Notes under the pieces: model-generated
Told to the model about the DNA's origin: nothing
The model's database searches: none
Seen by the model: the letters and a program-made list of their open reading frames with translations, nothing else
Made by a program: the position numbers and the translations under genes
Shown here: positions 1 through 64,000 of the stretch, in pieces
Layout: each line of letters opens with the position of its first letter
Position numbering within the stretch: the stretch's first letter is position 1
Assembly (NCBI RefSeq): GCF_009818105.1
Contig: NZ_CP046564.1
Coordinates: 2,294,001-2,358,000, forward strand
Direction: 5' to 3'
Length of the DNA: 64,000 nt
Origin: Bacillus sp. N1-1
GTDB lineage: Bacteria > Bacillota > Bacilli > Bacillales > Guptibacillaceae

Positions 1-586
1 TGAAAAGCTAGAAGTCAAAAGAGAACTGTTTGCTAAGCTCGATCAAATCTGCCCGAATCATTGCATCCTCGCAACAAATAGCTCGACAATCGTAAGTTCA
101 AAAATAGCTGACGCAACGAATCGCCCTGAATCTATATGCAACATCCATTTTTTCAATCCTGCACTCGTCATGGATTTAGTAGAAGTTGTAAAAGGACCGC
201 ATACGTCTGATCAAACAGCGGATACAGCTTACGAATTTGTAGAATCCATACACAAAACGCCGGTTCTATTGCAAAAAGAAATTTCTGGTTTTGTTGCAAA
301 CAGGATTCTTGGAAAACTAATGGACGAAGCAGTTTACTTACTCGAGAACGGTTATGCAACACACGAAGAGATCGATCTCGTTTGTACGAAAGCATTAAAT
401 CATCCGATTGGACCTTTTGCACTGATGGACCTTACTGGTATCGATGTAAATTATTATGTACGACAACAGCGATATGAAGAGTCCGGAAATGAAGCAGATC
501 GACCAGCACGAATTGTAAAAGAAAAAGTAAACAATGGGGAACTTGGGAGAAAGACAGGCAAAGGCTTTTATAGCTATCAAACTTAA
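1..586 (+). CDS. 3-hydroxyacyl-CoA dehydrogenase, C-terminal part (5' end outside window)
   Basis: The frame is open from base 2 and runs to a TAA at 584-586, giving about 194 residues of a protein that is usually about 285. It would oxidise 3-hydroxyacyl-CoA to 3-oxoacyl-CoA with NAD+. The visible part holds the end of the Rossmann domain (ILATNSSTIVSS, then the catalytic-His region IHFFNPALVMDLVEVV) and the C-terminal 3HCDH domain (GFVANRILGKLMDEAVYLLENG, NHPIGPFALMDLTGID, GRKTGKGFYSY). It lies 17 bases upstream of an enoyl-CoA hydratase gene and is evidently in the same operon. A second, distinct paralogue lies at 1832-2683. The substrate is not readable from the sequence; PaaH-like and Hbd-like roles are both possible. 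Confidence 0.9.
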   Translation, partial: EKLEVKRELFAKLDQICPNHCILATNSSTIVSSKIADATNRPESICNIHFFNPALVMDLVEVVKGPHTSDQTADTAYEFVESIHKTPVLLQKEISGFVANRILGKLMDEAVYLLENGYATHEEIDLVCTKALNHPIGPFALMDLTGIDVNYYVRQQRYEESGNEADRPARIVKEKVNNGELGRKTGKGFYSYQT

Positions 587-603
587 ATGATGGGAGTTGT
601 TTG

Positions 604-1380
604 ATGATGGAGAATATCCTTTTCACTCAAGAAGATCACCTTGCTTATGTAACGATATCACGTCCTGACGTAAGGAACGCATTGAATAAAGAAACATTGA
701 TCGAATTAAAACAAACTCTGGAGAAACTTGAAGAAATGGACGAAGTGAAGTGTGTCATCATCACAGGCGAAGGAGAAAAATCATTTGCAGCAGGTGCAGA
801 TATTTCACAACTTGAAAAGAAAACCATGTATGATGCATTCAAATCAGGTAGCATGCAGGAAATCTATGATTATATCGAAGGCTATACGAAACCAACCATA
901 GCAATGGTAAACGGTTATGCGCTAGGTGGTGGATGCGAGCTTGCCATGGCATGTGACATAAGAGTTGCAGCAACTCATGCCAAATTTGGCTTACCTGAAC
1001 TCAATCTCTCCATCATTCCTGGAGCAGGGGGGACTCAGAGGCTTACAAGACTTGTCGGTAGAGGGAAAGCACTAGAAATGATTTTAACAGGCAAATTGAT
1101 CTCAAGTGAAGAAGCCGCTGCGATTGGCCTAATCACTGAAATGGCTGAAATAACACACTTAAAAGAAAAAACAGTTGAAATCGCCCAACAAATTATTAGT
1201 AAAGGTCCGATGGCCGTTATGATGGCAAAACTCGCCGTGAATATGGGAGCGGATACAGATATGAAAACAGGTTTACTCATTGAGAAGCTGTCACAAGCGA
1301 TTCTTTTTGCTTCAGAAGACAAAAACGAAGGAACGAGAGCTTTTCTTGAGAAAAGAAAGCCCGTTTTTCAAGGTAAATAA
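604..1380 (+). CDS. Enoyl-CoA hydratase/isomerase (crotonase family)
   Basis: This is a full-length crotonase of about 258 residues that would hydrate trans-2-enoyl-CoA. The CoA-binding/oxyanion-hole segment SFAAGADISQL and the GYALGGGCELAMACDIRVA stretch are present. Both hydratase glutamates are there: the Glu of GGGCEL and the Glu of FGLPEL, followed by PGAGGTQRL, so hydratase activity is more likely than isomerase only. The frame could begin at TTG 601, but GGGAG at 592-596 is better spaced for ATG 604 (or ATG 607), so 604 is chosen. It ends directly against the next gene (TAA then ATG). The physiological substrate (fatty acyl or phenylacetate-derived enoyl-CoA) is inferred only from operon context. 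Confidence 0.92.
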   Translation: MMENILFTQEDHLAYVTISRPDVRNALNKETLIELKQTLEKLEEMDEVKCVIITGEGEKSFAAGADISQLEKKTMYDAFKSGSMQEIYDYIEGYTKPTIAMVNGYALGGGCELAMACDIRVAATHAKFGLPELNLSIIPGAGGTQRLTRLVGRGKALEMILTGKLISSEEAAAIGLITEMAEITHLKEKTVEIAQQIISKGPMAVMMAKLAVNMGADTDMKTGLLIEKLSQAILFASEDKNEGTRAFLEKRKPVFQGK

Positions 1381-1803
1381 ATGGAGACAAATATAAGCAC
1401 TATTTATGATCGTGTTAGAACTGATTTTGAAACAAGTCCCTTTTTCAACTTATTAGGTTTTGAATTACGATCGATTACTGAAGATGAAGTCATCCTTGAG
1501 CTACCAATAGAAAGAAAACTATTAAACACACATGGAAGTCTGCACGGTGGTGTATATGCAACGATGATCGACAATATTATTAGTTTGAAAATGCGTTCTA
1601 TGATCGGCAGTCCTGTCATCACAATTAACTTAACCATAAACTATATTGCTCCAATCACAAGTGGGAAGGTTATTGCAAAAGCGTTCGTCTATGGAGAAGG
1701 AAAGCGAACGAAAATGGGTGAAGGAGTTGTGATGGATGAGAACGGAAAGCTTCTTGCAAAAGGAAGTGGAACGTTTAAAGTGATTAAATCGAAAGAACAA
1801 TAA
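1381..1803 (+). CDS. PaaI-type acyl-CoA thioesterase (hotdog fold)
   Basis: The 140-residue protein has the PaaI/HGG signature HGSLHGGVYATMIDN near residues 52-66, in which the Asp after HGG is the usual catalytic acid in this family. It ends with the GKVIAKAFVYGEGKRTKMGEGVV strand region typical of single hotdog domains. It would hydrolyse an acyl- or aryl-CoA thioester to relieve stalled intermediates and free CoA. The start ATG touches the stop of the hydratase gene, so translation is probably coupled. PaaI-type enzymes accompany phenylacetate pathways, but similar proteins occur in fatty-acid operons, so the substrate is open. Confidence 0.88.
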   Translation: METNISTIYDRVRTDFETSPFFNLLGFELRSITEDEVILELPIERKLLNTHGSLHGGVYATMIDNIISLKMRSMIGSPVITINLTINYIAPITSGKVIAKAFVYGEGKRTKMGEGVVMDENGKLLAKGSGTFKVIKSKEQ

Positions 1804-1831
1804 CGATCGTTAAAGAAAAGAGGCGTTGCAT

Positions 1832-2683
1832 TTGTCAATTCAAAAAATAGCAGTAATTGGTGCAGGAACTATGGGAAGAGGCATTGTCTATTCTGCTGCT
1901 GCAGCAGGACTCTCGGTCATTCTTCATGATGTCAGCGAGGCGTCATTAGAAAAATCCAAATCTTATCTACAAACGCAATTTGATCGATCCGTAAGTAAAG
2001 AGCTTCTTTCTAAAGAATTAGCTGATGAACGATTTAGAGAAATTAACTATACAACAGAACTATCTGAAGCTGCCAGGGATCGTGATCTAGTCATCGAAGC
2101 AGTTCTTGAAATAATGGAACTGAAAACAAGTATTTTTCAACAGCTTGATGACCTTACACCAGATCATACTATCTTAGCTACAAATACATCAACGATGAGT
2201 CCAACTGAAATCGCTGCCCAAACAAAAAGACCTGATCAATGTCTTGCCCTTCACTTTTTTAATCCCGTTCCAAAGATGAAGCTAATTGAAGTCATTTGTG
2301 GTTTAGAAACTTCTGAAGAAACGATTAGCCAAGCTATGGCCTTTGGGGAATCCATCGGTAAGGAATGCGTTCGAATCAATGAATTTCCAGGCTTTGCTGT
2401 CAGCCGTATGAATTGTCTGATCGGTAATGAAGCTATGAATATGGTCATGGAAGGTGTTGGTTCACCTGAAGACATCGACAAAGCTATGAAACTAGGGCTA
2501 AATCATCCAATGGGTCCACTAGAACTCGCAGATCTAGTTGGTCTCGATACAAGACTTCGTAACATGCAATATTTATATGAAACGCTCGGAGAAAAATATC
2601 GACCATGCCCGATTTTAACGAAATACGTTAAAGCCGGAAGACTAGGTAGAAAAAGCGGAAGAGGATTTTATACATACGATTAA
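1832..2683 (+). CDS. 3-hydroxyacyl-CoA dehydrogenase (second copy)
   Basis: This is a complete 3HCDH-family enzyme of about 283 residues. The N-terminal Rossmann motif is VIGAGTMGRG, the middle region is ATNTSTMSPTEIA and ALHFFNPVPKMKLIEV with the catalytic His, and the C-terminal domain has NHPMGPLELADLVGLD and GRLGRKSGRGFYTYD. The start is non-ATG. TTG 1826 is only two bases from the AGAGG at 1819-1823, whereas TTG 1832 is eight bases away and gives MSIQKIAVIGAG, so 1832 is preferred. It resembles the truncated enzyme at the window start but is a separate, diverged copy; two such enzymes in one operon suggest two different 3-hydroxy substrates or an isomer-specific pair. Confidence 0.92.
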   Translation: MSIQKIAVIGAGTMGRGIVYSAAAAGLSVILHDVSEASLEKSKSYLQTQFDRSVSKELLSKELADERFREINYTTELSEAARDRDLVIEAVLEIMELKTSIFQQLDDLTPDHTILATNTSTMSPTEIAAQTKRPDQCLALHFFNPVPKMKLIEVICGLETSEETISQAMAFGESIGKECVRINEFPGFAVSRMNCLIGNEAMNMVMEGVGSPEDIDKAMKLGLNHPMGPLELADLVGLDTRLRNMQYLYETLGEKYRPCPILTKYVKAGRLGRKSGRGFYTYD

Positions 2684-2698
2684 AAAGGAGAGACAAAC

Positions 2699-3847
2699 AT
2701 GGACTTTCAATTAGATCAGGACATTCAGTTTCTTAAAACCAACATCCGAAACTTTGTTGAAAATGAAGTCGAGAAGGTTGCCATGACGATTGAGCGCGAA
2801 GATCGTATACCAGACCGAATCATTGAGATGTCTAAAGAAATGGGATTATTCGGCTTAAGTATTCCAGAAGAATATGGGGGCTTAGGTATTGGTATGGTTG
2901 GAAAATGCGCTCTTTATGAAGAGTTGGGGAAAACACATAATGGTTTTACTACACTGATAGGTGCTCATACAGGTATTGGTTCTGTCGGGATCGTTGAACT
3001 CGGCAATGAAGAACAAAAGCAAAAATACTTACCCGATATGGCAAGCGGAAAGAAAATTGGTGCATTCGCCTTAACCGAACCTTCTGCGGGATCGAATGCA
3101 TCGAACTTAAAAACAACAGCAGTTAAAGAAGGAAATAAGTATATTTTGAATGGAACAAAGCATTACATTACGAATGCCACTGAAGCAGATATTTTTACCG
3201 TAATGGCAGCAACAGATCCATCAAAAGGTGCAAAAGGAATTACTTCATTTATCGTAGAAAAGAACTTTCCAGGCTTTCAGGTCGGTGCGGTTGAAGAAAA
3301 AATGGGATTAAAAGGATCTCACTCCGCTGAGCTAATTTTTGATAACTGTGAAGTACCTGAGGAAAACGTGCTTGGTGAGGTAGGAAAAGGTTACGTCAAT
3401 GCATTGAAAATTTTAGCGAATGGTCGAGCTGGACTCGCTGCGCGTAATCTGGGATCATCTCAAAAACTATTGGATTTAAGCATGGACTATGTACAAGAAC
3501 GCATTCAATTTGGAGTACCAATTATTGAACATCAGGCTGTCGCTCACATGGTGGCAGAAATGGGAGTAGAGATTGAAGCTCTAAGATCGTTTACGTACCG
3601 CGTCGCCTGGATGGTCGATCAAGGTGAAAAAGTAATCAAAGAAGCAGCCATGCTAAAGTTATACGGATCTGAAGTTTACAATAGAGTGGCAGACAAAGCG
3701 CTACAGGTTCATGGAGGAATTGGTTACATTTCCGATTATCCAATTGAGCGCTATTTTAGAGATGCGCGTATTACACGAATCTACGAAGGAACTTCTGAAA
3801 TCCAAAAGAACATCATCGCAAGTCAACTTCGAAAAGAGTACAGCTAA
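2699..3847 (+). CDS. Acyl-CoA dehydrogenase (FAD-dependent)
   Basis: This is a 382-residue acyl-CoA dehydrogenase of the short/medium-chain type. It shows the FAD/substrate signature ALTEPSAGSNASNLKTTA and the C-terminal IYEGTSEIQ motif, whose Glu (about residue 363) is the catalytic base in MCAD/SCAD relatives. It introduces the 2,3 double bond, passing electrons to ETF (no etf genes in the window). AAAAAGGAGAG stands just before the ATG. Its order between a 3-hydroxyacyl-CoA dehydrogenase and a thiolase completes a beta-oxidation set. Chain-length preference cannot be read; butyryl/isovaleryl-type substrates are as likely as longer ones. Confidence 0.93.
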   Translation: MDFQLDQDIQFLKTNIRNFVENEVEKVAMTIEREDRIPDRIIEMSKEMGLFGLSIPEEYGGLGIGMVGKCALYEELGKTHNGFTTLIGAHTGIGSVGIVELGNEEQKQKYLPDMASGKKIGAFALTEPSAGSNASNLKTTAVKEGNKYILNGTKHYITNATEADIFTVMAATDPSKGAKGITSFIVEKNFPGFQVGAVEEKMGLKGSHSAELIFDNCEVPEENVLGEVGKGYVNALKILANGRAGLAARNLGSSQKLLDLSMDYVQERIQFGVPIIEHQAVAHMVAEMGVEIEALRSFTYRVAWMVDQGEKVIKEAAMLKLYGSEVYNRVADKALQVHGGIGYISDYPIERYFRDARITRIYEGTSEIQKNIIASQLRKEYS

Positions 3848-3860
3848 AGGAGGATGAGGT

Positions 3861-5051
3861 ATGACTGAAAAGATTGTCATTGTTGAAGCTGTTAGGACAC
3901 CAGTAGGGCGTTATGGGGGCGTTTTGAAAAAATTTAATTCGGGTGAGTTAGCAGCTCTTGCAATTAAAGAAACGATCACAAGAGCAGGGATTACTCCTGA
4001 ACTTATAGATGAAGTTATACTTGGTGAAGTACGCCAAACAACGGAATCATCAAATGTAGCCAGAGTTGCCGCTTTAAGAGCAGGAGTGCCTGCCACCTCA
4101 CCCGCATTTACAATTAATCGACTTTGCGCTTCTGGTATGCAGGCCATCGTCTCAGCTGCCCAACAAATTCAGTCCGGGCAGGCTGAGATTCTCGTCGCTG
4201 GTGGTACGGAAAGCTTAAGTCACGCACCGATCTATTTACGCGACAGCCGCTTTGGTGGAGATAGAACAAAATTAGTAGATTCCAATCTTGAAGCTGGTCA
4301 ACAACCGGCCGAGTTATATGGTAATAATCTAGGTATGGGCATTACCGCAGAAAACGTAGCGGAAAAGTACCAGATTTCTCGAGAGGATCAGGATGTTTTT
4401 GCTGCTGAGAGTCAGCGACGTGCGGCAGAAGCCATCGAGGATGGCGTATTTGCTGAAGAAATCGTTCCGGTCGAGGTAAAGTCACGACGTCAGACCAACC
4501 TCGTTAACCATGATGAACATCCGCGTCCAGGAACAACGATAGAAAAGCTTTCGGTGTTAAAGCCAGTATTTAAAGAAGGCGGTTCGGTTACTGCTGGAAA
4601 TTCATGTGGTAGAAACGACGGAGCGGTGGCGATGCTTGTGATGACGGAAGCGAAAGCACATGAACTACAACTTCAACCACTTGCCCGAATTATTGACTGG
4701 GCTACCTCGGGCATTTCACCCGAAATCATGGGGGTTGGTCCTGTTCCGGCTGTTAAAAAACTTCTAGAACGAACAGGAAAGCAGTTAAATGATATCGGAT
4801 TAATCGAATTAAACGAGGCATTCGCTGCACAGGCGCTCGCGGTTATCCGTGAACTTGGGCTCCAGCCAGATAAAGTGAATGTAAACGGTGGGGCCATAGC
4901 GCTTGGTCATCCCCTTGGCGCTACAGGTGCACGCATTTTAACATCTCTTATGTATGAAATGAAACGTAGAGATGAGCGTTTCGGTATCGCCACACTGTGC
5001 GTCGGTGGCGGACAAGGAATGGCAATGATGGTAGAGAATATGGTTAACTAG
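3861..5051 (+). CDS. Acetyl-CoA C-acyltransferase (thiolase)
   Basis: This is a complete 396-residue thiolase II family enzyme that cleaves 3-oxoacyl-CoA with CoA (or runs in reverse to condense acetyl-CoA). The nucleophile is Cys89 in INRLCASGMQ. The His of NGGAIALGHPLGATGARIL and the second Cys of CVGGGQGMAMM complete the catalytic set. AAAGGAGGATGAGGT precedes the ATG. It is the last gene of the operon, followed at once by a strong terminator. PaaJ (3-oxoadipyl-CoA thiolase), FadA and AtoB types are not distinguishable here. Confidence 0.93.
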   Translation: MTEKIVIVEAVRTPVGRYGGVLKKFNSGELAALAIKETITRAGITPELIDEVILGEVRQTTESSNVARVAALRAGVPATSPAFTINRLCASGMQAIVSAAQQIQSGQAEILVAGGTESLSHAPIYLRDSRFGGDRTKLVDSNLEAGQQPAELYGNNLGMGITAENVAEKYQISREDQDVFAAESQRRAAEAIEDGVFAEEIVPVEVKSRRQTNLVNHDEHPRPGTTIEKLSVLKPVFKEGGSVTAGNSCGRNDGAVAMLVMTEAKAHELQLQPLARIIDWATSGISPEIMGVGPVPAVKKLLERTGKQLNDIGLIELNEAFAAQALAVIRELGLQPDKVNVNGGAIALGHPLGATGARILTSLMYEMKRRDERFGIATLCVGGGQGMAMMVENMVN

Positions 5052-5052
5052 A

Positions 5053-5077
5053 AAAGACGGGATACCGTCTTTTTTTA
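5053..5077 (+). terminator. Rho-independent terminator of the beta-oxidation operon
   Basis: An 8-bp stem AAAGACGG / CCGTCTTT with a GATA loop is followed by a run of seven T. It begins two bases after the thiolase stop codon. Confidence 0.9.
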
Positions 5078-5143
5078 TTCAGCCGATACTGCTTTACACA
5101 CTACTCATTTAGCAAAAAAATAACGAGCTAAAGGAGGTCAAAA

Positions 5144-5623
5144 ATGAAAATAAGACAATACGAACCTAAAGACTTAGATCAAATCATCGAATTATTTCAA
5201 CAAACCGTCTATATCATTAATCGACAGGATTATTCAGCGAATCAAGTAAATGCATGGGTGAATTCAACGACTAAATCAATAAGGTATTCAAAATGGGCAC
5301 AAGAATTTGAGCAGAATTTCACTTATATAGCTGAAGAAGAAGGAGAAGTTGTTGGCTTTATCGACTTGACCGCAGCCGGCTATCTTGATCGTTTATATGT
5401 GCATCGTTATTTCCAGAGAGCGGGAATTGCTTCTCTGCTTCTCTCAGAAATTGAATCTACTGCACGAAGTCAGCAGTTAAATAAGATCACCACAGAGGCT
5501 AGCATTACAGCACGTCCATTTTTTGAAGCACAACATTTTCAGACGATCAAGAAACAAACTGTTGAAATAAGCGATGTCAAAATGACTAACTTCTTGATGG
5601 AGAAAAAGTTGAAACGCTTTTAG
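5144..5623 (+). CDS. GNAT family N-acetyltransferase
   Basis: This 159-residue single-domain GNAT has the acetyl-CoA pyrophosphate-binding loop QRAGIA (in LDRLYVHRYFQRAGIASLLL) at about residues 85-104 and a preceding beta-strand EVVGFIDLTAAGYL. AAAGGAGGTCAAAA precedes the ATG. It is monocistronic, lying between a terminator and a convergent gene. The acceptor substrate is unknown; related Bacillus proteins are annotated only as putative acetyltransferases. Confidence 0.85.
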   Translation: MKIRQYEPKDLDQIIELFQQTVYIINRQDYSANQVNAWVNSTTKSIRYSKWAQEFEQNFTYIAEEEGEVVGFIDLTAAGYLDRLYVHRYFQRAGIASLLLSEIESTARSQQLNKITTEASITARPFFEAQHFQTIKKQTVEISDVKMTNFLMEKKLKRF

Positions 5624-5798
5624 AGGGAATTCTAACGTGCAAATTTGAAGTAGTTGATCGATGAGATTTAACAGTAGTATTAAACTTAAAGAGAAATTGC
5701 TTCGAAAAAAAGATTGACTTTACACTGTCAAAGATGAGATAGGAGAGATCATTGAAAAAAAGAGAGACGGTTAAATCAGCAGTCAGTTCATCTCATCA

Positions 5799-6398
5799 TC
5801 AATATTTAATTTGAAATTCTTTTGAGTATCCAATAGCGGCAAGGATAGTCCCAGCTGTTTGAGCATAACTTCCTAGCCCCAAAATTTTCTCTCCAAGTTT
5901 GATCCGTTTTCTTTTAATAAACAAAAGCCCAATTGTCTCTACTGAGAGCGCATAAGTCTGAATGGTCAATCCTGTTGTAATTAATCTAGCATAAGCTGAT
6001 TGACTTAGGCTTGAACCTTGAGCTTCAAAGCCAGCACCGATTGTTTGAACCACGCCTCCAATAATATCAATAGTTAGACCGTCATCTTCGTCTAAGCTAA
6101 GTGCTTGAGCGCCTCCCACCACATTAGAAGCATTACCTGCCGCCTGTAGCCAGGAACCGAGAATCCCTAGCATTTCCTCCTGCTTACCAACTGATAAATT
6201 CGTCCGCCCTATAGCTTGAAGCGAATCTCCTGTTGCCTCAATCGCATTCCCAATAGCATACAGGTCGCCACCAACTTCATCAACGATTTCTCCTTTTTCC
6301 CCCATTGCAACAAGTGTATTTCCGATCGAAACAATACCTGCTCCTAGAACTTGTATCCAAGCTCCTATAAGTATAATCGAATCCCTGTACACCTCCAA
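5799..6398 (-). CDS. Glycine-rich repetitive protein of unknown function (DUF6944-like)
   Basis: The 199-residue protein is almost entirely made of loosely repeating units of about 11-22 residues with Gly at regular spacing, for example GNTLVAMGEKG, GDLYAIGNAIEATGDSLQAIG, LGILGSWLQAAGNASN, GVVQTIGAGFEAQG and LGSYAQTAGTILAAIG. It has no signal peptide or clear catalytic motif; the hydrophobic, Gly-zipper-like pattern could pack helices or insert in membranes. The TTG start has AAGGAGAGG eight bases upstream, which fixes it. It matches my memory of a Bacillus family named DUF6944 repetitive protein, but that match is unverified. It is convergent with the GNAT gene and divergent from the siderophore operon. 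Confidence 0.7.
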   Translation of the reverse strand: MEVYRDSIILIGAWIQVLGAGIVSIGNTLVAMGEKGEIVDEVGGDLYAIGNAIEATGDSLQAIGRTNLSVGKQEEMLGILGSWLQAAGNASNVVGGAQALSLDEDDGLTIDIIGGVVQTIGAGFEAQGSSLSQSAYARLITTGLTIQTYALSVETIGLLFIKRKRIKLGEKILGLGSYAQTAGTILAAIGYSKEFQIKY

Positions 6399-6615
6399 TA
6401 CTGCATCCTCTCCTTATCATTTCTTCATCCTATTCAACGATAAGAAGCAATGTTTGTATGCTTATATTCATAAACCATGAAATGACTTCATAGTAGAGTA
6501 AATATTCCTCTTTTTCTCTTTATGCTGGAAAACTCCACTAAAAACTAATAAGTACATATTCCATTTTATGGTTACTATTACATTCAATAGACCTACAAAT
6601 ATCCCACCTAACCAA

Positions 6616-6701
6616 TGAGAATAGTTCTCAAGTATCATTGAATATGATAATCATTCTCATTTATAATGTTACTTGCAACACATTGAAAATGATTATCATT
6701 T
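6616..6701 (+). promoter_or_regulatory. Fur-controlled promoter of the siderophore operon (three Fur-like boxes)
   Basis: Three 7-1-7 inverted repeats resembling TGATAATnATTATCA are seen: TGAGAATAGTTCTCA at 6616-6630 (three mismatches), TGATAATCATTCTCA at 6645-6659 (one mismatch) and TGAAAATGATTATCA at 6684-6698 (one mismatch). A sigma-A promoter is interleaved: -35 TTGAAT at 6638-6643, 18-base spacer, -10 TATAAT at 6662-6667. The middle box fills the spacer and the last box lies just past the expected start of transcription, so iron-loaded Fur should block RNA polymerase. The rest of the 320-base gap between 6399 and 6718 is AT-rich with no further gene. Confidence 0.88.
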
Positions 6702-6718
6702 AAAAAGGATGGTTCTAT

Positions 6719-8074
6719 ATGACTGTTAAAGATTTAGCCAATAACCAGACACTGCTTGCCCAACAAGAAAGAAGAGAATCGAATGCAAGATCTTATCCAA
6801 GAAGGATACCGATCGCAATTGATGAAGCAGAAGGTATTTTTGTTACAGACGTGGACGGAAAGCGATACTATGACTGTTTGGCGGGTGCAGGAACACTTGC
6901 ACTTGGACATAACCATCCTGTAGCGATAGAAGCAATGGAGAAGATTCTTCGCGATAAGCGACCGTTACATACATTAGACATTACAACGCCAGTGAAAGAA
7001 GAGTTTGTGAATGAAGTGTATTCAAGCTTACCAGAACAATTTGCCGATCGGGCTAAAATTCAGTTTTGTGGCCCTACTGGCGGGGATGCCATTGAGGCAG
7101 CTTTAAAATTAGTCAAAACAGCAACTGGAAGAAGCAGCATCCTTACTTTCCAGGGTGGGTACCATGGTTCTACACATGGGACGATGGCGATCAGTGGGAA
7201 TCATGCTCCTAAACAATATGTTCAAGGCTTGATGCCTGATACTCACTTCATGCCGTATCCTTACGCCTACCGCTGTCCATTCGGAATGAATGATGAAGAG
7301 GGACACAGGGTTTCAAGTACCTATATCGAAAATCTTCTCGATGATCCAGAAAGCGGCATTTTACCCCCAGCAGCCATGATTCTTGAGGTCGTACAGGGAG
7401 AAGGGGGGTCAATTCCGGCACCGATCGAATGGCTTAAAGAAATGAGAAGAATCACGAGTGAGAGAGGAATCCCTCTCATAATTGATGAAATTCAAACTGG
7501 CATCGGTCGAACGGGTAAAATGTTCGCATTTGAACATGCAGGGATTGTACCGGACGTTATTGTGCTTTCAAAAGCAATCGGAGGAAGTTTACCTCTTTCC
7601 GTTGTGATTTATGATCAAGATCTTGATAAGTGGAATCCGGGTGCGCACATTGGTACTTTTCGAGGAAACCAAATGGCAATGGCTGCTGGGACTGCTTCGT
7701 TGAAATTTATTAAAGAGCATGAGCTTCACAAGCATGCAGCTGCAATGGGAGAAAGAATGATTACTTCACTAAAAGATATGCAACACCAATTCCGTGAAAT
7801 TGGTGACGTTAGAGGGAGAGGATTAATGATTGGGGTAGAAATTGTAGACCCCACGGAAGTCCAATCTGCTTCAGGAAGTTATCCATCTCACCCTGCATTA
7901 GCAAGCCGCATTCAGAGAGAATGTTTTAATCGAGGGTTGATTTTAGAAGTTGGAGGGAGAAACGGCAGTGTCGTAAGACTTTTGCCTCCGCTGATTATAA
8001 CGAACGAGCAAGTGACAGATGTCCTCACGATTATTGAAGAAGCAGTAAAAGTTGCTGTAGAGTCAATCGAATGA
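6719..8074 (+). CDS. rhbA: Diaminobutyrate--2-oxoglutarate aminotransferase (siderophore pathway)
   Basis: This 451-residue class-III PLP aminotransferase makes L-2,4-diaminobutyrate from aspartate semialdehyde and an amino donor. The PLP Lys is K285 in VIVLSKAIGGSLP; the Asp/Gln region LIIDEIQTGIGRTG and the GPTGGDAIEAALKL phosphate-binding segment are present. It is the first gene after the Fur-box promoter, with AAAAAGGATGG upstream of the ATG. Together with the overlapping decarboxylase gene it would supply 1,3-diaminopropane, as RhbA-RhbB do in rhizobactin synthesis. EctB-type aminotransferases are related, but the neighbours argue for the siderophore role. Confidence 0.93.
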   Translation: MTVKDLANNQTLLAQQERRESNARSYPRRIPIAIDEAEGIFVTDVDGKRYYDCLAGAGTLALGHNHPVAIEAMEKILRDKRPLHTLDITTPVKEEFVNEVYSSLPEQFADRAKIQFCGPTGGDAIEAALKLVKTATGRSSILTFQGGYHGSTHGTMAISGNHAPKQYVQGLMPDTHFMPYPYAYRCPFGMNDEEGHRVSSTYIENLLDDPESGILPPAAMILEVVQGEGGSIPAPIEWLKEMRRITSERGIPLIIDEIQTGIGRTGKMFAFEHAGIVPDVIVLSKAIGGSLPLSVVIYDQDLDKWNPGAHIGTFRGNQMAMAAGTASLKFIKEHELHKHAAAMGERMITSLKDMQHQFREIGDVRGRGLMIGVEIVDPTEVQSASGSYPSHPALASRIQRECFNRGLILEVGGRNGSVVRLLPPLIITNEQVTDVLTIIEEAVKVAVESIE

Positions 8075-9579
8075 CAATAACGAACAAAGAAATTAAAGCA
8101 GAAGTGATTGAAGAACTCTTTCTTTATAGTGGAGAAACTGGACAAGCTTCTTTTCAAAAGCAAATGACCGAAATGATCGCCATCATCAGTCGAACTTTTC
8201 AGGAAGCAACCGCTCCATACATTGGGAAACAAACCAAAATTGTTCAAGATGAAATCGCAACACTGTTTAAGTTTCCTAGTGAAACTCAAAATTTCAACGA
8301 ACTTTTGGAAGAAATAGCGGAACCTATACTAAAAAATAGTCTTCAAGTTTCTAATGAAAAAAGCATCGCCCATTTGCACTGTCCGCCGCTCATACCATCA
8401 ATTGCTGCGGAACTTGTTATCAGTTCATTTAATCAGTCTCTTGATTCATGGGATCAAAGCACCGCTGCTACGTATTTAGAACAGGAAATGATCAAGTGGC
8501 TGACAAAGAAATTTGGCTATACAGCCACTTCTGATGGCACATTTACAAGTGGCGGAACCCAATCGAATTATACAGGACTTTTGTTAGCAAGGGATGAATT
8601 TTGTTATCGCAAGTGGGGACATGATGTCAAGCGTGATGGGTTACCCTCTCAATTTCACAAATTAAGAATTCTTTGCTCTGAGGATGCTCACTTCACCGTA
8701 CAAAAAACAGCTGCCCAGCTAGGGCTAGGTGAGAACGCTGTAATAAAGGTAAAAGTTGATGAGTACCACCGGATGTCACCGATGCACTTAAAAAAACAAT
8801 TGATAGATTTAAAAGAAAGAGATCTGTTACCTTTTGCACTCGTCGGAACGTGTGGCACGACTGATTTTGGGAGCATCGATCCTTTAGTTGAACTAGCCAC
8901 GATCGCAAAAGAGGAAGAATTATGGTTCCATGTCGATGCGGCATATGGTGGAGCACTTATTCTTTCTGAATCTCACAATTGGAAGCTAGAAGGAATTAAA
9001 GCGGCGGACTCCATTACAGTTGATTTTCATAAGCTTTTCTATCAACCAATCTCATGTGGAGCTTTCCTCGTAAAAAACAGCCGGTCCTTTCGTTTTTTGA
9101 ATCATCACGCTGATTACTTAAATCCATTTGAGGATGAAGGGGAAGGGATTCCAAACCTAGTCAACAAATCGATTGTTACATCCAGAAGATTTGATGCTTT
9201 TAAACTTTTCCTATCGTTGAAGACCGTTGGAATCAGTCTTTTTTCTGAAATGATTGACGCGACCTTTTATCTGGCTCAAGAAACAGCGAATTACTTATCT
9301 CAACAACCTAATATAAAAGTTGAAAACAAAAATCCAGAACTCAACACGGTTATTTTTCGATTTGAACCACAGAATCCATCTGGAGATGTGTGCAAGTTAA
9401 ATCGAAAAATACAGCAAGAAATGCTCTATGAGAGCAAAGCAGCCATTGCCAAAACATCGGTGAATGGTCGAACCTATTTAAAATTCACTATGCTTAATCC
9501 TAGAACAAAAATGAAGCACATTTATGAGATTGTAGAAGAAATTCAAACGCTAGGATGGAAATGGAGGAAACACAAGTGA
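8071..9579 (+). CDS. rhbB: L-2,4-diaminobutyrate decarboxylase (PLP group II)
   Basis: This 502-residue group II decarboxylase converts 2,4-diaminobutyrate to 1,3-diaminopropane. The PLP Lys is K321 in SITVDFHKLFYQP. The motif FHVDAAYGGAL (about residues 286-296) holds the Asp that contacts the PLP ring nitrogen, and TSGGTQSNYTGLLLAR binds the phosphate. Its ATG overlaps the aminotransferase stop (ATGA), indicating translational coupling. It fits RhbB-like enzymes of schizokinen and rhizobactin pathways. Confidence 0.93.
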   Translation: MTITNKEIKAEVIEELFLYSGETGQASFQKQMTEMIAIISRTFQEATAPYIGKQTKIVQDEIATLFKFPSETQNFNELLEEIAEPILKNSLQVSNEKSIAHLHCPPLIPSIAAELVISSFNQSLDSWDQSTAATYLEQEMIKWLTKKFGYTATSDGTFTSGGTQSNYTGLLLARDEFCYRKWGHDVKRDGLPSQFHKLRILCSEDAHFTVQKTAAQLGLGENAVIKVKVDEYHRMSPMHLKKQLIDLKERDLLPFALVGTCGTTDFGSIDPLVELATIAKEEELWFHVDAAYGGALILSESHNWKLEGIKAADSITVDFHKLFYQPISCGAFLVKNSRSFRFLNHHADYLNPFEDEGEGIPNLVNKSIVTSRRFDAFKLFLSLKTVGISLFSEMIDATFYLAQETANYLSQQPNIKVENKNPELNTVIFRFEPQNPSGDVCKLNRKIQQEMLYESKAAIAKTSVNGRTYLKFTMLNPRTKMKHIYEIVEEIQTLGWKWRKHK

Positions 9580-11351
9580 AGTTTGCCAAAGACTATGCAG
9601 AACAAGCTACGATGCAGAGCTTCCTAAATTGTTATTTACGCGAAACTAGCCATTTTACTGAAATAGAAAAACCTGAAGCTTTGCGAGATTTATCAGCTCA
9701 GAAATTCATTTCCTGTCTACTAGAAAACCAGGGAATTGAGCTGATTTTACCAGTCTCTTATTGGTCTCTAACTGGACGACATATCTTTCAATTCCCATTG
9801 ATTTATCGCATAGGAAATGGCGCATTTTACCCGCTTGATTATCTTACATTAACCACGTTAATTGTAAAAGAACTCCTGATCGATCAGAATCGCTACGATG
9901 CAGAAGATGAATTGATCATGCGGATTATATTAAGCTGTCAAAACATGAAATCGTATATTGAAGAAAGATACAAAGACAAAAAGCGCTTATCGGATGAAAC
10001 ATTTGATTACATTGAAGCAGAACAGTCTCTCTTACTTGGGCATCTGCTACACCCAACACCCAAGAGTAAACAAGGTTTATCAATAGAAGAAGATCGTCTG
10101 TACTCACCTGAATTAAATGGTGAATTTCAACTTCACTATTTTAGTGTTCATCCTTCAATCATCTTAGAAGATTCAAGTTTATCACTATCTGCAAGTGAAC
10201 TGATGAGAGAAGAATTACAAGCTGATGAATCCGTTAATCAAGAATGGCTTAATCAATTTGAGAAGTGGGTTCTTATTCCTGTGCACCCACTTCAAGTCAA
10301 AGTTCTCTTAAAAAACAAACATGTGGTTCACTATATTCAAAAAGGGAAACTTGATTATCTCGGACCAGTGGGGAAGATGTATACGGCTACTTCTTCATTT
10401 AGAACGCTTTATAGTCATCAATCTAAATATATGCTGAAATTTTCGGTTCCCGTTAAAATCACAAACTCACTTCGCGTCAATCAGCAAAAAGAGCTTGATC
10501 GAGGCGTTGAAGTTTCTAGACTACTGAAAACAACGTTAGGAAAAGAACTAAAGAGAAATCACCCAAAGTTCGATATCATTCGTGACCCCGCTTATTTGAA
10601 TGTCGCCATTCCGGATCTTGAACCTGGTTTTGCAGTTGTCATACGAGAAAATCCTTTCTATGAAAATAGCGAAAACACGAGCTTAGTTGCTGCTCTTTGC
10701 CAGGATCATGCGTATGGCGGGAACGCTCGTCTACATTCTATTATCACTTCAATTGCGAGAAGAGAAGGACGTGCAATTGAAAAAGTAAGTTTAGAATGGT
10801 TTGATCGCTATTTGTCTCTCTCTCTTGATCCAATGCTATGGCTCTATCGCAACTACGGCATTGCTCTTGAAGCACATCAGCAGAATTCTGTCATTAAATT
10901 ATCGGAAGGTTATCCATTAAGCTTCTATTATCGAGACAATCAGGGTTATTACTTCAGCGAATCTATGGCTGATAAGCTCTCAAACCTTCTTCCAGATTTA
11001 AATGAGAAAAGCGATACCATTTGTGCTGATGAAGTAGCAAATGAACGTTTTCGCTATTACTTCTTTTTCAATCATTTATTCGGATTAATTAATGCGTTTG
11101 GAGTAAACGGATTGATTAAAGAACAACACCTAATAGACCTTTTAAGAGAACGTCTTCTGCGGTATGAAGCGAAACATCCATCATCTCTTGTAAAAAGTTT
11201 ACTAGAAGAGCCTGTTTTGCCGTGCAAAGCGAATTTACTCACTCGCTTCTATGACATGGATGAGCTGGTGGGATCACTAGAGACACAATCGGTTTATACA
11301 ATGGTGAATAATCCAATTGCTCAGGAGGTTGCAGTAGAAAATGGCTCATAA
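9576..11351 (+). CDS. rhbC: IucA/IucC-family NIS siderophore synthetase (first)
   Basis: This is an ATP-dependent NRPS-independent siderophore synthetase that couples a carboxylate such as citrate to a hydroxamate amine. It has the family segments LIPVHPLQVKVLL, TATSSFRTLYSHQSKYMLKFSVPVKITNSLR (ATP/citrate site), IAIPDLEP-type and the C-terminal FhuF-like region. GGAGG at 9563-9567 lies eight bases before GTG 9576, which overlaps the decarboxylase stop (GTGA); this start is preferred over the in-frame ATG 9555, giving about 591 residues. It works with the second synthetase at 13234-15036 to load both ends of citrate. Which of the two acts first cannot be told. Confidence 0.92.
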   Translation: MKFAKDYAEQATMQSFLNCYLRETSHFTEIEKPEALRDLSAQKFISCLLENQGIELILPVSYWSLTGRHIFQFPLIYRIGNGAFYPLDYLTLTTLIVKELLIDQNRYDAEDELIMRIILSCQNMKSYIEERYKDKKRLSDETFDYIEAEQSLLLGHLLHPTPKSKQGLSIEEDRLYSPELNGEFQLHYFSVHPSIILEDSSLSLSASELMREELQADESVNQEWLNQFEKWVLIPVHPLQVKVLLKNKHVVHYIQKGKLDYLGPVGKMYTATSSFRTLYSHQSKYMLKFSVPVKITNSLRVNQQKELDRGVEVSRLLKTTLGKELKRNHPKFDIIRDPAYLNVAIPDLEPGFAVVIRENPFYENSENTSLVAALCQDHAYGGNARLHSIITSIARREGRAIEKVSLEWFDRYLSLSLDPMLWLYRNYGIALEAHQQNSVIKLSEGYPLSFYYRDNQGYYFSESMADKLSNLLPDLNEKSDTICADEVANERFRYYFFFNHLFGLINAFGVNGLIKEQHLIDLLRERLLRYEAKHPSSLVKSLLEEPVLPCKANLLTRFYDMDELVGSLETQSVYTMVNNPIAQEVAVENGS

Positions 11352-11904
11352 GCACGTTGAAGTGGATCAAGAATATAAAACCATCTCCTTTTCTGAGGTG
11401 AGCTTTGAACGCGATGTACATATGATTCATCGGTGGATGAACGAAGCACATGTTTTCCCTTTCTGGCAATTAAATATACCGTTAGAAGCCTATAAACGTC
11501 ATTTGCAAAAGGCATTAAAAGACAAGCATCAGAATCTTTACCTCGGTCTTATAAACAACGAACCGATCAGCTACTGGGAAGCTTACTGGGTAGAAGGAGA
11601 TATCATGGAAGGCATGTATGAAAATAAACCTTATGACCAAGGTATTCATCTCTTAATTGGAGAAACAGAATTCCTTGGTAAGGGATACGCATTTCCGCTT
11701 CTTCGAGAAATGGTGTCTTTACAACTGAAGGAAAAGCGAACAAAAAGAGTGATTGCTGAACCAGACATTCGAAATAAGAAAATGATTCATGTGTTTGAAA
11801 AATGTGGCTTTAGACCGCAAAAGCCGATTAAGCTTCCAGATAAAACAGGGTTATTAATGATTTGTGAACGTGATCAGTTTGAAAGGAAGTGGGGGAATGA
11901 ATGA
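11341..11904 (+). CDS. rhbD: Siderophore acyltransferase (IucB/RhbD-like GNAT)
   Basis: The 187-residue protein matches the IucB/RhbD/SidF acyltransferase type: ISFSEVSFERDVHMIHRWMNEAHVFPFW at the N-terminus, then GIHLLIGETEFLGKGYAFPLL and IAEPDIRNKKMIHVFEKCGF, where EPDxRN is characteristic. It would acetylate N-hydroxy-1,3-diaminopropane to give the hydroxamate. The ATG lies inside the last codons of the preceding synthetase gene, with AGGAGG at 11323-11328. A clear paralogue sits at 15083-15721. Confidence 0.9.
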   Translation: MAHKHVEVDQEYKTISFSEVSFERDVHMIHRWMNEAHVFPFWQLNIPLEAYKRHLQKALKDKHQNLYLGLINNEPISYWEAYWVEGDIMEGMYENKPYDQGIHLLIGETEFLGKGYAFPLLREMVSLQLKEKRTKRVIAEPDIRNKKMIHVFEKCGFRPQKPIKLPDKTGLLMICERDQFERKWGNE

Positions 11905-13219
11905 ACACGTATATGATGCAATTGGGATAGGGATTGGACCATTTAATCTTGGTTTTGCTGCCCTAACAGACGAACTGGATGAGGTAGATGTCCTTCTGTT
12001 TGATCGGAAAGAAGAGTTTGATTGGCATCCTGGAATGCTGATTGATGGAACCACTTTACAAGTTCCATTTTTCGCAGATCTGGTCAGCATGGCGGACGTG
12101 AAAAACAAATTTAGCTTTCTAAACTACTTACAAATTCATAATCGCATGTATCACTTTTACTTTTTAGAAAAGTTTCATATCCCTCGAAAAGAATACAATC
12201 ACTACTGTCAGTGGGTATCTAAGAAACTTGATTCATGCCGATTTGGTTATGAGGTGATGGATGTTTCATTACATCAATCAAGAGAAGGAGTATCCGTTTA
12301 TCTTGTTCAAGTTCAGCATGTTAAAACATTAGAAATTGAAACGTTTCTAACAAAACATCTCGTAATGGGGATAGGTTCAATACCTTCCGTTCCTAAACCA
12401 TTCAAATCTAAGCTCAGTGAAACGGTTTTTCATTCATCAGATTACATGGAGAAGAAAGAGCGAGCTGTACAAGGAAAATCGATTGCTGTCGTCGGTTCAG
12501 GTCAGAGTGCAGCTGAGATCTTTTTAGACTTAGCCAAAGAGCAGGAAAAGCACCATTATGAATTAAGCTGGTATACAAGATCAAACGGATTTTTCCCAAT
12601 GGAATACTCAAAACTCGGTCTTGAATATTTTTCACCAGATTACACGGACTTCTTTTACAGACTTTCACAAGAAAAGAAAGATGGGCTACTGAAAGATCAA
12701 GCATTGCTTTATAAAGGAATTAGTGCGGAAACGATTTCTGAAATCTATGATGTCTTATATGAGCAATCGATCGGAAATCAACAGCCGGCTCATCTACAAG
12801 CAATGAGCGAAATAAACCATCTGGAGATGAATGGAGAGGTATGCAACGTGCAAGGAAGTCATACCGTGACAAAGGAATCGTTTGATTTCGAATCTGAAGT
12901 CATCATTCTTGGTACTGGCTACACCCAGAACATGCCAAGCTTTTTGCCAGAATCCCTATTAAATAAAGATCAAAAAAATCGTCTTGATATTACTGAAGAT
13001 TATCGTTTGAGTACGAAACATAACGGTGAAAATGAGATTTTTGTACAAAACGCTGAACTTCACACTCATGGGGTTGGGGCACCTGACCTTGGTCTTGGCG
13101 CTCATCGAAACGCCGTTATTATTAATCAAATCGCTAAGAAAGAAGTGTATCCCGTTCAGTCAAAAAATGTCTTCCAATCTTTTGGAATGGTCAAAAAACC
13201 TGCATTAACAACTAATTAG
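11897..13219 (+). CDS. rhbE: Flavin N-hydroxylase (lysine/ornithine/diamine monooxygenase family)
   Basis: This protein of about 440 residues belongs to the IucD/RhbE flavoprotein family and hydroxylates the primary amine of diaminopropane using FAD, NADPH and O2. Signatures are GIGIGPFNLGFAAL (FAD), FDWHPGMLIDGTTLQVPFFADL (substrate/FAD region), VVGSGQSAAEIFLDL (NADPH) and ILGTGYTQNMPSFL. The frame is open from GTG 11864, but ATG 11897, preceded by AAGGAAGTGGGGG and giving MNEHVYDAIGIGIG, is the natural start and overlaps the acyltransferase stop by eight bases. Confidence 0.93.
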   Translation: MNEHVYDAIGIGIGPFNLGFAALTDELDEVDVLLFDRKEEFDWHPGMLIDGTTLQVPFFADLVSMADVKNKFSFLNYLQIHNRMYHFYFLEKFHIPRKEYNHYCQWVSKKLDSCRFGYEVMDVSLHQSREGVSVYLVQVQHVKTLEIETFLTKHLVMGIGSIPSVPKPFKSKLSETVFHSSDYMEKKERAVQGKSIAVVGSGQSAAEIFLDLAKEQEKHHYELSWYTRSNGFFPMEYSKLGLEYFSPDYTDFFYRLSQEKKDGLLKDQALLYKGISAETISEIYDVLYEQSIGNQQPAHLQAMSEINHLEMNGEVCNVQGSHTVTKESFDFESEVIILGTGYTQNMPSFLPESLLNKDQKNRLDITEDYRLSTKHNGENEIFVQNAELHTHGVGAPDLGLGAHRNAVIINQIAKKEVYPVQSKNVFQSFGMVKKPALTTN

Positions 13220-13233
13220 AAAGTGGTGAACGT

Positions 13234-15036
13234 ATGTATTCTGATAAAGACTTAGATCATATTTTATCAAAAGAAAGCTGGGAACTAGTGAATCATAAAC
13301 TTCTCGCAAAAATGCTTTCAGAATTTATGTACGAGGACATGATTACACCTGAAATCATTCAAGAACAAGAAAACCATAGCCTTTTTGAGCTACGTGTTTC
13401 TGCCAAGAAAACATATCAGTTCCGTGCAGCAACTCGTCTTTTTGATAGCTTCGACGTTGATTGGAAATCGATTCGTCTCTTTTCATACGGAAAAGAAGAG
13501 AAGGTAGGAGCAATCGCTTTTCTTCTCGATATTCAAACACTGATCGGCATGTCGGCTGAAACGACAGCTCACTTAGTAAAAGAAATCAACCAAACCCTTA
13601 TTGCCGATGCTCATCTGTTATCAAATCGCGTGTCCTCAGATGATTTAGTTGAGGAAGACTATGCTAGATTAGAAGGTTATATGACCGGTCACCCTTGGAT
13701 CACCTATAACAAAGGGCGAATTGGATTTGGCTACGATGATTACTTGGACTTTGCCCCTGAACATCAGAATGAAGTAAAGCTTTCCTGGATCGGGGTTAGT
13801 CGTGAAATAAGCTCTTTTCAATCCGTTAACGATCTAACTTTTGATGAGCTTATAAACGCTGAGTTAAGTGTTGATGACCTTCAAAAATTCAAGGAGCTTT
13901 TACTAGCAAAAAGGCTAGATCCCACCAACTTTCTCTTCATGCCAGTTCATGAGTGGCAGTGGAAAAACGTTTTGATTCAGAATTTTGCAGAAGAAATTGC
14001 GAATCAAACGATTGTACCGCTCGGGGAATCTAGTGACGTTTACCTTCCTCAGCAATCCATTCGGACGTTTGTCAATCAATCTCATCGAGACAAGCATCAT
14101 GTTAAGTTGCCAATGAGCATTTTAAATACTCTCGTCTATCGGGGCTTACCTACAGAACGAACGCTCATTGCCCCGCAAATCACCGAATTTATAAAAGGAA
14201 TCTATGAAAACGACTCCTTCTTAAGAGATGAATGTAACGTTATTTTACCAGGTGAAATTGCTAGTATTAACGTTGATCATCCTTATTATCAAAGGCTTGA
14301 ACATGCACCGTATCAATACAAAGAAATGCTTGGGGTTATTTTTCGTGAAAGCATCTACACATACCTTGAAGAAGGAGAACAAGCCATTACATTAGCCGCA
14401 TTGCTATATGAAGACCATGACGGTAAAGCCTATATTCAAAGTATGATTGAAAAGTCAGGGATTTCGACGCAAGAATGGATAACTCAATTTCTTGATGTCA
14501 CGATGAAACCGCTGCTGCATTATTTGTACCAGTACGGCACGGTCTTCTCGCCACATGGACAAAACACCATTCTCGTATTGAAAGAGTACAAACCGTGCCG
14601 ACTGGCTGTAAAAGATTTCGTAGATGACGTTAATATTAGTGATCAACCATTCCAGGAGTTAAGTAGACTGTCACACCAGTTAAAAACGGTTCTTCGCAGT
14701 GAACCACCAGAGGGACTTACGCAATTTATTTTCACAGGTTTGTTTATTTGTCACCTTCGCTATTTGACAAATATTCTAGAGCATAACGAAATGATGACTG
14801 AAGATGAGTTTTGGAAAATTCTCGCGGAAACGGTTCGCTCCTATCAAGCTAGGTTTCCTCACCTAGAAGAGCGGTTTAAGCTGTTTGATTTCTTCCAACC
14901 ATCATTTACGAAGCTATGTCTCAATCGAAATCGCATGGTCCAAGATGGTTATTCGTCTGGAGATGATCGGCCCCACGCATCAGAATTCGGTAAAGTAAAC
15001 AATGCACTTTCTTATTATAAAGGAGTAACAAAATAA
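13234..15036 (+). CDS. rhbF: IucA/IucC-family NIS siderophore synthetase (second)
   Basis: The 600-residue synthetase has GHPWITYNKGRIGFGYDDY (the GHP-x-HP/K ATP-site segment), FMPVHEWQWKNVL, LPQQSIRTFVNQSHRDKHHVKLPMSILNT and FSPHGQNTILVL. It would add the second hydroxamate arm to the mono-substituted citrate, completing a schizokinen-like dihydroxamate. It diverges clearly from the first synthetase, as expected for an A-type/C-type pair. It ends six bases before a terminator hairpin. Confidence 0.93.
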   Translation: MYSDKDLDHILSKESWELVNHKLLAKMLSEFMYEDMITPEIIQEQENHSLFELRVSAKKTYQFRAATRLFDSFDVDWKSIRLFSYGKEEKVGAIAFLLDIQTLIGMSAETTAHLVKEINQTLIADAHLLSNRVSSDDLVEEDYARLEGYMTGHPWITYNKGRIGFGYDDYLDFAPEHQNEVKLSWIGVSREISSFQSVNDLTFDELINAELSVDDLQKFKELLLAKRLDPTNFLFMPVHEWQWKNVLIQNFAEEIANQTIVPLGESSDVYLPQQSIRTFVNQSHRDKHHVKLPMSILNTLVYRGLPTERTLIAPQITEFIKGIYENDSFLRDECNVILPGEIASINVDHPYYQRLEHAPYQYKEMLGVIFRESIYTYLEEGEQAITLAALLYEDHDGKAYIQSMIEKSGISTQEWITQFLDVTMKPLLHYLYQYGTVFSPHGQNTILVLKEYKPCRLAVKDFVDDVNISDQPFQELSRLSHQLKTVLRSEPPEGLTQFIFTGLFICHLRYLTNILEHNEMMTEDEFWKILAETVRSYQARFPHLEERFKLFDFFQPSFTKLCLNRNRMVQDGYSSGDDRPHASEFGKVNNALSYYKGVTK

Positions 15037-15042
15037 CAGAGT

Positions 15043-15067
15043 GACGGGGGTAATCCCCGTCCTTTTT
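15043..15067 (+). terminator. Internal terminator after the core siderophore genes
   Basis: A 7-bp stem GACGGGG / CCCCGTC with a GTAAT loop is followed by C and five T. It lies between rhbF and the second acyltransferase; the ribosome binding site of that gene (AAGGAG at 15068-15073) starts right after the T run, so read-through would set its level. Confidence 0.8.
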
Positions 15068-15082
15068 AAGGAGATAGGTAGA

Positions 15083-15721
15083 ATGGCTTTCGAATGCTCG
15101 ATCACCGAAGAATCCGGTCGAACCATTTCTTTTCGACCGGTGAATGTAGAAGATGTTCATATTTTACACGAATGGATGCATCAGAAACACATTTACCCAT
15201 TTTGGAAGTTAAATTTGCCGCTTGAAGAAATTAAAGTCTGGGTTAAAAACTCAATTTCGTCGCGTCATAAGCGCGTTTTTATGGGTTATCTACATGATGA
15301 ACCGGTTTGTTACGTCATTGGTTATGATGTTAGGCAGGATCCAATTAAACACTATTATTCGATTGAACCGAGGGATATGGGAATGCATTTGCTTATAGGA
15401 CCTAGACAACTATTAAACAAGGAAGATGGGGAAACAATTATTAGAGCCATGACATTGTTTTTGTTTGAAAAGTTTGGTGCAAATAGAATGATTGGAGAGC
15501 CAGATTATCGAAATAGGATCGTCATTCCAATACTAAAAAAACTCGGTGCAAATGTGATAAAAGAGATTCAAATCAATGAAAAAAAAGCAAAGCTTATACT
15601 TGCGAACCGAGATGATTTTCATAAAAATATAGGCGATTCAAAAATCACTTCTTCCTTTCAGCTTGTACATTCCCCTGCTTACGAGTGGGAAAGATTTGAT
15701 GAGGCGATTTATCATGGATAA
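15083..15721 (+). CDS. Second IucB/RhbD-like acyltransferase
   Basis: This 212-residue GNAT is a paralogue of the protein at 11341-11904. Aligned pieces are TISFRPVNVEDVHILHEWMHQKHIYPFWKLNLPLE, GMHLLIGPRQLL and GEPDYRNRIVIPILKKLGA. It carries a longer C-terminus. AAGGAG at 15068-15073 fixes ATG 15083 over the upstream in-frame ATG 15041. Its position behind an internal terminator, together with an esterase, suggests a tailoring role, perhaps attaching a different acyl chain as on rhizobactin 1021. That is inference; it could also be redundant with the first copy. Confidence 0.85.
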   Translation: MAFECSITEESGRTISFRPVNVEDVHILHEWMHQKHIYPFWKLNLPLEEIKVWVKNSISSRHKRVFMGYLHDEPVCYVIGYDVRQDPIKHYYSIEPRDMGMHLLIGPRQLLNKEDGETIIRAMTLFLFEKFGANRMIGEPDYRNRIVIPILKKLGANVIKEIQINEKKAKLILANRDDFHKNIGDSKITSSFQLVHSPAYEWERFDEAIYHG

Positions 15722-16694
15722 TCGTAAACTTGATTCGCAATTTGAAAGATTATTAAAAAAAATCGCTACAAGAATGAAAGAATTGCAACATCCTCCTCTT
15801 GATTTACTAACACCAGAAATGTCACGTTATTACTATGATGAAGCTCGCGCATACTTTACACCTATTCTTTTAACTCAAACATGCTCAGTTGAAAGAAGAA
15901 TCGGTAGTCATCAAATTCCTATTCGTATTTATCAACCAGAAGGTTTTCATAATCTTCCTGTATTCATCTACATGCATGGTGGCGGGTGGGTTTTTGGATC
16001 GCTTGATAGCTGTGAATCATTTTGTCAATACATAGCAGAGAAGTGCAAGTGTATCGTGATTTCTGTAGGATATCGACTTGCACCTGAACACAAATATCCT
16101 GCTGCATTAATGGATACAATTGATGCAGTACTCTGGACGGTTGAACATATTTCATCCTATGGAGGAGACATCAACAGACTGTCCATCGGCGGTGAATCTT
16201 CAGGTGCGAATTTGGCAGCGGCTGCTTGTATTGCTCTTCACCAAAAAGTCTCTATCCATCATCAATTTTTGATTAATCCAGTCACAAATTATTCGTTTGA
16301 TTCTCCTTCCTATCTTGAGAATTACCAATTTAATTTAACAGCTGAGAAAATGAAATGGTTTTGGCACCATTACCTGAAAACCTCAAATGATGGGAAGGAA
16401 CCTTTCGCTTCTCCTTTACAAGTAAAAGATCAGATAGCTGCAAATCTTCCTCAAGCTTTAATCGTCACTGTTGAATATGATCCGTTAAGAAGTGAGGGAG
16501 AAGCTTATGCGAATAAACTAAAAAGAAATGGTGTAAACGTTACCCACCTTCAGTATGAAAAACTGGTTCATAGTTTCATCAATATGATTGGAGAAGTTGA
16601 CGTTGCTAAATTGGCTGTCGATGAGATGCTTTTTCATATGAAACAATTTATTTACGCGGAAGAAGCACATAATTCATATATGAAATCGGTTTAA
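15714..16694 (+). CDS. Alpha/beta hydrolase, HSL (hormone-sensitive lipase) family esterase
   Basis: This 326-residue serine hydrolase has the oxyanion motif MHGGGWVFGS (HGGG at about 88-91), the nucleophile Ser162 in GGESSGANLA, the Asp in EYDPLRSEG and the His in LVHSFINMIG. No signal peptide is present, so it is cytoplasmic. ATG 15714 overlaps the acyltransferase stop by eight bases; ATG 15699 is possible but lacks a good binding site. Linkage to siderophore genes suggests hydrolysis of an acyl group or processing of the imported siderophore, but schizokinen has amide links, not esters, so the substrate is uncertain. Confidence 0.88.
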   Translation: MDNRKLDSQFERLLKKIATRMKELQHPPLDLLTPEMSRYYYDEARAYFTPILLTQTCSVERRIGSHQIPIRIYQPEGFHNLPVFIYMHGGGWVFGSLDSCESFCQYIAEKCKCIVISVGYRLAPEHKYPAALMDTIDAVLWTVEHISSYGGDINRLSIGGESSGANLAAAACIALHQKVSIHHQFLINPVTNYSFDSPSYLENYQFNLTAEKMKWFWHHYLKTSNDGKEPFASPLQVKDQIAANLPQALIVTVEYDPLRSEGEAYANKLKRNGVNVTHLQYEKLVHSFINMIGEVDVAKLAVDEMLFHMKQFIYAEEAHNSYMKSV

Positions 16695-16752
16695 TCCGTT
16701 AACTAAAGGGAAACTACCATGTAATGTCAAGTTTTGTTATTGGAGGGAAATC

Positions 16753-17736
16753 ATGAAGTATCGACAGTTAGGACAAACCGACTTAAAGGTAAGTGAAGTT
16801 AGTTTTGGAACATGGGCCATCGGCGGAGCGTGGGGGAAAACAAATGACGCCAAAGCTCTCGAATCACTTCAATACGCGATCGATGCCGGCGTTAACTTCT
16901 TTGATACGGCAGATGTATACGGAGATGGTCATAGTGAAGAGCTTCTTGCTAAAGCAACAAAGGGGCAGGAAGATAAGATCCATATTGCAACTAAATTTTG
17001 TCGTGCAGGAGATATCCATGATCCAGCTACTTACTCTGAAGAAAGTGTACGTTCATACTGTGAAGCGAGCTTAAAACGATTGGAACGAGATCAGATTGAT
17101 CTTTTTCAAATCCACTGTCCACCAATTGAAATATTAAAGGATGGAGACGTGTTTCGAGTATTAGATAAGTTAAAAGCAGAAGGAAAAATACGTTATTACG
17201 GTGTAAGTGTCGAAACCGTAGAAGAAGGATTATTATGTCTTGAATATCCAGGCGTAAGCACATTGCAAGTGATTTTTAATCTTTTTAGACAAAAACCTTT
17301 AGAAGAATTGTTTCCTAAGGCGTATGAACAAGGCGTGGGGATCCTCACTCGGGTACCACTTGCAAGTGGTTTATTAACTGGGAAATTCAAGAAAAACTCA
17401 TCCTTCGAAGAAGACGACCATCGTCACTTTAATCGAAACGGAGAAGCCTTTAATGTTGGGGAAACCTTTGCAGGGATTGAATTTGAAAAGGGTGTTGAAT
17501 TAAGTAATGAAATCGATTGGATTGCTCGAGATCGTGAGAGTATGACAACCGCAGCGTTAAAATGGATCCTTGAACATAAAGAAGTCTCTTGTGTTATTCC
17601 TGGCTTTAAAAATATTGATCAGGTGAAACAGAACCTTAAAGCGGTAGAAGTTCCTGATTTTACGAAAGAAGAGATCGAGAAGCTTAAAGCGTTCTATGAG
17701 CAAGAAGTTCATGGGCTAATTAGAGGAGCTTATTAA
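16753..17736 (+). CDS. Aldo/keto reductase
   Basis: This 327-residue NADPH-dependent AKR has the catalytic tetrad pieces Asp51 and Tyr56 in FFDTADVYGDGHSE, Lys81 in IATKFC and the His of LFQIHCPP. It begins MKYRQLGQTDLKVSEVSFGTWAIGG and has the C-terminal cofactor segment CVIPGFKNIDQVKQNL. TTGGAGGGAAATC precedes the ATG. The substrate is unknown. It ends 22 bases before the OsmC-family gene, so the two are probably one transcript, which would pair an aldehyde/ketone reductase with a peroxide-active protein. Confidence 0.92.
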   Translation: MKYRQLGQTDLKVSEVSFGTWAIGGAWGKTNDAKALESLQYAIDAGVNFFDTADVYGDGHSEELLAKATKGQEDKIHIATKFCRAGDIHDPATYSEESVRSYCEASLKRLERDQIDLFQIHCPPIEILKDGDVFRVLDKLKAEGKIRYYGVSVETVEEGLLCLEYPGVSTLQVIFNLFRQKPLEELFPKAYEQGVGILTRVPLASGLLTGKFKKNSSFEEDDHRHFNRNGEAFNVGETFAGIEFEKGVELSNEIDWIARDRESMTTAALKWILEHKEVSCVIPGFKNIDQVKQNLKAVEVPDFTKEEIEKLKAFYEQEVHGLIRGAY

Positions 17737-17758
17737 ATAGAGGAAAGGAGTTTTAAAG

Positions 17759-18223
17759 ATGGGAAAGCCAATTGAAATTGCTAATATTCGAATTGAGCAG
17801 GATAAAGATAAAAGTCGGCGAGCTTATATCGCTGATTTCAAAGAACCTATACACTATGGGGTACATGGTGGTGTTAAAGACTTTTACCAAGCCACCCCAG
17901 AGGTAGAACAACCCTCGACCCTCGATCATATTGTTGCAGCAGCTGGTGGCTGACTAACCGGTACATTATCCGGTGCGCTGGAGGCGCGCCATATACCAAC
18001 TTATCCAAATAAGGTATCAGGAAAGTTTGAAGGAATCATTGAAGCACCAGATGGTGTTCTTAAAATCACAAAAATTCGCTGTCATTATAAGTTGACTATT
18101 CCTGCAGACAAGCGGGATGCAGCTGAAAGAGCTCTTAATGTGTTTGAACGAGGATGTCCAGTAGCACAAACCTTAAAAGACTCCGTCGCTTTTGAACATG
18201 ATTGGGAGATTATAGAAGAATAA
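17759..18223 (+). CDS. OsmC-family protein with in-frame UGA at the catalytic cysteine (candidate selenoprotein)
   Basis: The frame from ATG 17759 (AAAGGAG upstream) reads 64 codons, meets TGA at 17951-17953, then stays open for 89 further codons to TAA at 18221-18223. The whole reads as one OsmC-type protein of 154 residues. Around the TGA the protein is HIVAAAGG-(UGA)-LTGTLSGALEAR, where OsmC relatives carry the first redox Cys. The second Cys is Cys133 in ERGCPVAQTL. The 68-residue spacing matches the two Cys of classic OsmC (about 66). OsmC/Ohr proteins reduce peroxides with this pair. A UGA precisely at the redox Cys with a hairpin after it suggests selenocysteine at position 65. The alternatives are a single nonsense mutation (then a pseudogene) or a sequencing error. 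No frameshift is present. Confidence 0.75.
17951..17997 (+). promoter_or_regulatory. Candidate bacterial SECIS hairpin
   Basis: Starting at the UGA, a 7-bp stem GGTGCGC (17972-17978) / GCGCGCC (17984-17990), with one G-U pair and loop TGGAG (17979-17983), can extend through TAT/ATA and GGTA (17960-17963)/TACC (17994-17997) with small bulges. The apical loop begins 26 bases after the UGA and contains G, which fits the loose bacterial SECIS rule. The codons used here (GCG CTG GAG GCG CGC) are GC-rich, unlike the AT-rich choices around them, as if the RNA shape were selected. Confidence 0.5.
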
Positions 18224-18225
18224 AC

Positions 18226-18264
18226 GAAAGGCTGATGAATAAAACCATTCATCAGCCTTTCTTA
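18226..18264 (+). terminator. Terminator of the aldo/keto reductase-OsmC unit
   Basis: A 15-bp perfect stem GAAAGGCTGATGAAT / ATTCATCAGCCTTTC with loop AAAACC begins two bases after the downstream TAA at 18221-18223, not after the UGA at 17951. This supports the longer frame as the real gene end. The T tract is short. Confidence 0.75.
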
Positions 18265-18400
18265 CCGTAGGTATTGCATTTTCCAGAAAATGTTTTTTGA
18301 GTTACCAGGGTGAATTCGTCTAATCCCTTAACGAATAAGTATTGGCAAACTACTAATAAAAAATCCCGTAACTCAACAAGTTAATAATGGAATAATACGT

Positions 18401-19291
18401 CTATTGTTTCAGCTCAACAACTGGTTCAGCTAGATTAATAAACTCTTTCACAGCAAAAGGCAAATATTTATTTCGTTTCCAGATCAGTCCGAGTTCTAAG
18501 TTTAAATTAGAGTGTCTAAGCTTTAAAGTTTTAATCCTATCATTATGAATTGAATACGCAATTTTACTCGGTAAAAGTGCAATACCCAGTTTCGCTTCTA
18601 CCATTTCAATCATAAAATCCTTTTGCGAGCTTTGACATACGATATTAGGATAAAATTCATTCTTCGAGCATTCTTCTAGAATTCGATCATATAAAGTGAA
18701 GTCATCTCGATACAAAATAAAGGGCTCATATTCGAGATCAGCAAGGTGGATTTCAGAGTACACTGCTAACGGATGCTCATCATGAACGATTAACATGAGT
18801 GGATCTTTGATAACCTGTACTGCTTCAAAACTACTATTTTTTAAAGGAGTGTTACAGATCAATCCAATATCAAGAGAACCGTCATCAACGCCTTGTTTTA
18901 TCATTTTGGACCCTACTTCAGTAAGTAGGATTTCTACTGTAGGATAGAGTGCCTTAAACTGGCTGATTATCTTTGAAAAAAAAGCTGCACCGATGATAGG
19001 GGGGATCCCGATTTTGATTTCCCCCTTTTTTAATTCTGTGATATCCGATAGCTCTGCCGTTAGATTTTGAAAAGCACGAAGAACATGCTGGGCATTGACC
19101 AAAACGGCCTTACCAGCATCAGTCAATTCTAATTGCTTAGACCGATAGAAAAGGGGGATGCCAAGCTCTGTTTCCAGATTCTTGATGGCTTTACTAATCG
19201 ATGGTTGTGACACATGAAGTGTCGATGCTGCTTTTGTAAAACTTAGCTGTCTCGCCACTTCTGAAAAATACTCAAGATGACGAATCTCCAA
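18401..19291 (-). CDS. LysR-family transcriptional regulator
   Basis: The 296-residue protein has the N-terminal HTH MEIRHLEYFSEVARQLSFTKAASTLHVSQPSISKAIKNLE and a LysR substrate-binding domain (IKIGIPPIIGAAFFSKIISQF onward), which responds to a small effector. The start is TTG 19291 with GGAG about ten bases upstream. It is divergent from malate synthase G, so it may control the glyoxylate/glycolate genes; this is inferred from orientation and an operator-like repeat in the shared gap. It resembles CynR/CcpE-type regulators in general form only. Confidence 0.9.
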   Translation of the reverse strand: MEIRHLEYFSEVARQLSFTKAASTLHVSQPSISKAIKNLETELGIPLFYRSKQLELTDAGKAVLVNAQHVLRAFQNLTAELSDITELKKGEIKIGIPPIIGAAFFSKIISQFKALYPTVEILLTEVGSKMIKQGVDDGSLDIGLICNTPLKNSSFEAVQVIKDPLMLIVHDEHPLAVYSEIHLADLEYEPFILYRDDFTLYDRILEECSKNEFYPNIVCQSSQKDFMIEMVEAKLGIALLPSKIAYSIHNDRIKTLKLRHSNLNLELGLIWKRNKYLPFAVKEFINLAEPVVELKQ

Positions 19292-19350
19292 ACCTAATCA
19301 CTCCTACTACCGCGATATTTTATGCAAAATTCTGAATTATAACCTTAGGG

Positions 19351-19375
19351 CATACTCAATATGCCAAATATGTAT
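19351..19375. promoter_or_regulatory. Possible LysR operator between the regulator and glcB
   Basis: Nested inverted repeats CATA-CTCAA-TATG (19351-19363) and ATAC (19352-19355) to GTAT (19372-19375) lie in the divergent intergenic region and contain T-N11-A-like arrangements typical of LysR sites. The assignment is tentative. Confidence 0.35.
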
Positions 19376-19466
19376 TATATTAATAACTATTTTTATTATA
19401 AGATAATACATAACAAAAGGACAGTACCACCGCGAGGTCCTGTTATCTTTACAAGGAGGAAATACA

Positions 19467-21641
19467 ATGGAAAAGTATACGAAGATCGGCTCTTTACAAG
19501 TAGCCACTGAACTCTATAACTTTATTAATTCCGATGTTATTCCAGGTACAGACGTTTCAAGTGATCAATTCTGGAACGGATTCGATGAAATTGTGAAAGA
19601 TCTCTCTCCTAAAAATAAAAGACTACTTTCAATTCGTGAAGAACTTCAACAAGAAATCAACGAATGGCATCAAGCAAATCCTAAGTACAGTTTCAAGGAA
19701 TACAAAACGTTTTTAACAAAATTAAATTATATTGAGAAGCAAACGGATGAATTTACGATAACCACTACAAATGTGGACGATGAATTAGCTGTTCAGGCTG
19801 GACCACAACTAGTTGTGCCAGTAAACAATGGACGTTACGCAATTAACGCTGCGAACGCAAGATGGGGAAGCCTTTATGACGCATTATATGGAACAGACGC
19901 CATTAGCGACGAAAACGGAGCAGACAAAGTTGGCAACTATAATCCAGTTCGTGGACAAAAAGTAATTGCGTATGCAAAACGTTTTCTTGATTCAGCAGTC
20001 CCATTAAAAGAACAAAGCTATTCTGATATAAAGCGTTTTTCGATAGAGCAAGGAATGCTCAAAGTGCACTTTTCGGACAATAATGAAAGCGTTTTATTAA
20101 ATCAGGAGCAATTCGTTGGGTATCAAGGTAATGAAAATAATCCCGATGCAATTCTATTGAAAAACAACGATATTCACCTAGAAATTCAAATTGACCCATC
20201 CAATCCAATCGGCAAAACGGATCCTGCAGGTATTAAAGATGTATATGTAGAGTCTGCCATTACAACGATTATGGATTTTGAAGATTCAGTTGCTGCAGTA
20301 GATGCCGAGGATAAAGTACTTGTATATCGGAACTTTTTCGGCCTAATCAAAGGTGACATTGTTGCATCATTTCCAAAAGGAAAAAAGACGATATCTCGAA
20401 CACTGAATCCTGATCGTGAATATATCTCCCCAGATGGTAAAGAATTTTCACTTCGTGGCCGCTCACTCATGTTTGCCCGTAATGTGGGTCACTTAATGAC
20501 AACAAATGCCGTACTCGATCAATCAAATAACGAAGTTCCAGAGGGCATTCTGGATACAGTCATTACAGGACTTATCGCTAAGCACGATATTCTCAATAAT
20601 GGCAAATATCAAAATTCATCTAAAGGTTCAATTTATATCGTAAAACCCAAAATGCATGGTTCAGAAGAAGTAGCTTTTGCCAATGAATTATTTAATCGTA
20701 CAGAAGATTTACTTGCATTAAAGCGAAACACAATGAAAATAGGTGTAATGGATGAAGAACGTCGCACAACCCTTAACCTTCAAAACTGTATTCGAGAAGT
20801 GAAGGAGCGTGTTGTCTTTATTAATACTGGTTTCCTAGACCGTACAGGAGATGAAATTCATACTTCAATGGAAGCAGGTCCTGTTATCCGTAAAAATGAA
20901 ATGAAGAACGCCACTTGGTTACAAAGCTATGAGAAATCTAATGTGCAACAGGGATTGAAAACAGGCTTTTCCGGTGTAGGACAAATCGGAAAAGGGATGT
21001 GGGCTATGCCAGACTTGATGGCAGACATGTTAGCACAGAAAGGAAGCCAATTACAAGCAGGAGCGAATACGGCTTGGGTACCTTCACCAACTGCAGCTAC
21101 CCTTCATGCCCTTCACTACCATGAAGCCAATGTTCCAAATATCCAGAGTGAATTAGCAAAGACTACATCAACCTATCAAGACGACATTCTTCAAGTACCA
21201 ATAGAAGATAAGAACTGGAGTAAAGAAGAGATTCAAGAAGAGCTTGATAATAATGCTCAGGGTATTCTTGGGTACGTGGTTCGCTGGGTCGAGCATGGTG
21301 TGGGTTGTTCAAAAGTTCCGGACATTCGTAACATTGAACTTATGGAAGATCGCGCCACCCTCCGTATTTCAAGTCAACATATGGCGAATTGGCTACATCA
21401 TGGCATTTGTACAGAAGAACAGGTATTAGAAACAATGAAACGCATGGCCAAAGTTGTAGACGAACAAAATGCAAGTGACCCCGATTATCGTGCCATGGCT
21501 GCAAATTATCAAGATTCTGTTGCATTTCAAGCGGCTTGCGACCTGGTTTTTAAAGGATTGGAGCAGCCAAGCGGATATACAGAACCTATTTTGCATAAAC
21601 GTCGACAAGAAGCCAAAGCAAAGTTGTATGCCAATAAGTAA
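19467..21641 (+). CDS. glcB: Malate synthase G
   Basis: This 724-residue enzyme condenses glyoxylate and acetyl-CoA to malate. Length and segments match the long G isoform: [23 protein letters not shown] near residue 130, [46 protein letters not shown], the [20 protein letters not shown] region and [36 protein letters not shown] precedes the ATG. It stands first in the glyoxylate/glycolate block and would consume the glyoxylate made by GlcDEF. A short hairpin (AGGAC 19418-19422 / GTCCT 19437-19441) sits in its leader; its role is unknown. Confidence 0.96.
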
Positions 21642-21748
21642 CTTATCTTGCAAAAGTGGCCATTGGCTACTTTTGCACTCTTATACGTAAAATTAACTGA
21701 AAAATCTAAAAACTCGTTTCGACTTGTCTGATATGTGACTTCTGAAAG

Positions 21749-22480
21749 GTGGTTATTATTCTGGAATTTAAGCGTATTTCTTCTCAAAAAATATCTGAGA
21801 AAGTTGAAGAACAAATAGTAAAGCTAATTAAAGAAGGTAGTTACAAAGAGGGCGATAAGCTACCCTCTGTGCGAGAGCTTTGTGATTCTCTTGATGTAGG
21901 TCGTTCAGCTGTACGTGATGCGCTGACAACACTAAAGGGGAGAGGATTAGTAGAAACAAGACAGGGTGAGGGAACGTTTGTGACAGGGTTCAATCCCAAG
22001 CGTTATTTTCAACATATGTTGATGCCCCATCAGAAGGAATTGGAATCTCTCTTTCAAGTAAGAGAAATTTTAGAAACGAGCATTGTCAAACTAGCTGCAG
22101 TAAATCGCAAAGAACAGGATCTCATTGCCATGAGAAAAACGCTCAATCACATGAGTGAATGTCAATATGATGAAAGCGGTTATCATGATTGTCAATTTCA
22201 TATGGCAATTGCTAAAGCATCTGGAAATAACATCTTACAACAATTACTAGAATCAATCTCGTCCACAATGGCTAAATCAATGGCTGATTTCCATTGTTTA
22301 ATTGCTTCGAAACCTGAACTGATTCATGACATCCATCATCAGCACGAATTAATCATGGATATGATCGTTTGTGAAGATGTTTCAGGTGCAAACGAAGCCA
22401 TGTTACTTCACCTATCCTATGTAAAAAAGCATATGAGAAAAGGATTTTCGATTCGCTCTGAATTTATTGAAACAAATTGA
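21749..22480 (+). CDS. FadR/GntR-family transcriptional regulator (FCD domain)
   Basis: The protein of about 240 residues has an N-terminal winged HTH (ISEKVEEQIVKLIKEGSYKEGDKLPSVRELCDSLDVGRSAVRDALTTLKGRGLVETRQGEGTFV) and an all-helical FCD ligand domain with metal-type His residues (HDCQFHMAIAKASGN, HHQHELI). Such proteins commonly sense glycolate, lactate or similar acids (GlcC, LldR). The start is unclear: GTG 21749 is almost on top of AAAGGTGG (21745-21752), whereas CTG 21761 is well spaced and would give MEFKRISSQ. It ends just before glcE and probably regulates this operon. Confidence 0.88.
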   Translation: MVIILEFKRISSQKISEKVEEQIVKLIKEGSYKEGDKLPSVRELCDSLDVGRSAVRDALTTLKGRGLVETRQGEGTFVTGFNPKRYFQHMLMPHQKELESLFQVREILETSIVKLAAVNRKEQDLIAMRKTLNHMSECQYDESGYHDCQFHMAIAKASGNNILQQLLESISSTMAKSMADFHCLIASKPELIHDIHHQHELIMDMIVCEDVSGANEAMLLHLSYVKKHMRKGFSIRSEFIETN

Positions 22481-22494
22481 AGGGAGTGAATAAT

Positions 22495-23775
22495 TTGGAC
22501 GAACTGCTGATTGAAGGCCCATTGACCGAATTGGCAAACCGATTTGGCAATATTACGCCTCATATACTATATCCAGAGACGGAAGACGAAGTTGCAATGA
22601 TTTTAAAGGAAGCAAATAAAGCCGGAAAGAAACTCGCTATTGTAAGTGGTGGAACTAAACTGGGATACGGAGGGATAAAGCCTGATTACGACTTTACTCT
22701 TTCTTTAAAAAAATTAACCGGTATTGTTGAACACACAGCAGGAGATATGACAGTAACAGTAAAACCTGGTACTACCATGCAGAACCTTCAACAATTTTTG
22801 AAGCAGCACAATCAGATGGTCCCATTAGACCCAGCTCACTCATCAGCTTCCACTATTGGTGGGGTCGTTAGTGCTAATGAAAGTGGACCTAAACGCTTGA
22901 AATACGGGGCTGCACGTGATCACGTAATCGGCATGCGTATTGTTTATCCTGATGGCAAAATTATTCGTACAGGCGGAAAAGTTGTGAAAAATGTGGCTGG
23001 TTACGATATGAACAAATTGTTTATTGGTGCCATGGGAACTCTCGGAGTCATTACAGAAATCACATTAAAGTTACGTCCATTGCCAAAACACTCAAGTATA
23101 GTCACGTTAAGTGTGCAAGAAGATGCACTTAATGATTTAAAATCATTCATTATACAAATTCAGGACTCTACGATTGAACCTGTTTCTCTTGAACTCATCA
23201 ACCCAACGCTATCCAAGAATTTATTTCATAAAGATGAGTATCACTTAATAATCGCACTTGAAGATGTTAAAAAAGCAGTCCTTTTTCAAGAAGCTTGGAT
23301 TAATGAAAATAAACCTACAGAAGCAATGATGAACGTTTTAGAACAGACTGAAGACTTCTGGACATTATTTAATGAGCTAACACCAAACAGTCAAAACGAT
23401 TTTCATGATACGACTTCTGGTGTTATGAAAGTCGGAACACCCAATATGGAAGTATTCCCACTACTTCAGGAATGCGATCGATTGAATCTTGAAGGTAACG
23501 TCCAGATTCTTGCACACGCAGGAGTTGGACATGGTCTCAGTACAATTATCGTCTCAGGGCTCCCTGAAAACGTCGTTCAATGGATTAGCTACATCCAGGC
23601 ATTTTCTGAGGAACATGGTGGCTATGGAATAGTAAAACATCTTCCTTTCGAACTTAGAAAACAGTTGAAAGTCTGGGGACAACAAAAAGGTTCTTTCTCT
23701 TTAATGAAAGGAATAAAACAGAAGCTTGATCCCAAAAACACGCTGAACGAACAGCGTTTTATAGGAGGGATATAG
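22495..23775 (+). CDS. glcE: Glycolate oxidase FAD-binding subunit GlcE-like
   Basis: This protein of about 426 residues has a FAD_binding_4 (PCMH-type) domain: KLAIVSGGTKLGYGG, VTVKPGTTMQNLQQFL, DPAHSSASTIGGVVSANESGPKRLKYGAARDHVIGMRI and KVVKNVAGYDMNKLFIGAMGTLGVITEI. It is shorter than GlcD and matches the GlcE role in the membrane-associated glycolate dehydrogenase complex. AGGGAGTG at 22481-22488 favours TTG 22495 over the in-frame TTG 22477. It is followed one base later by glcF. Confidence 0.88.
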   Translation: MDELLIEGPLTELANRFGNITPHILYPETEDEVAMILKEANKAGKKLAIVSGGTKLGYGGIKPDYDFTLSLKKLTGIVEHTAGDMTVTVKPGTTMQNLQQFLKQHNQMVPLDPAHSSASTIGGVVSANESGPKRLKYGAARDHVIGMRIVYPDGKIIRTGGKVVKNVAGYDMNKLFIGAMGTLGVITEITLKLRPLPKHSSIVTLSVQEDALNDLKSFIIQIQDSTIEPVSLELINPTLSKNLFHKDEYHLIIALEDVKKAVLFQEAWINENKPTEAMMNVLEQTEDFWTLFNELTPNSQNDFHDTTSGVMKVGTPNMEVFPLLQECDRLNLEGNVQILAHAGVGHGLSTIIVSGLPENVVQWISYIQAFSEEHGGYGIVKHLPFELRKQLKVWGQQKGSFSLMKGIKQKLDPKNTLNEQRFIGGI

Positions 23776-23776
23776 T

Positions 23777-25177
23777 ATGAGTTTAAAAGAAAAAGAACTA
23801 ATGAAGAATTCACCTCCTTGTTCATCTAACAGTTTAAGTAATTACCTGTGGGAGGACCATCCTGATGAGGAAAAGTGGGCAGACTGTGTACATTGTGGTA
23901 TGTGTCTTGAATCATGTCCAACATATTTAGAGACAGGGCAAGAACAACATTCACCACGAGGACGCGTTCATCTTATTAAATCTGTTGCTGAAGGAAAGCT
24001 TGAAGTAAATGAGCAATTTATGGATCCGGTATTTCAGTGCCTGGATTGCCGTGCATGTACAACTGCATGCCCTGCAGATGTTGATGTTGGTGGGTTGATT
24101 GAAGAAGCACGTGGTCAGGTAAGACAAGCTATGCCGTTAAAAGGAGTAAAGCGAGCCGTCAGCAGCTTCTTCTTGAAAGGTATATTTCCTCACCAAAATC
24201 GTCTCCAAGCAGCTGGCGGGTTATTAAAATTCTATCAAAAGAGCGGGCTTCAAAAAGCGGTTCGATCGACTGGAGTCCTCCGTATTATGCCTGATCACCT
24301 TGTAGAAATGGAAGCAGTTATGCCCGAGATTCACCAATCGACGCATCAAAAGTATAAAAATGTTGATATTATCCCTGCGAAAGGAAATTCGAAAGCACAA
24401 GTTGCAATGTTGAAGGGATGTATCATGGACGTGATGTTTAGTGACATTAACCAATCAACCATCAACGTTCTTACGCATAACGGAAATGATGTTGTTCTTC
24501 CTAAAAATCAAACGTGTTGCGGTGCTTTGCACATCCACGCAGGTGACCGAGAAACCGGAAAGAAACTTGCCAAACAAAACATTGAAGCATTTCAAGATGC
24601 CCATAAAGTCGTGGTTAACGCAGCAGGATGTGGATGTGCATTGAAGGAGTACCCGGAGCTTTTCCGACATGATCCAGAATGGAAAGCAAAAGCAGAAGTT
24701 TTTTCTGAGAAGGTGGAAGATATTTCAAAATATCTCTATGATACAGGGTATGAGAAACCGCAAAGTGCAATCAACAAACGGATTACCTATCACGATGCCT
24801 GTCACCTTGCACATGGCCAGGGCGTTCGTCATGAACCAAGGCAGTTATTAAAAGATATTCCGGGTGTTGATTATGTTGAACAGCCAAATGCAGATACCTG
24901 TTGCGGCAGTGCCGGAATATATAACATTACAAATCCCGAAATGGCTTCCGCTGTTCTAGAACGAAAAATGGAAAATGTACCTAACGACGTTGAGATGATT
25001 TCTATGGGGAATCCGGGATGTATGCTTCAAATGGCAATAGGTGTTCAGAAATACGGCCGTGGCGGAAAAATTGTACACACCGTTCAGTTACTTGATTGGG
25101 CCTATCAAGAAGATGGAATGAAAGGAGTGAAAGATGGTGTTATTGGCGAGAAAGAAGAAAGCAACAATAGACCCTGA
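23777..25177 (+). CDS. glcF: Glycolate oxidase iron-sulfur subunit
   Basis: The 466-residue protein carries two 4Fe-4S ferredoxin motifs, CVHCGMCLESCPTYLE and CLDCRACTTACPADVDVGG, followed by two cysteine-rich CCG domains (QTCCGALHIHAGD and DTCCGSAGIYNITNPE). It passes electrons from the FAD subunits to the respiratory chain. AGGAGG lies just upstream of the ATG. Its 3' end overlaps glcD by 44 bases. Confidence 0.94.
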   Translation: MSLKEKELMKNSPPCSSNSLSNYLWEDHPDEEKWADCVHCGMCLESCPTYLETGQEQHSPRGRVHLIKSVAEGKLEVNEQFMDPVFQCLDCRACTTACPADVDVGGLIEEARGQVRQAMPLKGVKRAVSSFFLKGIFPHQNRLQAAGGLLKFYQKSGLQKAVRSTGVLRIMPDHLVEMEAVMPEIHQSTHQKYKNVDIIPAKGNSKAQVAMLKGCIMDVMFSDINQSTINVLTHNGNDVVLPKNQTCCGALHIHAGDRETGKKLAKQNIEAFQDAHKVVVNAAGCGCALKEYPELFRHDPEWKAKAEVFSEKVEDISKYLYDTGYEKPQSAINKRITYHDACHLAHGQGVRHEPRQLLKDIPGVDYVEQPNADTCCGSAGIYNITNPEMASAVLERKMENVPNDVEMISMGNPGCMLQMAIGVQKYGRGGKIVHTVQLLDWAYQEDGMKGVKDGVIGEKEESNNRP

Positions 25178-26606
25178 CATTCTTGCTCTCTCGAAAATTG
25201 TAGGAGCTAAATCCATTCTTCATCATAAAGAAGATCTATTATCCTACGATTGTGATGGATTTACTATTCATAAAGCGATGCCTAAAGCTGTGATTTTTCC
25301 CAAAAATACAGAGGAAGTATCAGCTGCTGTCAAATATTGTGCTAGTCATGACATCCCTTTTCTCGCTCGCGGTGCTGGAACGGGATTAAGTGGAGGAGCG
25401 ATTCCCCTAAATAATGAAGTTATCATCAGCCTTGTGAAAATGAAGAATCTTTTAAGTGTCGATTACGAAAACAGAAAGGCAGTGGTTCAGCCTGGGTTTG
25501 TGAACTTAAAACTAACAAACTCCATTTCTCATAAAGGGTATTACTATGCCCCAGATCCTTCCAGTCAATACGTTTGTACAATTGGAGGAAATGTAGCTGA
25601 GAATGCTGGTGGGGCGCACTGCCTAAAATACGGAGTGACTACGAACCATATTCTCGGTCTCGAAGTTGTGCTTCCAGATGGAGAAGTGATTGAAATCAGT
25701 CCTAACGGTGTTCTTGATACTCCCGGATACGATATTCTTGGAATCCTAACAGGGTCAGAAGGCACGTTAGGGATTGTCACAAAAATCACCGTCCGGATTC
25801 TCAAAAACCCGGAATCAAAGAAAACTGTTCTGGCTTATTTTGATCGAGTGGAAGATGGAAGCCATGCTGTTTCTGACATTATTTCAGCAGGTATTATACC
25901 TGCTGCGCTCGAAATGATGGACCAAACCGCGATTGAAGGGGTGGAAGCAGGGTCTTTTCCCGTTGGCCACCCCCCTGATATTGAAGCTCTCCTATTAATA
26001 GAAGTAGATGGGATCGCTGAAGGGATTGCTGAACAAATTGAACAAATCTTGTCTGTTTGTGAAAATCATCATGTACGTGACGTCAAAGTAGCACGTGATG
26101 AGGAGGAGCGCGGCCGCTGGTGGGCAAATCGAAAGACAGGATTTGGAGCGATGGGAGCCATTTCACCAGATTACCTTGTTCAAGACGGTGTTATTCCAAG
26201 AAGTAAACTTCCTGAAGTCCTTAAAGAAATAAGGAATATAAGCAAGGAGTACAACCTTCGAATAGCTAATATTTTCCATGCAGGCGATGGCAATTTGCAT
26301 CCGCTTATCCTGTTTGATTCTAGAATTGAAGGAGAAACAGAAAAAGCATTACTTGCGGGTACAGCATGCCTGAAAGCCTGTGCAGATGCAGGAGGATCCA
26401 TTACAGGTGAGCATGGGGTTGGGATAGAGAAAAAAGAAGAAATGCGATTTATTTTTAGCGATGAAGAACTTGAAGCTCAAACCTCCATCAGAGACGTATT
26501 TAATCCCAATAACTTATTGAATCAAGGAAAACTTTTCCCAACTCCAAGCAGATGTATGGATATTAAAAAGGTGGTCAATGAAACTTCACTTACAAAATCA
26601 ACATAA
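25134..26606 (+). CDS. glcD: Glycolate oxidase FAD-linked subunit
   Basis: This 490-residue FAD-linked oxidase oxidises glycolate (or D-lactate) to glyoxylate (or pyruvate). FAD segments are FLARGAGTGLSGGAIPL, DPSSQYVCTIGGNVAENAGGAHCLKYG and GILTGSEGTLGIVTKI; the C-terminal domain contains IFHAGDGNLHPLILFD and GSITGEHGVGIEKK. AAAGGAG precedes ATG 25134. With the adjacent glcE, glcF and malate synthase G, glycolate is the likely substrate; D-lactate dehydrogenases are close relatives. Confidence 0.93.
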   Translation: MVLLARKKKATIDPDILALSKIVGAKSILHHKEDLLSYDCDGFTIHKAMPKAVIFPKNTEEVSAAVKYCASHDIPFLARGAGTGLSGGAIPLNNEVIISLVKMKNLLSVDYENRKAVVQPGFVNLKLTNSISHKGYYYAPDPSSQYVCTIGGNVAENAGGAHCLKYGVTTNHILGLEVVLPDGEVIEISPNGVLDTPGYDILGILTGSEGTLGIVTKITVRILKNPESKKTVLAYFDRVEDGSHAVSDIISAGIIPAALEMMDQTAIEGVEAGSFPVGHPPDIEALLLIEVDGIAEGIAEQIEQILSVCENHHVRDVKVARDEEERGRWWANRKTGFGAMGAISPDYLVQDGVIPRSKLPEVLKEIRNISKEYNLRIANIFHAGDGNLHPLILFDSRIEGETEKALLAGTACLKACADAGGSITGEHGVGIEKKEEMRFIFSDEELEAQTSIRDVFNPNNLLNQGKLFPTPSRCMDIKKVVNETSLTKST

Positions 26607-26619
26607 AGGAGCTATTAAT

Positions 26620-27405
26620 ATGAAATTTGGTAGATTTAATTACAAGGATAAGGTTCAATTTGGTGTAATCGAAAAGAATAGTGTCACGATAATTGAAGGA
26701 AACCCACTTACGAATTGGTCCTATACAAGTGAGAAAGTCTCATTAGATAACATTGAGCTACTTGCTCCAATCGCACCAAAGAACATCATAGGAATTGGGG
26801 CGAACTACGTCGATAATAAACAATCACTCCCTAATCAAATTCCTGAGATGCCAGTGTTTTTCTTCAAGCCATCAACCTCAGTGATTGGACCTAGTGAACA
26901 GGTAATCATTCCAGATCAACTGCACGAAATAAAATTCGAGTCTGAACTTGCCGTAGTAATTGGGAAAGAAACTAAGAATATTGAAAAAGAACACGCACTT
27001 GATTATGTTTTTGGCTACACTGTCGGAAACGATGTAACAGCACCTCAATTTTTCCATGAAAATGGTCACTGGACTCTTGGAAAATCATTCGACACATTTA
27101 CGCCGCTTGGACCCGTCATCGAAACAGAATTAGACCCATATGACATTCACGTAACAGCGAAGGTAAACGGGGAAGTGAAACAAAACAGTCCAACAGAGTT
27201 GATGATTGTTCCGATAAAAGAAATGATTGCTTACCTTTCAACTGTTATGACATTACATCCTGGTGACGTGATCCTTACAGGAAGTCCTACAGGAGCGCAT
27301 TTTGTTAAAGACGAAGATACCGTTGAATGTTTCATCGAAAAAATTGGTTCTCTAACGAATACGTTCAAGCATGCCTCTTCTCGTGTTCAGGTCTCCCAGA
27401 AATAA
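26620..27405 (+). CDS. Fumarylacetoacetate hydrolase (FAH) family protein
   Basis: This 261-residue FAH-fold protein has GIGANYVDN, the metal ligands in KFESELAVVIGKE (ExE) and the Asp of VGNDVTAPQ, then the LGKSFDTFTPLGP stretch. Family members act as acylpyruvases, oxaloacetate decarboxylases or 2-oxo-acid hydratases/isomerases. AAAGGAG at 26606-26612 points to ATG 26620 rather than the in-frame ATG 26578. Its place between glcD and the permease suggests a role in C2-C4 acid metabolism, perhaps oxaloacetate removal, but the substrate is not known. Confidence 0.88.
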   Translation: MKFGRFNYKDKVQFGVIEKNSVTIIEGNPLTNWSYTSEKVSLDNIELLAPIAPKNIIGIGANYVDNKQSLPNQIPEMPVFFFKPSTSVIGPSEQVIIPDQLHEIKFESELAVVIGKETKNIEKEHALDYVFGYTVGNDVTAPQFFHENGHWTLGKSFDTFTPLGPVIETELDPYDIHVTAKVNGEVKQNSPTELMIVPIKEMIAYLSTVMTLHPGDVILTGSPTGAHFVKDEDTVECFIEKIGSLTNTFKHASSRVQVSQK

Positions 27406-27558
27406 TCCTGGGAGTTCCCCTGGATCGTGCTAAAACTAGCTTAAGATTTTACTGTCTTCAAACAGATTACATACAACTATACGAGAATAGACAGCATCGA
27501 TGAAAGAAAGGAGAAATAGGTTTCATTACCAACAAATATAACTATTGGAGGATGAGCA

Positions 27559-29346
27559 ATGAGTACAGGATTATTAGCAATTCTTTCGTTACTCCCAATT
27601 GCTGCAGTAGGAATTTTCCTAGTAGGGTTACGATGGCCAGCAAGTAAAGCGATGCCAGTATCATACATCGTCGCTGTTGTACTAGCTCTATTCGTGTGGA
27701 AAGTTCCGGGCGCTACTGTTGCAGCAGCATCGATAAATGGGTTAGTTGTTGCCGCTACTTTGTTATATATCATCTTCGGAGCCATTCTACTCTTGAATAC
27801 ACTACAAGAAAGTGGTGGAATAAAAACGATTCGAGAAGGTTTTATTGGTATTTCACCTGACCGCCGCATTCAAGTCATCATCATCGCATGGTTGTTTGGT
27901 TCATTTATTGAAGGATCTGCTGGTTTCGGCACCCCGGCAGCAGTAGCTGTGCCGCTTCTTGTCGGTCTCGGATTTCCTGCTATGGCTGCAGTAATTGCAG
28001 GTATGGTGATCCAAAGCACACCTGTTTCTTTTGGTGCAGTTGGAACGCCAATTCTTGTCGGTGTTCAATCTGGTCTTACTGCTGATGCTAGCATCACGAA
28101 TGATTTCCTTGCTCTTGTAACGATGGTTGGAGGGCGGGTCGCCATTCTTCATGCTATCGTAGGTACACTCATCCCTTTATTTGTTGTAGCACTTATGACT
28201 CGTTTCTTTGGTAAAAACAAATCATTTCGGGAAGGCATTAAAGTCTGGAAATTCGCTTTGTTTGCTGCTTTCGCTATGACGATTCCATACGTTATAGTCG
28301 CAAATACCTTAGGTCCAGAATTTCCATCAATGATAGGGGGATTAGTTGGACTCGCTATTGTGGTCACAGCTGCGAAAAAAGGATTCCTCATGCCACCTCC
28401 AAATGAGCAATGGGATTTTGATGATAAAGAAAACTGGGATCCTTCCTGGTCAGGAAGCATTGAAATTAAAGATATTGCTCATAAAAGTGGACATATGTCG
28501 ATGGTCCGCGCGTGGACACCATATATTCTAGTTGGTTTACTTCTTGTAGCAACTAGATTGAAAGCGCTACCATTGATAGATTGGTTTCAAGCTTGGACGG
28601 TTTCAATACCTAATATTTTCGGCACTCAGATTTCGTCGAGCTTTCAGCCGCTTTACTTACCAGGTACGATTTTTATACTTGTCTCACTAATCACTTTTGT
28701 CATTCATCAAATGAATACGACTGCTTATGTTCGAGCATGGAAACACTCCGGTAAAACGATGATAGCTGCTTCAACTGCACTCGTCTTTACTGTTCCTATG
28801 GTTCAAGTATTCTTAAATTCAGGAGGCGGAGGGGCAGGATTTGATAAAATGCCGCTAGAACTCGCTAACGGTGTTGCAGCTCTAACAGGAGATTTCTGGC
28901 CTCTCTTTGCTTCATTCATCGGCGGTATCGGCGCATTTATTGCCGGTAGCAATACGGTCAGTAACATGATGTTTTCCTTATTCCAATATGATGTTGGAGC
29001 ACAAATAGGTGTAGATGCAACGTGGATTGTCGCTCTACAAGCTGTAGGAGGCGCAGCAGGGAACATGATCTGCGTTCATAACGTAGTTGCTGCTTCTGCA
29101 GTTGTAGGACTAGTAGGTAAGGAAGGGGACGTTATTCGAAAAACGCTTATTCCATTTGTTTATTATGCAACGATGGCTGGTGCACTCGGTTATTCAATTG
29201 TGTGGACTTCTGAAAAGGGAATATTTAATCTCGGAACGATTATCACCACCCTTATTGGAGTTGCAGCGATTTATATCATTGCAACGAATCGCTCTAAAAG
29301 TAACGCTATTGCCGTTGATAATAACCCTTATAAATCCATTAAATAA
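27559..29346 (+). CDS. Lactate/glycolate permease, LctP family
   Basis: This 595-residue polytopic membrane protein has the LctP signature [69 protein letters not shown] and the late [26 protein letters not shown] and [21 protein letters not shown] lies upstream of ATG 27559. It is a proton symporter of 2-hydroxyacids; the operon context favours glycolate (GlcA-like). A paralogue of 545 residues is encoded at 33153-34790. Confidence 0.92.
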
Positions 29347-29353
29347 TCAAAAG

Positions 29354-29383
29354 CACCTGCCACTTTACGTGGCAGGTGTTCTG
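29354..29383. terminator. Bidirectional terminator between the permease and pbuX
   Basis: A 10-bp stem CACCTGCCAC / GTGGCAGGTG with loop TTTAC sits between convergent genes. A and T tracts flank both sides (CAAAAG before, TTCT after), so it can serve both directions. Confidence 0.8.
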
Positions 29384-29387
29384 TATA

Positions 29388-31453
<2,066 letters not shown>

Positions 31454-31479
31454 ATGATGTTCATAAGGTTATGAATGGT

Positions 31480-31509
31480 ATTATAAACCAACACCAAAAT
31501 CGTTGTAAA
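31480..31509 (-). promoter_or_regulatory. Sigma-A promoter of xpt-pbuX
   Basis: Minus-strand -35 TTTACA (31509-31504), 18-base spacer, -10 TATAAT (31485-31480), just upstream of the aptamer. A CGAAC element facing GTTC (31533-31553) upstream could be a weak PurR box; this is tentative. Nothing else is seen out to 31610. Confidence 0.8.
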
Positions 31510-31610
31510 GAAAAACTTAACGATACTAGATCGAGAACACATTTATGTTCGTGTTTTACGTAATTCATCTAAATTAACTGCTAATTATTACAATTCCATC
31601 CATTAGAAAG

Positions 31611-31637
31611 AAGGCCGGATTCATATAATCCGGCCTT
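31611..31637 (-). terminator. Terminator of the flavin oxidoreductase gene
   Basis: An 11-bp stem AAGGCCGGATT / AATCCGGCCTT with a 5-base loop lies just past the minus-strand stop and is followed on that strand by CTTTCT. Confidence 0.75.
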
Positions 31638-31650
31638 TGTTAGGTTTAAT

Positions 31651-32667
31651 TTAACCCTTCGTTATATCAGAAAGGAGTTTGTAAGACTTCTTTCTTTTCT
31701 CATGGTCATAGATTGATGAAATAACCATCATTTCATCCGCTTGAGTTTCATCAAGGAACTCTTGCATTTTCCTTTCGACGGTTTCCGGTCCACCCACAAT
31801 GGAAGTAGCGAGCTGTTGATGAAGAGCTGCTAATTCATATTCACTAGCATTTAATTTCTCAACTGGCGGCTGCATTGGTGCTTCGTGATTACGAATTAAG
31901 TTTAGGAATTGCTGCTGTAGTGTAGTGGCAAGGAAATTTGCCTCTTCATCTGTATCTGCTGCAATCACGTTAACGCCTACCATTGCATACGGAGCATCCA
32001 ATACTTTTGAGGGCTTGAAATGGTTTCGGTAAGTTTCCATTGCAATAATTGTGTTTTGTGGTGAAAAGTGGCTTGCGAATGAATAGGGAAGACCGAGTTC
32101 CCCAGCTAATTGAGCACTATATAAACTTGATCCAAGTAGCCAAATTGGAATATCTAAACCTTCACCAGGTACAGCACGAACTGGGGAAGTACCCTGGCTT
32201 AGAGTAGGATCGAAGTAAGATCGTAGTTCACCAAGTAGTTCGGGAAAATCCTGTCCCATTGATCCCTGTCCTCTTCTTAAGGCGAACGCGGTTCGCTGAT
32301 CAGTACCAGGTGCGCGTCCTAGTCCTAGATCAATTCGACCCGGAAATAAAGATTCAAGTGTACCAAATTGCTCTGCGATAACAAGTGGTGAATGATTTGG
32401 AAGCATAACACCACCTGACCCAACGCGAAGAGTTGAGGTTCCTGCAGCCACATGACCAATGACAACTGACGTTGCAGAACTTGCGATAAAAGGCATATTG
32501 TGATGTTCTGCCAACCAAAAACGATTGTAGCCTAATTTTTCTACATGTTGAGCTAAGTCTCTCGATCGATAAAGAGCGTCCGAAATCGCACCAATTTCTT
32601 TAACCGGTGCTAAATCTAGAACAGAATATGAAATATCTTTTAATTGTTTTTTTGTTTGGTTAGACAT
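31651..32667 (-). CDS. LLM-class flavin-dependent oxidoreductase (luciferase-like)
   Basis: This 338-residue luciferase-like monooxygenase has [55 protein letters not shown] at the N-terminus and [25 protein letters not shown] around residue 110-130, characteristic of the MsnO8/YceB-like branch. It likely uses reduced FMN and O2 on an unknown substrate. It is monocistronic. Confidence 0.9.
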
Positions 32668-32833
32668 ACGTTCATCTTCTTTCTTTTTAATAGATTTCTC
32701 ACTTCAATAAAAACCCAATTCCAATTCTATCAGGGGCGTCTCGTAATAGAAAATAATCCGCTCATCAACACGTATGTCAGCGTGATTGTTTGAACATACT
32801 AGTTACTAGAATCGGTTATTAGGAGGGAAGAGG

Positions 32834-33091
32834 ATGGAAGAGTCTCGTTATCGAATCATGTTTACCTATCGGATGAGAAGCGTTGGGTTCCTTTGTTTAC
32901 ATTGTTTTGATACGATTGAAAAACAAATCGTTACTGTGCCTGTTTATAGTGGCTACAATGGAGTGGAGATCCATCATGATTCCATGAAGCGGTTTCCAAA
33001 AGAATTACTTGAAACGCTTCGTAATGAAAAAGAGAAGATTGACGATGGATTCTATTCCATACGAACCTGGGACGTTGAAAGTCTTGGATAA
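32834..33091 (+). CDS. Small protein of unknown function
   Basis: The 85-residue soluble protein (MEESRYRIMFTYRMRSVGFL...) has no recognised domain, and the single pair of Cys/His in LCLHCFD is not a full metal motif. GGAGGGAAGAGG precedes the ATG, and a terminator starts one base after its stop codon, so it is a real gene. Neighbours give no functional clue. Confidence 0.7.
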   Translation: MEESRYRIMFTYRMRSVGFLCLHCFDTIEKQIVTVPVYSGYNGVEIHHDSMKRFPKELLETLRNEKEKIDDGFYSIRTWDVESLG

Positions 33092-33135
33092 AAACAAATG
33101 AGCCGATGTTGCATGCAACATCGGCTCATTTGTTT
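33092..33135. terminator. Bidirectional terminator, 44-base perfect palindrome
   Basis: The arms mirror exactly about the centre GCA/TGC at 33113/33114, with A-rich and T-rich ends, between two convergent genes. The core of each arm is AATGAGCCGATG / CATCGGCTCATT. Confidence 0.85.
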
Positions 33136-33152
33136 ATTTTGAAGGTATCAAG

Positions 33153-34790
33153 TTAAAACACCATAATCGCAATCCATCCAAGTACGCCAGAAGCAATCGC
33201 ATAAAACAACATTGGCCCCATCGTCATTCGAATAATCGTTCCTTCTTTTCCAACCATTCCGACAACAGAAGCAGCTGCCACAACGTTTAAAACACAAATC
33301 ATATTCCCTGCATTAGCACCTAATACTTGAAGTGAAAGGACAAGTTGTTCATTCATTTGAAGCTGATCCGCTACGCTAAATTGAAAGAGTGAGAACATCA
33401 TATTGCTAAATGTCGCACTTCCTGAAATGAATGAGCCGAGCGCACCGATAAACGGGGCAACAAGTGGCCAGGCATCGCCAACTGCGTTCGCAACAAGTGT
33501 CGCAAGCTCCATTGGCATGCTCAGGAGATCAGAACCATTAATCCCTGAATTAATAAAAATCCGGACCATTGGAACCGCTGTTCCAAGTGCAATGACCGTC
33601 CCAACCATTGTTTTTAGTGAATCCATCATTGTGTCTTTTACAGCTTTAAGTGTCATTTTATGCAGAAAGATTGTTACTAATATAACGACGATAAAAATAG
33701 TCCCTGGTAAGTACAATGGTTCAAAAGAAGTACTGATCTCTGTTCCGAGAATTTCTTGCCAGCCTATCTTAACCGATCGGAGCCATCCTTTTATTGGAAG
33801 GAAATCTAACCGCGTAAGCACCAATAAAATGGCAACGAGCAAATAAGGAATCCAAGCAAGCCCTAACGAGAGAGAATGATGAGGTTTCAAGTTCGTTTGG
33901 TTTACATGGTTGAAATCCCATGGCTTATCCGGAAGAAGAAAGCCTCTTTTGGCAGCTGGAATCACTACGGAAAGACCAACAAGACCACCAATAATAGAGG
34001 GAAATTCAGGTCCTAGAAAAGTAGCCACTATAAAAGCAGGTACGGTAAAGCTAAATCCAGCAAATAAGGCGAATTTCCATAAAGAGAGCCCTTCTTTCCA
34101 AGAATGATTTTCACCGAAAAAGCGCGTTAACATCATCACTAAGATTAAAGGAATTAACGTGCCGACAAAAAGGTCAATCATGACAGCACTTTGAGTAACG
34201 GCCTGAAGATACTCTCCCATTGACTGACTACCAATGGAAGCTGCCACTTGTTCTGCGACGGCCGGTCCCTGTCGAAGCCCCTGATCTACACCAACGATAA
34301 TAGGTGTCCCAACCGCTCCGAATGAAACAGGACTACTATCTGCAATAAGCGCCATCGTAACGGCGGAAAGGGGAGGGAACCCAAGAGCTACTAGAAGCGG
34401 AGCTCCAATTGCAGCTGGCGTCCCAAACCCTGCTGCTCCTTCAATAAATGCACCAAACAACCAGGCAATAATAATGAGCTGAACCCGACGGTCCATCGAT
34501 ATGCCCATAAATCCCGCTCGAATTGCATCAATCGCTCCACTGTTTCGTAACGTATTTAAAAGCAGAATCGCTCCAAATACAATCCAAATAATCGATAATG
34601 CAATGATCAGCCCTTCCATAGAAGCTGCCACAATTTGTATAACTGGTATTTTCCAAACGAAAAAAGCTGCGACTGCAGTAAGTAGTAAACTTCCTGGCAT
34701 GGCAGTAGTAGCCGGAAGGCGTAGTAGGACGAGCAAGATAAATACCGCAAGAATCGGCGTTAATGCCGCAAAAAGTTGGAGTTCATTCAT
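33153..34790 (-). CDS. lctP: L-lactate permease, LctP family (second copy)
   Basis: This 545-residue polytopic permease shares with the copy at 27559-29346 the segments [70 protein letters not shown] and [30 protein letters not shown] 34790 with AAGGTGAG upstream is preferred over GTG 34799. It transports lactate or related 2-hydroxyacids by proton symport. Two FNR-like sites upstream point to oxygen-dependent control, which suits a lactate transporter. Confidence 0.92.
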
Positions 34791-34816
34791 TTTTCTCACC
34801 TTTTCTACGAGGTTAA

Positions 34817-34878
34817 TGTGATCTCTTTCACATATAGCTTATCTAAAGTCACCTAAATATTAAGTGACAAACATCACA
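34817..34878 (-). promoter_or_regulatory. Two FNR/CRP-type sites upstream of lctP
   Basis: TGTGA-TCTCTT-TCACA (34817-34832) is a perfect TGTGA-N6-TCACA palindrome. AGTGA-CAAACA-TCACA (34863-34878) differs by one base. Their centres are 46 bases apart. Bacillus FNR uses this sequence. A poor -10 (TATATG on the minus strand near 34830-34837) would place the distal site near -41, an activating position, and the proximal site at the start. Confidence 0.6.
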
Positions 34879-34946
34879 CTTCAAGCAAACTGCTAAATGA
34901 AAATCTGTTAAAATAGCTTTGAAGCAATAATGAAGGAGCTGAGATT

Positions 34947-35177
34947 ATGCTTAAAAAAGTCGATTACTTTTTCTATCCTGTTGACGTTACCCAACCTACC
35001 GGGGCAGAAGTGACGTATTATTGGGAAATTAGCGTGGCGGAATACGAAGGAAAAATCTATGCTTACGCGAAGGCGGACGAATTTGGAAGAAAAATTCGCT
35101 GGCATCAAAGTGATCAGCCTGATAAAGAAAGTGCTCTTGCTGTCATCCAAGAAAAATGCAAAACGCAAAGCAAGTAA
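34947..35177 (+). CDS. Small protein of unknown function
   Basis: The 76-residue soluble protein (MLKKVDYFFYPVDVTQPTGAEVTYYWEISV...) is rich in aromatic residues and looks like a single small beta-rich domain. No family is recognised. GAAGGAGCTGAG precedes the ATG and a strong terminator follows, so expression is likely. Confidence 0.7.
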   Translation: MLKKVDYFFYPVDVTQPTGAEVTYYWEISVAEYEGKIYAYAKADEFGRKIRWHQSDQPDKESALAVIQEKCKTQSK

Positions 35178-35180
35178 GAA

Positions 35181-35210
35181 AAAAGCTAGCGACATTCGCT
35201 AGCTTTTTTT
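35181..35210 (+). terminator. Rho-independent terminator
   Basis: An 11-bp stem AAAAGCTAGCG / CGCTAGCTTTT with loop ACATT ends in a run of seven T. Confidence 0.88.
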
Positions 35211-35308
35211 GCACATCGTAACCTACCCAGGTTATTCATTTTGGCATGCGTTCGGTACATTCAGGGTACGATGAAGAAAAATGGCCAACAAGATAGGATG
35301 ATGAACGC

Positions 35309-35911
35309 ATGAACCAGAAAATCATAATCCTTAGCACACTTTTATTAGCGCATATTCTCTTGTTTTTAAGCTTTGTTCACTATCCAGAAACGTTTTGGCC
35401 GGTTTTTACTGTCACACTAGCGATTTTAATCTTCCTAAGTGTGAAAACAGGGACACTTTCGTTTCAAAAAATAACAATTAGCAACTGGCTATATATCCTG
35501 ATTAGCGCCATCTTGCTTTATGCGATTTCATATATTGGAATAGAAGGAATCAAGTGGATTTATCCCTCATTATTTGAGGACATGGAACGTTTTTACGATG
35601 TTGTGGAACCAGTTAAAGTTTGGCATTTTATTAGTCTTATTCTAATCGTCATTCCAGGAGAAGAGATTTATTGGAGAGGGTACATCCAGCAACAATTGAA
35701 ACGGTACAAAAAGGGAGACACCATTATCATTGCGAGCATTTTATATGCGACAGCGCATTTATACTCTGATGCCTATTTATTAGTAGCGGCAGCTATTGGA
35801 GGTGGAATCGCCTGGGGATGGCTATACGAAAAAACAAAAAATTTTTGGGTCCCGCTCCTATCCCATATTCTTTTCGATCTTCTTATTCTCGTTTTTATTC
35901 CGTTACTGTAA
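35309..35911 (+). CDS. CPBP-family intramembrane metalloprotease (CAAX/Abi)
   Basis: This 200-residue membrane protein has about six helices and the CPBP motifs: EExxxR as E118-E119...R123 in IPGEEIYWRGYIQ, a His in ATAHLYSDAY, and HILFDLLILV at the C-terminus. Family members cleave substrates within the membrane; some act in bacteriocin immunity or protein secretion. The ATG follows GATAGGATGATGAACGC. No linked substrate gene is evident. Confidence 0.88.
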   Translation: MNQKIIILSTLLLAHILLFLSFVHYPETFWPVFTVTLAILIFLSVKTGTLSFQKITISNWLYILISAILLYAISYIGIEGIKWIYPSLFEDMERFYDVVEPVKVWHFISLILIVIPGEEIYWRGYIQQQLKRYKKGDTIIIASILYATAHLYSDAYLLVAAAIGGGIAWGWLYEKTKNFWVPLLSHILFDLLILVFIPLL

Positions 35912-35916
35912 GGAGC

Positions 35917-35953
35917 AAACGACTTTTCCTAATAGGGAAGGTCGTTTTCTTTT
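35917..35953 (+). terminator. Rho-independent terminator
   Basis: AAACGAC / GTCGTTT stem, extended by TTTTCC / GGGAAG, followed by TCTTTT. Confidence 0.75.
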
Positions 35954-36072
35954 ATGAACATTTTCCCTAATTCCTGCAAATGATGTCACTATTCTAGACT
36001 AAGCGGTTGCGACTTGGTTATACTTCTAGTAGTATTAGAATGAATGGCTAAGAATTGAAAAGAGGGTTATAA

Positions 36073-37140
36073 ATGAAAGAATCAATATACGGATTAACGT
36101 TTGATCAGCTAACTGAATGGTTGCTAGAACGTGGTCACAAAAAATTCCGTGCCTCCCAAGTTTGGGATTGGCTCTATAAAAAACGTGTTAAAGAATTTTC
36201 TCAAATGAATAACGTAAATAAAGACTGTATCAAACTTTTGGAAGAGAATTTTGCTATCCAGACATTAACTCAAGAAATCAAGCAGGAATCTTCTGACGGT
36301 ACGATTAAATTCTTGTTCAAATTACAAGACGGAAACGTTATTGAAACGGTACTCATGCGTTTCCATTATGGTCAATCGGTCTGTGTGACAACACAAGTAG
36401 GTTGTAATATCGGTTGTTCCTTCTGTGCAAGTGGACTTCTTAAGAAGAGCCGTGACCTTACAAGTGGAGAAATTGTTGAGCAAATTATGAACGTTCAGCA
36501 CGCACTTGATGAAAAAGCTAATGAAGAGCGCGTAAGTCACATTGTTATTATGGGAATTGGTGAACCATTTGATAACTACGATAATATGATGGACTTCCTT
36601 CATATTGTTAATTCTCAAAAAGGTCTTTGCATTGGCGCTCGCCATATAACAGTTTCTACAAGTGGACTTGCGAAGCAAATTTACGATTTTGCGAATGAAG
36701 ATCTTCAAGTGAACCTTGCGATCTCACTTCACGCACCTAATGATGAGCTTCGAACCAAGATTATGAAAATCAACAAAGCTTATCCACTCGGAAAACTAAT
36801 GCCTGCAATTGATTACTATCTTGAGAAAACCAACCGCAGAATTACGTTTGAGTATATCATGTTGAGAGATGTCAATGATCACGTAGAAGAAGCGAAACAA
36901 CTCGCCAATCTACTAGCTGATAAGCGCCATCTTTCATACGTAAACTTGATTCCATATAATCCCGTTGATGATCACTCTTATCAGCGTAGTGAAAAAGAAT
37001 CGATCCTTGCGTTCTATGATACGCTTAAAAAGAACGGCATTAACTGCGTCATCCGTCATGAGAACGGAACAGACATTGATGCTGCTTGCGGTCAGCTCCG
37101 TAGTAAGCAAGTAAAGAAACTAGAAAATGCAGGAAAATAG
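36073..37140 (+). CDS. rlmN: 23S rRNA (adenine-2503-C2) methyltransferase, RlmN type radical SAM
   Basis: The 355-residue enzyme has the radical SAM cluster C111-x3-C115-x2-C118 ([12 protein letters not shown]), the SAM-binding [12 protein letters not shown], and the methyl-carrier Cys339 in DAACGQL. It methylates A2503 of 23S rRNA and the matching tRNA adenine. The N-terminal accessory domain is present. It stands alone, not beside prpC/stp as in B. subtilis, and its C-terminal half ([23 protein letters not shown]) reads more like the Lactobacillales/Cfr-like side of the family, so it may be a second paralogue. Confidence 0.9.
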
Positions 37141-37150
37141 CACAATTAGC

Positions 37151-37182
37151 AAGACGCTTACCAGAAATGGTGGCGTCTTTTT
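37151..37182 (+). terminator. Terminator of rlmN
   Basis: Stem AAGACGC...ACCA / TGGT...GCGTCTT with loop GAAA, followed by TTTTA. Confidence 0.8.
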
Positions 37183-37272
37183 ATATGCAAAGGTAATCAC
37201 ACCAACCATTTTTAAATGCATACACTGAAAACAAGCTAGCTTGAGTTCAACTTGTGAGTAAGGAGACAAAAT

Positions 37273-37650
37273 ATGAAAGGGTTAATGATTGTTTTTAGTT
37301 TACTATGCATCTGGATTGGATCTGGATTATACACGGATTATCAACGTGAAAGCCTACCTTTTGAGTTAATGGGGGAAGATACAAGCATAAAGTCTGGATA
37401 TAACGATATTCATATTTTTAGAGAAAATAATCAAATTACTAAGCTTGAGGTGTTCGATCAAACTAGAGAAAGGGTAAAAGTATATCAAATAGATGATTTA
37501 AAGGAACTATACCCCTCAGCTTCTTATGTAAAAGGAGAAGTGAAAGAAGGAAAACTCTATCTTTTATACGATGAAGGCGGAAAAGTTGTTTCCAAAAGAG
37601 TTGTGGTTGGTGCCAGAGGATCTCTATCATTCATGCCTGAAAGAAAATGA
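37273..37650 (+). CDS. Secreted or membrane-anchored protein of unknown function
   Basis: The 125-residue protein has one N-terminal hydrophobic segment (GLMIVFSLLCIWIGSGLY, residues 3-20) without a clear cleavage or lipobox site, then a polar extracellular part with alternating charged strands. AAGGAGACAAAAT precedes the ATG. No family is recognised and neighbours are unrelated. Confidence 0.65.
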   Translation: MKGLMIVFSLLCIWIGSGLYTDYQRESLPFELMGEDTSIKSGYNDIHIFRENNQITKLEVFDQTRERVKVYQIDDLKELYPSASYVKGEVKEGKLYLLYDEGGKVVSKRVVVGARGSLSFMPERK

Positions 37651-37666
37651 ATTTTGTCAACAAATC

Positions 37667-37697
37667 GCCAATTCGTTTTCAGGATTGGCTTTTCTTC
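37667..37697 (+). terminator. Rho-independent terminator
   Basis: Stem GCCAAT / ATTGGC with an 11-base loop, followed by TTTTCTTCTT. Confidence 0.65.
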
Positions 37698-37778
37698 TTA
37701 TAAGAATTAAGTTGATCTGGTCACCATAACAGCAATACCTGTTATAATGGCGTTACTATTGCATAGAGAGGGATTTAT

Positions 37779-38792
37779 ATGACAAAGAGCCTTACGAACT
37801 CTGAGAGAGATCAATTACTGCAAGATCTTACATTTGACCAACAATCATATCTTATGAATACTCTTAAACGAGGTAAAAAAACAGCTTTTGCCAATGTGAT
37901 TGCTAAAAGTAAAGGAAGAATTATTCCAAGCGGCGCAACCGATGAAGAAATTGGGATGTTGCTTGACGATTGGATATTAGACGATTACCTGGATGCAGGT
38001 GTTGTTTCAGAAGATGTAAAGTGTGATTGTGGTCGTGCATTACGCTATCAATATATTGTACGCCATGTAAAAACAGGTGAAATGCGTCGTTTTGGGATTA
38101 ATCATTTTGAAGAACACACAGGTTTACCCGCTACCATCGTGAAAGAAGTCGTACAAGGTTTCACGAAAATTGATTATGAGTTGGATGAACTCTTATTAAA
38201 AAGGCAAAATGGCTCTCCTACATATGACATCCCTGAAGGTTTGAACCTACCAGCAGATATCGAGCAGCCACTTTCCTTACAACTTCCGTTACTTGATCGA
38301 CAAGAACGACGGTTAAACAGTTTGATCAGGGCTTACCGTGAAGAAAAAGAAGCACTTCAAAGAGGCAGCAATACGTTAGAGGCTGTAGATATCCCGACAC
38401 AGAAAAAAGAAGACTTGAAAGTTAAAGAGGCGTTACCTAAAGAGGAGTTACAAGGTTCTTTTGATTTGTTCGCCGAAGAAACTCAAGAACCTTTACCAGA
38501 AAAGACAAGCGAGAAACCGAAAGAAACTTATTTTGTGGGAGACCTTTCGTTTACAACCCAGGAATCGGTAGACGGCTATATTCAACAAGGTACAGAGAGT
38601 GCCTTGATGATTTGCGAGCTCCTAATCAAAGAAGGAAAAGTTCAAGACAAGCGCTACTCGACAAAGAAACCGAAAATTTACTATGCAGTTTGCACTTATC
38701 TCGATTCATTTGTGGCATCGGGATCCATGTCTGTTGAGCCGCTTGGACGTGAAGATCGCATCTATCGATTAAAAAGCGGGCAATCCTCCTGA
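37779..38792 (+). CDS. DUF3895-like protein of unknown function
   Basis: The 337-residue cytoplasmic protein has an N-terminal domain with a CxC motif (VKCDCGRALRYQYIVRHVKTGEMRRFGINHFEEHTGL, about residues 80-117), a charged low-complexity linker (about 200-250) and a C-terminal domain (ESVDGYIQQGTESALMICELLIKEGKVQDKRYSTKKPKIYYAVCTYL). The C-terminal part resembles what I recall as DUF3895 in Bacillus; that is unverified. It may bind nucleic acid through the CDCG region, but this is a guess. Confidence 0.7.
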   Translation: MTKSLTNSERDQLLQDLTFDQQSYLMNTLKRGKKTAFANVIAKSKGRIIPSGATDEEIGMLLDDWILDDYLDAGVVSEDVKCDCGRALRYQYIVRHVKTGEMRRFGINHFEEHTGLPATIVKEVVQGFTKIDYELDELLLKRQNGSPTYDIPEGLNLPADIEQPLSLQLPLLDRQERRLNSLIRAYREEKEALQRGSNTLEAVDIPTQKKEDLKVKEALPKEELQGSFDLFAEETQEPLPEKTSEKPKETYFVGDLSFTTQESVDGYIQQGTESALMICELLIKEGKVQDKRYSTKKPKIYYAVCTYLDSFVASGSMSVEPLGREDRIYRLKSGQSS

Positions 38793-38817
38793 TATTTCAT
38801 AATCATCAGATAAATCA

Positions 38818-38846
38818 TTGACATTTCATTATACCAGGTCTATAAT
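38818..38846 (+). promoter_or_regulatory. Sigma-A promoter for the S-box transcript
   Basis: TTGACA (38818-38823), 17-base spacer, TATAAT (38841-38846): both hexamers are perfect. It lies about 30 bases before the aptamer. Confidence 0.9.
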
Positions 38847-38875
38847 TTCAAACATGTTCAAAAATTAAATCAATA

Positions 38876-39039
38876 CTCTTATCAAGAGTGGCGGAGGGAA
38901 TAGGCCCTATGATGCCCGGCAACCTTTCAACTTTAGTTGAAGCTGGTGCCAAATCCTACAGATGTTGTCATCTGGAAGATAAGAGGAGGATACTGTTAGC
39001 AATCCCTCTTCTTATTTTTTAAGAAGAGGGATTTTTTAT
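38876..39039 (+). ncRNA. SAM (S-box) riboswitch with terminator
   Basis: The P1 arms CTCTTATC (38876-38883) and GATAAGAG (38978-38985) enclose the S-box core: AGAGTGGCGGAGGGA, GGCCCTATGATGCCCGGCAACC and the GGTGCCAAATCC segment. A terminator follows, arms AATCCCTCTTCTTA / TAAGAAGAGGGATT (39001-39014 and 39020-39033) with a T run. SAM binding should stop transcription of the methyltransferase gene downstream. Confidence 0.95.
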
Positions 39040-39066
39040 TTTACAGAGAATAAGGAGCTGTTACAC

Positions 39067-40116
39067 ATGAAAAGAACACTTGAACAACGCCTGCAAGAGG
39101 GCCCAGTCATTTGCGGAGAAGGATATCTGTTTGAATTGGAACGACGTGGTTATCTCCAAGCAGGATCATTCGTGCCAGAAGTTGCACTAGATAATCCTGA
39201 AGCTCTTAAACAAACCTATCGTGATTATATGCTTGCAGGATCTGATGTCGTGCTAGCTTTTACGTATAATGGCCACCGAGAGAAAATGAGAATTATCGGA
39301 AAAGAAGACTTGCTAGAGCCACTCAATCGACAAGCAATTCGCCTCGCTAAAGAGGTAGCGAAGGAACATCCTGATGAAGAAGCTCTTGTAGCAGGAAATA
39401 TATCCAATACGAATCTCTTTGATCCTGAAGATGAAAATAGTAAAGAACAAATACGGTCTATGTTCGCCGAGATGGTAAAATGGAGTAAAGAAGAAGGCGT
39501 TGATTTCATTAATGGGGAAACATTTTATTATTACGAAGAAGCGAAAATAGCCTTAGAAGAAATTCAAAAACAAGATCTTCAAGCAGTTATTACACTTGGA
39601 CTTATGAGTGAAAACATTTTAAGAGACGGCTATACCGTTGAGGAAGCTTGCCGGTTGTTAGAAGAACAAGGAGCGCTAGTTGTTGGTATGAACTGTTTTC
39701 GAGGACCTGCTACAATGCAGCCATACATCGAGAAAATTAGACAGTCTGTTACTGGATATGTTGGCGCACTTCCAATTCCTTATCGGACAACAGAAGAACA
39801 TCCAACATTTTTTAACTTACCTGATGGCGGATGTGCCTGTACATTGCCAACAGAGACAACCTTTCCAACATCTCTAGATCCACTTTATTGTAACCGTTAT
39901 GAATTAGCAGAATGGGCAAAAGAAGCAAAAAGCGTAGGCGTGAATTATTTTGGACTATGCTGTGGTGCTTCTCCAAGCATGTTGAGAGAAGTCGCTGAAA
40001 CAGTAGGTAGAACAGCGGTAAATTCAATCTACTCTCCAAATATGGAAAAACATTTCCTGTTTGGCTCAGATGAATCATTAAAGAAAAACAATACTGCATA
40101 TCGTGAGAAGGCATAA
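39067..40116 (+). CDS. Homocysteine S-methyltransferase family protein
   Basis: This 349-residue zinc methyltransferase of the BHMT/MmuM type transfers a methyl group to homocysteine to make methionine. Zinc-ligand regions are the Cys in VVGMNCFRGP (about residue 217) and the CC pair in YFGLCCGASPSML. EGYLFELERRGYLQAGSFVPEVAL resembles the betaine-homocysteine branch. S-box control agrees with a methionine-synthesis role. The methyl donor (betaine, S-methylmethionine or other) is not determined. Confidence 0.9.
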   Translation: MKRTLEQRLQEGPVICGEGYLFELERRGYLQAGSFVPEVALDNPEALKQTYRDYMLAGSDVVLAFTYNGHREKMRIIGKEDLLEPLNRQAIRLAKEVAKEHPDEEALVAGNISNTNLFDPEDENSKEQIRSMFAEMVKWSKEEGVDFINGETFYYYEEAKIALEEIQKQDLQAVITLGLMSENILRDGYTVEEACRLLEEQGALVVGMNCFRGPATMQPYIEKIRQSVTGYVGALPIPYRTTEEHPTFFNLPDGGCACTLPTETTFPTSLDPLYCNRYELAEWAKEAKSVGVNYFGLCCGASPSMLREVAETVGRTAVNSIYSPNMEKHFLFGSDESLKKNNTAYREKA

Positions 40117-40124
40117 ACGATGAC

Positions 40125-40152
40125 AACGGAGAGGACAACCTCTCCGTTTTTT
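40125..40152 (+). terminator. Rho-independent terminator
   Basis: A 10-bp stem AACGGAGAGG / CCTCTCCGTT with loop ACAA, then TTTTTT. Confidence 0.88.
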
Positions 40153-40417
40153 ATTGCAAAAAGAATATGCCTTTAACGTATTGGCAATAACGATAAAAAG
40201 AAAGTGAAAATGGAACAAATACAGATATGTCTGCATGTAATAAAACATCAATACATTTTACGATTGATCCCGGCCCATTTTTTGTTATAAAAGCAGCTTT
40301 ACGCAATGAAAAATCTTGCTTTTTATATCTTTAGCGTAAGATTCATTTAAAAATAGTAGCTTCTTTTGTCAAAATGATCATATTGAGACATCAGTTGTGT
40401 TATTATTTTAAATGTGT

Positions 40418-40446
40418 TTGAATATGTGACACAACGAAACTCTAAT
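40418..40446 (+). promoter_or_regulatory. Probable murB promoter in a 340-base gap
   Basis: TTGAAT (40418-40423), 17 bases, TCTAAT (40441-40446). The rest of the gap from 40153 to 40489 is AT-rich with no ORF of note; a 7-base inverted repeat GTTGTGT (40394-40400) / ACACAAC (40429-40435) surrounds the -35 and may be regulatory. Confidence 0.55.
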
Positions 40447-40489
40447 GAAATCATAACAAAAAGAACTTGTTTTATAAGCGAGGTAGCCT

Positions 40490-41413
40490 ATGGATAATCA
40501 AAATGTAATAACTGAACTCCGCTCGATTTTGCCAGAAGCGGAATTGAAAATAAATGAGCCTTTAAATGCCCACACATATACTAGGATGGGTGGATGTGCT
40601 GATGTTCTTGTCTTCCCTAAAACAATTGAAGATGCAAGAGCAGCGGTAGAATATGCTTATCAAAAAAACTATCCTTTAACGATACTCGGTAAAGGTTCGA
40701 ATGTAATTATTCAAGATGGCGGTATTCGCGGCATTGTCTTGAATCTATCTTCTCTAAAATCGATTGATAAAACAGACAAAAAAGTTATTGCTCAAGCAGG
40801 CGCACGCATTATTGATGCATCTGAATTTGCGCGTGATTGCAAACTAAGCGGTCTTGAGTTTGCATGTGGTATACCTGGCTCTGTTGGAGGAGCTGTATAT
40901 ATGAATGCAGGAGCATACGGTGGAGAAATAGCCGATTGTCTCGAGAGTGTTCTCGCTGTAACGAAAGAAGGAAAGTTAATCAAATTAACCGCTGATGAAC
41001 TTGATTTATCTTATCGTCACAGTAACGTAGAAGAAAAAGGTTTGCTTGTTTTAGAAGCAACCTTCGCTCTAAAAGATGGCGACTATAATGAAATCAAAGA
41101 GATCATGGATGACCTAACTGAGAAGCGCGAAACGAAACAGCCGCTAGAATACCCTTCTTGTGGTAGTGTGTTCAAGCGTCCTCCTGGCCTATTTGCAGGT
41201 AAATTGATTCAGGACTCTGAGCTACAAGGTACACGTATCGGTGGGGCGGAAGTTTCTAAAAAGCATGCTGGCTTTATTGTAAATATCGATAATGCCACGG
41301 CAACAGACTATTTGGATGTGATTCATCACGTTCAAAGAACGGTAAAAGAAAAGTTTGATGTTGAGCTTGAACGTGAAGTACGCGTTATTGGCGAACCGCC
41401 TGAGCAAGCATAA
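40490..41413 (+). CDS. murB: UDP-N-acetylmuramate dehydrogenase
   Basis: The 307-residue FAD enzyme reduces UDP-GlcNAc-enolpyruvate to UDP-MurNAc in peptidoglycan synthesis. FAD segments are [21 protein letters not shown] and [28 protein letters not shown]. The substrate-domain active Ser lies in SCGSVFKRP, and the length and lack of an insertion indicate type II MurB. GAGGTAGCCT precedes the ATG. It is monocistronic. Confidence 0.96.
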
Positions 41414-41417
41414 AGAG

Positions 41418-41450
41418 AAGCCAGCCACTCAATTGAGCGGCTGGCTTTTT
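41418..41450 (+). terminator. Terminator of murB
   Basis: Stem AAGCCAGCC / GGCTGGCTT around TCAATTGA, then TTTTT. Confidence 0.88.
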
Positions 41451-41570
41451 GTGATGTATTGAAGATGAACAACTTTTGATAATACTGTGAACAAACAAAA
41501 TCTGCACAATAAGTGCACAATTAACAGATAAAGTAGGATGGTAAATGAAACCAATCATAGGAGGGTATTT

Positions 41571-42164
41571 ATGAAAACCAAAAAAGTTATATTAGGATTA
41601 GGATTATCACTATCACTTATTCTTGCAGCATGCGGAAACAATAACGAGGGCATAAACCAGGAGTCCGGAAACAATCAATCGACCTCTAACTCTTCAGCAA
41701 ACTCCGAGAGTCACATGGAAGAGATGGAACACTCCGGCTCTTCAGAAGTACCTGAAGGGTTAAAAAGGGCTGAAAACCCTACATATCCAGAAAGCAGTAA
41801 AGCAATCATTGAAACAGATCATATGAAAGGAATGAAAGGTGCAGAAGCCACGATCTCAGGAGCTTTTGAAACTACCTCATATGTTGTTTCATATATGCCA
41901 ACGAATGGCGGAGAACCTGTAGAAAATCACAAATGGGTGATCCATGAGGAACTTGATCAACCTGATAATGCGCCTTTAGCACCCGGCACGGAAGTAACAC
42001 TTAATGCTTCCCATATGAAAGGGATGGAAGGAGCAAATGCAACAATTGAATCAGCCAACCAAACTACTGTTTATATGATAGACTATATGCCGACAACCGG
42101 AGGCGAAAAGGTAACCAATCATAAATGGGTAACAGAAGATGAATTATCTCCTATTGAGCAATAA
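41571..42164 (+). CDS. YdhK-family lipoprotein (two DUF1541 repeats)
   Basis: This 197-residue lipoprotein has signal peptide and lipobox LSLSLILAACGN (Cys at about residue 20), then an Asn/Ser/Glu linker and two tandem repeats of about 60 residues: TDHMKGMKGAEATISGAFETTSYVVSYMPTNGGEPVENHKWV and ASHMKGMEGANATIESANQTTVYMIDYMPTTGGEKVTNHKWV. The conserved HMKGM and NHKW pieces suggest metal (possibly copper) binding. AGGAGGG fixes ATG 41571 over ATG 41538. It lies just above another lipoprotein and a copper-storage-like gene. Confidence 0.88.
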   Translation: MKTKKVILGLGLSLSLILAACGNNNEGINQESGNNQSTSNSSANSESHMEEMEHSGSSEVPEGLKRAENPTYPESSKAIIETDHMKGMKGAEATISGAFETTSYVVSYMPTNGGEPVENHKWVIHEELDQPDNAPLAPGTEVTLNASHMKGMEGANATIESANQTTVYMIDYMPTTGGEKVTNHKWVTEDELSPIEQ

Positions 42165-42224
42165 AGGTTCATAGTAGCTGCGCAATAGCGACTGAATAAG
42201 ACAACACATAAAGGATGAAATGCT

Positions 42225-43193
42225 GTGAAGAAACATTGGATGATAATTTTTGGGGCACTGCTTCTTATTATTGCAGGATGTCAGGAAGAAAACTCAAAAC
42301 CAGTAGAAAGCAATGATGGGGTAAAGGAAACCCAAAAGAAAGAAAAAGAAACGGCATCATTATCAGAATCGAGCTTTTATAAACCGACTTCACGGAAGCA
42401 AATTAATCATGTACATGGTGTCGGGTATCCAGGCAATCAACATGAATTATTCGTGGCGACTCATCTTGGACCGCTTATCTATCTTGATGGAACCTGGTAT
42501 GAAGCTGAAGCAAACAACAATGACTATATGGGCTTCCAGGCAGTGTCTGATGGTTTTTATAGTAGTGGACACCCCGGCGAAGGATCAGATTTACCAAATC
42601 CGCTCGGATTAATCAAAAGTACTGATAGAGGAAAGACGCTAGAGCAGCTAGGTTTTCAAGGAGAATCTGACTTTCACTATTTAGCGGTAGGCTATGAAAC
42701 ACATAGCATTTATGCTGTAAATCAACAGAAAAACAGCGAAATGGACATAGGGGTTTATTATAGTGAGGATGCAAGTGATTGGAATCAAGTACAACTAAAG
42801 GGGATTCCTAATCAAATTAATGGGATTTTTGCTCACCCTAGTGATGCAAACGTCGTAGCCATTACTTCGCCAAAGGGACTTTATCTTTCGGAGGATCAAG
42901 GACAGTCATTTACACCAATTACAGAGGACGTCTCAATTACCTCGATGGTCTTTCTTAAAGACCGTATCATCTTCGCCAAACAAGGAGCAACTAGCCAACT
43001 TGTGTCCCTTAAGAACGGAGAAGAAACGATCATTTCTATGCCCAACAAAATTGAAGAAGCGATTGATTATCTCGCGGTGAATCCACAAAATGAGAATGAG
43101 ATTTCTTTTCATACATCTGATGGTAGTCTCTATCAAACGAAAGATGCCGGGGAATCCTGGGTCGCCTTAATCGATCAGGGTAAATTGAACTAG
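42225..43193 (+). CDS. BNR/sialidase-like repeat lipoprotein (F510_1955-type)
   Basis: The 322-residue lipoprotein has the N-terminal signal MIIFGALLLIIAGCQ (lipid Cys at about residue 19), then beta-propeller repeats with Asp-box features: KSTDRGKTLEQLGF, YYSEDASDWNQVQL, YLSEDQGQSFTPI and YQTKDAGESWVAL. It resembles proteins annotated as F510_1955 family glycosylhydrolase, although no sialidase active site is evident. The HVHGVGYP and HLGP His residues may bind metal. The GTG start follows AAAGGATG. Confidence 0.8.
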   Translation: MKKHWMIIFGALLLIIAGCQEENSKPVESNDGVKETQKKEKETASLSESSFYKPTSRKQINHVHGVGYPGNQHELFVATHLGPLIYLDGTWYEAEANNNDYMGFQAVSDGFYSSGHPGEGSDLPNPLGLIKSTDRGKTLEQLGFQGESDFHYLAVGYETHSIYAVNQQKNSEMDIGVYYSEDASDWNQVQLKGIPNQINGIFAHPSDANVVAITSPKGLYLSEDQGQSFTPITEDVSITSMVFLKDRIIFAKQGATSQLVSLKNGEETIISMPNKIEEAIDYLAVNPQNENEISFHTSDGSLYQTKDAGESWVALIDQGKLN

Positions 43194-43357
43194 TTGATGT
43201 TGTATACTTAAACTTTGAATATCACCCTCTAATTATCCAGAATTTGTGCAGATTTAATGAAATTTACATTTTAACAACTTTATTTCGGATTCACGTTTAT
43301 TATCAAGCAAATAGGAAAATATGACAGTGTATTACATTATTAAGGAGGAATTTAATC

Positions 43358-43687
43358 ATGTCACATGAAAAGTACGGTTCAATGATTCAAACACTTCACG
43401 AATGTATGACAGCATGCAACCATTGCTATGACGCTTGCTTGAAAGAAGAGGATGTCAAAATGATGGCTGAGTGTATTCGTTTGGACAGAGAGTGTGCTGA
43501 CATCTGTGGATTTCTTGAACAAGCACTTGTTAGAGGAACCCCATTTGCGTCTGAACTTGCACAAGCATGTGCTACTATTTGTGAGGCATGTGGAAACGAG
43601 TGTAAAAAGCACGATCACAAACACTGTCAAGATTGTGCAGAGTCATGCTTTAAATGTGCAGAAGAGTGTAAGAAATTAGCAGCATAA
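43358..43687 (+). CDS. Four-helix-bundle copper-storage-like protein (Csp/DUF326, YhjQ-type)
   Basis: The 109-residue protein has 16 Cys, in pairs such as CMTACNHCYDAC, CIRLDRECADICG, CATICEACGNEC and CQDCAESCFKCAEEC, placed to line the core of a four-helix bundle that takes up many Cu(I) ions. It has no signal peptide, so it is cytoplasmic. AAGGAGGAATTTAATC precedes the ATG and a terminator follows. Its neighbours (lipoproteins and a two-component system) suggest a metal-response module. Confidence 0.9.
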   Translation: MSHEKYGSMIQTLHECMTACNHCYDACLKEEDVKMMAECIRLDRECADICGFLEQALVRGTPFASELAQACATICEACGNECKKHDHKHCQDCAESCFKCAEECKKLAA

Positions 43688-43703
43688 TCGCATAATTAGT
43701 GTA

Positions 43704-43739
43704 GAAGTCTGTTGAATCATTAGCAGGCTTCTTTTTTTT
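43704..43739 (+). terminator. Rho-independent terminator
   Basis: Stem GAAGTCTG / CAGGCTTC (one G-T pair) with a 12-base loop and eight T. Confidence 0.85.
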
Positions 43740-43831
43740 GCCACCAATTTGTTCATCTTTAAACAAAGCAGACAAGCTGCACACTTTCTCGATATAATAC
43801 TGATAGAATAGCTGTGGATAAGGAGAGAGAC

Positions 43832-45217
43832 ATGAGATTTAAGAGAAAAAGTAAATTAGCTACAAAATTAGGTCTGTTTTTTCTTACAAGCATCTTACTC
43901 CTTGAGGGGATTTTATTCATGGTGCTATACTTCGGCTTTTTAAATGAGCGAATCATGGCTGAAACTGATGCCCTACTAGCACGGGGAAACAGCCACAGAG
44001 ATGTTCTAGAAAAACATTTTGATCGTGAAACAATGGAGCACGTTGCTCTAATGGAATCTGAAGCTGAAACTCAAGTAATTATTACAGATGAAAGAAATGG
44101 CGTTCTCGTTCATTCGAATACTGTAACTTCTATGATCAAAACAACCCTTTCTTCATCATCCTCTCTTCCAGTATCGGGAACTATCGTGGAAGGTGATTGG
44201 GGTAATGAACCTTATGTTATGACCGGTTCTCCTATCGTTGTTAATGATGAGCTTGTGGGAAATGTCTACATGATTCTCGATACAAAAAGTATTCGCGAAG
44301 TGCGCGATCATTTAACAACCCAATTTTTGATCATTAGTGGACTCGCACTCTTTCTAACCGTTATTACGATTATTTATCTTTCAAGAGTGATTACACGTCC
44401 ATTGATTGAAATGAAAGTAGCAACGCAACAAATGAGCAGAGGGGATCATAATGTCTCCTTAAAAGTCGATCGAAACGACGAATTAGGGGAATTAGCGAAC
44501 GGGATTCAAAGCTTATCAGATGATTTACTACGATTAAAAAACGATCGTAGTGATTTTCTAGCGAACATTGCTCATGAACTAAGAACACCTTTAACTTATC
44601 TGAATGGTTACGCAAACATCGCTCAGCGAGAAGGGTTATCTTCTACAGAGAGAAATACTTACCTTTCAATTATTAAAGAAGAATCAGAGAACTTAACTTC
44701 TCTCGTTCGAGATTTGTTTGATATGGCTAAAATGGACCAACAAGGATTTGTGATTAATCGAGACGAAGTCGAATTGTGTTCGTTGATTCATCAGGTAAGA
44801 GAGAAAGTAAGTCCTGCTTTTGAGGATAAGGGGATTGATCTTATAGTGTCCTGTCAGAATAAAATCCATCTCAATATTGATTCTACAAGGTTTTCTCAAG
44901 TGATTTTAAACCTTTTGGATAATGCTTTGCATTATAGTGAGTCAGGAAAAACGGTACTCATCGAAGCTCACTCTTTTCAAAGCGAAGTGATTGTTAAAGT
45001 AATTGACGAAGGAGAAGGAATTCCTGAGAAGGATTTGCCTTTCATCTTTGAACGTCTCTACCGGGTTGATAAATCACGTTCAAGAAAGTACGGAGGTTCT
45101 GGACTTGGTCTTGCTATTGCTAAAGAAATTATCGAGAAGCATGGAGGTAGGATAAAGGCGGAAAGTCAAAAAGGAAAAGGAACAACGATCACCATTGTTT
45201 TGTTAGGAGTTGAATAA
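43832..45217 (+). CDS. Sensor histidine kinase
   Basis: The 461-residue membrane kinase has TM1 at about 13-36, an extracytoplasmic sensor of about 125 residues, TM2 at about 163-185, a HAMP domain, the phospho-acceptor His248 in DFLANIAHELRTPLTYL, the N box VILNLLDNALHYSE and the G boxes DEGEGIPEKDL and GGSGLGLAIAKEI. AAGGAGAGAGAC sets ATG 43832. It overlaps no other gene and precedes its response regulator by one base. The stimulus is unknown; metal or envelope stress is suggested by upstream genes. Confidence 0.92.
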   Translation: MRFKRKSKLATKLGLFFLTSILLLEGILFMVLYFGFLNERIMAETDALLARGNSHRDVLEKHFDRETMEHVALMESEAETQVIITDERNGVLVHSNTVTSMIKTTLSSSSSLPVSGTIVEGDWGNEPYVMTGSPIVVNDELVGNVYMILDTKSIREVRDHLTTQFLIISGLALFLTVITIIYLSRVITRPLIEMKVATQQMSRGDHNVSLKVDRNDELGELANGIQSLSDDLLRLKNDRSDFLANIAHELRTPLTYLNGYANIAQREGLSSTERNTYLSIIKEESENLTSLVRDLFDMAKMDQQGFVINRDEVELCSLIHQVREKVSPAFEDKGIDLIVSCQNKIHLNIDSTRFSQVILNLLDNALHYSESGKTVLIEAHSFQSEVIVKVIDEGEGIPEKDLPFIFERLYRVDKSRSRKYGGSGLGLAIAKEIIEKHGGRIKAESQKGKGTTITIVLLGVE

Positions 45218-45218
45218 C

Positions 45219-45896
45219 GTGAAAAATGTGCTGATTGTAGACGATGAAGAGCGGATGGTAGAGCTAATCTCTCTTTATTTAAAACCACATGGGTACACCA
45301 TTTATCAAGCATATACAGGCATAGAAGCACTACATAGATTGACTGAATACAAAATAGATCTCGTTTTGTTAGATATAATGATGCCCGACATGGACGGCTT
45401 TGCAACGTGTGAAGAAATACGAAATCAATCAGAGGTGCCAATTATCATGTTAACAGCAAGAGAGCAGAATGAAGATATTGTTAAAGGATTCAAGCTAGGC
45501 GCAGATGATTACATCACAAAACCGTTTGACGAACGTGTTCTCCTTGCTAGAATGGAAGCTTTGGCTCGACGCGTAAAACAAATAAATCAAAATCAAGTGA
45601 TTTTAAAAGGGCTAACGTGGGATGCAGACAAACATCTCGTATCATATTATAGTGTGCCTATCCCTATGACTCCCATTGAATTTAAGTTGCTTGGCCTATT
45701 CTTAAAAAATCCCGAAAAAGTCTTTAGCCGAGAGCATCTGATTCAGCTGATTTGGGGATTTGAATCAAACACAGAAGGACGCACGATTGATTCACATATT
45801 CGAAATTTACGTGATAAGTGTAGAGCGGTTAACTTTAATATCGATGAGTTTTTGGTGACCATTTGGGGAGTAGGCTATAAATGGAAAAAATCCTAA
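45219..45896 (+). CDS. OmpR/PhoB-family response regulator
   Basis: This 225-residue regulator has a receiver domain (IVDDEER, phospho-acceptor Asp52 in LVLLDIMMPDMDG, Lys in DDYITKPFD) and a C-terminal winged helix (LTPIEFKLL-type PMTPIEFKLLGLFLKNPEKVFSREHLIQLIWG, GRTIDSHIRNLRDKCRA, VGYKWKK). AGGAG at 45205-45209 favours GTG 45219 over the in-frame TTG 45210. It is the partner of the upstream kinase. Confidence 0.93.
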   Translation: MKNVLIVDDEERMVELISLYLKPHGYTIYQAYTGIEALHRLTEYKIDLVLLDIMMPDMDGFATCEEIRNQSEVPIIMLTAREQNEDIVKGFKLGADDYITKPFDERVLLARMEALARRVKQINQNQVILKGLTWDADKHLVSYYSVPIPMTPIEFKLLGLFLKNPEKVFSREHLIQLIWGFESNTEGRTIDSHIRNLRDKCRAVNFNIDEFLVTIWGVGYKWKKS

Positions 45897-46099
45897 TCAT
45901 CCTAACGCAAGGAGTCATTTGTAGTTTGTTCACATTTTCAGTATCAATGCTTTACATACAATAATAATTATCAAATAGCATAATGAAGTCTATTTGGCAA
46001 AACGAACCAGTATATTAGGCGAAAGTTGACTTAAACTAATCCGTGTGGCTAATGATTAGTAACACGTCTTTTAACTTTTACCTAAGGAAGTGACATGAA

Positions 46100-46384
46100 G
46101 TGAATTATAAAAAGCGCAACACCCAAAAAGGAAAAGGCAAAACCGCTACTGTTATGGCGTTAAGTGCTCTTGGTGGAGCGGCAGCCTATGCCCTTACCAA
46201 TCGCATGCAAAACGGCGGTTTTGGTGGCATGCAGCAGCATTCACAGCAAAACTCCTCACATCAGGTGCAATCGCATTCTCAACATCAAAATCCTGAATCC
46301 TTGAAGCAAATGGCATCCGCTCAAGGAATCGATAATGATGCGATCGCAGAATTCACAAATGCCATAAAAGACGATTTGCGATAA
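46100..46384 (+). CDS. Small Gln/His-rich protein of unknown function
   Basis: The 94-residue protein has a basic N-terminus (NYKKRNTQKGKGK), a short hydrophobic Ala/Gly segment (ATVMALSALGGAAAYAL, about 14-30), a Gly/Gln/Ser/His-rich middle and a helical acidic C-terminus. The GTG start follows AAGGAAGTG. A terminator follows. No family is recognised; it could be peripheral to the membrane. Confidence 0.65.
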   Translation: MNYKKRNTQKGKGKTATVMALSALGGAAAYALTNRMQNGGFGGMQQHSQQNSSHQVQSHSQHQNPESLKQMASAQGIDNDAIAEFTNAIKDDLR

Positions 46385-46389
46385 GTGAT

Positions 46390-46414
46390 GCACTCCCAAA
46401 CGGGGGTGCTTTTC
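46390..46414 (+). terminator. Rho-independent terminator
   Basis: Stem GCACTCCC / GGGGGTGC, loop AAAC, then TTTTC. Confidence 0.8.
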
Positions 46415-46647
46415 TTTAAAACTTAAATCGCATTGCCTAAACACCTCAGAATAAGCTACATATACTAAAGCGGAAATCACACGATGATAACCATTTCACC
46501 TTAAGAACAATTTCGTGATCGTACGGATGAAAACATTTATGATTAAGAAGACACATTATTTGCATATTCTCTAATTAGATGGAATCACCCATATCTTTTT
46601 CTTAATCTGATCCGTTATAGGGATGAGAGGGCATAAGGAGTGATAGG

Positions 46648-47304
46648 ATGCATACGGAGATCGATGATGAATATTGCAATCAGAAGCAACTGGAAGAAAT
46701 GATTACTAAGCTTTATCGTTATTGTCACCATCTGACCCAAAACAAGTGGGATGGAGAAGAAATTGCTCAAGAGACGATTTATAAAGCGTTAAAACACTAC
46801 CGGAATGAAAAGTGGAGTAATGCCCTTCTGAAAAAGATGGCCTATCATCAGTGGGTTGATCGCATTCGAAAGCGTGACAAAGAAGCGCTATTTTCTGAAA
46901 TTGACTTGCAAGATGACACAGCCGCTGACAAAGAATTGTGCTCAGAATGGCTAGAGAAGCTTTTGAAACAACTAACCCCAAAGCAGTTCATCACTTTTGT
47001 ATTGAAAGAAGCCTTTCAATACAAAATATCCGAAATTGCCGTTCTTCTTAATATGTCAGATACCGGTGTCAAAGCATTGTTGAACAGAAGCCGCTTAAAA
47101 ATGAAAAAGCTATCCGACACAGGGGTTGATTCTTTTTGGTCTGAATCCATCCAAGAGTCGTTTCTACACACTATAGTTCATTCCATTCATACGCAGGATC
47201 CAAGTGAGCTAATTAAAATGCTTCCAATCCTTCTCAATCCTAAGGTTTCAACATTCAAAACAACGTATGCTTCATCTTCTAACGTCCTCTCACTAGCTGC
47301 ATAA
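46648..47304 (+). CDS. Sigma-70-family (ECF-type) sigma factor with C-terminal extension
   Basis: The 218-residue protein has a region 2 (MITKLYRYCHHLTQNKWDGEEIAQETIYKALKHY... DRIRKRDKEAL) and region 4 (LLKQLTPKQFITFVLKEAFQYKISEIAVLLNMSDTGVKALLNRSRLKMKKL), then about 60 extra residues rich in Ser/Ile/Leu. The extension is longer than in minimal ECF factors, as in groups where it replaces a separate anti-sigma factor. No anti-sigma gene is adjacent. AAGGAGTGATAGG precedes the ATG. The target promoters are unknown. Confidence 0.85.
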   Translation: MHTEIDDEYCNQKQLEEMITKLYRYCHHLTQNKWDGEEIAQETIYKALKHYRNEKWSNALLKKMAYHQWVDRIRKRDKEALFSEIDLQDDTAADKELCSEWLEKLLKQLTPKQFITFVLKEAFQYKISEIAVLLNMSDTGVKALLNRSRLKMKKLSDTGVDSFWSESIQESFLHTIVHSIHTQDPSELIKMLPILLNPKVSTFKTTYASSSNVLSLAA

Positions 47305-47329
47305 TAAACGCGATTAGGGAGGAAATGTT

Positions 47330-47911
47330 GTGAATATACCTTATGTCATCGAGCAATCTAGTCGAGGTGAGCGATCGTACGACATTTACTCAAGGTTGTT
47401 AAAGGATCGGATCATCATGGTTAGTGATGAAATTAATGACGCTATGGCAAACAGTATCGTTGCACAGCTATTATATTTAGCAGCGGATGCTCCTGAAAAG
47501 GATATCTCACTCTATATTAATAGCCCTGGTGGATCCACGTCAGCTGGATTTGCAATCTTCGATACGATGCACTACATTGCGCCAGATGTGAAAACCATTT
47601 GTACCGGCATGGCTGCCTCATTTGGAGCGATGTTGTTACTTGCAGGGACAAAAGGAAAACGATATGCTCTGCCAAATAGCGAAATCATGATTCACCAGCC
47701 TTTAGGTGGGGCTCGTGGCCAAGCAACTGATTTAGAAATCTCCGCCAAGCGCATTCTTAAACTAAGACAGCATATTAATCGCATCATTGCAGAGAAAACG
47801 AATCAATCTCTTGATAAAGTGGCATTAAATACGGATCGTGATTATTTTATGAGTGCTCAAGAAGCAAAAGAGTATGGGATTATTGACGAAATCATCCAAA
47901 AAGCAAAATAG
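47330..47911 (+). CDS. clpP: ATP-dependent Clp protease proteolytic subunit (probable paralogue)
   Basis: This 193-residue ClpP has the triad Ser97 ([12 protein letters not shown]), His122 (MIHQPLGG) and Asp171 ([13 protein letters not shown]). It forms the proteolytic chamber used by ClpX/ClpC. The usual SMGA is SFGA here. GGGAGGAAATGTT precedes GTG 47330. Placement directly after a sigma factor gene, not in the usual clpP surroundings, suggests a second copy, perhaps with a dedicated role. Confidence 0.94.
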
Positions 47912-47922
47912 ATAGATGGTCT

Positions 47923-47947
47923 AAGGGACGGGAAACCGTTCCTTTTT
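47923..47947 (+). terminator. Rho-independent terminator
   Basis: Stem AAGGGACGG / CCGTTCCTT with loop GAAA, then TTT. Confidence 0.87.
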
Positions 47948-48027
47948 CATTTTGCAAAAGGTCAGCAAGTCTCTATGTAGAATAAATAAATTGAATGTAA
48001 TCGTAATAAATGAAAAGGAGTGTTCAA

Positions 48028-48414
48028 ATGATCAATCAAATCGGTCAAATTATGCTATACGTGGATAACCAGGATGAGGCATTAGCATTTTGGACAGAAA
48101 AAGTTGGATTTCATCATATTGCAGAGGAAAACAATAACGGGGGAATGAGATGGATCGAGATAGCGCCAACTTTGGAAGGAGCAACAAGCATTGTCCTTCA
48201 TGATAAAGCGTTTATAGCGAAGATGGAGCCTGAGTTAAATCTCAGTACACCATCCCTTATGTTTTACACGAATGATTTAGATCGTTTATACGAAAGTTTT
48301 GAGAGTAAAAAAATAACCGTTGGGGAAATTGTGTCGATGCCTACAGGCCGCGTTTTTAACTTTGCAGATCCTGAGGAACATTACTTTGCGGTAATGGAAA
48401 AGAACAAGGCATAA
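48028..48414 (+). CDS. VOC-family (glyoxalase-like) protein
   Basis: The 128-residue single vicinal-oxygen-chelate unit (INQIGQIMLYVDNQDEALAFWTEKVGFHHIAEE ... FNFADPEEHYFAVME) has two beta-alpha-beta-beta-beta halves. Metal ligands are plausible (Glu of ENNNG region, His and Glu in DPEEHYF). AAAGGAGTG sets ATG 48028 over ATG 48010. The substrate is unknown. Confidence 0.87.
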   Translation: MINQIGQIMLYVDNQDEALAFWTEKVGFHHIAEENNNGGMRWIEIAPTLEGATSIVLHDKAFIAKMEPELNLSTPSLMFYTNDLDRLYESFESKKITVGEIVSMPTGRVFNFADPEEHYFAVMEKNKA

Positions 48415-48447
48415 AAAAGACTGACTTTTTTTATATAGGGGTATCTG

Positions 48448-48477
48448 AACATCATCATTCATTTGATGGTGTTTTTT
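48448..48477 (+). terminator. Probable terminator
   Basis: Stem AACATCATC / GATGGTGTT with an 8-base loop and a run of T. Confidence 0.65.
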
Positions 48478-48549
48478 CACGTTAAATCCATAACTATGAT
48501 GATGATAAAATTTCAGAATTATTTTAAAAGAACTAGAAATGAAGTAAAT

Positions 48550-48585
48550 CATTCATTATAATGAATGAAAAGAAGTATTAACTTC
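48550..48585 (+). promoter_or_regulatory. Promoter and operators of the RpiR operon
   Basis: An 18-base perfect palindrome (48550-48567, arms CATTCATTA / TAATGAATG) covers a perfect -10 TATAAT (48557-48562). A second inverted repeat GAAGT-ATTA-ACTTC (48572-48585) follows at the expected transcript start. Both fit autoregulation by the RpiR protein encoded 20 bases downstream. Confidence 0.6.
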
Positions 48586-48604
48586 ATAAATGAAAGGAGC
48601 AGCT

Positions 48605-49459
48605 ATGAACCAGCTATCCATTAATCAAATGATCAAACAGCATTATCCTTCCCTTTCTACCGGTCAAAAAAAAGTTGCAGAGTGGCTCACCCAAAATCAT
48701 GAGGAAGGAGCACTGCTAACCGCTTTTCAAATGGGAAGGAAAGTGGGAGTCAGTGAAACCACTGTCATTCGCTTCTCCTATGCACTTGGATTTAAAGGAT
48801 ATTCTGAGATGCAGGAATCCGTTCGAACTCATTGGTTAGGAAAAACTAGAACCAAACAAGAAGGGCATTCTTCAGATGTACAGGAAGTAACGGAACACAC
48901 CCTTTTTAACGATATTGTGAAAGAAGAAACGTCTGTCCTACAGCAATTGTTAACCCAAATAGACATAGACGAGATCTGGAAAGTGATTGATCGTCTCATT
49001 GAAGCGAAATCCGTTTACATTGCTGGCTTTGGAAGTTCGTACGGAGCGGCATACTGGCTGCATTATAACCTGAAGCAATTAAGGGAGGGGGTTAGTCTTT
49101 CGAATTCAAGTGGCTTCTCACCTGAAGATCTATGTGATCTTACCCAAGATTCCGTTGTCTTTCTTTTTTCATTTCCCCGGTATCGAAAAGAAGCGATTGA
49201 GCTTGCTACATGGTCACAACAACAATTGATTCCTGTCATATCAATTACAAATCGCCATTTATCTCCCATAGGCTCTCTTTCGACACTTACCTTAACAACG
49301 GAGGAGAAGATGGAGTCAGGTCATCATTCCATTTCTTCTGTCATTAGTCTTTTAGAAATGATCCTAAAAGGAATACACTTCAAAGATCGTGATCGTATTA
49401 GTTCTCGTCAACAAAAGTTAGAACAGCTTTACAGTAAACAAAGCTGGTTTGTCGAATGA
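48605..49459 (+). CDS. MurR/RpiR-family transcriptional regulator (SIS domain)
   Basis: The 284-residue regulator has an N-terminal RpiR HTH (YPSLSTGQKKVAEWL ... GRKVGVSETTVIRFSYALGFKGYSEMQESV) and a C-terminal SIS sugar-phosphate-type domain (VYIAGFGSSYGAAYWLHYNLKQL, VFLFSFPRYRKEAIELATWS). AAAGGAG sets ATG 48605 over ATG 48590. It heads an operon of a transporter and three amino-acid-processing enzymes. The effector is likely a metabolite of that pathway, although SIS domains usually bind phosphorylated sugars. Confidence 0.92.
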   Translation: MNQLSINQMIKQHYPSLSTGQKKVAEWLTQNHEEGALLTAFQMGRKVGVSETTVIRFSYALGFKGYSEMQESVRTHWLGKTRTKQEGHSSDVQEVTEHTLFNDIVKEETSVLQQLLTQIDIDEIWKVIDRLIEAKSVYIAGFGSSYGAAYWLHYNLKQLREGVSLSNSSGFSPEDLCDLTQDSVVFLFSFPRYRKEAIELATWSQQQLIPVISITNRHLSPIGSLSTLTLTTEEKMESGHHSISSVISLLEMILKGIHFKDRDRISSRQQKLEQLYSKQSWFVE

Positions 49460-49485
49460 AATGATAAGGAAAAGGTGGAATGTTC

Positions 49486-50865
49486 ATGAACGGATTGCCA
49501 AATCAAAAAGAAAACATCGAGGCTACTTCTTTTGAAACAAAGGATATTTTAACATTTTTAATCCCATCCATAATTGGAATTCTATTGTTTATTGTCCCTA
49601 TTAAGGAGGATGAAGGAATCACCATTCCTGTTGCGTTTTTGGCTGGATTAATCAATGATTCCATCGGTGCCCTTATCCCACCCATAACCGTATTCATCAT
49701 GGGTGCTTCAACAATCGGTTCGTTTATTGCAATAACTATGAAACCTTCATTTATAACAAAAAGAACTGGTTTACATACCTTACTTCACGTAAGCCCTTTT
49801 TGGTTATTCGCTCGATTACTCGGGACCGTATTTGCGGCAATGACGCTTTTTAAGCTAGGACCTGAAATGATTCACTCTGAAAACACAGGTGGACTTTTAA
49901 TCTATGATTTAATTCCCATTCTATTTTCAACGTTTTTCCTAGCGGGTTTATTACTGCCACTTCTTTTAAATTTCGGGTTACTCGAGTTTTTTGGAGCACT
50001 GCTTATTAAAATCATGAGACCGCTCTTCACATTACCAGGTCGATCATCGCTTGATTGCCTTGCTTCATGGGTAGGTGACGGGACGATCGGTGTCCTTCTG
50101 ACAACAAAGCAATATGAAGAAGGCTATTACACAAAACGAGAAGCAGCCGTCATCGCGACTACTTTTTCAGTTGTTTCGATTACATTTACCATTGTCATTA
50201 TTACTTATTTAAATTTAGAACAGTATTTTCTCCATTACTACGCAACAATCATTATTGCTGGTCTAGTAGCAGCTCTTATTATGCCACGCATACCGCCATT
50301 GTCTCGAAAAGCAAACAGAGGGTATGAGCAAACAGAATTGAAGAAAGAAACAGGAATTCCTAAAAATGTTTCATCAGCGAAGTGGGGATTTCAACAAGCT
50401 GTTTCAAAAGCTCAAAAGAACAAGGGACCGTTGAGTGTAATAAAAGAAGGAACTCAAAATGTATTAGACATGTGGTTAGGTGTTTTACCGATTGTTATGG
50501 CGATTGGTACGATCGCTTTAATTACTGCTGAATTCACCCCATTCTTTTCATATTTAGGAAAGCCGTTTGAACCTATTTTAACGCTAATGCACGTACCAGA
50601 AGCAGGAGAAGCTGCACAAACCATGGTTGTCGGATTTGCAGATATGTTTCTACCTGCCGTAATTGGTAGCGGCATTGAAAGTGAATTAACTCGCTTTATC
50701 ATCGCCTGTGTTTCGGTTACGCAATTAATTTACATGTCAGAGATGGGTGGATTGCTTCTTGGTTCGAAACTTCCGATTAGCATTTTCGATTTAATGATTA
50801 TTTTTCTCATTCGTACATGCATTACATTGCCGATCGTTGTTGGTATCGCACACTTAATCTTTTAA
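49486..50865 (+). CDS. YjiH-family membrane protein (nucleoside-recognition/GATE domain transporter)
   Basis: This protein of about 459 residues has some ten membrane helices, with two GATE-like segments (GSTIGSFIAITMKPSFI-type ASTIGSFIAI, and LTLMHVPEAGEAAQTMVVGFADMFLPAVIGSGI). AAAGGTGG is better spaced for ATG 49486 than for ATG 49480. YjiH proteins have no firmly known substrate. In this operon it may carry an amino acid or peptide for the enzymes downstream; this is inferred. Confidence 0.85.
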   Translation: MNGLPNQKENIEATSFETKDILTFLIPSIIGILLFIVPIKEDEGITIPVAFLAGLINDSIGALIPPITVFIMGASTIGSFIAITMKPSFITKRTGLHTLLHVSPFWLFARLLGTVFAAMTLFKLGPEMIHSENTGGLLIYDLIPILFSTFFLAGLLLPLLLNFGLLEFFGALLIKIMRPLFTLPGRSSLDCLASWVGDGTIGVLLTTKQYEEGYYTKREAAVIATTFSVVSITFTIVIITYLNLEQYFLHYYATIIIAGLVAALIMPRIPPLSRKANRGYEQTELKKETGIPKNVSSAKWGFQQAVSKAQKNKGPLSVIKEGTQNVLDMWLGVLPIVMAIGTIALITAEFTPFFSYLGKPFEPILTLMHVPEAGEAAQTMVVGFADMFLPAVIGSGIESELTRFIIACVSVTQLIYMSEMGGLLLGSKLPISIFDLMIIFLIRTCITLPIVVGIAHLIF

Positions 50866-50882
50866 GAGAAAGGAGCATTCTA

Positions 50883-52013
50883 GTGGAGTTTGTAGATGAG
50901 CCTCATGATGCAATCTTAAAAACCTATGAAGAACTTCATGATCTAGCTGAAGCAAGCTGGCAAGAAGAGAAAACTGCACAGTATTTAAAGGAAAAGCTAT
51001 CGCGCGCCGGGTATCATATTCAAACATTTGAAGGTCATTTCGGTTTTGTGGCAGAGTTTAATCGTAAAAGCGCTCAGGTCATTGCGCTTCGTGCCGATAT
51101 GGATGCATTAGTTCAAGAAGTGGAGGGCGTTGTAAAACCGAACCATTCATGTGGGCATGACGCACATAGTACGATGGTATTGTTTGCTGCGCTTTCCCTT
51201 ATCAAACAACCAATGAAGCATACCATTCGGTTTATTTTTCAACCAGCAGAAGAAACGGCTGAAGGGGCATTGAAAATGATCGAGGAGCAGGTGCTAAAAG
51301 ATGTTGTCTTTCTCGGAGGTATTCACTTACGTCCGGCAATGGAAATCCCTCTAGGAAAAGCAGCCCCTGTTATTTCTCATGGATCAACAACGAGTATAAA
51401 GGGATGGATTGAAGGTGTACCTTCTCACGCCGCTCGGCCAGAAAAGGGTAATAACCCACTCGAAGCAGTCGCGGCTATGATTCAAGCTCTAAAACAAATC
51501 CGTTTAGACGTACCAGACGCTTATTCGGTGAAAATCACTGAACTTCATGGCGGTGAAGCTTCCAATTCTATCCCATCGAAAGCACGGTTCACACTGGATC
51601 TAAGAGCAAGATCTAACGAGACGATGACACAACTTATTGAGCAAACGAATCACGTCATAACGAAAGTGGGCGAGTTAACGAAAACAGAAATCACTTCCGC
51701 TGCTGCAGAATTTTCCCCTGCCGCTGTGAAACATGCACTTGCAATTGACCTTGCGACAAAAGCAATAAGCGCCACTTTAGGGCGCGAAAACGTCGTATCA
51801 GAATGCACGTCACCAGGAGCGGAAGATTTTCATTTCTATTCGTTGAAACACCCTTCAGTCGCTTCAACTATGATTGGACTCGGCTGTAACCTACTCCCTG
51901 GATTGCATCATCCGAACATGCACTTTAATAAGGAAGCCTTAATGGATGGAACGAAGATTCTAATCCAATTACTTTTAGAAGCTGATCAACAGAACTGGCT
52001 AGAAAGAAGGTAG
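50883..52013 (+). CDS. M20-family metallohydrolase (N-acyl-amino-acid deacylase type)
   Basis: The 376-residue amidohydrolase has the di-metal motifs ALRADMDALVQEVEG, NHSCGHDAHSTMV and the EE pair in FQPAEETAEGA, and a final LHHPNMHF His. AAAGGAGC with GTG 50883 is a better start than ATG 50817, which lies inside the upstream gene. It would release free amino acids from N-acyl derivatives, matching the desuccinylase step of the D- to L-amino-acid route set by the next two genes. Confidence 0.9.
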   Translation: MEFVDEPHDAILKTYEELHDLAEASWQEEKTAQYLKEKLSRAGYHIQTFEGHFGFVAEFNRKSAQVIALRADMDALVQEVEGVVKPNHSCGHDAHSTMVLFAALSLIKQPMKHTIRFIFQPAEETAEGALKMIEEQVLKDVVFLGGIHLRPAMEIPLGKAAPVISHGSTTSIKGWIEGVPSHAARPEKGNNPLEAVAAMIQALKQIRLDVPDAYSVKITELHGGEASNSIPSKARFTLDLRARSNETMTQLIEQTNHVITKVGELTKTEITSAAAEFSPAAVKHALAIDLATKAISATLGRENVVSECTSPGAEDFHFYSLKHPSVASTMIGLGCNLLPGLHHPNMHFNKEALMDGTKILIQLLLEADQQNWLERR

Positions 52014-52017
52014 CAAA

Positions 52018-52830
52018 ATGAATACACAACCACTTATGATTCGTACGCTTCATTCCGTGGAAGAACTTGAAGAAGTTAGACGTTTAGAAACAATTGTATG
52101 GAGCTTTGATGACTCTGTACCCGTCAATCAAAGCATGGCAGTCGTAAAAAATGGCGGATTTATTTTAGGAGCCTTTTATGAAGATCAACTCATCGCATTT
52201 CAATATAGTTTTCCAGGATTTGATGGCAAGAAAGTCTATCTTGTTTCTCAAAGTTTGGGAATCCATCCGGATTTTCGTAAAAGAGGGATTGGCGAGAAAT
52301 TAAAGGTGGAACAAAGAAAAACAGCAGCCAGTATGGGCTACGATTTTATTACGTGGACGTATGATCCATTAGAAACGGTGAACGGATCGCTGAATCTAAA
52401 TAAGCTAGGGGCCGTTGTAAAGTCGTACCTTCCTAACGTGTATGGCCTAATGAATGATAACCTAAACGCCGGAATACCGACTGATCGCTTTTTAGTTGAA
52501 TGGCATACGAAAGACGATAAGGGTATGAGGGAGTCAGAACCAATCCTTCCTCATGCTCTTATGACGGGTGGCGGTGACACTCGCTTTTTCCAACCTGAAA
52601 AAGTAGATCTTTCCATCACTGCAAAGAAAATGTATGTACCTGTACCTGGGAACTTTCAAGAAATTAAGAAAGAAAACCTCCCACTTGCTAAAGCGTGGAG
52701 GGAACAAACAGGAATCGTGTTTACGCATTACCTTGAGCAGGGGTGGTATGTAACGAATTTAGTAAAAAGTGAAAGCAATGCCGATCTTTATTTATACCTC
52801 TTAGAAAAAGGTGAATCATATGAAAATTAA
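52018..52830 (+). CDS. GNAT-family N-acyltransferase (probable D-amino-acid N-succinyltransferase)
   Basis: The 270-residue GNAT (COG3375-like) has [52 protein letters not shown], with the acyl-CoA loop RKRGIG. It begins four bases after the M20 gene and overlaps the enolase gene by eleven bases. In Geobacillus, a GNAT of this kind N-succinylates D-amino acids ahead of an N-succinylamino acid racemase; the same trio here makes that role likely, though not proven. Confidence 0.85.
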
Positions 52831-53932
52831 CAGCATAATCCTTAGACACATAAAGATGGACCTTTTACATCCTTTTACGACAAGCGTCGGAACAGAGCGG
52901 GATAAAGATATCATTTTAGTTGAAGCCACAACGACGTCTGGACATTCAGGCTGGGGAGAATCGGTAGCCATAATGGAACCTATTTACAATGAGGAAACCG
53001 TTCAAACCAATTGGCATATGATGATCGATCATTTGGTTCCACTTCTTTCCGGTGAAGAATTGAACCATCCAGATGAAGTATCAGAACGTTTCAAGAAAAT
53101 TCGCGGTAACTATAACGCAAAAGCAGCGATCGAATGTGCGATATGGGATCTTTATGCGAAGATAAATCACATTCCACTTGCAAAAGCACTTGGTGGTGTA
53201 AAAAAGAACATAGAAGTTGGGGTTAGTGTAGGCATTCAATCGTCACCAGATAACATTTTAAAGCAAATTGAAGATTACGTAAAAGAGGGGTATAAGCGAG
53301 TTAAAGTAAAAATCATGCCTGGTTGGGATGTTGAAATCATCAAAATGATACGTCAGCATTTCCCATTCACACCACTGATGGCAGATGCGAACTGTGCCTA
53401 TACGTTACAGGACATTGACCCTCTGAAGAAGCTCGATCAATTTGATTTAATGATGATTGAGCAACCACTCGCACATGATGACATTATTGATCATGCGAAG
53501 CTACAGTCTCAACTAAAAACACCTATTTGCTTAGACGAGAGCATTCATAGTTTAGAAGATGCTAGAAAGGCGATAGAACTCGGCAGTTGTCAAATCATTA
53601 ACCTTAAAGTAGGACGTGTAGGTGGACTGACAGAATCAAAGAAAATTCATGAGCTTTGTATGAAGCATAGTATCCCGATGTGGTGTGGAGGAATGCTTGA
53701 AGCTGGAATTGGACGAGCTCATAATATTGCGATTACATCATTAAGTAACTTTTCACTTCCTGGAGATACGGCTCCATCATTTCATTATTGGAAGCGAGAT
53801 ATCATTAAACCGGAAGTTGAAATGAACAAGGGTAACATCCAAGTACCTGAGAAGCCAGGAATCGGATATGAACCTGATCGAGATTACATTGACGAATTGA
53901 CGATTGTTAAAAAGACCATTCAGGTGAATTAA
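52820..53932 (+). CDS. menC: NSAR/OSBS-type enolase-superfamily enzyme (N-succinylamino acid racemase / o-succinylbenzoate synthase)
   Basis: The 370-residue enzyme has all key residues of the group: K162-x-K164 (KRVKVKIM), metal ligands D189, E214 and D239, and K263 ([11 protein letters not shown]). Enzymes with this layout either make o-succinylbenzoate for menaquinone or racemise N-succinylamino acids; many do both. The neighbouring M20 deacylase and GNAT, and the absence of other men genes, favour the racemase role. AAAAAGGTG precedes ATG 52820; GTG 52811 is a less likely start. Confidence 0.88.
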
Positions 53933-53942
53933 TACAGTACGG

Positions 53943-53982
53943 AAAGAAGCCACTTACCCTCAATAGCGTAAGTGGCTTCTTT
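53943..53982 (+). terminator. Terminator of the RpiR operon
   Basis: A 15-bp perfect stem AAAGAAGCCACTTAC / GTAAGTGGCTTCTTT with a 10-base loop. Confidence 0.82.
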
Positions 53983-54170
53983 AATACAAATAATCATTCA
54001 ATATATTAAGCGCAATATTTCCAATATTAAACAAAAAAGGTATAAAAACAGTACATTTAAAGTTAAAAATGCTATTTTTACGGGGGAGAGAACGTTTGTT
54101 CCTAACATAGTATCAACAATATGAAATAAAGGATATACTTCAGTTGCAGACTGAAAAGGAGATTAAAACG

Positions 54171-54224
54171 ATGTGCATAGGGGGTTGGAATATGAGTACC
54201 GATTGGATCCCTGCTTATATATAA
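54171..54224 (+). CDS. Possible 17-residue peptide
   Basis: ATG 54171 opens the peptide MCIGGWNMSTDWIPAYI, ending at TAA. AAAAGGAGAT sits about nine bases upstream, a binding site as good as that of nearby real genes. Cys, two Trp and several hydrophobic residues suggest a membrane-active or signalling peptide, but nothing is recognised and such ORFs arise by chance. Confidence 0.3.
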   Translation: MCIGGWNMSTDWIPAYI

Positions 54225-54406
54225 CTTTAAAAAGGTGGTTCATTAAGAGCGTCAAATGGATAAAAACATTGGGATAGAAGAGAGGTAGCGAGGTTTTTTA
54301 GTTTGTTTCTTTGATTCAATATTAACTAAGTTCCAAAAGGAAAAGTTCATTTTGAAACAAGCTTTCTATACCTAATAAAACATTTATTGGATAAAAGTGC
54401 TCAAAA

Positions 54407-54435
54407 TTGCCTATAAGAACATTTGTTTGTATAAT
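54407..54435 (+). promoter_or_regulatory. Promoter with LexA-like box ahead of the LAGLIDADG gene
   Basis: -35 TTGCCT (54407-54412), 17-base spacer, -10 TATAAT (54430-54435). The spacer holds AGAACATTTGTTTG (54416-54429), matching the Bacillus SOS box CGAAC-N4-GTTYG at nine of ten fixed positions, so LexA could block this promoter. Confidence 0.6.
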
Positions 54436-54475
54436 GAAAATAAACTCATTCTATTTACTATAAGGAGGTCATTGC

Positions 54476-55267
54476 ATGCCTAAATTAAAGTTAGAGATCC
54501 AAGAAATCATCGTGCTTTATGAGAGTGGTTATAGTACAACTCAAATAGGAGAAATAGCGGGAGTTTCCAGTAGATACATTCGACAACTACTTACAGATAA
54601 AGGAGTTGAGAAACGGCCTATAGGAAGTTGGAAAAGAAAGTATGCATTTAATGAAGATTACTTTAAGTATTGGAATAATGACATGGCCTATTTACTAGGC
54701 TTTTTTATTGCTGACGGATATATCGCATCTCAATCGCAATCAGTTGCCTTTACTCAAAAAAATCCTGAGCTACTTGAAGAAATCAAAATCATCATCGGTT
54801 CAAATCAACCATTGTATCGAAATAAACACACTGGAGTGTACAGTTTGCTTTTCCATAGCAAAGTTATGAAAAATGATCTTCAAACAGTGTTTCATATTAC
54901 TTCAGATAAAAGTTACAATATTACGTTTCCGAACATACCAAACCAATACATTCATCATTTTATAAGAGGTTATTTTGACGGTGATGGCCATATAAACTAC
55001 AAAGGCTACACAGTAAGCTTTGTAGGTGCATCCATAGCATTTATGGAATCATTGAAAGTATTGCTACTTAAGTACGGATTTAATCCTTATATGACCGATA
55101 ATGGTAAACATATAAGAGTATTTATAACCGGTAGAAAATCAATTAAACAATTTGGTGATTGGATTTATACTGATAAATCACTATACTTAAAACGCAAATT
55201 TGCAGCGTTTGATCAGGAAAAGTTATCAGTTGATGAGTTGCAAGATCGCAAAAGGAACCGCAGCTAA
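54476..55267 (+). CDS. LAGLIDADG homing-endonuclease-like protein with N-terminal HTH
   Basis: The 263-residue protein has an N-terminal helix-turn-helix (IIVLYESGYSTTQIGEIAGVSSRYIRQLLTDKG) and two LAGLIDADG helices, YLLGFFIADGY (72-82) and HFIRGYFDGDG (161-171), each ending with the catalytic acid. Such proteins cut long DNA targets. It is free-standing: no intron or intein surrounds it and the flanking genes are intact. AAGGAGGTCATTGC precedes the ATG. The promoter carries a LexA-like box. Confidence 0.88.
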   Translation: MPKLKLEIQEIIVLYESGYSTTQIGEIAGVSSRYIRQLLTDKGVEKRPIGSWKRKYAFNEDYFKYWNNDMAYLLGFFIADGYIASQSQSVAFTQKNPELLEEIKIIIGSNQPLYRNKHTGVYSLLFHSKVMKNDLQTVFHITSDKSYNITFPNIPNQYIHHFIRGYFDGDGHINYKGYTVSFVGASIAFMESLKVLLLKYGFNPYMTDNGKHIRVFITGRKSIKQFGDWIYTDKSLYLKRKFAAFDQEKLSVDELQDRKRNRS

Positions 55268-55277
55268 ATATAATAAC

Positions 55278-55922
<645 letters not shown>

Positions 55923-56212
55923 ACAAATCACCCGCTTTCCTTTTCCAGCTATCACTTAGGTGAAACCTCTTCTGCTTCACCTCTTTTATCATAACAAAAT
56001 TTGAAAAAATTGCACTCAATTATGGGAGTTTTTTTATAATTTTCTTTTCACTTTTTTGGTCTTTAATAGTACTATTGATTGATTTTCGAAATGGCGATAA
56101 CAGATTAAAGGGGTAAACCATTATTTAGCGAATTAGTGTTATAACCTCATAGAATCTTTACTTGTTTACGATCCTGTTATTTATCCACTGATTAAACGAA
56201 GGAGATATGCTC

Positions 56213-56761
56213 ATGCCGTTTTTTATTGCCGTCCTCCCTCCTCCTCAAGTTATGAACCAAATTCAGTCTTTTCGGCAGAAATGGGATTATACTGAAACCT
56301 CTCCACCTCATATAACGGTTAAAGCATCTAGCGGTCTCACAGCAACGGAAGATTGGGTTCCTAAAATTGAACAGATTTGCCGAGGATTTCCCTCTTTTGA
56401 ACTAAAGCTTGGCGCACCAGCTACATTTGGCACATCTGTATTGTTCAATACTGTCTTATGCAAAGAGATTATTACTCTTCATTTGTTGTTTGTAGATGCA
56501 ATTAAACCATCTCTTCAAGAACAAAAACAGCACTATGAAGTAACGGACTTTATCCCGCATTTAACAATTATACAAAAATACAAACAAATGACAGACGATC
56601 AGTTCTTTAATATAAAGCAAGATGCCGAACACACCTTAGACGAGTTTGAACCATTTATTGTTCCATCCGTTCATATTTTTTCAATGAATAAGTCTCATAC
56701 ATATACACCCGTACTTGAGTTACCTCTCCGCCCGTTAAAAAAAAGGAATTTTCTTATATAA
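56213..56761 (+). CDS. 2'-5' RNA ligase family protein (2H phosphoesterase)
   Basis: The 182-residue protein has two HxT motifs, PPHITVKAS (His33) and FIPHLTIIQ, which form the paired active site of the 2H superfamily (LigT, YjcG-like). It may act on 2',3'-cyclic or 2'-5' RNA ends; the substrate is unknown. AAGGAG at 56199-56204 suits ATG 56213 better than ATG 56207. Confidence 0.87.
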   Translation: MPFFIAVLPPPQVMNQIQSFRQKWDYTETSPPHITVKASSGLTATEDWVPKIEQICRGFPSFELKLGAPATFGTSVLFNTVLCKEIITLHLLFVDAIKPSLQEQKQHYEVTDFIPHLTIIQKYKQMTDDQFFNIKQDAEHTLDEFEPFIVPSVHIFSMNKSHTYTPVLELPLRPLKKRNFLI

Positions 56762-56770
56762 CTATAATTT

Positions 56771-56797
56771 AAACGCCCTAGAAATTCCAGGGCGTTT
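56771..56797. terminator. Bidirectional terminator
   Basis: Stem AAACGCCCT / AGGGCGTTT with a 9-base loop, inside a larger TTTAAACG symmetry, between convergent genes. Confidence 0.8.
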
Positions 56798-56804
56798 AAA
56801 TTCG

Positions 56805-57980
56805 CTATTTTTTTGAATTAATCGCTTTTTCCAACCGTTCTAATCCCTCTTGTAACACTGATCTCGGGCAAGCAATATTAATACGTTCAAATCCTTTCCC
56901 GCCTTCTCCAAAAATATAGCCTTCGTCAAGTGCGAGCCTTGCTTCCCCTTGCACAAACTGCTCAAGTTCCTCATGAGACATGTCAAGTTTATTAAAGTCT
57001 AACCAAACAAGATAAGTACCCTCAGGTTCAATCACATCGATTTGCGGAAGTCGCTCATTTATAAATGTCGTAAGGTACGAAAGATTTCCTTGTAAGTAGT
57101 CCATAAGCTCATCAAGCCATTCTTCCCCGTGGTTATAAGCCGCTTCTACGGCAGTGATCCCAAATGGACTAGGCGCAAACAAACCTAATTTCCCCATATA
57201 AGCGTTAAATTTCTCCCGCTTTTCTTCATCAGGGATAATAATTGTCGAAAGCTGCATGCCTGCTAGGTTAAACGTTTTGCTTGGTGCGATACATGTAATC
57301 GTATTAGCTGCAATTTCATTAGAAAGAGATGAAATTAACGTATGCTGATATCCCTTAAAAATAAGATCAAAGTGAATATCATCAGACACGATTAATACAT
57401 TGTGAGCGAAACAAAGCTCAGCAAGCTTCATAAGTTCTTCCTTTTTCCAAACCCTTCCTACAGGATTATGAGGATTACAAAGAAGTAGCATCTTCACTTC
57501 CGGATCGTCAAGCTTCATTTCAAGATCATGAAAATCCATCTCATATTTGCCGTTTCTTCTTACAAGTGGGTTATCAACTACTTCCCGCTCACTCTTCTCT
57601 ACCATATCTCGAAACGGATAGTACACAGGAGATTGGATGACCACTTTCTCTCCCTTTTCCGTATACGTATTAACCGCTGCCGATAGTGCAGGCACAACAC
57701 CTGGTGTAAATACAATCCAATCCTGCTGAATCGACCAATTATGCCGTCTATTCAACCAACCTTGAATCGCAGACTTTGTGTTTTCGGTTGGCATCGAGTA
57801 ACCAAATATCCCATGCTGAATACGTGTTGTGAGAGCATCAATGACGGGTTGCGGAGCTCGGAAGTCCATATCCGCTACCCACATTGGCAAAAGATCTTCT
57901 TTTTCAAAAATGGCTTCAGTATGATCCCACTTTACTGAATGTGTATCAAATCGATTAATTCGTTCGTCAAATACGTTCAT
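56805..57980 (-). CDS. MalY/PatB-family PLP aminotransferase/C-S lyase
   Basis: The 391-residue class-I PLP enzyme has KWDHTEAIFEKEDLLPMWVADMDFRAPQPV near the N-terminus, LLLCNPHNPVGRVWKKEEL, ILIVSDDIHFDLIFKG and the PLP Lys in CIAPSKTFNLAGMQLS. Relatives cleave cystathionine or other C-S bonds to pyruvate and ammonia, or act as aminotransferases. GGAGG at 57987-57991 spaces better to ATG 57980 than to ATG 57983 or 58001. Confidence 0.93.
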   Translation of the reverse strand: MNVFDERINRFDTHSVKWDHTEAIFEKEDLLPMWVADMDFRAPQPVIDALTTRIQHGIFGYSMPTENTKSAIQGWLNRRHNWSIQQDWIVFTPGVVPALSAAVNTYTEKGEKVVIQSPVYYPFRDMVEKSEREVVDNPLVRRNGKYEMDFHDLEMKLDDPEVKMLLLCNPHNPVGRVWKKEELMKLAELCFAHNVLIVSDDIHFDLIFKGYQHTLISSLSNEIAANTITCIAPSKTFNLAGMQLSTIIIPDEEKREKFNAYMGKLGLFAPSPFGITAVEAAYNHGEEWLDELMDYLQGNLSYLTTFINERLPQIDVIEPEGTYLVWLDFNKLDMSHEELEQFVQGEARLALDEGYIFGEGGKGFERINIACPRSVLQEGLERLEKAINSKK

Positions 57981-58179
57981 CATGTGCCTCCAATTGTTCA
58001 ATAGTCCATCTTTACTTTATCAAATCTTCTCTTATCTGTCAGAGTTATTGCTTATGCACAACAGCTAAAACACTTTTACAAAGGACAGCTGGGTACAGTG
58101 ATGATAAAATGAGAAGTAATCTTTATTTCCCATTTGAAAGAACGGATAATAACTGACAAATAAAGTGAGGGTTTACCTT

Positions 58180-58758
58180 ATGAATACACTTCACCATGCA
58201 TTTTGGAGTTATTTCTTTTTCCGAAAGAAAAGCAGACGAACGATTAAATACATTGTCTTCGGTGGCATCGCACCTGATATTATTTATTATGTGATGTTTT
58301 TATACTTATTAATAGAACGTAGTATTCAAAAAATCACGAATCCTGAAATTGACCTCTCTGTGCATTATTTTATCCATGGGTTATTTGAACATCCTGTAGT
58401 TGTTGTACTCCGCCAATTAGGCCATTCGATTGTCATTTGGTTACTTGCCTTTATTCTATTGATGATCGTTCATCGAGGCTTTAAGCTGACGCCTTTTTCT
58501 GGGTTTGTGTGGGGATGGTTCTTGCATGTCGTGGTTGATTTTTTCACGCATGTAAATGATGCTGTACCGATTTTTTATCCGCTCAGTCATACCATTATTC
58601 CTGGAGTTGTTTCTTATTGGAACCGTGATTATTATGGTGCTGAGTTTAGTTTTACACACGGCCTGCTCCTCCTATCTACGATCATTTATCTTATCCTGGA
58701 TCGTCGACGAACAAGGAAAGTTTTAAAGCAGGCTAAAAATAAAGAAATTGAGTCATAA
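58180..58758 (+). CDS. Polytopic membrane protein, possible metal-dependent hydrolase
   Basis: The 192-residue protein has about four or five membrane helices with His/Asp residues spaced as in the YdjM/DUF457 group: NTLHHAFWSYFF, GGIAPDIIYYV, GHSIVIWLL, GWFLHVVVDFFTHVND. GAGGG upstream suits ATG 58180 rather than GTG 58165. Function is unknown; a related protein is at 59555-60055. Confidence 0.72.
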   Translation: MNTLHHAFWSYFFFRKKSRRTIKYIVFGGIAPDIIYYVMFLYLLIERSIQKITNPEIDLSVHYFIHGLFEHPVVVVLRQLGHSIVIWLLAFILLMIVHRGFKLTPFSGFVWGWFLHVVVDFFTHVNDAVPIFYPLSHTIIPGVVSYWNRDYYGAEFSFTHGLLLLSTIIYLILDRRRTRKVLKQAKNKEIES

Positions 58759-58760
58759 AT

Positions 58761-58797
58761 AGGAGCAGGCGTTGTATAAACAGCCTGCTCCTTTTTC
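58761..58797. terminator. Bidirectional terminator
   Basis: A 10-bp stem AGGAGCAGGC / GCCTGCTCCT with a 12-base loop and T run, between convergent genes. Confidence 0.85.
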
Positions 58798-59454
58798 TTA
58801 TTTACTTAATGACGCGTTTTTCTTCGTCACTCTGTTGCGAATTATGATTGGTATAACTGAAAGTAAGATGAAGACCCCAACAGCGAGCGCAATAACTTTT
58901 GGATCACCTGATACGAGGCTGCTTCCTAAAAAGTTGTAAGCAAATGTGCCAGGTATAATCCCAATAAGCGTACCGAAAAAAAATGAAGTAAACCGTATTT
59001 TAGATAAACCAGCGGAATAACTAATTAAATCAAAGTTAAATAGCGGAACGAACCGAAAAAATAGAACATAGAAAAATCCATTTTTCTCAAGCTGTTCTTG
59101 TAGCTTTCGTCCTTTGCCTTGCCAATCTTTGTTGGCGATAGACTTTCCTAGTTTTCTAGCGACGATAAATGATAAAGCCGCTCCTCCAGTTGCTCCGATT
59201 ACGGTGTAAATTGTACCGAACAATGATCCAAACGCAAGTCCTCCCGCAATCGATAATACGGACGCCGGGAAGAAAATCAATGGGCGTATCGTGTAAATAA
59301 CCATGTAAATAATTGGAGCAAGTATACCGAATGATAAAATCCAATCTCTGATTTCTTCCACTCTAAAATTAAGATAAGATCGGCTGAACCAAATTAAGAT
59401 CACGATCGTTATTAGGATTAATGCCCATTTTAATACTGCCTTTTGACGCTTCAT
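58798..59454 (-). CDS. TVP38/TMEM64-family (DedA-like, VTT domain) membrane protein
   Basis: The 218-residue protein has about five or six helices and the VTT/SNARE-associated motif: IYMVIYTIRPLIFFPASVLSIAGGLAFGSLFGTIYTVIGATGGAALSFIVARKLG and FFYVLFFRFVPLFNFDLISYSAGLSKIRFTSFFFGTLIGIIPGTFAYNFLG. Family members are lipid scramblase-like or flippase-like proteins of the cytoplasmic membrane; the lipid handled here is unknown. Confidence 0.9.
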   Translation of the reverse strand: MKRQKAVLKWALILITIVILIWFSRSYLNFRVEEIRDWILSFGILAPIIYMVIYTIRPLIFFPASVLSIAGGLAFGSLFGTIYTVIGATGGAALSFIVARKLGKSIANKDWQGKGRKLQEQLEKNGFFYVLFFRFVPLFNFDLISYSAGLSKIRFTSFFFGTLIGIIPGTFAYNFLGSSLVSGDPKVIALAVGVFILLSVIPIIIRNRVTKKNASLSK

Positions 59455-59554
59455 CTCCCCATCCTTTCTGTTGTATCCTTCTCATAAAACATACACGAAA
59501 ATGTTCAAAAGATCTGTAATATGGATTACATCAGTAAAAATAGCAACCTATCCA

Positions 59555-60055
59555 TCATGAAATCATCACCTGGTTGTATAGCATAATAATGGTTAGGATG
59601 ATGAGGCAACTTGTTATGAAACCTTCTCCTTTCGAAGAGGTTTTCAAATAAAGTGGGAAGCGAACACGTAGCGGAATAGGATAAAATAATTGGATCCCTC
59701 TTACTGTCATGCCATCGAGCACAATATGACTTACAATCCCTACTAAAAGACCAGTTTGAATAAGATGATCATATTGAAAGGTGAATGTTGACGTTAACCA
59801 ATAAATAAGAATAATAAAAAGGATACTGTGTGTAATCGTTCGATGTCCAAAAAAACGGCTGATTCCTTTCGATAAGGCTTTAGCTCTTCTGCCGGTCCAT
59901 GACCCTGGATGACAGATGTCTGGCAGAAGTCCACCAAAAAGACAGGCTCCATAGAAAACAATCAGCTCTGGTGCATCGAGCTTGTCTGTTATGTAGTAGC
60001 TTTGCGCGGCAACACCTAAGCAAATACCGCCAATCGCATGGGTTTTCCCCTCCAT
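59555..60055 (-). CDS. Membrane-bound metal-dependent hydrolase (YdjM/DUF457 family)
   Basis: The 166-residue protein starts MEGKTHAIGGICLGVAAQSYYI and contains GGLLPDICHPGSWTGRRAKALSKGISRFFGHRTITHSILFIILIYWL and GIVSHIVLDGMTVRGIQLFYPI, giving the His/Asp set of the YdjM (DUF457) family. AAGGAGGAATGAG sets ATG 60055; the longer frame from 60142 lacks a binding site. Its substrate is not known. Confidence 0.88.
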   Translation of the reverse strand: MEGKTHAIGGICLGVAAQSYYITDKLDAPELIVFYGACLFGGLLPDICHPGSWTGRRAKALSKGISRFFGHRTITHSILFIILIYWLTSTFTFQYDHLIQTGLLVGIVSHIVLDGMTVRGIQLFYPIPLRVRFPLYLKTSSKGEGFITSCLIILTIIMLYNQVMIS

Positions 60056-60177
60056 CTCATTCCTCCTTAATCTGTGTTTTCTTGTTTGTTTGATTGGAAA
60101 GTGCCATTTTAGAGGGGTGGCAATCATATGTTCGCATACCAATTAGTATATCACAAACTTCCATGCTCATATACAAA

Positions 60178-60204
60178 GAAAACCCGCTTTTTAGGCGGGT
60201 TTTC
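60178..60204 (-). terminator. Terminator of parE-parC
   Basis: Stem GAAAACCCGC / GCGGGTTTTC with a 7-base loop; the minus-strand copy is followed by TTTG. Confidence 0.85.
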
Positions 60205-60210
60205 TAGATT

Positions 60211-62637
60211 TTATATTGGCTTTTGGACTTTCTTAATTTCCACTGCATCGCCCGTTTCACTCACATCTACGACAAATGATCCGTTGCTATACCGATCATT
60301 TGGTCGATAAGTTGCTGGATCTACCTCTATTGGTTCTCCCTTTTTCGTTCGAACGATAATGAGATCTTGTTTTGTTACAGCTGCAGCTCCAATGACACGG
60401 TGCGGATTTGATTTCAGTTCACGTAACATCACAACACCACGTTTTGCTCTCGTTGTTATTTCAAATTCACTTAGCTGCATTTTCTTCACAGCGCCTCGAT
60501 GAGTGGCTAGGAATATATCGTGTTTTGCAGTTGGCTCATAAATGATCCCGCTCACGACGAAATCGTCATCTTTTAAGTTAATGCCTTTTACTCCGCTAGC
60601 CCGTTGACCAACTAGACTAATTTCTTCTTCTTTAAATCGGAGTCCATATCCAAAGTGTGTAGCAAGGAAGACTTCTTTCCTTCCATTAGTCGTGTATACG
60701 TCTATCAACTCATCTTCTTTTTTCAACTTAAGCGCCATCAGTGGCTTTGAATACCGCTGTGCTTTGTATTGAGAAAGCTCTGTTTTCTTGATCATGCCCT
60801 GCTTCGTTACAAAGACTAAATATTGATCTTCTTTAAACTCTTTAATCTCCATGGCTTCGATAATTCGCTCATCAGAATCGATCGATACAATGTTAGCAAC
60901 ATGCTGCCCAAGATCTTTCCACCTGATTTCAGGTAGCTCATGTACAGGTAGATAAAGATAGCTTCCTTTGTTCGTAAATAGCAATATGGTGTGAGTTGTA
61001 TTGCTATCAAATTGACGAAGAAGCGTATCAGTCTCCTTCATTCCAAAGTCTTTCCCGTTCGATGCTGCATATGAACGAGGACTTGTTCTCTTCACATAAC
61101 CATCTTCTGTCACGGTTACAATCACGTCTTCAGAAGGAATCATCACTTCAAGATTCACTTTAATATCTTCAATTTCGTCTTCTAAAACGGTCATGCGATC
61201 ATCCGCGTATTTCTTGCGAATTTCAAGTAACTCTTTTTTAATGAGATTGACAAGCTTTTTCTCGCTACCGAGTATCGTTTCAAGCTTATTAATCAGCTGA
61301 CTTAGCTCTTCCGATTCCTTTTGAAGCGTCGTAATATCGGTATTGGTCAAACGGTAAAGCTGTAAATTCACAATGGCTTCAGCCTGAGCATCTGTAAAGT
61401 CGTATTGAGTCATTAAGTTGGTTTTAGCGTCACGCTTATCCTTTGATGAACGAATGGTTGCAATCACTTCATCCAAAATAGAAATTGCACGAATTAAGCC
61501 TTCGACAACATGTTGACGATCTTTGGCACGTTTTAAATCATACTCAGATCGACGAATGACAACTTCCTTCTGATGCTCAATATAGGCCTTTAAGATTTGC
61601 TTTAAGCCCATTTGCTTCGGTGTCTTGTTGTAAATCGCTACCATATTGTAGTTATACGTAATTTGAAGATCTGTCGCTTTATATAGATATTTTAAAATGC
61701 CATTTGCATCGGCATCTTTTTTTAACTCAATAACGAAACGAAGACCCGTACGGTCTGTTTCGTCGCGGACTTCTGAAATGCCTTCAATTTTGCGATCAAC
61801 ACGAAGCTCATCAATTTTCTTAACGAGGTTAGCTTTATTGATTTCATACGGGATTTCTGTCACAACAATTTGCTGCCGTCCTCCACGCACTTCTTCAATT
61901 TCTGCCTTACCTCGTAAAATAAACTTTCCTTTTCCCGTCTCAAATGCTTTCCGAATGCCTTCTGTTCCCTGAGCGATTCCCCCCGTTGGGAAATCAGGTC
62001 CTTTAATAACACCCATTAGCTCTTGAAGCGTAACGTCAGGATTCTCCATCTGCATAACGGCTGCATCAATGACCTCGCCAAGGTTATGTGGGGGAATATC
62101 CGTTGCGTACCCTGCTGATATCCCAGTTGAGCCATTGACAAGCAAGTTAGGAAAACGCGCAGGCAAAACGATCGGCTCGTTTTGTGTATCGTCAAAGTTA
62201 GGTGCAAATTCAACCGTATCTTTATCAATATCACGAAGGAGTTCAGATGAAATCGCTGCTAAACGTGCTTCTGTATAACGCATGGCAGCAGGTGGATCCC
62301 CATCAACACTTCCGTTATTCCCATGCATCTCCACAAGAATGTTACGTACCTTCCAATCCTGAGTCATTCGGACCATAGCGTCATACACCGATGTATCTCC
62401 ATGTGGATGGTAGTTACCAATAACGTTACCAACCGTTTTCGCTGATTTCCGAAACGGTTTTTCTGCTGTATTACCTTCATGATGCATTGCATAAAGAATA
62501 CGGCGTTGTACAGGCTTCAGACCGTCCCTTGCATCGGGCAGGGCACGGTCTTGAATAATGTATTTACTATATCGCCCAAAAGCGTCACCAAGGACATCTT
62601 CAAGCGGTAGATCTAGAAATTTTTCTGCGTTAGCCAA
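60211..62637 (-). CDS. parC: DNA topoisomerase IV subunit A
   Basis: The 808-residue subunit breaks and rejoins DNA to decatenate chromosomes. The catalytic Tyr121 is in [12 protein letters not shown]; the C-terminal beta-pinwheel repeats ([41 protein letters not shown]) are present. The quinolone-determining region reads [12 protein letters not shown], with Thr82 and Asp86 at the two positions where S. aureus GrlA has Ser80 and Glu84. It starts two bases after parE. Confidence 0.96.
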
Positions 62638-62639
62638 TG

Positions 62640-64000
62640 TTACGCCTCCTCTTCAATAATGGAAATGTTTTCGTTCTCGATGATATTTGTATCTTCATTT
62701 AATCCGAAGGCGACATTTGATTCAATCCATTGTCTACGCGGTTCGACTTTATCTCCCATTAAAACGGAAACGCGTCGCTCCGCACGAGCGATATCTTCAA
62801 TCTTCACACGAATTAACGTGCGGCTTTCGGGATTCATCGTTGTTTCCCATAATTGATCGGCGTTCATTTCACCAAGACCCTTATAGCGTTGAATCGTATA
62901 GCCTTTCCCAACCTTTTTCATCGCTTGTTTCATACCTTCTTCATCCCAGGCGTACTCAACTACTTCTTTCTTTCCTTTTCCTTTACTAACTTTGTATAGA
63001 GGTGGAAGGGCAAGAAAGACTTTTCCATGCTCCACAAGCTGTTTCATGTAGCGGTAGAAAAACGTTAATAGAAGCACCTGAATGTGAGCGCCGTCAGTAT
63101 CAGCATCGGTCATGATAATGACTTTGTCATAGTTTGCATCTCCAATATCAAAGTCAGGACCAACTCCCGCTCCAATCGCATGAATAATAGTATTAATCTC
63201 TTCGTTTTTAAAAATATCCTGCAACTTCGCTTTTTCTGTATTGATTACTTTTCCTCGTAGTGGAAGAATTGCCTGTGTTCGTCGATCGCGTCCTTGCTTA
63301 GCAGAACCACCAGCAGAATCCCCCTCAACAAGGTACAGTTCATTTTTCTTCGGATTTCGTGAAGTGGCCGGGGTAAGTTTACCGCTAAGAATGGTTTCTT
63401 TGCGTTTCCCTTTCTTACCCGATCGCGCATCTTCACGCGCCTTTCTTGCTGCTTCACGTGCCTGAGCGGCTTTAATTGACTTTTTAATGAGCATCTCACT
63501 AATGGATGGATTCTCTTCTAGAAAATACGAAAATTGCCCGGAAACAATCGCATCAATCGCTGATCGCGCTTCACTTGTCCCTAGTTTACTTTTCGTTTGA
63601 CCTTCGAATTGAAGCAATTCTTCTGGAATACGGACGGAGACGATTGCTGTAAAGCCTTCTCGGATGTCATTTCCTTCAAGATTCTTGTCCTTTTCTTTTA
63701 AAAGATTCACTTTCTTTGCATAGTCATTGATCACACGCGTAATGGCCGTTTTCATACCTGACTCATGTGTACCACCATCTTTAGTTCGGACATTATTTAC
63801 AAAAGAAAGGACATTTTCTGAAAAACCATCGTTGTATTGAAATGAAAAATCCAGTTCAATGCCATTACTCTCTCCGTTAAACGTGACAACTGGATGAAGT
63901 GTTTCTTTATCTTCATTTAAATAGTCGATAAACGCCTCGATACCGGTTTCATAATAGAAGACCTCTTTGCGGTCGTGACGCTTGTCATCAAGTTCAATTT
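62640..64000 (-). CDS. parE: DNA topoisomerase IV subunit B, C-terminal part (5' end outside window)
   Basis: The minus-strand frame is open from the window edge to the stop at 62640, about 452 residues; about 200 N-terminal residues including most of the ATPase domain are missing. The TOPRIM motifs [19 protein letters not shown] and [19 protein letters not shown] and the C-terminal PRRQWIESN are visible. It forms the ATPase subunit of topoisomerase IV with ParC. Confidence 0.95.

Follow-up and report, generated by a model that had tools for sequence, protein, structure and literature searches.

The window analyzed here, a stretch of 64,000 nucleotides from the marine Bacillus relative Bacillus sp. 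N1-1, contains a gene of the OsmC superfamily whose reading frame is broken by a single TGA (Table 1). The frame starts at an ATG and closes with a TAA at 18221–18223, and TGA at codon 65 is its one internal stop, which agrees with the earlier note's account of an otherwise open frame. The residues flanking this codon read VAAAGG-U-LTGTL in the translated gene (U being the residue at the TGA), and the second conserved cysteine, in a GCPV motif, is intact 68 residues farther on, also as first described, and corresponds to residue 133. With cysteine written for U, the protein passes the gathering score of the Pfam OsmC family (PF02566; 50.6 bits, cut-off 27.5). It scores below the curated cut-offs of NCBIfam TIGR03562 (OsmC family peroxiredoxin; 25.1 bits, cut-off 85.8) and NF041052 (OsmC_like_Se; 20.5 bits, cut-off 95). 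Two redox positions, a long central helix, and the OsmC fold place the protein in the OsmC superfamily, at an identity of 7–21% to solved OsmC and Ohr structures. Cys133 aligns with the second cysteine of Thermus OsmC (1ukk), and Asp56 aligns with the glutamate located nine residues before the first cysteine of the E. coli protein 1ml8.

Table 1. Features at the OsmC locus (positions in the window; named loci are defined in the text)
Feature	Position	Strand	Remarks
Aldo/keto reductase gene	16753..17736	+	22 nt upstream, same strand; upstream in 5/80 named loci
Ribosome-binding site AAAGGAG	17744..17750	+	8 nt before ATG; judged by eye
OsmC-superfamily selenoprotein gene (predicted)	17759..18223	+	154 aa with Sec65; TAA stop counted within coordinates
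Asp56 codon	17924..17926	+	invariant in 13 A1 rows; putative catalytic role
UGA codon 65, predicted selenocysteine 65	17951..17953	+	TGA in 25/25 fetched copies and 80/80 named loci
SECIS-type hairpin	17972..17990	+	8 pairs; loop GGA at 17980-17982; 26 nt UGA-to-loop
Cys133 codon (GCPV), second conserved cysteine	18155..18157	+	presumed resolving residue; invariant in 13 A1 rows
16-pair inverted repeat after far stop	18226..18261		scanner: terminator-like on minus strand
LysR-type regulator	18401..19291	-	convergent neighbor; in 9/80 named loci

The TGA codon is conserved wherever a close homologue occurs. A panel of 101 genomes, with the host among them, contains 35 that match at E ≤ 0.001; 25 of these (hereafter carriers) have a close homologue, and 10 have weak matches only. 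Every carrier has TGA at the position of codon 65 (25/25), and the context A[AG]G-TGA-[LM][TV]GT is found in all 25 fetched copies. One carrier (G033) has two copies of the gene with TGA in both, and the copy of another (G097) is split over two frames, with the break downstream of UGA. The weak matches in the other 10 genomes, at 22–31% identity and with no in-frame stop, are ordinary OsmC relatives. Named records gave 93 confirmed stretches, and in the best 80 of these, whose source genomes partly coincide with the 25 carriers, TGA again occupies the codon 65 position (80/80). These named loci include Mesobacillus, Thalassobacillus, Planococcus, Fictibacillus, and Alkalicoccus, along with Marinithermofilum, Melghirimyces, Candidatus Frackibacter, and ANGP1 bins; the labels Chryseobacterium and Pseudomonas on two of the records may be wrong. 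The nearest homologue in the named records belongs to Pseudalkalibacillus hwajinpoensis strain AmN0-1 (protein 95% identical), and a Guptibacillus hwajinpoensis protein is among the database matches. Marinithermofilum abyssi (L067/L070) and Litchfieldia salsa (L064/L115) have two selenoprotein gene copies each.

A phylum sample of 398 genomes contains six with a match at E ≤ 1e-12 (two already seen), each with the TGA form, and no Cys form was found in the 398 genomes at this threshold. The lone TAA row in this sample comes from the broken copy of G097, of which it is the second fragment. Because the same TGA recurs in many separate assemblies, a sequencing error is very unlikely. Its retention in all carriers and all named loci excludes a chance origin.

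The genes around this conserved site are far less constant. No conserved neighborhood was found in the 80 named loci (ORFs ≥ 80 aa, clustered at 60% length), the largest neighbor cluster being the LysR gene. Co-transcription of the OsmC gene with the aldo/keto reductase upstream is possible in the window. Among the 80 loci, a single one has tRNA-Sec in its flanks (which extend up to about 5 kb), and the OsmC selenoprotein gene looks like a stand-alone unit. The single case is Bacillus taeanensis (L103), in which the gene is about 3.2 kb from tRNA-Sec. As for the terminator previously placed after the far stop, the inverted repeat is real, but its assignment to the OsmC gene is uncertain, because the scanner finds a T-run only on the minus strand. 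Elsewhere in the window are a SAM riboswitch (38876–38985, +), a purine riboswitch (31369–31470, −), and, as judged by eye, a hydroxamate siderophore-like cluster (11864–15721) with a lysine hydroxylase, an IucA/IucC-like synthetase, and an acetyltransferase.

The TGA had been proposed to lie where OsmC relatives carry their first redox cysteine, and the homologues confirm this placement. A profile search over 8000 scored candidates yielded 504 proteins, of which 120 were listed. We aligned 76 full-length proteins from two protein searches, with the query left out, and found alternation of Sec and Cys at this site: the U column has Cys in 59 proteins, Trp in 16, and Gly in one. Cys predominates among the more distant full-length homologues, and the second cysteine is kept in 75 of the 76. 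Ten Cys proteins (A2; for example, P0124, P0084, and P0066) align with the Sec group over 154 columns at 42% identity (E 1.3e-58). From this alignment and the Cys column, it follows that the predicted Sec stands at the position of the cysteine in these sister proteins.

A SECIS-type hairpin begins 18 nt after UGA. The limits for bacterial SECIS elements, as given in a passage of PMC13188914, are a loop of 3–9 nt, a stem of 4–16 bp, a G in the first two loop positions, a distance of 16–37 nt from UGA, and an energy ≤ −7.5. We folded a 21-nt piece starting 18 nt after UGA, and all 105 copies (25 + 80, overlapping sets) fall within these limits. The controls were 10,920 windows, matched in size and offset and set at other codons of these genes and their surroundings, and 112 of them fall within the limits. 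Counting against the element, the hairpin of the window itself has a modest shuffle z-score of −1.96, with 6 of 200 shuffles folding equally well. Codon usage within the hairpin is strongly constrained. Codons +8, +9, and +11 are GCG, CTG, and GCG in all 80 named loci and are thus synonymously frozen; elsewhere in the gene, Ala is encoded by GCG at 141 of 957 positions and Leu by CTG at 149 of 702. Among the conserved columns examined, the three frozen codons show the lowest codon diversity, followed by codon −1 (fourth lowest) and hairpin codons +7 and +12 (fifth and sixth). The four inner pairs of the hairpin never vary, and no pair changed on both sides in 21 rows chosen from the 105 copies; covariation is uninformative here because the inner stem is invariant. 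A hairpin with three frozen codons offers a clean natural test of SelB requirements in these bacteria.

The earlier note named selA, selB, selC, and selD as the genes to look for, and all four are present in the host genome, which was searched as a single contig of 4.50 Mb. One tRNA-Sec scores above the cut-off (59.4 bits) and has the anticodon tca as assigned by ARAGORN, i.e., tRNA-Sec(UCA); the profile scores are 355.8 bits for SelB, 566.5 bits for SelA, and 410.4 bits for SelD. The genes for tRNA-Sec, SelB, SelA, and SelD are clustered within about 8 kb (2056429–2064166 of the host genome). The SelD gene (G000:C1:2061459-2062385) also has one in-frame TGA, near the N-terminus (...STKGG, UGA, GCKIG...). 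In SelD selenoproteins, as described in part of PMC13188914, Sec sits in an N-terminal loop, and the Sec residue of the host SelD is presumably the same one. With an in-frame TGA in both the OsmC gene and SelD, the host genome therefore has at least two predicted selenoproteins. SelD is the only one seen besides the OsmC gene among the genes examined. The formate dehydrogenase alpha model has six matches in the host genome, none of them with an internal stop.

Between selB and selD, inside the host sel cluster, lies a PhnD/PhnE/PhnC-like ABC transporter (L141:4424-6822), a candidate selenium importer. Its binding protein resembles the NCBI putative selenate-binding model (189.4 bits, below the cut-off of 250). 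Similar transporter genes occur in L144 (binding protein scanned) and L145 (by eye), giving three of the five sel regions fetched. A glycosyltransferase adjoins selB in two relatives (L144:13894-14946 and L145:8174-9196); it is akin to the GPMC-system family (NF038229), at a score below the cut-off, and has weak similarity to SenB. A third relative has one of the same type (L142:15030-16001) about 1.5 kb beyond its OsmC selenoprotein gene.

Across the 101 genomes, the gene occurs together with the Sec machinery. SelA is above the cut-off in 25/25 carriers versus 58/101 genomes overall, and tRNA-Sec is detected in 24/25 versus 57/101; the one carrier without a detected tRNA-Sec (G045) is a draft assembly in about 200 contigs. 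The co-occurrence has P = 5e-8 (hypergeometric, uncorrected for kinship, with 15 of the 25 carriers belonging to one family). In the other direction the association is loose: 33 of the 58 SelA-positive genomes are without the OsmC gene, which therefore cannot explain in general why the machinery is kept. We consider it doubtful that the chief useful output of the Sec machinery in aerobic, salt-tolerant Bacillales, the genus of the host among them, is a Sec-only OsmC subfamily. If it were, selenium would act in these cells as part of a protective OsmC-type enzyme and not in formate metabolism.

The conserved TGA, the Sec machinery, the SECIS-type hairpin, and the Cys homologues strongly support the reading put forward in the earlier note, namely that UGA codon 65 is decoded as selenocysteine. 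We assign this reading a probability of about 95%. The conserved recoding site, the hairpin, and the complete machinery are read directly from the DNA, and Sec insertion is what we infer from them. SelD and SelA would make Sec-tRNA-Sec, and SelB carrying Sec-tRNA-Sec would bind the hairpin, and the ribosome would insert selenocysteine at position 65 with no termination. Sec65 might then attack a peroxide or another oxidized substrate and form a selenenylsulfide with Cys133, which a cellular thiol would reduce. The product is likely a reductase with the OsmC/Ohr fold and a Sec/Cys pair, and a peroxide or another oxidized compound is its presumed substrate.

We lean toward a peroxidase step for this selenoprotein, although two points count against it. 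The window protein has Asp where 1ml8 has Glu, and PMC4069020, which names OsmC 42 times, reports a protein of the peroxide response that has no thiol peroxidase activity. A selenoprotein whose Sec/Cys pair acts in another reductive or carrier role, such as selenium or sulfur handling, is a less probable yet serious contender. It would accommodate the distance from the solved OsmC/Ohr structures, the replacement of Glu by Asp, the lack of a conserved neighbor indicating peroxides in the named loci, and the single named locus in 80 with tRNA-Sec within 5 kb. Against such a role, the fold and the two redox positions agree with those of OsmC.

Much less probable than either function is that UGA acts as a true stop, leaving a pseudogene, a 64-residue product, or two separate pieces. 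UGA is a standard stop codon, and database entries mostly cover only the part after it: 48 of the 56 database matches are stubs of 84–92 aa, all of which keep the second cysteine and none of which holds the part before UGA. The search admitted only proteins of 0.55–1.75 times the query length, so that first halves of 64 residues could not appear among the matches. The G097 copy is broken, and restart is possible in those copies in which ATG (2/25 fetched copies, L031 and L034) or CTG (48/80 named loci) directly follows UGA. In the window gene, by contrast, the second half has no usable start: no ORF of ≥ 60 aa beginning with ATG, GTG, or TTG was found after UGA in frame, and the first such codon is 47 codons downstream. 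The frozen hairpin and the placement of TGA at one codon in every named locus likewise argue against termination. Both halves are also under purifying selection, with a median dN/dS of 0.05 before UGA and 0.08 after it in 14 same-genus copies (48/91 pairs usable upstream and 90/91 downstream, with dS near saturation). Decay of the downstream half in relatives, raised earlier as a possible refutation, was looked for; this half is conserved across many genera and, judging from its substitution pattern, is under purifying selection rather than decaying, the frame break in G097 being the exception. Equally improbable is recoding of UGA as Trp or Cys, whether by general readthrough or because the code has changed. 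Gene callers for metagenome sources do print Trp here (16/76 homologues, including all eight full-length proteins among the 56 database matches). In these homologues, known from protein records, the codon is most likely a TGA that the gene callers translated under code 4, with TGG as the less likely alternative. The dedicated tRNA-Sec, SelA, and SelB, the frozen hairpin that fits SECIS, and the Cys of most other full-length homologues all speak against such recoding.

With UGA read as selenocysteine, current annotation cuts in half a selenoprotein subfamily that is widespread in Bacillales, and the resulting stubs lose the catalytic residue and everything before it. The OsmC gene also provides an experimentally accessible selenoprotein in spore-formers.

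OsmC-like proteins were named in the earlier note as a reported family of bacterial selenoproteins, and published accounts bear this out. OsmC-like selenoproteins with a UxxT motif from marine metagenomes were reported in 2005 and 2008 and appear in reviews of 2020, 2022, and 2026. No mention of a UxxG OsmC selenoprotein subfamily in Bacillales was found in the open-access literature, to the extent of the portions covered, and the word OsmC is absent from the main texts of PMC5029168, PMC1794560, PMC12013277, PMC5322559, and PMC11944866. A table passage in PMC1794560 gives three selenoproteins in three families for Bacillales, unnamed in that passage.

As described in the passages on the marine-metagenome protein (COG1765/PF02566; PMC1088965, PMC2398784), it shares with the window protein the OsmC superfamily, a Sec redox motif, and a SECIS-type hairpin. 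It is set apart by that description in having UxxT where the window's subfamily has U-[LM]-[TV]-G-T (UxxG), and the hosts here are mainly Bacillales. Similarity to NF041052 (OsmC_like_Se) is weak and covers residues 50–148 of the window protein; this model is matched by 8 of 13 A1 members at E ≤ 0.001 (best E 5.7e-7). E. coli OsmC and the Ohr organic hydroperoxide reductases have Cys where the window protein would have Sec, and are 7–18% identical to it among the matches listed. The ten A2 proteins of the Cys sister group, alike over their 154 aligned columns, differ in the same way, with Cys in place of the predicted Sec. OsmC-like selenoproteins are already known; the protein in the window falls below the NCBI OsmC_like_Se cut-off, and its subfamily has the predicted motif UxxG.
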